Virus record (IMG/VR): IMGVR_UViG_3300045996_002402
Location: 1-35,820 of that record
Direction: 5' to 3' (one strand)
Length of the DNA: 35,820 nucleotides
From: a virus
The translations under genes and the position numbers were made by a program. This document shows, one piece after another, positions 1-35,820 of this stretch; within the stretch, counting starts at the first letter, position 1, and each line of letters starts with the position of its first letter. Below the pieces are notes generated by a model, which had not been told where the DNA came from, did not search any database, and was given only the letters and a program-made list of their open reading frames with translations.

Positions 1-47
1 GGGGAGCCGGGAGTCCGCAGGGTCAAAGCTTCCAGGACGACTACGGA

Positions 48-66
48 CCGTCACGCGATGTGACGG
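48..66. other. short hairpin upstream of the terminase genes
   Basis: CCGTCAC (48-54) and GTGACGG (60-66) form a perfect 7-bp inverted repeat around a 5-base loop. It lies just before the small terminase gene. In cos-type phages the packaging recognition region is usually close to this gene, so it could be part of a terminase binding site, or the end of an upstream transcript. Positions 1-107 contain no gene I can support; frame 3 is open from the left edge to a TGA at 99-101, which could be the tail of an upstream gene. Confidence 0.3.
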
Positions 67-107
67 CCACCCGATGCCGCGCGATGCGGCTGAGGAGATG
101 ATCAGCA

Positions 108-647
108 ATGCCCAGTGGTGGACACGCCAACTCCGGCCCCCCGCCGGACCCGAACTCGCTGAAGTCGGCGAAGCGCGGGCTCACGTTCGTCACACTTCCG
201 GCTGCCGGCTACGACGGGGACGTCCCGGAGTACCCGCTGCCGAAGGTGCCGGTCTACGACATCTGGTTCGAGAACAAGGAACGGCACAAGGTCCTGGACC
301 TCGAGGCCACCGAAGCCCGATTCTCCCGTGAGCTGGAGCTGTGGGCCTGGGCGTGGCGCACCCCGCAGGCCGCGATGTGGGCTGCAGAGCCGTGGCGACA
401 GCACCCGGTCGCCCTGTGGGTGCGAACCGCCGCGATCTGCGAGTCCGGCGACGCGACCGCGGCTGACAAGAACTCGCTGCACCGGTTCGCCGACCAGATC
501 GGGCTGACTCCGGCCGGCCTGACATTCAACGGCTGGAAGATCGCCGCCGACCAGCTCGCCGAGAAGCGCGCGGAGAAGGCTCCGGCCTTGTCGGCGCCGT
601 CCGCGCGGGACCGGATGAAGGCGCTTCGTGGCGCCGCCGGCCAGTAG
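108..647 (+). CDS. terS: phage terminase small subunit (putative)
   Basis: 179 residues. The small terminase subunit recognises phage DNA and loads it onto the large subunit motor. The call rests on position immediately before an unmistakable large terminase, on size, and on a layout familiar from actinophage small subunits: a Pro-rich N-terminus, a hydrophobic strand region (VPVYDIWFENKERHK near 46-60), then a helical body with many Trp (LELWAWAWRTPQAAMW) and a basic, Ala-rich C-terminus. I chose the ATG at 108 because GAGGAG at 92-97 is well placed as a ribosome binding site. Its last 20 bases overlap the next gene, which suggests translational coupling. No catalytic motif is expected in this family, so recognition depends mainly on context. 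Confidence 0.8.
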   Translation: MPSGGHANSGPPPDPNSLKSAKRGLTFVTLPAAGYDGDVPEYPLPKVPVYDIWFENKERHKVLDLEATEARFSRELELWAWAWRTPQAAMWAAEPWRQHPVALWVRTAAICESGDATAADKNSLHRFADQIGLTPAGLTFNGWKIAADQLAEKRAEKAPALSAPSARDRMKALRGAAGQ

Positions 648-2268
648 GGCATCTCTCGGCCCGTTGAACGCCTGCTGGATCGAAGCGCACTGCGTCATCC
701 CTGACGGCTTCGACCGCGGGAAGCCGTTTCGGCTGTACGACGAGCAGCTGCGGTTCATCGACGCCCACTACGAGCTGAAGCCGACCGCCAAGCTGGGCCA
801 GCTGGCCACCGCGTTCCGGTACCGGCGTTCGCTGCTGGTCCGGCCGCAGAAGTGGGGCAAGGGGCCGCTCACGGCGGCGCAGATCTGTGCTGAGGGCGTC
901 GGGCCGGTGCTGTTTGCCGGCTGGGCGGCGGGCGGCGAGGCGTACGACTGCCGCGACTACGGCTGCGGGTGCGGGTTCTACTACGAGTACGAGCCGGGCG
1001 AGCCGATGGGCATGCCCTGGCCGACGCCGCTGATCCAGATCACGGCCCTGTCGGAGGAGCAGACCGACAACATCTTCGGTGCCCTTCGGCCGATGATCGA
1101 ATACGGGCCGCTGTCCGAGGTGATCCCGCGGACCGGCGAGGAGTTCATTCGGCTCCCGAACGGCGGCCGCGTCGACACGGTCACCAGCTCGGCACAGTCC
1201 CGGCTGGGCCAGCGTGTGACGTTCGTTCCACAGGACGAGGTCGGCCTGTGGACGGCCACCAACAAGATGACCCGGGTCGCCGACACCCAGTACCGCGGCC
1301 TAGCGGGCATGGGCGGCCGGGCGGTCCTGACGACGAACGGCTGGGATCCGTCGGAGCAGTCGGTAGCGCAGACCGTGTTCGAGTCGCCGGCGACCGACAT
1401 CCTGCGGGACTTCATGCAGGCCCCGGCGAACCTGTCGTACGCGAACAAGGCCGAACGCCGCAAGATCCACCGTGCGGTCTACGGCGACAGCCTGAAGACC
1501 CGCGGCGGGCACATCGACCTCGACAGCATCGAGGCCGAGGCCGCCGACCTCGCCGCACGGGACCTGGCGCAGGCCGAGCGGTTCTTCGGCAACCGGATCG
1601 TGTACGGCGCCGGTGCCTGGTGTGATGGCGATGCCTGGGACTCCCGCAAGGCTGTCCGCGAGGTGGCACCGAAGACCCGGATCGTGGCCGGCTTCGACGG
1701 CTCCGACGTCGACGACTGGACGGCGATCCGCTGCGAGACGGTGGACGGCTACCAGTTCACCCCGAGGTACGGCCCCGATCGGCGGCCGGCGATCTGGAAT
1801 CCGGCCGAGTTCGGCGGCCAGGTCCCCCGCCTCGAGGTTGACGCCGCCGTCGACGAGATCTTCTCGACGTTCGATGTGGTCCGCATGTATGCCGACCCGC
1901 CGTACTGGGAGTCGGAGCTCGACGCGTGGGCGGCACGGTACGGCGAGAAGCGGGTGATCCGGTTTGAGACGTACCGGCCGGTACAGATGCATGCCGCCGC
2001 TGAGCGGCTGCTGACGGACATCACCAAGACCGACAGCACGTGGACGCACGACGGCTGCCCGATCACGGCGACGCACGTCCGCAACACCCGCAAGAACGCC
2101 CGCACGAACGGCCGCTACGTCCTCGGCAAGGCCAGCCAGCAGCAGAAGATCGACGCCTGCGTGACCTCGGTGCTGTGCCACGAGGCCGCCGGCGACGTCA
2201 CGGCCGCAGACCTGTGGACGCCCGCCCGAAAGCTGACCCGAGTCACCGGAACGGTGCGCGGCTACTGA
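628..2268 (+). CDS. terL: phage terminase large subunit (packaging ATPase/nuclease)
   Basis: 546 residues, the usual size for a complete large terminase. It would power DNA translocation through the portal and cut the concatemer. The ATPase half has a Walker A-type motif RPQKWGKGP at 72-80 and a Walker B-type strand ending in acidic D203-E204 (TFVPQDEVGLW). The RNase H-like nuclease half shows the three expected acidic positions: D357 in GFDGSDVDDW, D423 in MYADPPYW, and D509 in QQKIDACV. The GTG at 628 lies inside the small subunit gene, giving a 20-base overlap. Portal follows 12 bases after the stop. Domains look intact, so the protein should be functional. Sequence type resembles terminases of actinobacterial siphoviruses. 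Confidence 0.96.
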   Translation: MAPPASRASLGPLNACWIEAHCVIPDGFDRGKPFRLYDEQLRFIDAHYELKPTAKLGQLATAFRYRRSLLVRPQKWGKGPLTAAQICAEGVGPVLFAGWAAGGEAYDCRDYGCGCGFYYEYEPGEPMGMPWPTPLIQITALSEEQTDNIFGALRPMIEYGPLSEVIPRTGEEFIRLPNGGRVDTVTSSAQSRLGQRVTFVPQDEVGLWTATNKMTRVADTQYRGLAGMGGRAVLTTNGWDPSEQSVAQTVFESPATDILRDFMQAPANLSYANKAERRKIHRAVYGDSLKTRGGHIDLDSIEAEAADLAARDLAQAERFFGNRIVYGAGAWCDGDAWDSRKAVREVAPKTRIVAGFDGSDVDDWTAIRCETVDGYQFTPRYGPDRRPAIWNPAEFGGQVPRLEVDAAVDEIFSTFDVVRMYADPPYWESELDAWAARYGEKRVIRFETYRPVQMHAAAERLLTDITKTDSTWTHDGCPITATHVRNTRKNARTNGRYVLGKASQQQKIDACVTSVLCHEAAGDVTAADLWTPARKLTRVTGTVRGY

Positions 2269-2280
2269 CGAGGGGGGCCC

Positions 2281-3672
2281 GTGACTCAGCCCAATCCCGT
2301 CGGCAGCCCGCTGTGGTGGGTGAAACGGCTTTACGCCCAGCTCCAGGAGCAGCAGGAGGCGTTCGACCTGTACGACGCCTACTACCGGGGTGAAGCGGCG
2401 GTCGTGTCGTGGCTGCCGGAGCAGGCCCGTGAGGAGTTCCGGCGGCTGCTGGCGCTGACGAAGTCCAACTACATGGGCCTGGTCGTCGACAGCATGGTCG
2501 AGCGGATGCAGGTCGAGGGTTTCCGGATCGGCGACACCCCGGCGGCGGACGCCAAGACGTGGGACATCTGGCAGGCGAACAACCTCGACTCAGGTTTCGA
2601 CCAGGTGCTGTTGGAGTCGGCGATCGGCGGCTGCGCGTTCATGCTGGTCGCACCGAACCCGGACCGGCCCGAGCTGCCGTTCGTCACACCGGAGCACCCG
2701 TCGCAGACGACGGTGGCCTACGAGCCGGGCACCGGCCGCCGGGTACGGGCTGCGGCGCTGAAGGTGTGGAAGGACGACTGGTCCGACCTGCTCATGGCGA
2801 CGCTGTACCTGCCGGACCGGATCTACAAGTTCCAGGCGCCGGGCAACAAGATGTCCGGCGAGCAGCTGCCGAAGCCCCGGTGGGAGCCCAGGCGCGTGCG
2901 GGGCGAGGACTGGCCGGCCCGCAACCCGCTCGGCGAGGTGCCGGTGATCGAAGTGGCGAACAACCCCCGAATGCTCGGCGGCGGCGTCAGCGAGATCGCC
3001 GACGTCATCGCGGTCCAGGACCGGATCGCCAAGACCCTCGCCGACCGGCTGATGACGCAGGACTTCGGGGCGTTCCCGCAGAAGTGGGCCATCGGCTTCC
3101 CCGACCAGGACTCCGAGGGCAACGCCAACCGGGTCGACGTCGGCCGCAACCGCATGGTCACCTCCGACATCGCCGAGACCAAGTTCGGGCAGTGGGATGC
3201 CGCTCCGCTGGACCCCTACTCGGCGGCGAAGCGGGAGGACGTGAAGGACATCGCGTCCCGGACTCGCACGCCAGCGCAGTACCTGCTCGGCGAGATGAGC
3301 AACGTCAACGGCGAGACCTTGAAGGCCAGCGAGAGCGGCCTGGTGTCGAAGGTGCGGCAGCGGTCGCGGACGACCGGGCAGGGCGCCGAGGATGCCGCCA
3401 GCCTGGCTCGTCGGGTTGCTGGCCTGGCGTCCGGGCCGGAGACGATCGAGACGATCTGGCGCAACCCGGAGTTCCGCACCGAGGGCGAAACCGTCGATGC
3501 GCTGGTCAAGATGCAGACCCTCGGCGTACCCCAGGAAGCCCTGTGGGAGCGCTGGGGCGCCTCGCAGGTGGAGATCGCCCGCTGGCGCACGATGGCCGAT
3601 GAGCAGGCCGCCCGTGACCCGCTCGGCCAGCTGACCCAGGCCGCCGGCCGGCAGCTCCCGATCGAGGAGTAG
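2281..3672 (+). CDS. phage portal protein
   Basis: 463 residues. Portal proteins form the dodecameric ring at one capsid vertex through which DNA enters and to which the tail is joined. The sequence fits the SPP1 gp6-like portal family: an N-terminal helical segment (LYAQLQEQQEAFDLYDAYYRGE), the characteristic NYMGLVVDSMVERMQVEGFR region near 60-85, a beta-rich wing with VTPEHPSQTTVAYEPG, and a long C-terminal part with TPAQYLLGEMSNVNGETLKASE followed by helices. GTG at 2281 follows GAGGGGGGCCC after the terminase stop. The MuF-like gene begins 3 bases after its stop codon, as is common for portal/MuF pairs. Confidence 0.95.
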   Translation: MTQPNPVGSPLWWVKRLYAQLQEQQEAFDLYDAYYRGEAAVVSWLPEQAREEFRRLLALTKSNYMGLVVDSMVERMQVEGFRIGDTPAADAKTWDIWQANNLDSGFDQVLLESAIGGCAFMLVAPNPDRPELPFVTPEHPSQTTVAYEPGTGRRVRAAALKVWKDDWSDLLMATLYLPDRIYKFQAPGNKMSGEQLPKPRWEPRRVRGEDWPARNPLGEVPVIEVANNPRMLGGGVSEIADVIAVQDRIAKTLADRLMTQDFGAFPQKWAIGFPDQDSEGNANRVDVGRNRMVTSDIAETKFGQWDAAPLDPYSAAKREDVKDIASRTRTPAQYLLGEMSNVNGETLKASESGLVSKVRQRSRTTGQGAEDAASLARRVAGLASGPETIETIWRNPEFRTEGETVDALVKMQTLGVPQEALWERWGASQVEIARWRTMADEQAARDPLGQLTQAAGRQLPIEE

Positions 3673-3675
3673 CAG

Positions 3676-4569
3676 GTGGCGGTCGAGCCGATCGCCGCGC
3701 AGCACGCCGAGCGTCAGGTGACCCTGGCCCGGCGGACGGCGACGGAGCTGGGCCGGCTGTGGCGGCTGATCGACCCGCGCCGGATCACCGAGTCGTGGGG
3801 CTCCCTGTTGCCGCAGGCCGTGGCGGTTCTCAGCACCTCGCAGGCGACCGCCGCGGCGGCGGCCGGAACGTACGTCGATGACGCCCTCGAGGCGCAAGGT
3901 GCGGCACCAGCCGTGGCGGGCCGGATTGCGGTGGACGCGTTCGCCGGGATCGCGTCGGATGGGCGCCCGCTGGCGTCGCTGCTGCTGCAGCCGTCGTTCA
4001 CCGCGCTGCGGGAGGTCGGGAAGGGTGCCACGCCGGCGCGGGCTCTGGCGATGGGCAGGTTCAGCCTCGACATGATCACGCGGACACAGGTGGCCGACGC
4101 CGGCCGGATCGCGGTAGGAACGGCGATCGCCGCCCGGCCCGAGGTTCGCCGCTACGTCCGCATGGTTGTCGGGAAGACGTGCGCACGCTGCCTGATCCTG
4201 GCTGGCAAGACGTATCAGTGGAACGCCGGCTTCCGGCGGCATCCCCGCTGCGACTGCAGGCACGTGCCCGTCATCGAAGACGTTCCCGACGACATCCGCA
4301 CGGACCCTGACGCCTACTTCGTGTCGCTGGACCGCGCCGAACAGGACGACCTGCTGGGCGTGGACGGCGCCGAAGCAGTCCGCAACGGCGCCGACCTGGC
4401 CGCGGTCGTCAACGCGAGACGCGGCATGTACACCGCCGATGGCCGCCAGTACACCCGCGAGTCCGCAGGCCGCAGTCGCCGGCGCCTCATGCCGGAGCAG
4501 ATCTTCCGCAGCGCCCGCGATCGCGACGACGCGATCCGGCTGCTGCGGCTGCACGGCTACATCCGCTGA
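3676..4569 (+). CDS. MuF-like minor head protein
   Basis: 297 residues, directly after portal. The C-terminal half contains the signature of this group: VGKTCARCLILAGKTY followed by GFRRHPRCDCRHVPV, near 167-197, in which the Cys and His residues probably bind metal or stabilise the fold. The N-terminal 150 residues are Ala-rich and helical. MuF-like (also VG15-like) proteins attach to the inside of the portal and are packaged in the head. GTG at 3676 follows AGCAGGT weakly; the very short spacing to portal suggests translational coupling. No C-terminal toxin domain is evident: the tail ends in a short basic helical segment (ARDRDDAIRLLRLHGYIR), so this is the plain structural form. Confidence 0.88.
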   Translation: MAVEPIAAQHAERQVTLARRTATELGRLWRLIDPRRITESWGSLLPQAVAVLSTSQATAAAAAGTYVDDALEAQGAAPAVAGRIAVDAFAGIASDGRPLASLLLQPSFTALREVGKGATPARALAMGRFSLDMITRTQVADAGRIAVGTAIAARPEVRRYVRMVVGKTCARCLILAGKTYQWNAGFRRHPRCDCRHVPVIEDVPDDIRTDPDAYFVSLDRAEQDDLLGVDGAEAVRNGADLAAVVNARRGMYTADGRQYTRESAGRSRRRLMPEQIFRSARDRDDAIRLLRLHGYIR

Positions 4570-4573
4570 CGTT

Positions 4574-4590
4574 CCCGCCGCGAGGGCGGG
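4574..4590 (+). terminator. intergenic hairpin between MuF-like and scaffold genes
   Basis: CCCGCC (4574-4579), loop GCGAG, GGCGGG (4585-4590). A 6-bp all-GC stem 5 bases after the MuF-like stop. There is no run of T after it, so it may only weaken transcription or stabilise the mRNA of the highly expressed scaffold and capsid genes downstream. Confidence 0.3.
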
Positions 4591-4614
4591 CGACATGCAA
4601 GGAGCACAGCCGCG

Positions 4615-5121
4615 ATGGCTGACGACACCAGCACCACCGACCTGGACGACGACACCGCGACGGGCGCCGGCCAGAACAGCAGCGACACCACCGACGACCT
4701 CGGCGACGCCGGCCGTCGGGCACTCAACGAAGAACGGCGAGCCCGCAAGGCGGCCGAACGGGAACTCGCCAACCTCCGCAAGGCGTCGATGAGCGACCAG
4801 GAGCGGGCCGCCGCCGAGGCGCGAGCCGCCGGTGCGGCCGAAGCCAGCCGGGCCGCAGCACCCCGCCTGGTTCGTTCCGAACTGCGGGCAGCCGCAGCCG
4901 AAGCCGGCCTCAGCCGCGACGCCCTCGCCGGGTTCCTGGAGTACGCGGACCTCGGCCGATTCGTCGGCGACGACGGCGAAGTCGACGACAAGGCCATCAC
5001 CGCCGCGATCAAGAAGCTCGGCGGTGGCAAACCTGCCGACTTCGACGGTGGTGCCCGCGCCTCCGCCCCGGCGCCGCAAAGCATGTCCGCGATCATCCGC
5101 CGCCAGGCCGGCATCGCCTGA
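4615..5121 (+). CDS. capsid scaffolding protein
   Basis: 168 residues, immediately before the major capsid gene, which is the expected position. Composition is typical of scaffolds: a very acidic Asp/Thr-rich start (first 30 residues), then a long charged Ala/Glu/Arg helix predicted to form a coiled coil (ALNEERRARKAAERELANLRK through ARAAGAAEASRAAA), then a helical C-terminus with IKKLGGGK and a short basic end (SAIIRRQAGIA). Scaffold guides assembly of the procapsid and is then lost. ATG at 4615 has AAGGAG at 4599-4604 upstream. There is no separate protease gene between portal and capsid, so prohead maturation must use another route, or none is needed. Confidence 0.88.
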   Translation: MADDTSTTDLDDDTATGAGQNSSDTTDDLGDAGRRALNEERRARKAAERELANLRKASMSDQERAAAEARAAGAAEASRAAAPRLVRSELRAAAAEAGLSRDALAGFLEYADLGRFVGDDGEVDDKAITAAIKKLGGGKPADFDGGARASAPAPQSMSAIIRRQAGIA

Positions 5122-5128
5122 ACTTCCA

Positions 5129-5157
5129 GCAGCACCCCGTAGGGCGGGGACCGCTGC
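5129..5157 (+). promoter_or_regulatory. stem-loop before the major capsid gene
   Basis: Two stacked stems, GCAGC (5129-5133) with GCTGC (5153-5157) and CCCCG (5135-5139) with CGGGG (5145-5149), lie in the 56-base gap between scaffold and capsid. Possible roles are an attenuator, an mRNA-processing site, or a 5' stabiliser that raises capsid expression over scaffold. Structure is seen; role is inferred. Confidence 0.35.
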
Positions 5158-5177
5158 CAACCATCGAGGAGTGATCC

Positions 5178-6128
5178 ATGCCCTACAACAACCTGGTCAG
5201 CCGTACCGACGCGGCCGCGCTCATCCCCGAGGAGGTCTCGCGGGACATGATCCGCCGGGCCACCGACGAGTCGGCCGCGCTGCGACTGTTCCGCCGGATC
5301 CCGGTCTCCCGGGCCCAGGTCCGCCTGCCCGTCCTGTCTGCACTGCCCGTCGCCTACTGGGTCAACGGCGACACCGGCGTCAAGCAGACGACCGAGGTCA
5401 ACTGGACCAACAAGTACCTGAACATCGAAGAGATCGCGACGATCATGCCGGTCCCGGATAACGTGCTCGCCGACGTCGAGCTCGACATCTGGGACGAAGC
5501 CATGCCGTACCTCGTCGAGGCGTTCTACCGGACGTTCGACTCCGCCGTCTTCTTCGGCACCAACGCGCCCGCCTCGTTCCCGACGAACATCTCCGCCGCC
5601 GCGGCCGCCGCCGGCAACACCTTCACCGAGGCGTCCACCGCCGCGCAGGGTGGCATGTTCGGCGACATCGACGCCGCCCTGGCGCTCCTCGAGGCCGACG
5701 GCTACGACATGGACGGCATCGTCGCCGCCCGCTCCCTCAAGGGCCGGCTCCGGTCTGCCCGCAACAGCCAGGGTGACCGCCTCGACGGCCAGCGGACCAA
5801 CGGTGCCCTCAACGAGGTCGACGGCGTGCCGGTCGTCTACCCGATGCGCGGCCTGTTCCCGTCCGGCGGTGGCGCGGGCACCAACGTGCGCGCGTTCCTC
5901 GGCCAGTGGGACCAGTTCGTCGTCGGTGTCCGCTCGGACATCAGCATGAAGGTGCTGGACCAGGCCGTCATCACCGACAACAGCAACACCATCATCTACA
6001 ACCTGCCGCAGCAGGACATGACCGCGATCCGGCTCACCTTCCGGGTCGGCTGGCAGGTCGCCAACCTGATCAACTACGACCAGTCGACCGAGGCGAACCG
6101 GTACCCGGTCGCTCGGATCATGTACTGA
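5178..6128 (+). CDS. major capsid protein (HK97-fold type)
   Basis: 316 residues. It would form the icosahedral shell. The sequence is typical of major capsid proteins of actinophages: N-terminal RTDAALIPEEVSRDMI-type segment, an extended-loop region (QVRLPVLSALPVAYWVNGDTG), the spine helix region containing DNVLADVELDIWDEAMPYLVEAF, an A-domain with a long central insert, and a C-terminal TAIRLTFRVGWQV followed by VARIMY. The short N-terminus and the separate scaffold gene suggest no large delta-domain is cleaved. ATG at 5178 has a strong GAGGAG site at 5166-5171. The following gene begins 2 bases after its stop. Confidence 0.95.
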   Translation: MPYNNLVSRTDAAALIPEEVSRDMIRRATDESAALRLFRRIPVSRAQVRLPVLSALPVAYWVNGDTGVKQTTEVNWTNKYLNIEEIATIMPVPDNVLADVELDIWDEAMPYLVEAFYRTFDSAVFFGTNAPASFPTNISAAAAAAGNTFTEASTAAQGGMFGDIDAALALLEADGYDMDGIVAARSLKGRLRSARNSQGDRLDGQRTNGALNEVDGVPVVYPMRGLFPSGGGAGTNVRAFLGQWDQFVVGVRSDISMKVLDQAVITDNSNTIIYNLPQQDMTAIRLTFRVGWQVANLINYDQSTEANRYPVARIMY

Positions 6129-6130
6129 TC

Positions 6131-6520
6131 ATGGTCGCGGGACGAAGCAACGAACCGCGCTCGTTCGCGGTCACCAAGACGTCCGGCGCCGCGACGGTCA
6201 CCGCGGCCGCGGGCAGCTTCACCGAAGAGGATGCCGGCCGCCCCATCTCGGGCACCGGCATCGCCGCCTCGACCACGATCCTGTCGGTGCAGTCCGACAC
6301 GGCCGCCACCCTGTCGGCGAACGCCACCGCGTCGAACTCGTCGACCGCCACGATCGGCGCCGCCGGCGAGTCCTCGGGCTCGTACGGCTTCCATGGCTGG
6401 TCGCCGGAGACAGACACGGAATCCGAGGCCTACACCCTCGCCGCGAACAACCTCGGCACGGTCCCCCCGGACCGGATCACCAACCCCTACACCGGCGTTT
6501 CCCAGCGATCGAGGGGATGA
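6131..6520 (+). CDS. head decoration-type structural protein (putative)
   Basis: 129 residues. I chose ATG 6131, two bases after the capsid stop, over farther in-frame starts that lie inside the capsid gene. The middle (about 10-75) is a small beta-rich domain with the wording 'GTGIAASTTILSVQSDTAAT' followed by LSANATASNSSTATIGAA, a pattern I have seen in many phage structural proteins with Ig-like or beta-sandwich folds. The tail contains WSPETDTESEAYTLAANNLGT. Position just after the capsid gene suggests a cement or decoration protein on the head surface. Exact role is inferred from context. Confidence 0.65.
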   Translation: MVAGRSNEPRSFAVTKTSGAATVTAAAGSFTEEDAGRPISGTGIAASTTILSVQSDTAATLSANATASNSSTATIGAAGESSGSYGFHGWSPETDTESEAYTLAANNLGTVPPDRITNPYTGVSQRSRG

Positions 6521-6524
6521 ACCC

Positions 6525-6809
6525 ATGGCAGAGAAGAACACCCGGCCCGGCGACCCGCAGCCGGACAGCCCGGCGAAGGCCGCCAAGGCAACCGACGCGG
6601 CCGCCGCACAGGTGCAGAAGGCCGTCGACGTCGAAACCGAGCAGGGTTTCCGCGGCATCGAGGTCGACCCGACCCCGAACGAGAACTACACCCTGGCCGG
6701 CCAGAACGCAGGCGCGCCGACCCCGGAAACCGACGAGGCGACCGCGAAGAAGGCCGCCGAAGCGCAGGGCGACGTCGCGGCCAAGGCCGCCGGCGTCGCC
6801 GAGCGCTGA
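6525..6809 (+). CDS. small Ala/Lys/Glu-rich structural protein, unknown function
   Basis: 94 residues, beginning at ATG 6525 after GAGGGG (6511-6516), which is part of the end of the previous gene. Composition is low in complexity: Ala, Lys, Asp, Pro and Thr dominate, with one ordered-looking core (EQGFRGIEVDPTPNENYTLAGQNAG). Small proteins of this type lie between capsid and connector genes in many actinophages, but I cannot assign a role. It may be a flexible head accessory protein. Confidence 0.7.
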   Translation: MAEKNTRPGDPQPDSPAKAAKATDAAAAQVQKAVDVETEQGFRGIEVDPTPNENYTLAGQNAGAPTPETDEATAKKAAEAQGDVAAKAAGVAER

Positions 6810-6836
6810 CCTGACAGCAGAAGGGAGGCGAGCACC

Positions 6837-7451
6837 GTGGCCGACATGCTCGTCACAGCCGAGGAGCTCGCCTCCCTCATGCAGCAGGACCTCGACACCG
6901 CGACAGCGACACTGGCCATCGAAATCGCTACCGGCGTCGTCCAGTCAGCGGCCGGGCAGCGCATCATCGAAGTCGTCGACGACGAGGCCGTCATCGAACT
7001 CGACGCGAACGACAACAGCCCCTACCTGCCGCTGCCCGAGAGGCCGGTCACCGCGGTCACCTCGGCGACCATCGGCGCAACCGCGGTCACCGACTTCCAG
7101 CCGCAGCTGTCACGCGGACGCCTGTGGCGGTCGATGGGCTGGCGATCAGCGACCCTGCCGTACAGCTACACCCCATCCACCGCCACTGTCGTCTACACCC
7201 ACGGCTACCCGGCCGGGCATCAGAAACTGCAGCTCGCCCGCAGCGTGGTGTTCGACCTGGCCAAGACCGGCTACAACACCGCGGCCGGTTCGGGCGCGAT
7301 CGTCAGCGAACAGATCGACGACTACGCCGTCCGGTACGCGGAGATGGCCGCCACCATCGAACGCGCCCTCGACCCCGACGGGCCGCTCGCCCGAGCCCTG
7401 CGACGGCAGTACGGCCGCCCGCCCGGGTCGGTCCGGCTCGTGAATCAGTAA
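6837..7451 (+). CDS. head-tail connector (gp6-like adaptor)
   Basis: 204 residues. The N-terminal half is the helical adaptor fold seen in gp6/gp15-type connectors: VTAEELASLMQQDLD, TATLAIEIATGVVQSAAGQRI, followed by beta-strand motif LPLPERPVTAVTSATI, which is the usual signature 'LP..PV..V..V'. The C-terminal part has WRSATLPYSYTPSTATVVYTHGY and the helix GHQKLQLARSVVFDLAKTGY. The protein would form the ring below the portal. GTG at 6837 has AGGGAGG at 6822-6828. Next gene begins 17 bases after the stop. Confidence 0.87.
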   Translation: MADMLVTAEELASLMQQDLDTATATLAIEIATGVVQSAAGQRIIEVVDDEAVIELDANDNSPYLPLPERPVTAVTSATIGATAVTDFQPQLSRGRLWRSMGWRSATLPYSYTPSTATVVYTHGYPAGHQKLQLARSVVFDLAKTGYNTAAGSGAIVSEQIDDYAVRYAEMAATIERALDPDGPLARALRRQYGRPPGSVRLVNQ

Positions 7452-7468
7452 CGAGAAGGAGGCCCGTC

Positions 7469-8041
7469 GTGGGCATCGACACCGCACGCGGCACCACCCT
7501 GTGGCGGGTGGACCGGTGGGACGCCGACCAGACCGCCTGGGTGAAGACCCGTACCGGCCTGGCTGCCCCGGAGGCCGCCGACTTCCACCGGCTCGGCGTC
7601 GCCTCGTACGAGACCACCGAGCTGCTCGGCAACCTGATCACCAACGCGGGCTGGACGCGGCTGATGAACCTGCTCACTGCCCAGGGCGGCACGCAGGCGC
7701 TGTCGGCGACCGCCACCCGCATCGGTGTCGGCAACAGCAGCACCGCCGAGGCCTACACCGACACCGACCTGCAGGCCGCCGCCGGTGCCGCGAACCGCTA
7801 CTTCCAGCCCGTCTCGGGTGCCGGGACGCTCGGTACCCGCACGCTGGCGTTCAGCGCAACGTTCGGCACCGGCGACGGCAACTTCGCGTGGAACGAGTTC
7901 GGCATCGACGTCGGCACCCCCACCGTCACGGCCGGTACCACCGTCAACGCGCTGCTGTTCAACCGCAAGGCCGGCATCGCGCAGGGCACGAAGGCATCCG
8001 GCCAGACGTGGACGGCAACGGCTACCGTTACCTTCTCATAG
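7469..8041 (+). CDS. virion structural protein, minor head/tail (unknown role)
   Basis: 190 residues from GTG 7469; GAAGGAGG at 7455-7462 is a strong ribosome binding site that decides this start. Notable parts: RLGVASYETTELLGNLITNAGW, then GTQALSATATRIGVGNSSTAEAYTDTDLQ, then beta-rich C-terminus (LAFSATFGTGDGNFAWNEFGI, ATATVTFS). The 'RIGVGNSST...TDTDL' phrase recurs in structural proteins of actinophages that I have met without a firm function. Beta-rich content and position suggest a surface or decoration protein. The HNH gene immediately follows (17 bases). Confidence 0.72.
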   Translation: MGIDTARGTTLWRVDRWDADQTAWVKTRTGLAAPEAADFHRLGVASYETTELLGNLITNAGWTRLMNLLTAQGGTQALSATATRIGVGNSSTAEAYTDTDLQAAAGAANRYFQPVSGAGTLGTRTLAFSATFGTGDGNFAWNEFGIDVGTPTVTAGTTVNALLFNRKAGIAQGTKASGQTWTATATVTFS

Positions 8042-8058
8042 TCGCCTAGAATGGGCAG

Positions 8059-8628
8059 GTGAAACGGACTTTCAAGCCCGTCGCCTGCGCTCGATGCAGC
8101 GAGCCCTTTACTCCGACCGGCCCAACCGCGCGATACTGCTCGGCGACGTGCCGCCACGGTGAGGCCACCTGCGAGTCGTGCGGCAAGGTGTTCGTGAAGC
8201 GCCCAACGAGTGGCAAGAAGGCGGCGAACGACAACCGCTATTGCTCGTACGAGTGCCGGTGGGCCGCCGTGCGCAGCCGGGACGAGTACGGCCGCTACCT
8301 CAATGCCGAGGGCTACGTGATCCTCGACAAGCGATACTCGCAGCGACCGCCGAGCCGTGGGCTGAACGACAACGGGTACGTCCGGCTGAACATCCGACGT
8401 GATGGTCGAGTGCTTGAGCATCGTCACGTCATGGAGCAGCATCTAGGCCGCAAGCTTCTCCCGAGTGAAACGGTGCACCACAAGAACGGCGTTAAGACGG
8501 ACAACCGCCTGGAGAACCTGGAGCTCTGGCCGGGCGGCCATCCTCGCGGCCAGCGAGTCGAGGACGTCGTCGAGTGGGCCGTGGAGATGCTTCAGCGTTA
8601 TGCCCCGGAGCGGCTCACTAGGGACTGA
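8059..8628 (+). CDS. free-standing HNH homing endonuclease with zinc fingers
   Basis: 189 residues. Two N-terminal Cys pairs look like small zinc-binding modules: CARCSEPF...YCSATC and CESCGKVF...YCSYEC. The C-terminal half has an HNH motif: LEHRHVMEQHLGRKLLPSE, VHHKNGVKTDNRLENLELW, with the second His pair, Asn and distal Asn as expected, followed by a helix after HPRGQR. Such enzymes cut DNA and spread their own gene. It sits alone between two structural genes; GTG 8059 is only weakly served (AATGGGCAG). The catalytic motif is complete, so it is probably active. An ATG at 8051 is out of use because it meets a stop after three codons. Confidence 0.9.
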   Translation: MKRTFKPVACARCSEPFTPTGPTARYCSATCRHGEATCESCGKVFVKRPTSGKKAANDNRYCSYECRWAAVRSRDEYGRYLNAEGYVILDKRYSQRPPSRGLNDNGYVRLNIRRDGRVLEHRHVMEQHLGRKLLPSETVHHKNGVKTDNRLENLELWPGGHPRGQRVEDVVEWAVEMLQRYAPERLTRD

Positions 8629-8640
8629 GCGGAGGTCGGC

Positions 8641-9717
8641 GTGGCCACCTTCTTCACCGACCCGGAAGCCGCAGGGGGCGGCGAGTTCCTCGACACCGCC
8701 GAAGTGGGTATTCGGTTCACCCTTCCTGCGGGAACGATCAATTACCTCCGCGTCTACTGGCCGGCCGTCGCCCCGGGCGGCACCCCCGTCATGCGCCTTT
8801 GGGACGGCGCCGGGTCACTGATCCAGACGATCAATTTCGACACCACGGCGCTGAGCGGGTGGAACAACGCGACACCGGCCGTACCGATTGCGGTCTCTGC
8901 CGGTAACTATGTCGTGAGCTGGGGAACGACCCGATACAAGGCGATCGTGGGGTTCTTCTCCGGCGGATCGGTTACCCGGGGATCGATCACCGCGGTCGGG
9001 GGCCGGTTCGCTGCGGTGGGTTCCTTCCCGTCCAGTTCCAGCGCGGCGGCCTACGTCGCCGACCTCGACTTCACGCCGTCCGGTGGCTCCTCGCCCTCCC
9101 TGACCGACACCGGCACGGCCGCCGACAACATCGCCGGCACGGCGTCCACCCCGCTGGCGCAGGCCGGATCCGCCGCCGAAGTGCTCACCGCCGGTGTGGC
9201 CACACCTCTGGCCCAGCCCGCATCGTCAGCCGAGGCACTCATCGCCACGGTCACGGTCGCACTCGCCGACAGCGCCTCGGCCGCCGACGCCGTCAGCAAC
9301 GGCGCCGGTACCCCGAAGAGCCTCTCGGACGCTGCCTCCGCCGCTGACGCGTTCACGGTCGCGGCCGGCATCGCCGTCACCGACACCGGAGCCGCCGCCC
9401 AGGCCCTCACCGCGGCGGCAGCGGTCGGACTGGCCGAGGCCGGCACCGGTGTCGACGCGGTTACGACGCCCACCCGGACACTCCAGCTGGCCGACGCCGC
9501 TACCGCCGCTCAGGTCCTCACCGCCGCGGTCACGCTGCCGCTCAGCGACACCGGCACCGCCGTGGACGCTGCAACCGGCGTGGACGACTCCAACATCGTG
9601 CGCACGCTGACCGACACGGGATCCGGATCCGACGGACTGCGTGTCCGCCGGCTGACCATCCGCCCGTCGTCGGGCATCACCGCCCGGCCGTACTCCGGCA
9701 TCACGCCGCGACCGTAG
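8641..9717 (+). CDS. fibre-like structural protein: DUF4082-type domain plus 18-residue repeats
   Basis: 358 residues. Residues 1-145 look like a DUF4082-type beta-sandwich (FLDTAEVGIRFTLPAGTINY, LRVYWPAVAPGG, LSGWNNATPAVPIAVSAGNY, VVSWGTTRYKAIVGFF). After a Gly/Ser linker come about ten copies of an 18-residue Ala-rich unit of the form 'xLxDxxxAADAxTxxxxx' (for example SLTDTGTAADNIAGTAST, PLAQAGSAAEVLTAGVAT, SLSDAASAADAFTVAAGI), some stretched to 19-21. The last 20 residues have a mini-repeat, RPSSGITARPYSGITPRP. I infer an elongated virion protein, perhaps a head fibre or adhesin-like appendage, since it lies among head and connector genes. GTG 8641 follows GAGCGGAGG. Role is unproven. Confidence 0.75.
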   Translation: MATFFTDPEAAGGGEFLDTAEVGIRFTLPAGTINYLRVYWPAVAPGGTPVMRLWDGAGSLIQTINFDTTALSGWNNATPAVPIAVSAGNYVVSWGTTRYKAIVGFFSGGSVTRGSITAVGGRFAAVGSFPSSSSAAAYVADLDFTPSGGSSPSLTDTGTAADNIAGTASTPLAQAGSAAEVLTAGVATPLAQPASSAEALIATVTVALADSASAADAVSNGAGTPKSLSDAASAADAFTVAAGIAVTDTGAAAQALTAAAAVGLAEAGTGVDAVTTPTRTLQLADAATAAQVLTAAVTLPLSDTGTAVDAATGVDDSNIVRTLTDTGSGSDGLRVRRLTIRPSSGITARPYSGITPRP

Positions 9718-9725
9718 GAGGCCCG

Positions 9726-10124
9726 ATGCCGATCGACGCCCTGCTCGGCCGTGCCCGCTCTGCCGCCGAAGCTCTCATGGTCGACGCGTGCACGATCGCC
9801 CGGATCGGTGGGCGAGTCACGGATACGACTACCGGCGAGGTCACCGAACCGGTCACCACGCTCTACACGGGGAAGTGCCGGGTCCAGCAGGCGCAGGCCC
9901 AGGCGCAGCGGGAGGATGCCGGCGAGGACCGGCTGCTGATGCTACGACTCGAGGTCCAGCTGCCCATGTCGGTGGAGGGCCTCGAGGTCGGCGACATAGT
10001 CACGATTACGGCGTCGGTGCATGACCCGGACCTGCCCGGCCGGGTGTTCCGGATCCACGACCTGGCGCACAAGACCCACGCCACCGCACGGCGCGTGCAG
10101 TGCCTCGAGGTCACGGGGTCCTGA
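9726..10124 (+). CDS. head-tail connector, DUF6093-type
   Basis: 132 residues. The sequence fits the DUF6093 group of small actinophage connector or stopper proteins: helical start (LLGRARSAAEALMVDACTI), then a beta barrel core with VTDTTTGEVTEPVTTLYTGKCRVQQ, LMLRLEVQLPMSVEGLEVGD and the C-terminal VFRIHDLAHKTHATARRVQCLEV. It would sit between adaptor and tail, closing the head after packaging. ATG at 9726 follows AGGAGG (9716-9721). Its stop overlaps the next start by one base (TGATG). Confidence 0.82.
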   Translation: MPIDALLGRARSAAEALMVDACTIARIGGRVTDTTTGEVTEPVTTLYTGKCRVQQAQAQAQREDAGEDRLLMLRLEVQLPMSVEGLEVGDIVTITASVHDPDLPGRVFRIHDLAHKTHATARRVQCLEVTGS

Positions 10125-10522
10125 TGGGTGTGGAGTTCGAGGACCGGGAGCTGCGCATCCTCGGCGACGACTTCATGCAGGCAGCGGCTGCCGCCCCGAA
10201 GGAGACCCGCGAGGTCGTGGCCAAAGGGCTGCTCAACATCAAGAACGATTCCCGGCGGCGGGCTCAGTCGATCGAGCACGTGCCGTCACTGCCCAGCTCG
10301 ATCACCTACGACAGCCACCTGACGCCGACCGGCGCATGGGGCGAGGTAGGGCCTGAACAGCAGCGCCGCGGCGGCAACCTGGCCGGCTTCATCGAGAACG
10401 AGTACGGCACCCCCTGGTCGGCGCCTCAGCCGTTCATGGCCCCGGCCGCCCGCGCGGAGGAACCGAAGTTCGCCCGCGCGATGGAAGACCTGGCGGTTCG
10501 GCTGGCGGAGGGTGACCGGTGA
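10124..10522 (+). CDS. neck / tail-completion protein (HK97 gp10-like)
   Basis: 132 residues from ATG 10124, which shares a base with the previous stop. Features that match gp10-type proteins: an N-terminal helix carrying KETREVVAKGLLNIKNDSRRRA, then IEHVPSLPSSITYDS, and the typical C-terminal EYGTPWSAPQPFMAPAARAE with a closing amphipathic helix. 'NEYGT...PFMxPA' is the family hallmark. It probably joins head and tail. Next gene overlaps by 4 bases. Confidence 0.85.
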   Translation: MGVEFEDRELRILGDDFMQAAAAAPKETREVVAKGLLNIKNDSRRRAQSIEHVPSLPSSITYDSHLTPTGAWGEVGPEQQRRGGNLAGFIENEYGTPWSAPQPFMAPAARAEEPKFARAMEDLAVRLAEGDR

Positions 10523-10938
10523 GCAACATCCTCGAGGACCACGCCGCCGCGTTCCTGGCACTGATCTCTGGCGCCGGCCTGCCGACGTACGACAGCAAGG
10601 TCAGCGACGCCGCGCCCGCGCAATACGTGCTGGCCTACCCGATGTTCGAGACGCCCGACGGGCTGCTTGCCCCGGACGCGCTCAGTTTGACGCTGGCGTC
10701 CACGGCGCTCGACGTGTCGATGTACGTCCACAACGTTGGCGTCACCCCGCAGTCGGCGCGCGCCACCGCTTCCCGGACGCGGACAGCCGTCCTCGACCAG
10801 GTGCCGGTCGTGTCCGGCCGGATCTGCTTCCCGATCCGGTGGCGCGAAGGACAGCCGGTGCGCCGCAACGAGGAAATCCCCGGGGCCCCGGTGTTCGACG
10901 AGGTGGCCGTCTACGCCTGGCGGTCACTGCCCGCGTAG
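10519..10938 (+). CDS. tail terminator protein (putative)
   Basis: 139 residues. Located after the neck protein and before the tail tube, the usual place for the tail terminator that caps the tube and joins it to the head. The sequence has an N-terminal helix (ILEDHAAAFLALISGAGLPTY), central strands (LTLASTALDVSMYVHNVG), a helix ARATASRTRTAVLDQ and a final strand FDEVAVYAWRSL, a layout consistent with the gpU-type fold. GTG 10519 overlaps the previous stop (GTGA). Confidence 0.75.
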   Translation: MSNILEDHAAAFLALISGAGLPTYDSKVSDAAPAQYVLAYPMFETPDGLLAPDALSLTLASTALDVSMYVHNVGVTPQSARATASRTRTAVLDQVPVVSGRICFPIRWREGQPVRRNEEIPGAPVFDEVAVYAWRSLPA

Positions 10939-10939
10939 G

Positions 10940-11041
10940 TCAACGGCGGCGCGCCAGCCTCACGACCAGCGTGACGACTCCGCCGATCGCGAGGACCGCG
11001 AGCAGGCAGACGGCCAAGTGCCAGATGTTCAGTGCGCCCAT
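10940..11041 (-). CDS. 33-residue single-span membrane protein on the reverse strand
   Basis: Reading from ATG at 11041 to TGA at 10940-10942 gives 33 residues: a short polar start (MGALNIWH), about 18 hydrophobic residues (LAVCLLAVLAIGGVV, TLVV), then RLARRR. This is a classic single transmembrane helix with a positive C-terminal end. It is too short for usual gene finders and is the only apparent reverse-strand gene inside the head-tail block, filling a 189-base gap otherwise empty. I see no good ribosome binding site, so expression is uncertain. It could be a small membrane protein made in the lysogen, or a chance product of GC-rich sequence. Confidence 0.45.
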   Translation of the reverse strand: MGALNIWHLAVCLLAVLAIGGVVTLVVRLARRR

Positions 11042-11077
11042 GGCCGATCACAGTACGGCCGCCCGGCCATAGATCAC

Positions 11078-11095
11078 GTCCGCCGAACGGCGGAC
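11078..11095. promoter_or_regulatory. 18-bp inverted repeat upstream of the 118-residue gene
   Basis: GTCCGCCG (11078-11085), centre AA, CGGCGGAC (11088-11095): perfect 8-bp arms. It lies in the gap between the tail terminator gene and the next rightward gene at 11128, and upstream of the tiny reverse gene. It may end transcription, or be a protein binding site. No T run follows. Confidence 0.4.
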
Positions 11096-11127
11096 TGTCC
11101 ACATCCACCTGATAGGGGGTGCGCCCG

Positions 11128-11484
11128 ATGGCGCTGCTCACCACCAATGTGGCGACGGGACCGGGCATCACCCCCGTCGCTCCGGTACAGATCACCGCCT
11201 GGTCCGGTACGGGCGACACCATCGCAGCCGGCGACCTCGGCGACACGGGGGTCACCGCAATCGTCGCGAACGCCTCCGGCGGCTCGCTCGACTTCCGCGT
11301 CGAGGACCCCGGTACGACCGCGGCCGGCAACGCGGCAGCCAACGGCTACACCACCGTGACCGTGCCGACCGCCCAGTCCCGTCACGTGAAGATCACCCGC
11401 TCCAACCTCAACACCACCAACCAGACGGTCAAGGTGGGTGCGAGCACCAGCAACGCCGCCTTCACCGTGCAGATCGTGAAGTGA
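11128..11484 (+). CDS. beta-rich structural protein, unknown role
   Basis: 118 residues from ATG 11128; AGGGGG at 11114-11119 is 8 bases upstream and favours this over a GTG at 11119. Almost the whole protein is beta-rich and small-residue-rich: VQITAWSGTGDTIAAGDLGD, VTAIVANASGGSLDFRVED, VTVPTAQSRHVKITRSNL, ASTSNAAFTVQIVK. This looks like an Ig-like or jelly-roll small domain. Its position before the major tail protein suggests a decoration or tail-tube accessory protein. Confidence 0.68.
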   Translation: MALLTTNVATGPGITPVAPVQITAWSGTGDTIAAGDLGDTGVTAIVANASGGSLDFRVEDPGTTAAGNAAANGYTTVTVPTAQSRHVKITRSNLNTTNQTVKVGASTSNAAFTVQIVK

Positions 11485-11491
11485 GGCGTCG

Positions 11492-11848
11492 ATGAGCAAG
11501 CAGACCTACTGGATCCGCGACGCCGAGGGCGCCTTCGCGCTCGTCGAGGGCGCCGATCAGCGCGACACCTGGACCCGCGTCCGCGGCTGGCGGGAGACCG
11601 CCGAGCCTGGCCCGAGCGACCGCGTGCACATCGTTCACCCGGAGGTCGGGCACGGCGGCCCGCTGCCGTACGAGGCGATCGTCGGTACGGCCTGGGCCGG
11701 CCTCGGCTGGAAGCCCGGACCGCCGCCGCAGCCCGTCGATCTCACCAAGGACCCCCGGATCGTCGACCAGCCGGACGCGCCGGCCGCTGTCGAGCCGGTG
11801 AAGCCGAAGACCACGGCCGCCACGGCCGCGGCGGACAAGAAGGAGTAG
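11492..11848 (+). CDS. small protein before the tail tube gene, unknown function
   Basis: 118 residues. First 85 residues look ordered (TYWIRDAEGAFALVEGADQ, WTRVRGWRET, IVHPEVGHGGPLPYEAI, GTAWAGLGWKPGPP); the last 35 are a Pro/Ala/Lys/Thr-rich tail ending AADKKE. I do not recognise a family by motif. Proteins of this size and shape often lie between connector and tail tube genes in actinophages. ATG 11492 follows GTGAGG at 11482-11487. Next gene starts 4 bases after its stop. Confidence 0.68.
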   Translation: MSKQTYWIRDAEGAFALVEGADQRDTWTRVRGWRETAEPGPSDRVHIVHPEVGHGGPLPYEAIVGTAWAGLGWKPGPPPQPVDLTKDPRIVDQPDAPAAVEPVKPKTTAATAAADKKE

Positions 11849-11852
11849 GGCC

Positions 11853-12332
11853 TTGCCCGACATCGTCTCCGATGGCAAGACCCGGGTCGCCTGGGTCACG
11901 ACCATCGCCAACATCGCTGCCCCGACGACTACCGAGCTGAACGCGGGCATCCTACTCCACTCATTCATCACCGCGGACGGCCTGACCGGCCTGCAGCCGC
12001 AGAGCGCCATGGTGTCGACGTCGGCGCTCGACTCGATCTTCGACACGAACGTCAACGGCCGCCTGTCGTTCGACAACATCCAGCTGACGTTCAAGAAGCA
12101 GACGTCGCCGGACACCGCGTACACGACCCTGGCCCGCGACACGGCCGGGTTCCTGGCGGTGCGCCGATCGCTCACCGCGGGTACGGCGTGGGCGTCGACG
12201 CAGCCGCTCGAGGTCTACCCGATGCTCGTATCCGTGCGGGCCAAGATGAACCCCGAGCCGAACACCGTCGAGCGCTACCAGGTGTCGTTCGTGGTCACCT
12301 CGACGCCGAACCTCGACGCCGTAGTCGCGTAG
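11853..12332 (+). CDS. major tail protein (tail tube)
   Basis: 159 residues. It would stack as rings to form the tail tube. Evidence: position upstream of the chaperone frameshift pair and tape measure, a single gene followed by a strong terminator, and a sequence typical of short major tail proteins: VAWVTTIANIAAPTTTELNAG, GRLSFDNIQLTFKKQ, TPDTAY-type turn, TLARDTAGFLAVRR, EVYPMLVSVRAKMNPEPN, VERYQVSFVVTSTPN. The start is TTG at 11853, supported by AAGGAG at 11840-11845; no ATG or GTG is better placed. A TTG start on so abundant a protein is unusual. Confidence 0.88.
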   Translation: MPDIVSDGKTRVAWVTTIANIAAPTTTELNAGILLHSFITADGLTGLQPQSAMVSTSALDSIFDTNVNGRLSFDNIQLTFKKQTSPDTAYTTLARDTAGFLAVRRSLTAGTAWASTQPLEVYPMLVSVRAKMNPEPNTVERYQVSFVVTSTPNLDAVVA

Positions 12333-12366
12333 TTCTACCCAGCCTCGTAAGTACAAGCCGCCCCGG

Positions 12367-12394
12367 AATCCCCCAAGGGTTCGCGGGGTTTTTT
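12367..12394 (+). terminator. rho-independent terminator after the major tail gene
   Basis: AATCCCC (12367-12373) pairs with GGGG-TTT (12385-12391), and six T (12389-12394) follow the stem. This is the only convincing hairpin plus T-run in the late operon. It probably lets much more tail tube protein be made than the tail assembly proteins downstream. Confidence 0.7.
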
Positions 12395-12457
12395 CGTGCC
12401 CGGCCGGTGCCATCCGACGCCGGCCGGGCGCTTCATCGGGTATCGGGCGGGAGAGCA

Positions 12458-12862
12458 ATGAGAATCGTGATCGTCGAAACCGACACCGGCGATATCGACG
12501 CGGACATGCGCCATGAGCTTCTGACCTGGGCGCGGGCCCTTGGCCTCGACACAAAGCAGGCCTGTACACGGTTCGTCCTGACTGAGGCGCCAGAAGGCTG
12601 GTGGACGGCCCACTTCAGCCTTCGCCGCCAACGTGATGGCCGCAACTACGTCCTGCCCGGCGCCGACCGTCTTGCGGTTGACTACGGCACCTTCGTTCGT
12701 AATGCGCCCATGAACGACTGGCCGCGCTGGTTCGCCGATCCGGACGAGATCCCCGACATGCCCATCCCGGAGCTCCTTGAGGCACTCGACGTAGCTGCCA
12801 CCGCCCGTCGGCACCTGAGCGGGGTCGCGTACCGCCGGAACCGGATGGAGGCGTACCGGTGA
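12458..12862 (+). CDS. hypothetical protein before the tail chaperones
   Basis: 134 residues from ATG 12458, with GGGCGGGAGAG upstream. Begins MRIVIVETDTGDIDADMRHE, a helix (LLTWARALGLDTKQA), a beta section (CTRFVLTEAPEGWWTAHFSL), a Trp-rich part (NDWPRWFADPDEIPDMPIPE) and ends in a basic helix. No family recognised. It overlaps the chaperone gene by 4 bases, so it is probably part of the tail assembly operon. Confidence 0.72.
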   Translation: MRIVIVETDTGDIDADMRHELLTWARALGLDTKQACTRFVLTEAPEGWWTAHFSLRRQRDGRNYVLPGADRLAVDYGTFVRNAPMNDWPRWFADPDEIPDMPIPELLEALDVAATARRHLSGVAYRRNRMEAYR

Positions 12863-13404
12863 GCGGCAACGGCACCATGCGCAGCTTCAAGGCCATGCTC
12901 GCCGAGGCCAAGCTGCCGGAGCGCACCGTTCAGATCTGCCTCCGAGGGGACCTGGTCGCCGATCACGAGGCTGCGGAACGCGAACTCGAGCAGGCGCAGC
13001 GCAACCCCGCCAACAGTCTCGCCGGGAGCGGCGCGGCCGAGATCGCCGAGCGCATCGAAGCCCTCGAGCTCGAGATGCGCGAGCACACCTACGACTTCCG
13101 GCTCAGGGCCCTTCCTCGCCACACGTTTCGCGCCCTGCAGGTCGGCCACCCGCCCCGCGACGGCGAGAAGCAGGACGCCGGGTTCGGCGTGAACGCGGAG
13201 ACGTTCTTCCCGGCGCTGATCCGCGCCACCGTCGTCGACCCTGAGCTGGACGACGCCGAGTGGACCGACCTACTCGACACCCGGCTCACCGACTACCAGT
13301 TCCAGGAGCTGGCGCTCGGCGCGTGGATGCTGAACGCCCGCGAGGTCGACATCCCTTTCTCGCGCGCCGCTTCGAGGCTGAAGCGGGCTACCGCAGACGA
13401 GTAG
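12859..13404 (+). CDS. tail assembly chaperone, short form (gpG-like)
   Basis: 181 residues. It is placed between tail tube and tape measure, where lambda-type phages encode chaperones that wrap the tape measure during assembly. Content: acidic helical section AAERELEQAQRNPANSLAG and IAERIEALELEMREHTYDF, then ALPRHTFRALQVGHPPRDGE, then ETFFPALIRATVVDPELDD and LTDYQFQELALGAWMLNARE, which is the common ending of actinophage gpG-type proteins. The last codons contain the slippery site at 13353-13359; ribosomes that do not slip end after 14 more residues. GTG 12859 overlaps the previous stop. Confidence 0.9.
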   Translation: MSGNGTMRSFKAMLAEAKLPERTVQICLRGDLVADHEAAERELEQAQRNPANSLAGSGAAEIAERIEALELEMREHTYDFRLRALPRHTFRALQVGHPPRDGEKQDAGFGVNAETFFPALIRATVVDPELDDAEWTDLLDTRLTDYQFQELALGAWMLNAREVDIPFSRAASRLKRATADE

Positions 13405-13778
13405 AGGTCGCCGAGCGCCTCGGTGTCCCCCCGAGCCAGCTTGAGGGCCGCGAGCCGGTGACCGAGACGCGGTACGTCTACGACCGGCGGGGCCGCCTGC
13501 TCCGGTCGATCACGACCCGGGAGCCGCGCTTCACCGAGCAGGACCGGTCCGAGCTGGTCGCCCTGGCGCTGTACCGCGACGGCCTCTGCCCCCTGTGCGG
13601 GCGCCCGCTACGGGTCTGCACGGCGCCCGAGGACACCGGACCGCAGTACGACGTCACGTGGCAGGTGTGCGGCGCGACCCGGGCGAAGCTGGAGCAGCAG
13701 CGCGCCGTCTACACCCCCGACGCCAAGCACCCGAACCGCGAGGCCCACCTGTGGGGCACCCGAATCCGTGAGGGGTGA
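12859..13778 (+). CDS. tail assembly chaperone, frameshifted long form (gpGT-like)
   Basis: Product of a -1 shift at 13353-13359: 167 residues of the short form are followed by 139 from the -1 frame (13359-13778), total about 306. The downstream part has no start of its own in a sensible place, consistent with being made only by shifting. It carries RRVEVAERLGVPPSQLEGRE, then RYVYDRRGRLLRSITTREP, a helix (DRSELVALALYRDG) and CPLCGRPLRVC with a later QVC, perhaps a zinc-binding knot. The gene ends 3 bases before the tape measure start. In lambda the minor long form recruits tail tube subunits to the tape measure. Confidence 0.85.
13353..13359 (+). promoter_or_regulatory. -1 programmed ribosomal frameshift site (CCCTTTC)
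   Basis: C CCT TTC in the frame of the upstream gene is an exact X XXY YYZ heptamer. After slipping back one base the codons become CCC TTT, then CTC, entering the frame of the downstream segment. Overlap of the two open frames covers this site, the position fits the gpG/gpGT arrangement, and the direction is the expected -1. Confidence 0.88.
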
Positions 13779-13781
13779 GCA

Positions 13782-16700
13782 ATGGCGCTGCGTACCGTCG
13801 GAGTCCGCCTGATGGCCGAGGTGTCGGACTACCAGCGCAAGATGCGCGACGCCGCCAAGAGCACCCGCGATCTGCGGACGGAGATGGACCAGGCGGCCAA
13901 GGGTGGTCAGCTCGACGCGGTCGCCGACCAGGCTGCCGTCGCCGGGATCGCCCTGGTGGGTGTCGCCGGCGCGGCGGTCAAGCTGTCCATGGACTACGAG
14001 AAGGCCATGAGCGGCGTCGGTGCGGCTACCCGTGCCAACGCCGCCGAGATGGAGCAACTGCGTCAGGCGACACTGCAGGCCGGCAAGGACACCCAGTACT
14101 CGGCCACCAGAGCGGCGCAGGCCACCACCGAACTGGCCAAGGCTGGCGTGGCGACCTCCGACATCCTCGGTGGCGGCCTCGACGGCGCGCTGGACCTCGC
14201 GGCGGCCGGGCAGCTGGACGTCGCTGAGGCGGCCGAGACCGCGGCCAGCGCGATGGTTCAGTTCAAGCTCAAGGGCAAGGACATCCCGCACATCGCCGAC
14301 CTGCTCGCGGCGGCCGCGGGCAAGGCGCAGGGCACCGTGCACGAGATGGGTCAGGCCCTCAATCAGGCTGGCCTCGTTGCCGCGCAGACCGGCCTGACCA
14401 TTGAGGAGACGACCGGCGGCCTGGCCGCGTTCGCCTCTGCGGGCCTGACTGGCTCCGACGCGGGCACGTCGTTCAAGCAGATGCTGCTGATGCTGCAGGC
14501 GCCGTCGGACAAGACCAAAGAGCTGATGGACGAGATGGGCATCAGCGCCTACGACGCCCAGGGCAAGTTCATTGGCCTCGCCGGGCTGGCGCAGCAGCTC
14601 AAGGACAAGATGTCCAAGCTGACGCCCGAGGTGCGGGCGAACGCCATGGCGCAGATCTTCGGCGCCGACGCCGTCCGTGGCGCGTCGATCCTGTACGAGC
14701 AGGGCGGTGCCGGAATCCAGGACTGGATCAACAAGGTCAACGACGCCGGGTTCGCGTCCGAGACTGCGGCGAAGCTGACCGACAACCTCGCCGGCGACCT
14801 CGAGCGCCTCAAGGGCTCTCTGGAGACCCTGGCGATCGAGTCGGGCGGTGGCGCGAACTCCGGCCTGCGAGTGCTCGCCAAGAGCGCCGAGGCGGTCGTC
14901 GACCAGTTCGGGCAGCTCCCGCCGGTGCTGTCCGGCGGCATGACGGTGCTCGCCGCGCTCGGCGGCGTCCTGGCGCTCGGCGCGGCTGGCTGGGTCAAGA
15001 TGCGGTCCTCGAACGCGGCCGCCCTCGAGGAGCTCCGTAACACCGGGCCGGCCGGCAACCGGGCAGCGAACGGACTCGAAGCCACCACGAAGTGGGCCGG
15101 CCGGGCTGCTGCGGCGTTCGTCGCCGCTCAGATCGCGGCGGCCGGCGTGTCGGCGGCGTTCGGGCAGAACCTCAACCCGCAGACCGCGGCGCTGGCGGAC
15201 TCGCTGAACAAGTGGGCGACGAACGGGGAGCAGGCGGGTGAGGCGACCCGGCTGCTCGGCAAGGACTTCGAGAACCTTGGCTACGACCTCGGCACCCTCG
15301 ACTCCGCGTTCTGGGCCGAGATGGGCAACGGCATCGCCGGCACCATCGAGAGCCTGACCGGCTTCGGTGACGTCGCCGACAAGAGCCTGACGCACGCCAA
15401 GGAGCGCATCTCCGCGATCGACTCTGCGCTGGCGCAGATGGTCCAGGGCGGCCAGTCCGCCCAGGCTGCGGCCGTGTTTGCCAAGCTTGCGGAGGAGGCG
15501 AAGAAGTCCGGCGTCAGCGTCGAGGAGCTGAAGAAGGGTCTTCCGCAGTACTCCGGCGCTGTGCAGACCGCCGGGCAGGAGTCGGCGAAGACGGCCACCG
15601 AGCTGACCGACATGGGGACCGCGGCCGAGGAAGCGGCGAAGAAGACCGAAGAGCTCAACAAGGCCTTCGAAGACCTGTTTAAACAGCAGATGGGCGTCGA
15701 CAGGGCCGCCCTGAAGCTGAAGGAATCGACGGTCGCCCTGACGGAGGAGCTGAAGGCCGGCAAGACCACCTTGTCGCTGAACTCGGAGGAAGGCCGCAAA
15801 AACCGATCAGCTGTCCTAGATCAGATTCAGTCGATCGAGGACCTACGGCAAGCGCGGATCGACGAAGGCGAGACCCTCGAGGCGGCTAGCAAGCTATACG
15901 ACAAGGACATCGACGGCCTGAAGCGCAGCATGCGCCAGGCCGGGTTCACGAAGAAAGAGATCGACAGGCTCGTCGGCTCGTACGAGAAGATCCCCGCCAA
16001 CGTGACCACCAAGGTCAAGGCGGACATCCCCACGTCGGTGACGGTCGCCCTCGACGACCTGCTCGTCAAGCAGCGCGCCCTGGACCAGGGCATCACCACG
16101 ACGCAGGCGCTCGGGCAGGTGAAACGCGACCTGGCCCGCACCGAGAAGGGCCTGTACGCCGAGGGCGGCTGGACCGGCCCCGGCGGCATGTGGGACCCGG
16201 CCGGTGTGGTCCACGCCGACGAGTTCGTGATCAAGAAGGCCAGCCGCAACAAGATCGAGCGGCAGCACCCCGGCCTGCTCGACGAGATGAACGCCACCGG
16301 CCAGCTGCCCGGGTACGCCCGCGGCGGCCAGGTGTGGCCGTTCCCTGTCAGCGCGGCAAAGACCAGGATCCCGACGCGTGCCGAGGTCGCAGCCGCGGTC
16401 ACCCCGGACTTCGGGTCGTGGCCGTCGAGCCCGTCGGCGCAGCGCGGCGACTCCGGCGTGTGGCGGCAGGTGCTGGCACTCATCCGGTCCGGGCCCGACT
16501 CCGGCTCGTTCGGCAACGCGTACCGCCCCGGCGACCCGAAATGGCACGGCAGCGGCCGGGCCGTCGACTGGATGGGCTACAACCAGGATGCGTTGGCCTC
16601 GTTCCTGGCCGCCAAGCGCCCGCTCGAGCTGATCCACCGCACCCGCAACCGGGACTACGCATACACGCGCGGCGTCAATCGGGGCAGCTTCAGCGGCCCG

Positions 16701-16973
16701 CTCATGGAGGCGCACCGCAACCACATCCACATCGCCATGAAGGACGGCGGCGTAATCCAGGAGCCGGTCTTCGGAGTCGGCGCCAGCGGCAACACCTACA
16801 GCTTCGGGGAGAACTGGCAGCCCGAGCGTGTAGTGCCGATGTCCGGCGGCGGATCCGGGGGCGCCTCGGTGACGATCGTGCTTGAGAACCGCGGCGTAAT
16901 CGGCAGCCCGGCCGAGGTCGACAACTGGCTGTCCGGGGCGGTCGACAACCTGAAGCGACGGGGGCGAATCTGA
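13782..16973 (+). CDS. tail tape measure protein with C-terminal peptidase-like domain
   Basis: 1063 residues, the longest gene here. It sets tail length and helps DNA entry. N-terminal region carries the tape measure family core: DYEKAMSGVGAATRANAAEM, TTELAKAGVATSDILGG, GLTIEETTGGLAAFASAGL, then AMAQIFGADAVRGASILYE. Hydrophobic helices near 50-65, 385-405 and 440-460. The middle is Ala/Lys/Glu-rich coiled coil. Near 840-870 is a Gly-rich segment (YAEGGWTGPGGMWDPAGVVH). Residues about 895-990 resemble an M15-type metallopeptidase: H922 and D929 in WHGSGRAVDWM, then HRNHIHIAM with H981 and H983. That would allow local cell-wall digestion on entry. ATG 13782 has GAGGGGTGA upstream. Confidence 0.95.
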   Translation: MALRTVGVRLMAEVSDYQRKMRDAAKSTRDLRTEMDQAAKGGQLDAVADQAAVAGIALVGVAGAAVKLSMDYEKAMSGVGAATRANAAEMEQLRQATLQAGKDTQYSATRAAQATTELAKAGVATSDILGGGLDGALDLAAAGQLDVAEAAETAASAMVQFKLKGKDIPHIADLLAAAAGKAQGTVHEMGQALNQAGLVAAQTGLTIEETTGGLAAFASAGLTGSDAGTSFKQMLLMLQAPSDKTKELMDEMGISAYDAQGKFIGLAGLAQQLKDKMSKLTPEVRANAMAQIFGADAVRGASILYEQGGAGIQDWINKVNDAGFASETAAKLTDNLAGDLERLKGSLETLAIESGGGANSGLRVLAKSAEAVVDQFGQLPPVLSGGMTVLAALGGVLALGAAGWVKMRSSNAAALEELRNTGPAGNRAANGLEATTKWAGRAAAAFVAAQIAAAGVSAAFGQNLNPQTAALADSLNKWATNGEQAGEATRLLGKDFENLGYDLGTLDSAFWAEMGNGIAGTIESLTGFGDVADKSLTHAKERISAIDSALAQMVQGGQSAQAAAVFAKLAEEAKKSGVSVEELKKGLPQYSGAVQTAGQESAKTATELTDMGTAAEEAAKKTEELNKAFEDLFKQQMGVDRAALKLKESTVALTEELKAGKTTLSLNSEEGRKNRSAVLDQIQSIEDLRQARIDEGETLEAASKLYDKDIDGLKRSMRQAGFTKKEIDRLVGSYEKIPANVTTKVKADIPTSVTVALDDLLVKQRALDQGITTTQALGQVKRDLARTEKGLYAEGGWTGPGGMWDPAGVVHADEFVIKKASRNKIERQHPGLLDEMNATGQLPGYARGGQVWPFPVSAAKTRIPTRAEVAAAVTPDFGSWPSSPSAQRGDSGVWRQVLALIRSGPDSGSFGNAYRPGDPKWHGSGRAVDWMGYNQDALASFLAAKRPLELIHRTRNRDYAYTRGVNRGSFSGPLMEAHRNHIHIAMKDGGVIQEPVFGVGASGNTYSFGENWQPERVVPMSGGGSGGASVTIVLENRGVIGSPAEVDNWLSGAVDNLKRRGRI

Positions 16974-18517
16974 TGCCCGCCAGCTACCGGCTGCTGATCG
17001 ACTGGCTCGCCAACGGGTTCGACGACACCGCCGTCGACGACGTCACCGGCCGGACCCTCGACGAGCGTCAGCAGGTCACCGTTCGGTACGGGCGCGATCA
17101 GGCCCGCCAGTACGGCCCCACCTCACCGGGTGAGGCCGCATTCCTGCTCGACAACCGCAGCCGCCACTACAGCCCCGAGAATGCGGCGTCGCCGATCGCC
17201 GGGTTCGTCACGCCCGGCCGGCCGGTCAAGCTCCAGGCCACCGTCGGCGCCACGACCACCGTGCTGTACAACGGCTACCTCGACGACCTCGAGATCAAGC
17301 CGGGCATCAACGACCGAGCCGTTCCCGTCACGTGTATGGACGCACTCGGCCGGATGCGTGGCGTACAGGTGTCCACCCCGCTGTACCAGGCGGTGAGGAC
17401 CGGCGAGGCGGTCGGCTACGTTCTCGACGCGGTGGGCTGGCCGGCCGATCTGCGGGACCTCGACCCTGGCGCGTCCGTGCTGCCGTTCTGGTGGCTCGAC
17501 GACGCCGACGCGTTCGACGCCCTGATGCAGCTGGCCGACTCGGAGGGCCCTTCCGCCCTGGTCACGGTCGACAGTCAGGGCCGGATCGTGTTCCGCGACC
17601 GGCATCACCGGCTCACCCGCACACAGTCGCTGGCCGTCCAGTCGACGTGGCGATCCTCCGGCGTCGAGCCGTGCATCTCCGACCCGGTCACGTACAACCA
17701 CGGCTGGAAAGAAATCGTCAACTCGGTCTCCGCTGACGTGCAGCTTCGCACCATCGCCGTCAACGTCTCGCAGGTGTGGTCGTCGCAGGGTCTGATCACG
17801 GTCCCGGCCGGAACCCCGGTCACGGTGACCGCACAGGGCGGGACGCCCTTCGTCGGGGCGATCAGTCCGGTGGTGGGCACCGACTACACCGTCGTGTCCG
17901 GTGCGGTGACGGTAGGCATCTCGCGGACGTCCGGGCAGTCGACCGTCATCACGCTCACCTCGGCGGGTGGCGCCGTCGTCCAGGACCTGAGCCTGCGGGC
18001 ACAGGCCATTACGTCAACCACGGTCACGGTGTCCGTCGAGGACGCACCGAGCATCGCCCGCTACGGGCGTAAGTCGCTAACGGACGCGCGGCTCCCGACG
18101 TGGACTAACCCGTACGACACGCTGGCGATCCTGCAGCTCATCGTGGGTCGCCGTTCCGAGCGGCTGCCGACGGTCACGGTGACCATGCGCGGCGCTGGCT
18201 CGTCGCTGCGGCTCGCCGAGTGCCTCGGCCGGAACCTGTCCGACCGCGTGCACCTGACCGAGTCGCTGACCGGCCTCGACAGCGACATGTTCGTCGAGCA
18301 GATCTCCCACGCGATCGGGCAGGGCGGCCTCGAGCACGTCACCACGTTCGGGCTGGAGAAGATCCCGCCTGTCGTGTCCACGCCGTTCACGTTCGACGTC
18401 GTGGGCCGCGGGTTCGATGACGGCCGGTTCGCCGCCGATGGGGTCGACAACCCGAGCACGATGTTCCGCTTCGACACCGCCGGCCAGGGATTCGACCAGG
18501 GCGTTTTCAGCTACTGA
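16973..18517 (+). CDS. minor tail / baseplate protein
   Basis: 514 residues, start overlapping the tape measure stop (TGATG). Position after the tape measure and the opening YRLLIDWLANGFDDTAVDDV, VTVRYGRDQARQYGPTSPGE, AAFLLDNRSRHYSPEN are typical of actinophage distal-tail or baseplate hub proteins. A central beta-rich insert (about 285-350: LITVPAGTPVTVTAQGGTPF, TDYTVVSGAVTVGI) looks like an added domain. The C-terminus has two related short units, TFDVVGRGFDDGRF and RFDTAGQGFDQGVF, a small internal repeat. It likely forms the tail tip around the end of the tape measure. Confidence 0.88.
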   Translation: MPASYRLLIDWLANGFDDTAVDDVTGRTLDERQQVTVRYGRDQARQYGPTSPGEAAFLLDNRSRHYSPENAASPIAGFVTPGRPVKLQATVGATTTVLYNGYLDDLEIKPGINDRAVPVTCMDALGRMRGVQVSTPLYQAVRTGEAVGYVLDAVGWPADLRDLDPGASVLPFWWLDDADAFDALMQLADSEGPSALVTVDSQGRIVFRDRHHRLTRTQSLAVQSTWRSSGVEPCISDPVTYNHGWKEIVNSVSADVQLRTIAVNVSQVWSSQGLITVPAGTPVTVTAQGGTPFVGAISPVVGTDYTVVSGAVTVGISRTSGQSTVITLTSAGGAVVQDLSLRAQAITSTTVTVSVEDAPSIARYGRKSLTDARLPTWTNPYDTLAILQLIVGRRSERLPTVTVTMRGAGSSLRLAECLGRNLSDRVHLTESLTGLDSDMFVEQISHAIGQGGLEHVTTFGLEKIPPVVSTPFTFDVVGRGFDDGRFAADGVDNPSTMFRFDTAGQGFDQGVFSY

Positions 18518-18572
18518 ATGCCTGCCACGAGTCGCCCGTCCCCGCTCTAGTGGTGGGTTCTCTGCCGCCGCC

Positions 18573-18600
18573 TTGATCAGGTGCGTCGGCCGGCTATCTG
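18573..18600 (+). promoter_or_regulatory. possible sigma-70-type promoter
   Basis: TTGATC (18573-18578), 16-base spacer, TATCTG (18595-18600), in the 150-base gap between the baseplate gene and the next gene at 18668. Fair but not strong match; this GC-rich gap has no other evident purpose. Confidence 0.25.
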
Positions 18601-18667
18601 CCAGCTCTCGGCCGCGGTTCAGGCGAGCCGAGCAGTCGAACTTTACCCCCGGAAGGCAGGCCGCTGC

Positions 18668-19096
18668 ATGTCTGATCTCGCGCTGGCAGGCGTTGCCTAC
18701 GCCGAGGCGAACTGGGGTCGCTGGGTGGCTCGCTGCCCGCGGCCGCTATGCACCAACGCGCTCGCCCTCGATCTCGGCCAGAACGTCTTCGTGTGCGTCG
18801 GCCTGGGTGGCTGCGGCATCGACGCGCCCGTGATCTGGCCGCCGGACCCGCAGGCCATCGAGGCGATCCTCGAGATGCGGCCGGTCGGGCGCACCCGGAA
18901 TTGGCTGCCGGGCGAAACCCTCGAGGACCTGCTCGCCGAGAACGCCGCCCACGGCTGCCTCACCCCAGAGATCCTCGCGCTCGCCGGCGCCTCGGGTGAC
19001 CGTCCGGTCCTGCTCGCCACCCTCGACGGCCGGGCGGTCGGCGGCATCCTCCATCAGCAGCTGGTCGCGGCCGGGCGTCGCGAGATCGGAGCCTGA
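18668..19096 (+). CDS. Cys-containing small tail-region protein, unknown function
   Basis: 142 residues from ATG 18668; GGAAGGCAGG upstream supports it, and the earlier in-frame region is not coding-like. CPRPLC (23-28 region) and CVGLGGC form two Cys pairs that could bind zinc. Further parts: PDPQAIEAILEMRPVGRTRN, WLPGETLEDLLAENAAHGC. I have seen this 'RTRNWLPGET..DLLAEN..HG' wording in actinophage tail regions without known role. Followed by the fibre gene 3 bases later. Confidence 0.75.
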   Translation: MSDLALAGVAYAEANWGRWVARCPRPLCTNALALDLGQNVFVCVGLGGCGIDAPVIWPPDPQAIEAILEMRPVGRTRNWLPGETLEDLLAENAAHGCLTPEILALAGASGDRPVLLATLDGRAVGGILHQQLVAAGRREIGA

Positions 19097-19099
19097 CCC

Positions 19100-19645
19100 A
19101 TGGCCTGGAGCACGCCGCTCACCGCGGTCGCGAACGCGTCACTGACCGCCGCCCAGTGGAACGCCTCCGTGCGCGACAACCTCTTGATGACCGCCCCGGC
19201 GCTCGCCACCACGGCCGGCAGCATCTTCGCCGTCAGCGGCACTAACGTCATCAGCCAGCGCACCCCCGACGCAACCGGCCAGAACGGCGGCGAGACCACG
19301 ACGAGCGTCACCTACACCTCGACGCTGTCCGGCGGCGCCGGTACGGCCGGGCCCACCCTCACGGCCACCACGGGCCCGAAGGCCCTGATCGCCTTCCACT
19401 GCCGCCAGTCGACCAGCGTCGGCGGCACCAACGTGTGGACCTCGGTGGGCATTACCGGTGCCTCATCGATCGCCGCCTCGGACAACTGGGCCATGTCCTA
19501 CGACCTCACCGGCCAGCACTTCTTCGGCCTGACCTACATCGAAGAGAACCTCACGCCCGGATCCAACATCTTCACCATGAACTACCGAGTCAGCGGCGGC
19601 ACCGGGACGTTCGCGAGCCGTCGCATCAACGTCGTCCCGTTCTGA
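19100..19645 (+). CDS. minor tail / fibre-type protein
   Basis: 181 residues. Opens MAWSTPLTAVANASLTAAQW, NASVRDNLLMTAPALATTAG, an N-terminal phrase ('TAAQWNASVRDNL') common in actinophage tail proteins and thought to attach to the tail. The rest is a beta-rich domain with many Thr, Ser and Gly (TGPKALIAFHCRQSTSVGG, TYIEENLTPGSNIFTMNYR, ending ASRRINVVPF), consistent with a small trimeric fibre or carbohydrate-contacting head. It may help recognise the host surface. Confidence 0.78.
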   Translation: MAWSTPLTAVANASLTAAQWNASVRDNLLMTAPALATTAGSIFAVSGTNVISQRTPDATGQNGGETTTSVTYTSTLSGGAGTAGPTLTATTGPKALIAFHCRQSTSVGGTNVWTSVGITGASSIAASDNWAMSYDLTGQHFFGLTYIEENLTPGSNIFTMNYRVSGGTGTFASRRINVVPF

Positions 19646-19654
19646 GGAGTTGCG

Positions 19655-19921
19655 ATGCTGACCGCGCCCCACTACGTGCCGCACCTGCTCGCCGGTCAGG
19701 TCACCGCCGGAGAGAAGGCGGGCGTCAACCTGTACGCCGTCGCCCGCGAGCTGTACGTGACCAACCTGAGCCTGCTCGCCCTGATCGGCATGATCACCAA
19801 GGCGTTGCACGACAAGGGCATCGTCCTGGATGCCGAGTGGCAGACCCGCCTGAACGAGGCCTACAACGGCCCGTGGCCCGCCGACCTGCTCAACCAGGTC
19901 GACCCGCGGCAGCAGGGCTGA
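19655..19921 (+). CDS. small protein before the endolysin, unknown function
   Basis: 88 residues, ATG 19655 preceded by GAGGAG at 19644-19649. Mostly helical: LLAGQVTAGEKAGVNLYAVA, RELYVTNLSLLALIGMITKA, LHDKGIVLDAEWQTRLNEAY. The middle is moderately hydrophobic but not a clean membrane span. It ends one base before the endolysin start and is probably co-translated. It could be a tail-tip or lysis accessory protein. Confidence 0.68.
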   Translation: MLTAPHYVPHLLAGQVTAGEKAGVNLYAVARELYVTNLSLLALIGMITKALHDKGIVLDAEWQTRLNEAYNGPWPADLLNQVDPRQQG

Positions 19922-19922
19922 C

Positions 19923-20768
19923 ATGGCCGCCTGGACCCTGATCCCCTGCCTCGTCCAACTGCGCACCGAGTTCAACGCCGCCGCCCCAGGCCGCGACAAA
20001 GGTGCCGACGGTGCGATCGGCGACAGCAGCCACACCTCCACGTCAGACCACACCCCCGACGAGGACTCGGACGTCCTGCGCGACCACGACGCCGACAGCA
20101 AGAACGAGGTACACGCCCTCGACATCGACTCGACCGGCCCCTGGCCAGACGGCAAGGGCGGCGAGGCGGGCGGCTGGTTCGACCAGCAGATCCGCGGCAT
20201 CGTCGAACGGCATCGCACCGGAGCCGACAACCGCCTGCAGTACGTAATTTGGCGCGGCCGGATTGCTTCCCGCTCGCAAGGCTGGGCGTGGCGTACCTAC
20301 TCCGGCGTCTCCCAGCACTACGACCACGCGCACTTCTCCGCCCGCTACATCACCGGCGCAGAGAACGACACCAGCCCGTGGGGGCTACCCCAGGAGGAGG
20401 ACGACGAGATGCTGGTTAAGAAGGGCGACACCTCGGAGCAGGTGAAGTTCTGGCAGTTCCTGCTGACCGACCTCGGTTTCCCGCTCACTACCGACGGCAC
20501 CTACGGCCCCGCCATGGAGGCCGCGGTGAACGCGCACCGCAAGTCCAAGGGGCAGGGCCCGAACCCGGCGATCAGCGCCTGGCACGCCATGATGCTGCTG
20601 CGGGACCTGGCCGCGGAGCATGCCGGCCAGCGAGGACCGGCCGGTCCCGCCGGACCGCAGGGCCCCGCCGGACCGAAGGGTGACCCCGGTCCCGCTGGCC
20701 CGGCTGGCGAGCTGACCGGCACGCTGACCGTGACCGGTGGCCAGCTGACCGTCGAAACGAGCGCATGA
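19923..20768 (+). CDS. endolysin: M15-type peptidase, peptidoglycan-binding domain, collagen-like tail
   Basis: 281 residues. Residues 1-145 form a metallopeptidase of the M15/ARB_07466 kind: SDH at 41-43, HALDID at 64-69, RLQYVIWRGRIASRS at 104-118, and YDHAH at 133-137, supplying the expected His/Asp zinc ligands. This should cut peptide links of the cell wall. Residues about 165-215 are a PG_binding_1 type domain (VKKGDTSEQVKFWQFLLTDL, TDGTYGPAMEAAV). Residues 238-262 are eight Gly-Pro-X type triplets, and the end is a short strand (GTLTVTGGQLTVETSA). No signal peptide is present, so a holin is needed for exit. The collagen-like tail is unusual for an endolysin and could make it trimeric or virion-bound. 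Confidence 0.9.
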   Translation: MAAWTLIPCLVQLRTEFNAAAPGRDKGADGAIGDSSHTSTSDHTPDEDSDVLRDHDADSKNEVHALDIDSTGPWPDGKGGEAGGWFDQQIRGIVERHRTGADNRLQYVIWRGRIASRSQGWAWRTYSGVSQHYDHAHFSARYITGAENDTSPWGLPQEEDDEMLVKKGDTSEQVKFWQFLLTDLGFPLTTDGTYGPAMEAAVNAHRKSKGQGPNPAISAWHAMMLLRDLAAEHAGQRGPAGPAGPQGPAGPKGDPGPAGPAGELTGTLTVTGGQLTVETSA

Positions 20769-21175
20769 TCCCGCCCCACCCGGGTCGCCGCGGCCGGGCG
20801 CTGCTTGGGTTCGCCGCCCTCGACACGGCGTGGGGTATCCGTCTGGCCACGGTCGACCCTGGCAGCACCAACTTCTACAGCTGGCTCGACAAGCTCTGCC
20901 CGCTGTGGTGGTGGTCGGCGCCCTGGTTCATCGTCGCCGCCCTCTGCCTGGCCTTCGCCTTCCGCAACTGCGACCGGGTGGCGTTCGGCGGTGCCGTCGG
21001 CATCAAGATCTTCTGGGCCACCATGTGCCTGAGTGCTGAGACGTTCGGGGAGGTAGCTGACGCCTGGCCGCAGGCGGCGCTGTTCGCCACGTTCGCCTGG
21101 TGTGTGTGGCTGATAGCCGGGTGGCCGGAGTCGTTCGAACGAAAGGGTGTCGAGTGGACGCCGCCACTGCAGTAA
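20765..21175 (+). CDS. membrane protein of the lysis region (holin candidate)
   Basis: 136 residues, ATG 20765 overlapping the endolysin stop (ATGA). Contains about three or four hydrophobic spans: LLGFAALDTAWGIRLA, LWWWSAPWFIVAALCLAFAF, GGAVGIKIFWATMCLSA, and AALFATFAWCVWLIAGW. The cluster of Trp is striking. Membrane topology and coupling to the endolysin make it a holin or antiholin candidate, though the order is not diagnostic. A coiled-coil gene overlaps its end by 22 bases. Confidence 0.78.
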   Translation: MIPPHPGRRGRALLGFAALDTAWGIRLATVDPGSTNFYSWLDKLCPLWWWSAPWFIVAALCLAFAFRNCDRVAFGGAVGIKIFWATMCLSAETFGEVADAWPQAALFATFAWCVWLIAGWPESFERKGVEWTPPLQ

Positions 21176-21555
21176 TTCTTGCGTCGGCCCTCTCCATGGT
21201 TGGCGGCATCGTGGTCGCCAGGATCACGACCCGGGTCGCCGGCCGGGCCAGCAAGACGAGCGCCATGCTGGAGTGGGCCAAGCAGCTACAGGCGTCCGAG
21301 GCCGCCGCCCGCAAGGAGGCGATCGAGTCACGCGAGCGGGCTGACCGGATCCGCGACGAGGCCGAGCAAGACGTCAACCGGCTCCGCGCCCAGTACGACG
21401 ACCTGGCCGACAAGCTCCGGTCGGCGCACGCCCTGGCCGACAAGCTCACCGACACCCTGACGTCGGTGCAGTCGGAGATCTGGCGGCCCCAGCCCGACAT
21501 CGCCGCGTTGCGGAACCTGGTTGGCCGGCCCCAGTCCGGGCTCAACGGCCGCTAA
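21154..21555 (+). CDS. single-span membrane protein with coiled coil (lysis accessory, spanin/holin-like)
   Basis: 133 residues from GTG 21154, chosen because AAAGGG at 21142-21147 is well spaced; an upstream ATG at 21100 would give a long overlap. Residues 4-22 form a membrane helix (TAVILASALSMVGGIVV), followed by basic residues and a long charged coiled coil (WAKQLQASEAAARKEAIESR, ERADRIRDEAEQDVNRLRAQ, LADKLRSAHALADKLTDTL). Short C-terminal tail IWRPQPDIAALRNLVGR. Such one-span coiled-coil proteins next to holins can act in the last step of lysis. No lipobox seen. Confidence 0.75.
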   Translation: MDAATAVILASALSMVGGIVVARITTRVAGRASKTSAMLEWAKQLQASEAAARKEAIESRERADRIRDEAEQDVNRLRAQYDDLADKLRSAHALADKLTDTLTSVQSEIWRPQPDIAALRNLVGRPQSGLNGR

Positions 21556-21564
21556 CAGGCCGAC

Positions 21565-21630
21565 GGGCGCCCGGCAGCTGGGTGGGTGTGACCTTCAGTG
21601 ACCCATTGCTTCCGGCCGGCCGGGGCGCCC
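21565..21630. terminator. bidirectional terminator-like inverted repeat
   Basis: GGGCGCCCGGC (21565-21575) pairs with GCCGGGGCGCCC (21619-21630) with one bulged G. It lies between the rightward gene ending at 21555 and the leftward gene ending at 21665, the place for a shared terminator. The loop is long (43 bases) and there is no T run. Confidence 0.4.
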
Positions 21631-21664
21631 TTCACCCATCATGTCGGCAGGCCTGCGTGATCGC

Positions 21665-21853
21665 TTAGCGGCCGGCCCGGCGCCGCTGCTGTGCGGTGAG
21701 GTACGCCCACGGGTCTCCCGGCGCCAGGGAGGCCTGATGCAGGTCCTCCAGCATCGCCGCGGCGGCCTTCACCCAGTCGCCGCCGTAGTGCTTGTCGGCC
21801 TCTTCCTGGATCCAGTCCCGCGTGCTCTGCCGCAGGTCAGCGCTGTTCTCCAT
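21665..21853 (-). CDS. 62-residue reverse-strand protein, unknown function
   Basis: From ATG at 21853 to stop at 21665. The sequence looks like a compact helical protein: MENSADLRQSTRDWIQEEAD, KHYGGDWVKAAAAMLEDLHQ, then LAPGDPWAYLTAQQRRRAGR. It is hydrophilic with Trp and amphipathic helices, unlike a random GC-rich frame. An extended -10 element lies just upstream, placed so that the mRNA would start at the ATG. Being on the opposite strand within the lysis region and with its own promoter, it is a candidate for expression in the lysogen. Confidence 0.65.
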   Translation of the reverse strand: MENSADLRQSTRDWIQEEADKHYGGDWVKAAAAMLEDLHQASLAPGDPWAYLTAQQRRRAGR

Positions 21854-21859
21854 CACGCC

Positions 21860-21865
21860 ATTAGA
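21860..21865 (-). promoter_or_regulatory. extended -10 promoter for a leaderless transcript
   Basis: On the minus strand TGT-TCTAAT is a TG-N extended -10 with 5 of 6 consensus bases. Six bases separate it from the ATG at 21853, so transcription would begin at or next to the start codon, as in leaderless actinobacterial mRNAs. No good -35 is seen, as expected for an extended -10. Confidence 0.45.
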
Positions 21866-22212
21866 ACACCGGTACGGAACGCAAGCAGGGCCCGGCGGTT
21901 GGTGGCCGCCAGGCCCTCGCTCGGTATCTCGCCGCCACTTCAGGTCCTCACCCGGGGAGCCGGCCACCCCGGCGGCTTCCCACCGCCACCGCCACCCGCT
22001 GCGCTGCGCGCTTCGCCGCGTCCGGCCGGGTGCGTGGGGGTGCGCCCGCCCTGGCTGCGGCCGGTGAGCCGGGGGCCAGGGAGCCCCTGCCAGGCCCGCC
22101 GGCACCACCCGCTGCGTCCTGACACCCCCAGCGTGGCACGCCAGAAATTGAGGCGCAACCCCCCTGACCTGCATGAATATCTGCCACCCGAGCGGGTGAG
22201 GCAGCCGATTTC
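21866..22212. other. intergenic stretch without a supported gene
   Basis: About 350 bases between the 62-residue reverse gene and the holin-like gene. The rightward frame of the next gene stays open through it, but the translation is Pro/Arg/Gly-rich and not protein-like. GC-rich inverted segments occur (for example GCCGGCC near 21960 and GGCCGG near 22060), so it may hold the divergent promoter region or a structured leader. I see no tRNA, repeat array or strong promoter. GAGGAGA at its right edge serves the next gene. Confidence 0.5.
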
Positions 22213-22225
22213 CGAGGAGATCATC

Positions 22226-22600
22226 ATGTCCATGTCCACCCACGGCAAGGCCATCGTGGCGTTCCTGTACGCCGTCGCGGTCGCCGTCCTGCCTCAGGTC
22301 ACCGGCGACCGCAACGCCGAACCGGCCGAGCTGGTCGCCATCGCCATCGCGGTCGCCACCGCGGTGGCCACCTACCTGGTGCCTCTGGCGCCGAACGCCA
22401 CCGGCGTGAAGACGGCCGTAGCGGCGGTGCTCGCCGCGCTGCAGGTCGCCGCGACCCTGATCCTCGACGGCGCCCTGGACTCCAACGACATCATGCTGAT
22501 CGCCGCGACCGCCCTCGGCGCGCTGGGCATCGCGGTCGCCCCGGCCGCGTCCACGACCGGCGTCGCCGTGGGCTGGGGATCCGACTCCCGCACGGCATGA
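22226..22600 (+). CDS. holin-like membrane protein
   Basis: 124 residues from ATG 22226 with GAGGAGA at 22214-22220. Three or four membrane spans: AIVAFLYAVAVAVLPQV, ELVAIAIAVATAVATYLVPL, TAVAAVLAALQVAATLILDG, and AATALGALGIAVAPAA, with the short polar end GWGSDSRTA. Size and topology match actinophage holins, which open the inner membrane so that the endolysin can reach the wall. Two other membrane genes lie upstream, so which is the true holin is unresolved; this one has the better profile. Confidence 0.82.
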   Translation: MSMSTHGKAIVAFLYAVAVAVLPQVTGDRNAEPAELVAIAIAVATAVATYLVPLAPNATGVKTAVAAVLAALQVAATLILDGALDSNDIMLIAATALGALGIAVAPAASTTGVAVGWGSDSRTA

Positions 22601-22791
22601 CCAGAGGCACGTCACGAACACCGCTCGGTCACTCGATCGCAGCCCACTACCTGCTCGGCTGGTGCTCCCTGTGCCCCGGCCGGGACGTCGCCCAGGAAGC
22701 CGTGGCCTGGCGGGTGTGGGCCGGCGCGCTGCCGGAGGTTGAGGCGGAGATCCGGCTCCAGCAGGAAGGCCCCGACAGGCAAGCTCGGTAG
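22597..22791 (+). CDS. small protein overlapping the holin-like gene, unknown function
   Basis: 64 residues, ATG 22597 in the ATGA overlap with the holin stop. Parts: GHSIAAHYLLGWCSLCPGRD, VAQEAVAWRVWAGALPEVEA, EIRLQQEGPDRQAR. CSLC could bind metal, but with only one pair this is weak. Overlap and position support a real gene; function is unknown. Confidence 0.55.
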   Translation: MTRGTSRTPLGHSIAAHYLLGWCSLCPGRDVAQEAVAWRVWAGALPEVEAEIRLQQEGPDRQAR

Positions 22792-22802
22792 GTCCGAACG
22801 AC

Positions 22803-22835
22803 AGCGGCCCACCTCCCTCGCGGAGGTGGGCCGCT
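22803..22835. terminator. strong bidirectional hairpin terminator
   Basis: AGCGGCCCACCTCC (22803-22816), loop CTCGC, GGAGGTGGGCCGCT (22822-22835): a perfect 14-bp stem. It lies exactly between the rightward lysis operon (ending 22791) and the leftward membrane-protein operon (ending 22851). It has no T run, as is common for high-GC actinobacteria. Confidence 0.75.
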
Positions 22836-22850
22836 TCGTCGTGTCCGGGG

Positions 22851-23345
22851 TCAGGCGTCGATCCGTTCCCGGGCGTCCCGGATCGCGCGCTTCGCGGTCG
22901 CCTCGCTGACGTTGAACGCGTTCATGATCTCGCGTACCCAGTCCGCGTAGTTGCCGCGGCCGGCCACGAGCCGGTCGGCCATCTCCTCCCGCGTCTCTTC
23001 CTCTCCGCCCTCAAGGTCGAGGTCGATCTCGTCGTCCTCGACCGGGCTGTCAGCGGCGTGGCCGTGCCATGGCCGGACGAGGATCGACCCGTCCGGCTGC
23101 GGGACCCGTTCACGCCACCACCACTGCTTCCGGTCGGTGTCATCGGTGGTGTCATCCGGTGTCAGATCATCTGTTTCCCCTGGTGTCACGTCGATCTCGT
23201 CCCCGTCCGGTGGGGTAGGGGAGTGGCCTCGGTAGTCCATCCACCAGCGATGGGTCCACACCCCGATGAACGCGATCGCGGAGGCGATCATCAGGCCGAC
23301 CAGGTGCGCCCAGCCCGGGTCCTGGGTCTCAGCAGCGAGCAGCAT
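22851..23345 (-). CDS. membrane-anchored protein with C-terminal helix-turn-helix-like segment
   Basis: 164 residues; last gene of the leftward operon. One membrane span near 13-33 (HLVGLMIASAIAFIGVWTH), a short basic stop (RWWMDYRG), a very acidic Asp/Thr linker (48-72), a Trp-rich turn (RKQWWWRERVPQPDGSIL), an acidic stretch (EDDEIDLDLEGGEEETREE), and a final helical segment near 125-164 (MADRLVAGRGNYADWVREIM, NAFNVSEATAKRAIRDARE) that looks like a helix-turn-helix. From memory it resembles conserved small membrane proteins of actinomycete plasmids and integrative elements, annotated without function. ATG overlaps the previous stop by one base. Confidence 0.8.
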   Translation of the reverse strand: MLLAAETQDPGWAHLVGLMIASAIAFIGVWTHRWWMDYRGHSPTPPDGDEIDVTPGETDDLTPDDTTDDTDRKQWWWRERVPQPDGSILVRPWHGHAADSPVEDDEIDLDLEGGEEETREEMADRLVAGRGNYADWVREIMNAFNVSEATAKRAIRDARERIDA

Positions 23346-23866
23346 CAGTTACCTCCGAGCAGGAAGCCGGGCAGCGGTGCGAACACCTCGGCGAGTAGTT
23401 CGTTCGTTCCGGCAGTCAGGTCGCCGATCCAGCCGAGCGGGACGTCACCGAACAGGCCGACCGCGACCGCGACCAGCCACAGCTTCCAGTTGATCGCCCA
23501 CACCCCGGACGGCGGGAAGTTCACGGTTGCGAGCCGGCCGAGCCGCTTGCTGGCCTTCGCGGGCAGCAGGCAGCCGAGGCCGTACAGCCAGATCCCGCCG
23601 ACGAGGATCCCGACGACCGCCGATGCCGAAGCCGCGGCGATGTAGGCGTCACCGGTGCGGTCGAGACCCCACTGAATGACGCCGGTGAGCCGCTCGAGGG
23701 TCCAGGCGTCAAGCTGGCTGCCGTTGAAGCCCTCGTAGATCGCCGGGATGGCCATGAGGAACGCGAGCCGGTCGCGGATCCAGTTCGGGCCGACGGAGAC
23801 ATAGTCGACGACGACCGCGAGCAGGAGCAGCACGGCCACCCCGGTCGGGGACATCTGGTGATCCAT
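23345..23866 (-). CDS. multi-span membrane protein, unknown function
   Basis: 173 residues. Hydrophobic spans near 8-25 (VAVLLLLAVVVDYVSV), about 77-100 (AAASASAVVGILVGGIWLYG, LGCLLP), and 125-147 (WKLWLVAVAVGLFGDVPL), with a loop containing FNGSQLDAWTLERLTGVIQW and a final Gly/Leu-rich end (PLPGFLLGGN). No enzyme motif. Tightly coupled on both sides (one-base stop/start overlaps), so it is made in fixed proportion with its neighbours, suggesting a membrane complex. Confidence 0.8.
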   Translation of the reverse strand: MDHQMSPTGVAVLLLLAVVVDYVSVGPNWIRDRLAFLMAIPAIYEGFNGSQLDAWTLERLTGVIQWGLDRTGDAYIAAASASAVVGILVGGIWLYGLGCLLPAKASKRLGRLATVNFPPSGVWAINWKLWLVAVAVGLFGDVPLGWIGDLTAGTNELLAEVFAPLPGFLLGGN

Positions 23867-24099
23867 CAGGCCACCACGTCCATGACGGCATTGCCGCTGT
23901 CGTAGTCGCAGACCTGCATGATCGGGTGGTCCATGGGCTCGTTCTCGGAGACCCGGGCCCGCTGGACGAGCGCGACGAGCTGCCGATCGAGGATGGCGTT
24001 CATGGTTGGCGATTCCAGGTCGACGTCGATGACGAGGTTCGCCTTGCGCAGCACCTCGTACTGCCCGTCATAGATCCTCAGCCGGTAGCGGCGAAGCAT
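23866..24099 (-). CDS. small soluble protein of the membrane operon
   Basis: 77 residues, ATG at 24099 with GGAAGGAA upstream on the minus strand. Sequence: RRYRLRIYDGQYEVLRKANL, VIDVDLESPTMNAILDRQLV, ALVQRARVSENEPMDHPIMQ, VCDYDSGNAVMDVVA. It looks like a small alpha/beta fold with no membrane span, perhaps a cytoplasmic partner. Similar 'RYRLRIYDGxYEV' proteins accompany the same membrane genes on actinomycete elements, from memory. It overlaps the previous gene by 32 bases. Confidence 0.78.
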   Translation of the reverse strand: MLRRYRLRIYDGQYEVLRKANLVIDVDLESPTMNAILDRQLVALVQRARVSENEPMDHPIMQVCDYDSGNAVMDVVA

Positions 24100-24232
24100 C
24101 GTCGGTTCCTTCCGTGGGTTCGGGTTTGGGCGGGAGGGTGGAGAGCTCCATGCGGCCGCCGGCGATCCCGCAGGCGAGTCCGGCGATGAGGAAGGCGAGG
24201 GAGATCAGCTCGGGGCTCAGGTCGACGCTCAC
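24068..24232 (-). CDS. 54-residue single-span membrane protein
   Basis: GTG at 24232 overlaps the stop of the preceding membrane gene (GTGA). Residues 9-27 form one membrane helix (LISLAFLIAGLACGIAGG), followed by a Pro/Glu/Asp-rich tail (LPPKPEPTEGTDDASPLPAE). The acidic tail probably faces the cytoplasm or binds a partner. Found by reading the frame between the two larger genes; the overlaps on both sides support it. Confidence 0.75.
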   Translation of the reverse strand: MSVDLSPELISLAFLIAGLACGIAGGRMELSTLPPKPEPTEGTDDASPLPAEDL

Positions 24233-25047
24233 GACTCGGCCCGGACCATGTGAGCCAGCGCGGCGCCCATGCCGAGCACGGCGACGGGAATTCCGGAGAC
24301 GACGAGCGTGATCGGCCACGGGGCGACGGTCCATCCGAGGGCGACCATCTGGTGGTAGATGGCCTGACCGGCGAAGCCGAGCAGGAGCGAGCCGATAGCC
24401 GACCAGCGGGCGAAGGTGAGCGCCTTGCCGTGCACGAATCCGGACAGCCAGACGTAGAGCGCGTAGGCGGCGTAGGTCTCCATCCCGATCGGCAGCGTGA
24501 TCGCCGTGTTGATGGCGATCTTCTCGGCGCCGGGGATGCCGGGGAACGGGTGCACGACACCGAAGCCGGTCATGCTGCCGAGGTCGACCCACCCCGCCCA
24601 GATCGCGGCGAACGCGGGCAGGCACAGGATCAGAACCGGCCACACGACAACCCGCCGAGCAGGGCGGGAAGAGGCAGCGACCGGCTCGACGACCGGTGCG
24701 GCGACCTCGTCCCGAACGGTTTCGGTCACCTCGGCGACGACCGGCGGCAGTGGCTCGACGAGCGGCGCGGCGGGCAGTTCGGGGAGAGGTGCGACGACCA
24801 CGGCCGGACGGGGGCGCGGCTTCTTCCGGCGGGCGACCGCGGCCATCGCCGCACGGCCCTGGCGGATGCGTTCGGCTCGCCGTTCGCGGGAGAGGGTCTC
24901 GCGTACGTCGGCGGCCGTCTCCCGGCGGACGTGCAAGGTCTTCCGCAGGGATTCGATGGACGGGATCGAGCCGGCGCCGACGTGCTGACGGGCTTCGGTA
25001 AGTAGCTGCTCGCGGGTGCGCCGCGGCGGCGTGGCGGTAATGGTCAC
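24229..25047 (-). CDS. membrane protein with N-terminal helix-turn-helix-like segment (spread/permease-like)
   Basis: 272 residues from GTG 25047, chosen because GGAGGA lies 6-7 bases upstream on the minus strand; the frame stays open to 25215 but that part would cross the operators. Residues 16-60 (SIPSIESLRKTLHVRRETAA, DVRETLSRERRAER) resemble the recognition part of a winged-helix or helix-turn-helix; residues 75-125 are a Pro/Val-rich linker; residues 134-268 hold about four membrane spans (VVWPVLILCLPAFAAIWAGW, INTAITLPIGMETYAAYALY, WSAIGSLLLGFAGQAIY, ITLVVSGIPVAVLGMGAAL). From memory, similar proteins on actinomycete plasmids and integrative elements are labelled ABC-permease-like or spread proteins, without proven role. 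It is the first gene of the operon. Confidence 0.82.
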   Translation of the reverse strand: MTITATPPRRTREQLLTEARQHVGAGSIPSIESLRKTLHVRRETAADVRETLSRERRAERIRQGRAAMAAVARRKKPRPRPAVVVAPLPELPAAPLVEPLPPVVAEVTETVRDEVAAPVVEPVAASSRPARRVVVWPVLILCLPAFAAIWAGWVDLGSMTGFGVVHPFPGIPGAEKIAINTAITLPIGMETYAAYALYVWLSGFVHGKALTFARWSAIGSLLLGFAGQAIYHQMVALGWTVAPWPITLVVSGIPVAVLGMGAALAHMVRAES

Positions 25048-25147
25048 GGATTCCTCCGCAGTCGGCGGGGTGGTCTGGGTGCCCGGGACGACCGACGACG
25101 TGGTCCTGCCTCGTCGTCCCGGGAAGCTCTCGACATCCGCTCTAGCG

Positions 25148-25161
25148 GGTGTCATGACACC
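25148..25161. promoter_or_regulatory. operator copy 1 (GGTGTCATGACACC)
   Basis: Perfect 14-bp palindrome in the divergent region between the leftward membrane operon and the rightward ribbon-helix-helix gene. Its centre is 26 bp from that of copy 2. Confidence 0.75.
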
Positions 25162-25170
25162 TAAGCTAGC

Positions 25171-25422
25171 ATGGGTGTCATGACACCCACAAGTAGACCG
25201 GATACCAAACGTCATGACACCCTGATCAACGTGACGTCAAAGGGCACCGACCGCCGCACCATCCGCGTCGACCCGGAACTCTGGGAAGAGTTCGGCGAGT
25301 GGGCCCGCGACTATCCGGGCGGTGCCTCCGGTGCCCTGCGCGCGTGCATGCGATACCTGCTCGGCAAACCGGAGGCCGAACTGCCGAGCCGCGACGGCGA
25401 CACCCCGACGCCGGAGAGCTAA
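25171..25422 (+). CDS. ribbon-helix-helix DNA-binding regulator (putative)
   Basis: Up to 83 residues. The core is TDRRTIRVDPELWEEFGEWA, RDYPGGASGALRACMRYLLG, which has the short basic strand and two helices of Arc/CopG/ParD-type proteins. The start is uncertain: ATG 25171 and ATG 25180 lie in the operator, while GTG 25231 begins just before the conserved core and leaves all operators upstream. No strong ribosome binding site helps. It probably represses both itself and the leftward membrane operon through the palindromes at 25148-25222. No toxin gene follows it, so a toxin-antitoxin role is less likely. Confidence 0.75.
   Translation: MGVMTPTSRPDTKRHDTLINVTSKGTDRRTIRVDPELWEEFGEWARDYPGGASGALRACMRYLLGKPEAELPSRDGDTPTPES
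25173..25188. promoter_or_regulatory. operator copy 2 (GGGTGTCATGACACCC)
   Basis: Perfect 16-bp palindrome with the same core as copy 1. It overlaps the first codons of the ribbon-helix-helix frame if that gene starts at 25171. A third partial copy, GTCATGACACCC, lies at 25211-25222. Repeated palindromes of this kind are typical of autoregulation by the adjacent small DNA-binding protein. Confidence 0.75.
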
Positions 25423-25469
25423 CGTCCGCCGATCCCCACCGTCGTTACACATGACGTACCGTCGATATC

Positions 25470-25495
25470 GGCGGCCGGTGTAGAGGCCGGCCGCC
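25470..25495 (+). terminator. hairpin between the ribbon-helix-helix and XRE genes
   Basis: GGCGGCCGG (25470-25478), loop of 8, CCGGCCGCC (25487-25495): perfect 9-bp stem. It may end the short upstream transcript or lie in the leader of the XRE gene. Confidence 0.45.
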
Positions 25496-25523
25496 GCCCC
25501 TGTCCTCTACCAGGGAGCGCCTG

Positions 25524-26711
25524 ATGCCAGATCAGGAGACGTTCGAACACGCCTTGACCCGGCTGCGTGGCGGCATGTCGCTGCGAGAGCTAGCCCGCCG
25601 GTCCCATATCAACGTCGGGCACCTGTCCCGCGTCGCCCGCGGGCAGCGTCCCCCCAGCGCCGACATTGCTCGAGCCTTGGACGAGGCTCTCGGCGCCGAC
25701 GGCCAGCTCATCGCCCTCACCGCGACGCGCAAGCCTGCACGGTTCGAACCCGACGACTTCCGGCCGTGGGAGACCGCCGAGCTTCTCGGCCGGATCCGGG
25801 CCGGCGCCATCGATTTCGGCGCGATCGAGTCCCTTGAGGCCACGGTGTTTGAGCTGTGCTGCGAGTACCCGGTGCGGGATGCCCGGAGCCTGCGGCGGGA
25901 GGCCCACGGCTGGCTCGGTGAGGTCGAACGCAAGCTCCGGCAGCCCGTCGGCCTGGCTGCTCACGAGGGCCTGCTCCACGCCGCCGGCTGGCTGGCGCTG
26001 CTCACCGGCTGCCTGGAGTACGACATGGGCAAGCGGGCCGCAGCCGAAGCGACCCGCGTGGCAGCCCGGCAGCTCGGCGAAGAGGGCGGCAACCCCGAGA
26101 TTGTCGGCTGGTCATACGAGATGGAGGCCTGGTTCGCGCTCACCCAGTCCCGCTATCAGGCGGTCCTCGATGCCGCCGAGGCCGGTCAAGCCGTGGCGCC
26201 CGGCGGATCCGCTGCCGTACAGCTCGCCGGGCAGCAGGCGAAGGCCTACGCGCGGACCGGGAACCGGGAAGGCGTACGCGAAGTGCTGGAGCAGGGGCGG
26301 ATCCTGCTCGCGTCGCAGCCGGCCCCGTCCCGGCCGGATCATCACTTCATCGTCGACCCGGCGAAGTGGGACTTCTACGCGATGGACGCGTACCGGCAGG
26401 TGGGCGACGACGACCGGGCAGCACAGCACGCCAGGATGGTGCTCGAGCTCGGGACGGGCCCGGATGGTGAGCTGGCGCCGATGCGAATGACGGAGGCCCG
26501 GCTGACGCTTGCTGCCGTTGCCGCACGTGAGGGCGACCTGGAGCAGGCCGTCGAGACGGGCATCGGGGCGCTTGGCGGTCAGCGCAAGTCGCTGCCGTCG
26601 CTGCTGATGGTCGGCGGCGAGCTGGAGACCGAGTTGCACACCCGCTACCCGGACGAGTCCGGGACCGCGGACTTCCGTGAGGCGCTGCGATCGGTCGCCG
26701 CCAGAACGTGA
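25524..26711 (+). CDS. XRE-family regulator with TPR-like C-terminal region
   Basis: 395 residues. Residues 6-60 form a clear helix-turn-helix of the XRE family (HALTRLRGGMSLRELARRSH, INVGHLSRVARGQRPPSADI, ARALDEALGADGQLIAL). The remaining 330 residues are helical pairs with the Ala/Leu spacing of tetratricopeptide-like repeats (AAHEGLLHAAGWLALLTGCL, KAYARTGNREGVREVLEQG, AAVAAREGDLEQAVETGIGA). This is the actinomycete regulator type that usually stands next to a DUF397 gene, and one is found at 27292. In chromosomes such pairs act in development or other switches; here it is phage cargo. ATG 25524 is preceded by AGGGAG at 25511-25516. Confidence 0.88.
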   Translation: MPDQETFEHALTRLRGGMSLRELARRSHINVGHLSRVARGQRPPSADIARALDEALGADGQLIALTATRKPARFEPDDFRPWETAELLGRIRAGAIDFGAIESLEATVFELCCEYPVRDARSLRREAHGWLGEVERKLRQPVGLAAHEGLLHAAGWLALLTGCLEYDMGKRAAAEATRVAARQLGEEGGNPEIVGWSYEMEAWFALTQSRYQAVLDAAEAGQAVAPGGSAAVQLAGQQAKAYARTGNREGVREVLEQGRILLASQPAPSRPDHHFIVDPAKWDFYAMDAYRQVGDDDRAAQHARMVLELGTGPDGELAPMRMTEARLTLAAVAAREGDLEQAVETGIGALGGQRKSLPSLLMVGGELETELHTRYPDESGTADFREALRSVAART

Positions 26712-26718
26712 ACGGCCG

Positions 26719-26762
26719 TGTTGCCAGCGTTGCCAATCCCGGCAACAGCCCAGGTGGCAACA
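26719..26762. promoter_or_regulatory. cluster of GTTGCC/GGCAAC repeats (probable operator)
   Basis: TGTTGCCA (26719-26726) and TGGCAACA (26755-26762) form an outer inverted repeat; GTTGCC (26729-26734) and GGCAAC (26741-26746) an inner one. It begins 8 bases after the XRE stop and lies 110 bases before the next small gene. Four half-sites near an XRE gene suggest its binding site and the control region of the small-gene/DUF397 operon. Confidence 0.55.
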
Positions 26763-26873
26763 GGTCACTACTGCCTCTCGCGTGATCGCCGCGTGACGAT
26801 CAGGTCAGCGGCGACGGGCGCCGGGCTGCGAAACCTCGGCCGTCCGTCGCCGCCCTGACTCGGGGAGGCGACG

Positions 26874-27041
26874 ATGCTGGCTGAGGTGATCTGCCATCTA
26901 CTAGTGCGGCGCCGGGTGGATGCGGCCCACGCGTGGCGCGATGCCGAGCGTGAGGCGTACGAGGCGGCGAAGCAGAGGATCCTTACCCTGGCGCCGGCGA
27001 CTCCTGACCCGGTGGGCGCTCGGTCGAGGCGGTCAGCATGA
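26874..27041 (+). CDS. 55-residue protein in the XRE-DUF397 cluster
   Basis: ATG 26874, preceded by GGGGAGG at 26862-26868; the stop overlaps the next start (ATGA, 27038-27041). Sequence is helical with basic ends: MLAEVICHLLVRRRVDAAHA, WRDAEREAYEAAKQRILTLA, then a Pro/Arg-rich tail. Too short for usual gene finders but with a good binding site and overlap. Similar very small proteins often lie beside such regulators; function unknown. Confidence 0.6.
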   Translation: MLAEVICHLLVRRRVDAAHAWRDAEREAYEAAKQRILTLAPATPDPVGARSRRSA

Positions 27042-27250
27042 CGGCCCGCAAGCCGATCCTGACCGTCGGCCCTCGGAGGCTGCCGCAGGACGGCGTTGCG
27101 AGGGTGTGGATCGACACCGGCTCCGGCCCCGGCCATGTGCGCGAGGTGCCGGTGGAGCGTCTGGCCCTGGCGGAGAGCGACGACGGCCAGACCGACCACG
27201 CCATCTACACCCTCCGGCCAGCAGGCGACGCGCCTCCCGCCGACGAATGA
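27038..27250 (+). CDS. 70-residue protein in the XRE-DUF397 cluster
   Basis: Sequence: MTARKPILTVGPRRLPQDGV, ARVWIDTGSGPGHVREVPVE, RLALAESDDGQTDHAIYTLR, PAGDAPPADE. The middle looks like a small beta-rich fold. It overlaps the preceding small gene and precedes the DUF397 gene by 41 bases. No family recognised. Confidence 0.6.
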   Translation: MTARKPILTVGPRRLPQDGVARVWIDTGSGPGHVREVPVERLALAESDDGQTDHAIYTLRPAGDAPPADE

Positions 27251-27257
27251 GCTTCCT

Positions 27258-27274
27258 GGCCGGAGGCTCCGGCC
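27258..27274 (+). terminator. hairpin just before the DUF397 gene
   Basis: GGCCGGA (27258-27264), loop GGC, TCCGGCC (27268-27274). A compact 7-bp stem 17 bases before the DUF397 start. It may act as an attenuator or control access to the following AAGGAG. Confidence 0.4.
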
Positions 27275-27291
27275 GGGGGAAGGAGTAGACG

Positions 27292-27516
27292 ATGGAGATC
27301 GAGACCAAGGGCATGACGGTCGACCTGGCCGGTGCGTCGTGGAAGAAGAGCTCCCGGTCCGGTGCGGCCGGCCACTGCGTGGAGATCGCGTTTGTCGGGC
27401 AGGCGACCGCGGTCCGCGACTCGAAGGACCCGAACGGTCCGGCGCTGGTCTTCACGCCGGCCGAGTGGGACGCGTTCGTCGGTGGCGCCAAGGACGGCGA
27501 GTTCGACCGGAACTGA
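27292..27516 (+). CDS. DUF397 domain protein
   Basis: 74 residues. Contains the family hallmarks: ASWKKSSRSGAAGHCVEIAF, then ATAVRDSKDPNGPALVFTPA, then EWDAFVGGAKDGEFD. DUF397 proteins are typical of actinomycetes and usually pair with an XRE regulator, probably modifying its activity. Here the two are separated by two tiny genes instead of being adjacent. ATG 27292 follows AAGGAG at 27280-27285. Confidence 0.92.
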   Translation: MEIETKGMTVDLAGASWKKSSRSGAAGHCVEIAFVGQATAVRDSKDPNGPALVFTPAEWDAFVGGAKDGEFDRN

Positions 27517-27529
27517 CCCGCGTGGGACG

Positions 27530-27569
27530 GCGGCGGTCGGGGCGATGGGCGCCCTGGCCGCCGCTTCGG
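27530..27569. terminator. bidirectional hairpin between DUF397 and excisionase-like genes
   Basis: GCGGCGGTC pairs with GCCGCCGC around an inner GGGCG/CGCCC stem, between two converging genes (stops at 27516 and 27570). No T run. Imperfect stem; role inferred from placement. Confidence 0.4.
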
Positions 27570-27776
27570 CTATTCGCCCTCGGCGTCCTCCAGAAGGGCG
27601 GGCCGGTGCTCGGTGATCCAGCGCTCGACATCGGAGGCGAGCCAGATGCGGCCAACATCCAGCTCATCGAACGGGGCCGGCCAGTCCGGGCGGGCGATGA
27701 GCTGTTTGGTGCGCGTGCGGCCCACGCCGAGGCGGCGGCCGATTTCGGCCATGGCCATGAGCCGCCCGGTGCGCAT
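27570..27776 (-). CDS. excisionase-like helix-turn-helix protein
   Basis: 68 residues. MAMAEIGRRLGVGRTRTKQL, IARPDWPAPFDELDVGRIWL, ASDVERWITEHRP is the AlpA/Xis type of small winged helix-turn-helix, with the 'W....V..W' ending. Such proteins bend DNA or regulate excision. Because the integrase here is a large serine recombinase, this could be its directionality factor or simply a regulator. The start may be the first ATG (27776) or the internal ATG at residue 7. Confidence 0.75.
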   Translation of the reverse strand: MRTGRLMAMAEIGRRLGVGRTRTKQLIARPDWPAPFDELDVGRIWLASDVERWITEHRPALLEDAEGE

Positions 27777-27880
27777 GTGTCCTGACGCTATGGAGGTGTG
27801 TCGTGCCCTAGCTGGACACTGCCCAGTCAGGGCACTGGTCGTGCGACATACTGCACCGCTCGATCTACGCAGGCAAGAGG

Positions 27881-27908
27881 TTGAAGGCTCAAGCGGGACA
27901 TCTATATA
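27881..27908 (+). promoter_or_regulatory. sigma-70-type promoter in an A/T-richer stretch
   Basis: TTGAAG (27881-27886), 16-base spacer, TATATA (27903-27908). The best consensus -10 in the window. Transcription would run rightward into the gene at 28059 through about 145 bases of leader. The region 27777-28058 has no supported gene and is visibly richer in A and T than its surroundings. Confidence 0.5.
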
Positions 27909-28058
27909 AAAGCCTGACTGTTCGGCTGACCGCCGGCCGAAAACGATCTAGTGAGTGACGGCCCGGTTACAGGATGTATTCCATATCACAAGCAAGTTCA
28001 ATGAACGCCTGACCTGGGAGTTACCGAGTTACCAGGGGAACGCTTTCCGGGGGGAACA

Positions 28059-28442
28059 GTGGTTCAACGCGCCGTCATCTTCATCCCGCCAGAAATCAGC
28101 CTCGACAGTCCCTACGCCAAACAACGCATCAACTACGCCCTCGACCGGGGCTACCAGCTCGCCGCCGTCGTACGAGACTGGAGCGACGTAGACGAGAGCC
28201 TCGCCCGCAACACCGCCCAGACCGTCATTGTCGCCAGCAGCGTGTACTGCAGGGAGAGCGTCACCCAGCGGATCGCCCCCCATGGTCCGGCTGCCGACCG
28301 ACCTCCAGCGCGAAGCACCGCCAACTACCGGGGCGACCGTTACACCCAGCAGACGCCAGCTGAGCGCTTTCTCGAGGCCACTGCCGAACGATGGACCAAC
28401 GAGTTCGCCGACTGGCTCTTACCGAAGCACCCCGGCGAATAG
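28059..28442 (+). CDS. hypothetical protein resembling a bare resolvase-type fold
   Basis: 127 residues from GTG 28059; GGGGGGAA at 28049-28056 supports the start. The first 75 residues (VIFIPPEISLDSPYAKQRIN, YALDRGYQLAAVVRDWSDV, ARNTAQTVIVASSVYCRES) have the alternating strand-helix order of a serine recombinase N-terminal domain ('ALDYCRRRGY' then 'ADVVVV'), but no catalytic R-x-S motif, so it would be inactive as a recombinase. The C-terminus is a polar helix (ERFLEATAERWTNEFADWLL). The similarity is from pattern, not from a search. It converges on the integrase gene. Confidence 0.65.
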   Translation: MVQRAVIFIPPEISLDSPYAKQRINYALDRGYQLAAVVRDWSDVDESLARNTAQTVIVASSVYCRESVTQRIAPHGPAADRPPARSTANYRGDRYTQQTPAERFLEATAERWTNEFADWLLPKHPGE

Positions 28443-28461
28443 CCCCCCGCCAGCACGGATG

Positions 28462-28515
28462 CTGACACACATTCTCGCGCGAGCACTGATGTGCTGGCTC
28501 GAGAATGTGTGTCAG
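28462..28515. repeat. long near-perfect inverted repeat at the integrase end
   Basis: Arms of 25 bases with two mismatches and a 4-base centre (TGAT, 28487-28490). Left arm starts CTGACACACATTCTCG; right arm ends CGAGAATGTGTGTCAG and contains the stop codon of the integrase. It lies between two converging genes. It could be a bidirectional terminator, or, being a symmetric site of about 54 bp beside a large serine integrase, the phage attachment site. Confidence 0.75.
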
Positions 28516-29987
28516 AGCCACTCGACCTGAATACGCTCGCGGGGCGGCTGTCGGTACCTAGATGACGGCATGATCGTCACGGACTTGACCAGGCCCTTCA
28601 GCGCACGGTTGCGCTGCGGCCCGTTCAGCTTCGGCCACATCCGGAGGAGTCGCTCCCCCACGGCGATGATGCTGCTGGGGTCCGGCATGCTGGCCACCTC
28701 TTCAAGCTGCCTCTGCGCCTCGAGCAGGCGCGCCTCGGCGGCGTTCAGGGTGGACACCGTCTCCTGGTAGGTCCGGTCATCCATGAGGCCCCGGGACCAG
28801 CCTTCGGCGGCCTTGACCTTCGCCTTGAGGGTCGCCTTGAGTTCTGCCTTGACGGCGGCCGCATCGAGCCCTGCCCGATCGGACCTGGCGATCTGGGCAG
28901 CCCGTGCGCCGATGTTGAACTTCAGCTCGGAGATGTAGATCTCGACCTGCTCCAGGACGGCCTCAACCACCTTGGGCTCATCTGATGACCCGCAGCCGGA
29001 GCAGCGATCGAAGATGGCGAACTGGCGGGAGCAGAACATCCTGGCCGTGTCGACCCGGCCGCGCGCTTTCCCCTCAAGCCGGTGGTTGATGGTGCTCCCG
29101 CAGATACCGCACCGGCCCAGGCCGGAGAGGGCGTACTGGGGCACCGCATGCCATGCCGGGATTCTCGTGTCCCGCAGATGCCGGGCCTGCGCCCTGCCCC
29201 AGAGAACCTCGTCGACAAGAGGCTCGTGAGCGTTCAGCACCTCGACGGAGCCGGCCACCCCGCCGGCCCGCAGCCGCACATGCCCGCGGTACGTCTCGTT
29301 CTGGATCATCTTTTTCACCGTGGCGACGTGGGGCGCCCGTCCGGTGGCCTTGTGGAAGTCGCGGACGATGTCCCGCACGGTGGCCTCGCTCGCGTAGGCC
29401 TCGAACATGCGGGTGACCGCCGGGCCCTCGACGGGGTGCGGCTCGAGGAACCCATCGGCGCCGCGGCGGTAGCCGATCGGCGGTCGGCCGTGGTGCTTGC
29501 CGGCCTGGGCGCGCCGGGCGATGATCTGGCCCCAGTTGTTGCCGATCTCGTCGCTGCGCATTTCCGCGATGGCGAGAAGGTTGGTCAGCATCCACCGCCC
29601 GGACGGTGTCGATGTGTCGATCTGCTCAGTGGCGGACAGGATTGTCACGCCGCGCTCGGCGAGCCAGGACAGGAACTGCAGGGACTCGAGCACGTTCCGG
29701 CCGAACCGGGACACGTCGTAGACGGCGACCGCGTCGATCGCGCGTGCCTCGGCGAGCTTCCGGATCTTGTCGATGCCCTCGCGAGAGAACGTGCGGCCGG
29801 TCTGGTCTATGTCGTCGTCGATCAGGTCGACTTCCTGCATGCCCGCGGTAACGCGGCGCATGGCCGCGGTCTGGACCTCGGGGGAGTGGAAGTCGTCGCC
29901 GCTGCGCCCCATGACGGCGGACACGCGGACGTAGAGGACGACGCGGCGCGGCCGGTCGGGGACAGCGGCCAGACGCCGCCGGCTCAC
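28512..29987 (-). CDS. int: large serine integrase
   Basis: 491 residues. N-terminal catalytic domain with LYVRVS (catalytic S23), the family motifs IDAVAVYDVSRFGRNVLES (84-102) and TLLAIAEMRSDEIGNN-like region (135-151). Recombinase domain follows at about 160-290 (GRPPIGYRRGADGF, NETYRGHVRL). Zinc ribbon with CGICG (293-297), C319 and CSGC (329-332). Long coiled-coil helices near 370-440 (AAAVKAELKATLKAKVKAAE, LNAAEARLLEAQRQLEEVAS). All domains of an active serine integrase are present. It would insert the phage DNA at a chromosomal attB by a single crossover. Start overlaps the repressor stop by 4 bases, so integrase and repressor form one leftward operon. Confidence 0.96.
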   Translation of the reverse strand: MSRRRLAAVPDRPRRVVLYVRVSAVMGRSGDDFHSPEVQTAAMRRVTAGMQEVDLIDDDIDQTGRTFSREGIDKIRKLAEARAIDAVAVYDVSRFGRNVLESLQFLSWLAERGVTILSATEQIDTSTPSGRWMLTNLLAIAEMRSDEIGNNWGQIIARRAQAGKHHGRPPIGYRRGADGFLEPHPVEGPAVTRMFEAYASEATVRDIVRDFHKATGRAPHVATVKKMIQNETYRGHVRLRAGGVAGSVEVLNAHEPLVDEVLWGRAQARHLRDTRIPAWHAVPQYALSGLGRCGICGSTINHRLEGKARGRVDTARMFCSRQFAIFDRCSGCGSSDEPKVVEAVLEQVEIYISELKFNIGARAAQIARSDRAGLDAAAVKAELKATLKAKVKAAEGWSRGLMDDRTYQETVSTLNAAEARLLEAQRQLEEVASMPDPSSIIAVGERLLRMWPKLNGPQRNRALKGLVKSVTIMPSSRYRQPPRERIQVEWL

Positions 29988-30556
29988 GGGACGTCCCGCC
30001 GGCTGTCCAACCGGCGCATCAGGCGCTCGTAGTCGTCCATCCGCCGCTGGCGGTCCGCGTCCATGATGGCGACCTGCTCCTGAACCAGCTCGAGGCGTTC
30101 GGCCTCGGTGAGGCGCGGGTCGCTCATGATCTGCTGGACCACCGGGTCTTCGCGCGGGTCCTGCGGAATTGTCGGGGCGAGGTCGGACTGCCGGTAGTAG
30201 CCGACCTGCACCAGTAGGTCGACGGGCGAGCGATCCAGCGCGCGCGCAACCTGCCGCACTGACTCCTCATCAACGGTGACCTCACAGCGCAGCCAGCGGT
30301 CGACCGTGCGCGGGTCACGCCCGACGAGCCGAGCGAAGGGCAGCTTCTTACCCTTGGTCTCGCGTTCGAGCAGGTCAGCCACGAGTTTTGCCCAGGCCGC
30401 GCGGTCGATGCCGTCTGCAGGTGCCACGAGGGCAGGATACCGGGCGTGTACGCCCGACCCTAGGGGTGTAGCGGCGCGCGGCATGAATGAACGCGGCGGT
30501 GTCGGCCGGTCGGTGGTCTTGGCTTGGTCCTTTTTGAGCATTACGCGCATAGACAT
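29984..30556 (-). CDS. immunity repressor (helix-turn-helix)
   Basis: 190 residues if started at ATG 30556; the frame is open further to 30580 but those codons lie in an operator. A -10 element (AATATC) ends 5 bases before this ATG, so a leaderless mRNA is likely. The DNA-binding part is LVADLLERETKGKKLPFARL, VGRDPRTVDRWLRCEVTVDE, ESVRQVARALDRSPVDLLV (helix-turn-helix plus flanking helices). C-terminal half is a charged helical tail (RLTEAERLELVQEQVAIMDA, DRQRRMDDYERLMRRLD), probably for dimer or higher assembly. It has no protease domain, so induction would not be by RecA-stimulated self-cleavage. Its divergent position and palindromic sites support the immunity role. Confidence 0.82.
   Translation of the reverse strand: MSMRVMLKKDQAKTTDRPTPPRSFMPRAATPLGSGVHARYPALVAPADGIDRAAWAKLVADLLERETKGKKLPFARLVGRDPRTVDRWLRCEVTVDEESVRQVARALDRSPVDLLVQVGYYRQSDLAPTIPQDPREDPVVQQIMSDPRLTEAERLELVQEQVAIMDADRQRRMDDYERLMRRLDSRRDVP
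30441..30456. promoter_or_regulatory. operator-like palindrome O1 (inside the repressor gene)
   Basis: CGGGCGT-GT-ACGCCCG, perfect 7-bp arms with a 2-base centre, lying within the first part of the repressor frame. Same design as the three copies at 30570, 30613 and 30654. Confidence 0.7.
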
Positions 30557-30561
30557 GCTGT

Positions 30562-30567
30562 GATATT
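30562..30567 (-). promoter_or_regulatory. -10 element for the repressor operon
   Basis: AATATC on the minus strand, 5 bases before the ATG at 30556, fits transcription starting at the start codon. No strong -35 is evident; operator O2 lies immediately upstream. Confidence 0.4.
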
Positions 30568-30593
30568 GCCGGGCATGCATGCCCGACTTGTAT
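30566..30593 (+). promoter_or_regulatory. rightward early promoter
   Basis: TTGCCG (30566-30571), 16-base spacer, TTGTAT (30588-30593). Operator O2 fills the spacer, so a bound repressor would block it. Confidence 0.55.
30570..30585. promoter_or_regulatory. operator-like palindrome O2 (between the divergent promoters)
   Basis: CGGGCATGCATGCCCG, a perfect 16-bp palindrome. It covers the spacer of the rightward promoter and lies just upstream of the leftward -10. Confidence 0.82.
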
Positions 30594-30612
30594 CGTCCGA
30601 ACGGATGAGTTG

Positions 30613-30628
30613 CGGGCGTGCATGCCCG
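30613..30628. promoter_or_regulatory. operator-like palindrome O3
   Basis: CGGGCGTGCATGCCCG, one mismatch between arms. Centre 43 bp from O2, in the leader of the Cro-like gene. Confidence 0.75.
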
Positions 30629-30646
30629 AGATCTACAGTGAGCAGC

Positions 30647-30952
30647 ATGAACTCAGGCATGCACGCCCGAGAACAGTCGGGCACAGACGCCGGGGTGTAC
30701 CTCAACGAGGAACGCTTCAACATCATCACTCGCGCTCTCGGCGCAACGAGCGACGCGGCCCGTGCGCGCCTGCTGAACATCGATCCCAAGACCCTCTATC
30801 TCGCCCGTCGCGGCGGAATCGTCGGCGAGAAGTTCATCGCCAGCGCCGTGACCGTTCTTCAGAAGCACGCCGGCACTCTCGAGGCGATCGGCGTCAAGCC
30901 GACCTTCGAGGCGATGTTCGACATCCGCAGCAAGCAGGCGGTGAGCTCGTGA
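30647..30952 (+). CDS. Cro-like helix-turn-helix regulator
   Basis: 101 residues from ATG 30647; earlier in-frame starts fall in the operator region. Core: VYLNEERFNIITRALGATSD, AARARLLNIDPKTLYLARRG, GIVGEKFIASAVTVLQKHAG. The helix-turn-helix is within LGATSDAARARLLNIDPKTLY. Proteins like this occur opposite the immunity repressor in actinophages. It is the first rightward early gene and should compete with the repressor for the palindromic sites. The next gene overlaps by 4 bases. Confidence 0.8.
   Translation: MNSGMHAREQSGTDAGVYLNEERFNIITRALGATSDAARARLLNIDPKTLYLARRGGIVGEKFIASAVTVLQKHAGTLEAIGVKPTFEAMFDIRSKQAVSS
30654..30669. promoter_or_regulatory. operator-like palindrome O4 (within first codons of the Cro-like gene)
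   Basis: CAGGCATGCACGCCCG, two mismatches between arms. Centre 41 bp from O3. A weaker half-copy (CGGGCAC) follows at 30678-30684. Confidence 0.65.
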
Positions 30953-31119
30953 CATCTCTGACCTCCTCCCCGTCGCCGCGTCGGAGGGTCGAGCCGCTCG
31001 ACCCGAACTCAGCCAAGGGCCGTGAGGTCGCGGAGCGCCTCGGCAACATCCTCGCTGAACTCGAGATCGAGCTTGCCGAGCAGGAGCTTGCGAAGCAGGA
31101 CGTGGGGCGTGCGGCATGA
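30949..31119 (+). CDS. 56-residue early protein, unknown function
   Basis: GTG 30949 overlaps the previous stop (GTGA), and its own stop overlaps the antirepressor start. Sequence has a Ser/Pro/Arg-rich start, then a coiled-coil-like helix (SAKGREVAERLGNILAELEI, ELAEQELAKQDVGRAA). Overlaps on both sides make it very likely to be translated. It might be a small oligomerising regulator. Confidence 0.68.
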   Translation: MTSLTSSPSPRRRVEPLDPNSAKGREVAERLGNILAELEIELAEQELAKQDVGRAA

Positions 31120-31883
31120 CCGACATCGTCCGCATCCCGTTCAACGGCGGCGAGGTCCAGGCCGTCGACGCCAACGGTAAGCCGCACGTCATCCTCCGGC
31201 CCGTATTCGAGGCGATCGGGCTGGACGCCGACCAGCAGATCCGGAAGCTTCAGCGCCAGCCGTGGGCCTCCACCGTCGTTACGACGGTTCAGGTCGGGGA
31301 CCAGCGTCGCAACATGATCGCCGCCGACGTCCGGACCTTCCTGATGGCGCTCGCGACGATCCCGGCCTCTCGCGTCAGCGACGAGGCGCGGCCGGTGCTC
31401 GTCGCCTATCAGTCCGAGGTCGCCGACGCGATCGAGTCCTACTGGACCAAGGGCGGTGCGATCAACTCTCGCGCCACCGAGGACCAACTGGCCGCGATCA
31501 TCTCCCGCGCCAAGGGTCAGGCCGACGTCCTCGCCGCTCTGCGCGGCATCGTCGCCCCGTCCTGGCTTGAGGCGAAGGCCCGGCACGTCGCGGCTCGCGC
31601 CCTGGGCGAGGAGCCGGAGCTGGACCCGATGGCCCGGCCGCTCACCGTCGGCGAGTTTCTCGAGGACAAGGGCCTGAGCGCTGCGGAGCGCCGGTCCGTG
31701 GCGTCGAAGCTCGGCGGCCGGATCAAGGGCCTCTTCATCGGCGAGCACGGCCGGATGCCGGACAAGGTCGACCGGTTCATCGACGGGGCGCTTCGCCCGG
31801 TCTACGCCTACACCGAGCGCGATCGGCCGCTGTTCGAACTGGCCTGGTCGGCGATGTCGGCGAGCACCCGATCCGGCCGCTGA
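31116..31883 (+). CDS. phage antirepressor (P22 AR N-terminal type)
   Basis: 255 residues. N-terminal 115 residues match the antirepressor/Bro-like domain: VRIPFNGGEVQAVDANGKPH, VILRPVFEAIGLDADQQIRK, LQRQPWASTVVTTVQVGDQR, MIAADVRTFLMALATIPASR, YQSEVADAIESYWTKGGAIN. The C-terminal half has a helical domain ending GRIKGLFIGEHGRMPDKVDR, ALRPVYAYTERDRPLFELAW. Antirepressors bind the phage repressor and release lysogeny. Since the repressor lacks a self-cleaving domain, this protein could be the route to induction. ATG 31116 overlaps the previous stop. Confidence 0.9.
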   Translation: MTDIVRIPFNGGEVQAVDANGKPHVILRPVFEAIGLDADQQIRKLQRQPWASTVVTTVQVGDQRRNMIAADVRTFLMALATIPASRVSDEARPVLVAYQSEVADAIESYWTKGGAINSRATEDQLAAIISRAKGQADVLAALRGIVAPSWLEAKARHVAARALGEEPELDPMARPLTVGEFLEDKGLSAAERRSVASKLGGRIKGLFIGEHGRMPDKVDRFIDGALRPVYAYTERDRPLFELAWSAMSASTRSGR

Positions 31884-32023
31884 TGTACCCGCAGCGCTGC
31901 ACCAGCACCCAGCCGCACGGCCGGCACCCCGTCGAGGCCCGCGGCGAGCAGACCGCTTTCACCTGCCCTGGCCTGGCCGCCAGCGAGCTGCAGCGCCTCG
32001 AGGCCGAGCTCTTCGGCTCCTGA
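31883..32023 (+). CDS. 46-residue early protein, unknown function
   Basis: ATG 31883 shares a base with the antirepressor stop (TGATG). Sequence: MYPQRCTSTQPHGRHPVEAR, GEQTAFTCPGLAASELQRLE, AELFGS. Two Cys and two His could bind a metal. It is too short to be confidently functional, but the overlap supports translation. Confidence 0.5.
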   Translation: MYPQRCTSTQPHGRHPVEARGEQTAFTCPGLAASELQRLEAELFGS

Positions 32024-32030
32024 AACAGAT

Positions 32031-32060
32031 GCGCCGCCCGGTCTCGACCCCGGACGGCGC
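32031..32060 (+). terminator. hairpin in the early operon
   Basis: GCGCCG (32031-32036) pairs with CGGCGC (32055-32060), extended inside by CCGG/CCGG across single mismatches. It lies in the 73-base gap before the gene at 32097, the largest gap in the early operon. No T run; may attenuate or separate early transcripts. Confidence 0.4.
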
Positions 32061-32096
32061 TGCACCGGACCTCCCACCTATCAGAAAGGCAGTCCG

Positions 32097-32753
32097 ATGA
32101 CTCAACCCATCATCCACGACGAGACGCGCGGCGCGCGGATCACCGCCATTCACGCCTTCGCCGACTGGCTCGCCGCCAACCCGGACGTGCCGATGCCGCG
32201 CCACTCCATCGACGTTCAGGTTCACTTGCAGAACGGCCACGACGGGACCGAGGCCGAGAACCTCGACCGGGTCCGTGAGCTGGCCGACACGCTCGGCATC
32301 AAGGCCGACGAGCACCTCGACGACCGGACCACCGTGCGCCAACTCATCGGCGGGTACGTCTCGTTCGAGGTTTTCGCCTGGCACAAGACCGGTCGCGACG
32401 CCGGTGAGCTGGAGCGCCTCCGTGCCCGGGTCGCCGAGCTGGAGTCGGTCGCCGAGGCGCTGACTTACTCGCGGGCCGACGAGGACCCGCAGGTCATCCG
32501 CCCGCACTCGCCGCGCCTGCCGCTGCACGCCGGTGCGGTGACCGACGGCGGCGCCCTGGTCGACGTGACCTCTGCTTTCAGCGCCGGGACGGACTGCCAG
32601 GTCGCAGGGTCGGGCGGCTGGTGCGTCGAGGCCGAGTCGTGCACGGGCGCCTGCCGCCGACCGGCCTGCTCGCCGGAGTGCCAGGCGCAGCCGGAGGAGC
32701 GGCCGTGCCTGGACTCCTGCCCGGCTCAGCGCGCGGCCCGGGGTGAGTCCTGA
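32097..32753 (+). CDS. early protein with Cys-rich C-terminus, unknown function
   Basis: 218 residues; AAAGG at 32084-32088 precedes ATG 32097. Residues 1-130 look like an ordered helical domain (AIHAFADWLAANPDVPMPRH, LDRVRELADTLGIKADEHLD, GELERLRARVAELESVAEAL, the last a coiled coil). The last 45 residues contain eight Cys (from TDCQ to DSCPAQ), spaced 3-8 apart, suggesting one or two metal sites. The N-terminal domain resembles small proteins common in actinophage early regions. Function unknown. Confidence 0.75.
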   Translation: MTQPIIHDETRGARITAIHAFADWLAANPDVPMPRHSIDVQVHLQNGHDGTEAENLDRVRELADTLGIKADEHLDDRTTVRQLIGGYVSFEVFAWHKTGRDAGELERLRARVAELESVAEALTYSRADEDPQVIRPHSPRLPLHAGAVTDGGALVDVTSAFSAGTDCQVAGSGGWCVEAESCTGACRRPACSPECQAQPEERPCLDSCPAQRAARGES

Positions 32754-32956
32754 TGGGCGCCTACCGCGGTGAGGCCGTGCTCCGACCGGCGCCGATCCAC
32801 TACCAGCCGTCGACGTTGCGCCCCGACCTGTCGTGCGGCGAGCAGCTGGCCGACCTGCCGCCGGAGGAGACCGCGACGTTCCGGCTCCAGGACGTGACCT
32901 GCGACCTGTGCCTCGACAACGTCACCACCCCCGCCCTGACGGGAGCCCGCCGATGA
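32753..32956 (+). CDS. 67-residue protein with a Cys pair
   Basis: Sequence: MGAYRGEAVLRPAPIHYQPS, TLRPDLSCGEQLADLPPEET, ATFRLQDVTCDLCLDNVTTP, ALTGARR. C-x-x-C near 50-53 and a single earlier Cys may bind zinc. Overlaps both neighbours. Unknown function; similar 'TFRLQDVTCDLCL' wording occurs in small actinophage proteins that I recall only vaguely. Confidence 0.65.
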   Translation: MGAYRGEAVLRPAPIHYQPSTLRPDLSCGEQLADLPPEETATFRLQDVTCDLCLDNVTTPALTGARR

Positions 32957-33267
32957 CCACCGAAGCCCGTCCCCGCCACGCGTACGTGGAGGTGATCGAA
33001 CTGGACGACACCGTGCGATTCAGCCTGCCCGAGGAGGAGACGAAGCGGATCAACCCGCCGTTCCGACGCCCACCTCTGGACGACACCAAGGAGCAGCCGG
33101 CCTACGAGGTGCCGCCCACGATCGGCATCGTCTACACCCCGGCCGACATCGAGGTGCAGCAGCGGTTCGACGACTTCTACCGGGCCAAGCTCCCGGCGGG
33201 CCGTCACCGCGCTGCCCCGCACGGACTGTTCGCCCGCCTGCGAGCCCGGCTCGGGGGTGTGAAGTGA
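32953..33267 (+). CDS. 104-residue early protein, unknown function
   Basis: ATG 32953 overlaps the previous stop. Contains an N-terminal beta section (RHAYVEVIELDDTVRFSLPE), a Pro-rich loop (NPPFRRPPLDDTKEQPAYEV) and a basic C-terminus (GRHRAAPHGLFARLRARLGG). No motif recognised. Its end overlaps the next gene by 4 bases. Confidence 0.65.
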   Translation: MTTEARPRHAYVEVIELDDTVRFSLPEEETKRINPPFRRPPLDDTKEQPAYEVPPTIGIVYTPADIEVQQRFDDFYRAKLPAGRHRAAPHGLFARLRARLGGVK

Positions 33268-33449
33268 CCGCCCGGCTGGTCTTCCGCCGCTGGCAGGTCG
33301 TGCAGCAGCAGTCCTGGACTGACGACGTCGAGGTGTGTTCGCACCGCTTCGAGCTGACCGCCGACATGTGCGCCGTCCGCCGCGGGTTCAGCGCGCACCG
33401 CGAGCTTCCCGTCCGCTACACCGTCCGCCGTCGACTGGAGGACCAGTGA
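33264..33449 (+). CDS. 61-residue early protein, unknown function
   Basis: GTG 33264 overlaps the previous stop. MTARLVFRRWQVVQQQSWTD, DVEVCSHRFELTADMCAVRR, GFSAHRELPVRYTVRRRLED. Basic and beta-rich; could bind nucleic acid, but no known motif is visible. Overlaps on both sides support translation. Confidence 0.62.
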   Translation: MTARLVFRRWQVVQQQSWTDDVEVCSHRFELTADMCAVRRGFSAHRELPVRYTVRRRLEDQ

Positions 33450-33709
33450 CCACCGCGACGTTCCCCGGCCTGTGCCGGGCCGACCTGCCCACCCGTCACC
33501 CGCTCACCCCGGACGAGGCGATCGAGCTCACCGCCGTGCTGGCCGCCGACCGGGTGCCCGTCACCGTGCAGCTCGCCCGCCGTGAGCGCGGCCCCGTGCA
33601 GGTGATCCTGTGGCCCGCGCTGGCGCTGACCACCGAGCAGATGGCGCACACGTTGCGGCTGGTCACGGCCCGCACCGACTCCCCGGTCCGCTGGGCGGGG
33701 GTGGCGTGA
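33446..33709 (+). CDS. 87-residue early protein, unknown function
   Basis: GTG 33446 in the overlap with the previous stop. Sequence: FPGLCRADLPTRHPLTPDEA, IELTAVLAADRVPVTVQLAR, RERGPVQVILWPALALTTEQ, MAHTLRLVTARTDSPVRWAG. Mixed alpha/beta with an amphipathic helix after VQVILW. Unrecognised. The next start shares its last base. Confidence 0.62.
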   Translation: MTTATFPGLCRADLPTRHPLTPDEAIELTAVLAADRVPVTVQLARRERGPVQVILWPALALTTEQMAHTLRLVTARTDSPVRWAGVA

Positions 33710-34185
33710 TGCCGAAGCGCATTCAGCGTCGCCGCATCGCCGGGTGGCGGATGCCCGAGGGCGCCGTCTACGTCGGCCGCCCCACTCGCTGGGGGAACCC
33801 GTTCGCGTACCACGACCGGAGTTATGGGCTGGTCCGCTTCGGCCCCGATCACCTGGAGCGGTTCGGCCGGGCGTGGGACTACGAGGGTCGATGCAGCGGC
33901 CCCGACATCCGGCACGACATGTGGTTCAGCGCCGACGACGTGGTGAAGACCGAAGTCCGATGGGGAACCCGGACTGAGCTGGTCGAACTGTTCCGCCTCA
34001 CGCTTACCGCCCCGACGCCCGGAATGCTCAGTGCCTACCCGAGCAGGCGCGGCCGGTTCATGAAGGTCGACATCGACGACATCCGTCGTGAGCTTGCGGG
34101 CCGGGACCTGGCGTGCTGGTGCGATCTGGACCAGCCATGCCACGCCGATGTGCTGCTGGAGTTGGCGAACGGCGGTGCCCGATGA
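33709..34185 (+). CDS. DUF4326 domain protein
   Basis: 158 residues from ATG 33709. Shows the hallmarks of DUF4326: GAVYVGRPTRWGNPFAY near the start and ELAGRDLACWCDLDQPCHAD, VLLELAN at the end. The central part differs from the shortest members (LVRFGPDHLERFGRAWDYEG, MWFSADDVVKTEVRWGTRTE). The family is common in actinophages and plasmids; function is not established. Cys-rich end 'CWCDLDQPCH' may bind metal. Confidence 0.88.
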   Translation: MPKRIQRRRIAGWRMPEGAVYVGRPTRWGNPFAYHDRSYGLVRFGPDHLERFGRAWDYEGRCSGPDIRHDMWFSADDVVKTEVRWGTRTELVELFRLTLTAPTPGMLSAYPSRRGRFMKVDIDDIRRELAGRDLACWCDLDQPCHADVLLELANGGAR

Positions 34186-34379
34186 CCTTCGCCGAGATCC
34201 TCGCCTACCTGCTGGCCGTCGCTGTCGCCTCCGCCGCCCTCGGTGTCGTCTACGGCCGCCGTAAGGGCGCCCACCCGCTCCACGCGGCCATGTCCGGGCT
34301 CATCGCGTTCGCGGTCCTGTCCGGCCTGCTCGCCCTGCCCGTGACGTTCGTCGTCGCAGTCCTGGAGGTGCGCTCGTGA
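34182..34379 (+). CDS. 65-residue two-span membrane protein
   Basis: ATG 34182 overlaps the previous stop. Two hydrophobic helices: AEILAYLLAVAVASAALGVV and MSGLIAFAVLSGLLALPVTF (VVAVLEV), separated by a basic turn (YGRRKGAHPLHA), giving both ends outside the cytoplasm by the positive-inside rule. A small early membrane protein in a phage may exclude other phages or target host membranes; this is conjecture. Confidence 0.7.
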   Translation: MTFAEILAYLLAVAVASAALGVVYGRRKGAHPLHAAMSGLIAFAVLSGLLALPVTFVVAVLEVRS

Positions 34380-34795
34380 AGACGTTCCCGCACTGGCGCG
34401 CGGTGGGTGCCGCGATGCGGTGGGCCCGGCAGCAGGAGGGCGTCACTGTCACACGACGGCGCGTGCTTGGTCGCCTTGTCCGCTGGGACCGTGGCGCCTC
34501 CTACGTCAGCATCAGGCCTCTTCCCGATGACGTCCACGTCCGAGCCGGTCACTCCACTGCCGCAATCGGACTCGGGACCACCGACGCCGCCCAGGTTCTC
34601 CGCGTCCTCGCCGCCCTGGACCTGATCCCCGCCGACATCGCCTACGCCGCCGACGAGCGGTACGGCAAGTGCCTGCGGTGCGACCGGCTCGCCCAGTGGG
34701 TGCCGCCGACCGACGACCTGTTCCCGAGCCGCTGGGTGCACGTCAAGCGGCTCCGGTTCGACGGGCAACCGCACATGCCGGACGTGGCCGCATGA
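34376..34795 (+). CDS. 139-residue early protein with a Cys pair, unknown function
   Basis: GTG 34376 overlaps the previous stop. N-terminal: HWRAVGAAMRWARQQEGVTV, TRRRVLGRLVRWDRGASYVS. Later VRAGHSTAAIGLGTTDAAQV, LRVLAALDLIPADIAYAADE, then YGKCLRCDRLAQWVPPTDDL with C-x-x-C. Not recognised by motif. It precedes the nuclease with a 4-base overlap, so it may serve the recombination module. Confidence 0.68.
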   Translation: MKTFPHWRAVGAAMRWARQQEGVTVTRRRVLGRLVRWDRGASYVSIRPLPDDVHVRAGHSTAAIGLGTTDAAQVLRVLAALDLIPADIAYAADERYGKCLRCDRLAQWVPPTDDLFPSRWVHVKRLRFDGQPHMPDVAA

Positions 34796-35634
34796 CCGCC
34801 GCCGACCTGGAGCCGGGCGTCTACTTCCTGACCGACGAGGAGTACTTCGCCCCCGCCCTGGCCAACGTGACGCTGTCGTCAACCGGCGCCAAGGAGCTGC
34901 TGAAGCCGGGGGGCCCGGCCCGCTTCCGCCACCAGCTCGACACCGGAACGCTGACGGTGAAGCGGGAGTACGACCTCGGCCACGCCGTCCACACCCTGGT
35001 GCTCGGGTCTGGCCCGGCACCGGTGCTGTTCCCCGGCACGGGCAAGAACCCGGAGGCCTGGCAGAAGGAAGACGACAAGGCCGCCGTCGCCAAGCTCCGG
35101 GCCGAGGGAAAGGTGCCGCTTCGCCCAGCCGACCATGCCGCCGCGCTGGCCATGGCGGCCGCCGTGAGGGCGCACCCGATCGCGGGGAAGCTGTTCACCC
35201 GAGGTGAGCCGGAGCGGGCGATCATCTGGCGCGACCCGGCGACCGGCGTGATGTGCCGGCTTAAAGCCGACTGGCTGCGGCCCGACGGGATCGTCGACCT
35301 CAAGACGGCCGAGTCGGCCTCCGGAGACGCGCTGAGCAAGGCCGTGAACAACCACGGCTACTTCATCCAGGACGCGTTCTACCGCCGCGGGTTCCGTGCG
35401 GCCCATCCCGGCGCCGAGCCGTTCTTCGTGTTCGTCGCCGTCGAGAAGGCCGCCCCGTACCTGGTGCACGTCGTCCAACTCGCGGAGCGCGCGACGTCCT
35501 ACGGCGACCGGAAGGTCTCCGAGGCCCTGGAGATCTACCGCGACTGCAGCGCTTCCGGCGTATGGCCCGGCTACCCCGACGACGAGATCACCGAGATCGA
35601 CCTGCCCGCCTACGTCCGCACCGAGGAGTGGTGA
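34792..35634 (+). CDS. RecE-like exonuclease (PD-(D/E)XK type)
   Basis: 280 residues. N-terminal ELEPGVYFLTDEEYFAPALA-like segment followed by LSSTGAKELLKPGGPARFRH, DLGHAVHTLVLGSG, KAAVAKLRAEGKVPLRPADH, AAALAMAAAVRAHPIAGKLF. The catalytic part is ERAIIWRDPATGVMCRLKAD, WLRPDGIVDLKTAESASGDA, with the acidic residues in KADWL and DLKT of the PD-(D/E)XK fold, then NHGYFIQDAFYRRGFRAAHP. It matches the RecE C-terminal/DUF3799 family. Such enzymes digest one DNA strand and work with a RecT-type annealing protein, which usually lies just downstream and here would be beyond the edge. ATG 34792 overlaps the previous stop. Confidence 0.92.
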   Translation: MTAADLEPGVYFLTDEEYFAPALANVTLSSTGAKELLKPGGPARFRHQLDTGTLTVKREYDLGHAVHTLVLGSGPAPVLFPGTGKNPEAWQKEDDKAAVAKLRAEGKVPLRPADHAAALAMAAAVRAHPIAGKLFTRGEPERAIIWRDPATGVMCRLKADWLRPDGIVDLKTAESASGDALSKAVNNHGYFIQDAFYRRGFRAAHPGAEPFFVFVAVEKAAPYLVHVVQLAERATSYGDRKVSEALEIYRDCSASGVWPGYPDDEITEIDLPAYVRTEEW

Positions 35635-35820
35635 TGGAGCCCGACGAATACGGCCTCTACCCGGACCGGACCACGGTCGTCGTCACCGATCGACTCGGTG
35701 CCCGCATCCAGATCAGCGTCACCGCACCTCGTAGCGGCCTATGGGACCCGCAGCTCATCCAGGACGCCGCCGAGATCGCCGCCCACGCGGCGCACAACGC
35801 AATGAAGCGCATCAACAAGA
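35634..35820 (+). CDS. partial gene at the right edge, unknown function
   Basis: ATG 35634 shares a base with the nuclease stop (TGATG) and the frame stays open to the end, 62 codons: MEPDEYGLYPDRTTVVVTDR, LGARIQISVTAPRSGLWDPQ, LIQDAAEIAAHAAHNAMKRI. Truncated by the window. It looks like a small alpha/beta early protein and does not look like the start of a RecT family protein. Confidence 0.72.
   Translation, partial: MEPDEYGLYPDRTTVVVTDRLGARIQISVTAPRSGLWDPQLIQDAAEIAAHAAHNAMKRINK

Follow-up and report, generated by a model that had tools for sequence, protein, structure and literature searches.

A compact phage operon of overlapping membrane-protein genes resembles the TraB/spd modules of actinomycete plasmids and may encode a DNA-binding membrane complex

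Why would a tailed phage carry a self-contained operon of small membrane proteins that runs against its own late genes? The question is raised by a linear IMG/VR virus record of 35,820 bases, possibly a fragment, which at its full length is referred to here as the window. Its gene roles outside the operon were read from the sequences: the plus strand encodes terminase, portal, capsid and tail genes followed by a lysis region that ends at about 22.6 kb, past which lies the operon on the minus strand, and beyond the operon are regulators and a large recombinase. The record is of a temperate phage of soil actinobacteria, and Micromonosporaceae, a mycelial family, are the likely hosts, since relatives of the capsid at 73-75% identity occur in two genomes of that family. 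We conclude that phages have here their own version of the TraB/spd (intramycelial spread) membrane-DNA modules, built around an undescribed core, C-D-E. We put at about one half the probability that its products, expressed in the lysogen under control of a dedicated regulator, would form a membrane-anchored DNA-binding complex by which phage DNA is kept at the membrane or septum or passed on there.

Five contiguous open reading frames, A to E, occupy the minus strand from 25047 to 22851 (Table 1), and each overlaps the next: A and B by 4 nt (GTGA), B and C by 32 nt, and both C/D and D/E by 1 nt (TGATG). In relatives, the D/E overlap is kept at 31 of 41 loci and the C/D overlap at 19 of 38. 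The initial sequence-only reading of this DNA had described a translationally coupled unit of five overlapping genes encoding four membrane proteins and one soluble protein. The exact joins confirm the gene arrangement, the overlaps and their retention in relatives support the coupling, and A, B, D and E are indeed membrane proteins, C having no hydrophobic segment. The same reading had fenced the operon with a terminator stem. The hairpin at 22803-22835, which with its flanks folds at -44 kcal/mol (z = -6.3), is likely the terminator of the operon; the stem itself thus stands, but the U-tract is missing and a consensus terminator scan did not call the hairpin. At the other end, the operator-like repeats proposed to face a regulator gene were recovered as two copies of the palindrome TGTCATGACA (25150-25159 and 25176-25185) and a one-mismatch copy (25210-25219). 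There are no other matches in the window, and three copies were reached in none of 100 shuffles; the palindromes are likely operators. The description of the divergent gene as a ribbon-helix-helix regulator fared less well: it was made by eye, and Pfam, PHROGs and NCBIfam gave no match supporting it. This gene probably starts at GTG 25231; the alternative ATG at 25171 would add 20 aa, and the GTG is preferred because the longer version would place an operator inside the gene. In relatives, too, the cluster is preceded at 29 of 37 loci by a divergent gene of no more than 110 aa, with several apparent helix-turn-helix families represented.

Table 1. Features of the operon and its surroundings in the window
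Feature	Coordinates	Strand	Remarks
Gene A, 272 aa, GTG start	24229..25047	-	N-terminal helix-turn-helix region, disordered linker, four hydrophobic helices
Gene B, 54 aa, one hydrophobic helix	24068..24232	-	Weakest gene; homologue in L021
Gene C, 77 aa, soluble	23866..24099	-	Present at 38/43 D loci
Gene D, 173 aa, multi-helix membrane protein	23345..23866	-	Most conserved part; all-helical model
Gene E, 164 aa	22851..23345	-	One transmembrane helix, acidic linker, C-terminal helix-turn-helix-like motif VSEATAKRAIRDAR
Hairpin, likely terminator; stem of 14 pairs, U-tract lacking	22803..22835	-	Between operon and converging late genes
Three TGTCATGACA-type palindromes, likely operators	25147..25222		Divergent promoter region
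Divergent small gene, 63 aa	25231..25422	+	Possible ribbon-helix-helix regulator, by eye only
Lysis region with endolysin-like and holin-like genes, converging on the operon	19923..22600	+	Usual neighbour of the C-D-E module

None of the five proteins has a match in Pfam, PHROGs or NCBIfam, and a Foldseek search of the A and D models against the PDB returned nothing significant. In the AlphaFold2 model of A, the helix-turn-helix region consists of helices 12-23, 31-38 and 42-74 (pLDDT about 90-94 for residues 11-70) and is accompanied by the four hydrophobic helices. Among relatives of A, the N-terminal part shows 28% mean identity and the membrane part 70%; in L018 and L020 the helix-turn-helix is found at the C-terminus instead. 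In E, it is the C-terminal motif VSEATAKRAIRDAR that is conserved. A and E are membrane-anchored proteins with predicted DNA-binding regions. In comparisons of the window with L021 or L006, D has the lowest dN/dS, 0.21, while A, C and E are each near 0.5. B, with a dN/dS of 1.78 over 49 codons, remains the weakest gene call of the five; its homologue in L021 is 53% identical over 51 aa and has the same overlap. Matches of B to PT-VENN and of C to ACAD fell below the cut-off and were disregarded.

Searches with D retrieved L021 (87%), the Micromonospora phage pMLP1 (54%), Micromonospora genomes and 28 viral contigs. Of 355 Micromonosporaceae genomes, 22 have D; sampling 395 genomes across the class yielded two matches, both among those 22, and none of the 72,556 plasmids searched gave a match to D. 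With genes in the relatives called by a simple home-made caller, the 43 distinct (non-identical) D loci include C in 38 cases, E in 41 and both in 36, and at these 36, which comprise prophages, pMLP1 and metagenomic phages, the order C-D-E is kept. E was detected by synteny and profile only, a single-sequence scan of the viral contigs having found none.

Such a sporadic distribution, together with the fast change of the N-terminus of A, would suit prophage-mediated defence or superinfection exclusion, where a membrane complex of the lysogen would sense incoming phage DNA through the helix-turn-helix tails and soluble C, and D would block entry or depolarise the membrane, much as has been proposed for the Sbash, CarolAnn and Butters systems. 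The operon lies between lysis and immunity genes in the opposite orientation, and L010, L011, L012, L014 and L017 have A apparently alone beside lysis genes, with neither a translocase nor C-D-E adjoining. D and C also reproduce the published layout of RexAB-like systems found near lysis and immunity genes, namely a membrane protein of several spans accompanied by a cytoplasmic one, although this likeness is a weak criterion. The membrane parts of these systems (Sbash gp30/gp31, CarolAnn gp43/gp44 and Butters gp30/gp31) have four spans (PMC7542560). However, they are two-gene sets, compared with five genes here, they have no helix-turn-helix tails and no translocase link is reported for them. 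C has no library match, a DUF4747-like cytoplasmic partner included, and defence does not account for the repeated pairing of the module with FtsK/TraB-type translocases and DUF2637 genes described below. We regard defence as the main rival to the explanation preferred here, possible but rather doubtful.

The position of the module in other phages bears on a further explanation, a role in the lytic cycle, either in docking phage DNA at the membrane as it enters, replicates or is packaged, or in the timing of lysis. The cluster faces lysis genes at 24 of the 43 loci; in L085, L087, L089, L094, L095 and L088 it is found on the late strand instead, surrounded by terminase and head genes. The late-strand C-D-E of several metagenomic phages is situated between terminase and portal. 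Such an arrangement does not fit a purely lysogenic role, and these late-strand copies are the main observation that both spread and defence explain poorly. On the other hand, in the window and in most prophages the module is oriented opposite to the late genes and has a divergent regulator of its own in front of it, and it is missing from nearly all of 50,697 phage records. We think a lytic role very unlikely.

A link with DNA translocases emerges from the relatives. An FtsK-type gene is located just downstream of D, and usually also of E, in seven of them (L071, L073, L080, L088, L096, L097 and L098). The FtsK alpha, motor and gamma domains were confirmed in L071, L073, L080, L088, L096 and L098; for the gene of L097 there is only the profile match. 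Phage L080 has the order A-C-D-E-FtsK, beside an integrase and facing tail and lysis genes. L071, with its FtsK gene plus a primase-polymerase gene, resembles an integrative conjugative element. In the most informative case, a sibling prophage in genome G042 (the same as phage L006), whose tail-region genes are 74-95% identical to those of the window and whose capsid is 75% identical, has A (73% identical) followed by two small genes and a 633-aa translocase in place of B-E. This translocase aligns with annotated Streptomyces plasmid TraB and with pJV1 at 32-33% identity over about 450 residues (E down to 1e-48). The same arrangement is found in G026, a more distant sibling, so that one and the same gene A is served by either C-D-E or a TraB homologue. 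The 129-aa gene preceding the TraB homologue of L006 is not clearly a TraA.

Most copies of the module, the one in the window included, are without a recognisable translocase. An FtsK profile scan and gene-by-gene reading found no FtsK or TraB gene in the window, a possibly partial record, nor a recognisable translocase in pMLP1, but this profile can miss divergent TraB proteins, and the TraB homologue of L006 barely scores with it. In the tree of D, resolution is weak, with two changes and long branches for L071, L073 and L098, so that loss of the translocase cannot be separated from gain. The sequence-only reading was correct in stating that the window lacks TraB and FtsK genes. Yet the link to plasmid-type transfer is closer than that reading had granted: given the TraB homologue of the sibling and the seven FtsK-type relatives, transfer or spread cannot be discounted over the missing motor of this one copy. 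That the set travels as a unit outside this genome, a point that it had proposed to check, is borne out by the 36 of 43 loci having C-D-E in order, and the lack of conservation that it had named as counting against its idea was not seen. For envelope remodelling, another role that it had offered, no evidence emerged. The relation of the module to translocase-linked modules is well supported.

Although the Spd proteins of Streptomyces plasmids were discovered decades ago, little is understood of how they work, and one plasmid's spread genes differ greatly from another's. The operon shares a divergent regulator and overlapping membrane-protein genes with the TraB and spd clusters of pJV1, pIJ101 and pSVH1. 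A further likeness may be a membrane protein with a DNA-binding or helix-turn-helix part, as in SpdB2, which is predicted here from the helix-turn-helix of A (pLDDT about 90 or more) and the motif of E. On pJV1, spdB123 is next to tra (PMC3218068). SpdB2 of pSVH1 is reported to be a membrane protein that oligomerises, binds DNA non-specifically and contacts TraB (cited in PMC4170104). Partner genes point in the same direction: homologues of DUF2637 and SpdB3/PycTM proteins occur in related phages, a TraB homologue lies behind A in the sibling, and FtsK/SpoIIIE or TraB translocases, not encoded in the window, follow D/E or A in the relatives described above. The first gene upstream of C-D-E varies, being A-type, DUF2637 or one of various other membrane proteins, many of which end in a helix-turn-helix. 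DUF2637 (PF10935) genes, which adjoin traA/traB on Streptomyces plasmids, fill this slot in 9 of 26 relatives tested, often with a C-terminal helix-turn-helix; by contrast, neither A nor its 14 relatives match DUF2637 at the curated cut-off, and the helix-turn-helix of A is N-terminal.

The circular phage pMLP1 (CP058906), an unannotated record of which we found no mention in the literature searched, combines both kinds of genes. The module of pMLP1 is also held in the genome of Micromonospora sp. ATCC 39149 (L025). Its C, D and E are 45%, 54% and 39% identical to those of the window and face the lysis genes of the phage, while SpdB2-like and SpdB3-like genes stand where the window has A-B. 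The first has N-terminal helices, a long charged coiled coil and a C-terminal helix-turn-helix, which is the layout of pJV1 SpdB2, and the next is a homologue of pJV1 SpdB3 (E 2e-8, PycTM), where the names spdB1-3 for the three pJV1 genes at positions 145-2221 were assigned from the gene order in the literature, the record itself calling them hypothetical or Pycsar effector family. This extra gene of pMLP1 is the only Spd homologue found. No sequence or profile match was obtained for A and D with pIJ101 SpdB or for D with pJV1 SpdB2, and profile comparison with pIJ101 SpdB/KilB and pJV1 SpdB2 gave nothing significant; the name SpdB for A or D was dropped for this reason. No counterpart of C, D or E was detected on plasmids, the operon is carried by a tailed phage with no TraB in this copy, and the regulator here is not of the GntR type. 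Hence the kinship with actinomycete spread clusters suggested at the outset stands for architecture, context and some partner genes (DUF2637, SpdB3-like), but not for the sequences of A, C, D or E set against pIJ101 SpdB or pJV1 SpdB2. We do not claim membership in the spd clusters, since A and D are without significant similarity to the plasmid Spd proteins compared.

Membrane anchoring of DNA could also serve maintenance: the complex would tie the phage chromosome to the membrane so that multigenomic hyphae inherit it stably, with no transfer between compartments. The predicted DNA-binding motifs of the anchors A and E would fit this, and tethering would work without a motor of its own. Mutation of spdB2 destabilises the linear plasmid SLP2, which speaks for maintenance, and in a mycelium it is difficult to tell effects on spread from effects on stability (PMC4170104). 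However, the window and several relatives have an integrase or a large recombinase, and stable inheritance should then need no tethering; FtsK and TraB in relatives also point to movement of DNA. Maintenance alone seems to us quite improbable.

In the reading that we prefer, a membrane complex with DNA-binding tails, A and E would be membrane anchors carrying the helix-turn-helix regions, D a multi-span scaffold or channel and C a soluble partner. In the lysogen, the divergent regulator acting on the TGTCATGACA operators would keep the operon in check. The complex would collect phage DNA at the septum or elsewhere on the membrane and help it to stay in a mycelial compartment or to pass into another. 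The motor would be of FtsK or TraB type and come from the element itself in some relatives; for the phage of the window, it would need to be the host FtsK or that of another element. A variable DNA-binding part of A next to a conserved membrane part is what would be expected if each element recognises its own DNA. While the operon structure, its conservation as a unit, the replacement of C-D-E by a TraB homologue behind A and the FtsK-type genes after D are direct observations, we infer that the operon is expressed in the lysogen, that its products bind DNA and assemble into a complex, and what they do.

It is tempting to go one step further and to propose that C-D-E is an undescribed membrane apparatus doing the job of TraB, by which phages would carry the double-stranded DNA of prophage or phage through septa or from one hypha to another, no virions being made. 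We consider this bolder version unlikely. If it were true, C-D-E would give temperate phages of mycelial actinobacteria a second route of spread beside infection. The compact overlapping C-D-E core, one membrane protein of which is conserved in dozens of phages, and its natural swap with a TraB homologue behind A make a tractable comparison for the roles of the membrane proteins, and the same swap bears on whether prophages may spread through the mycelium like plasmids.

The window phage has a large serine-recombinase-like integrase, whereas that of the sibling prophage in genome G042 is tyrosine-type (272 aa); thus, the two siblings apparently differ by a swap of the integration module. The NsdA-family regulator of the window is 79% identical to the L069 gene directly downstream of E, and a homologue (55%) of the 62-aa lysis-region ORF lies close to the module in locus L068.

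Coordinates of the features discussed
Feature	Location	Strand	Remark
TraB homologue	L102 (G042) 4143-6044		behind gene A
TraB homologue	L006 4444-6345		behind gene A
TraB homologue	L103 11668-13557		behind gene A
62-aa ORF	window 21665-21853	-	within lysis region
NsdA-family TPR regulator	window 25524-26711		N-terminal helix-turn-helix
DUF397-like gene	window 27292-27516		close to NsdA-family regulator
Serine-recombinase-like integrase, large	window 28512-29987	-
SpdB3-position/PycTM entry	L023 5343-5786; L104 1778-2221		Pfam match and RefSeq name for the pJV1 gene

In six metagenomic phages, the order on the late strand is terminase, C-D-E, portal, with D at ~4-10 kb in five (L085, L087, L089, L094 and L095; the sixth is L088). 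E proteins are short in such phages, and this late-strand setting is unexplained.

In the Streptomyces plasmid pJV1, the SpdB3 position is occupied by a gene with a Pfam match to PycTM, the Pycsar effector family. RefSeq names it accordingly, and gives the same name to genes close to TraB in several plasmids. Spread genes may stand behind some 'defence' annotations of this type. TraB of pJV1 matches its homologues encoded by temperate phages at 32-33%, and a tailed phage with such a conjugation-type translocase inside is a topic worth separate study.
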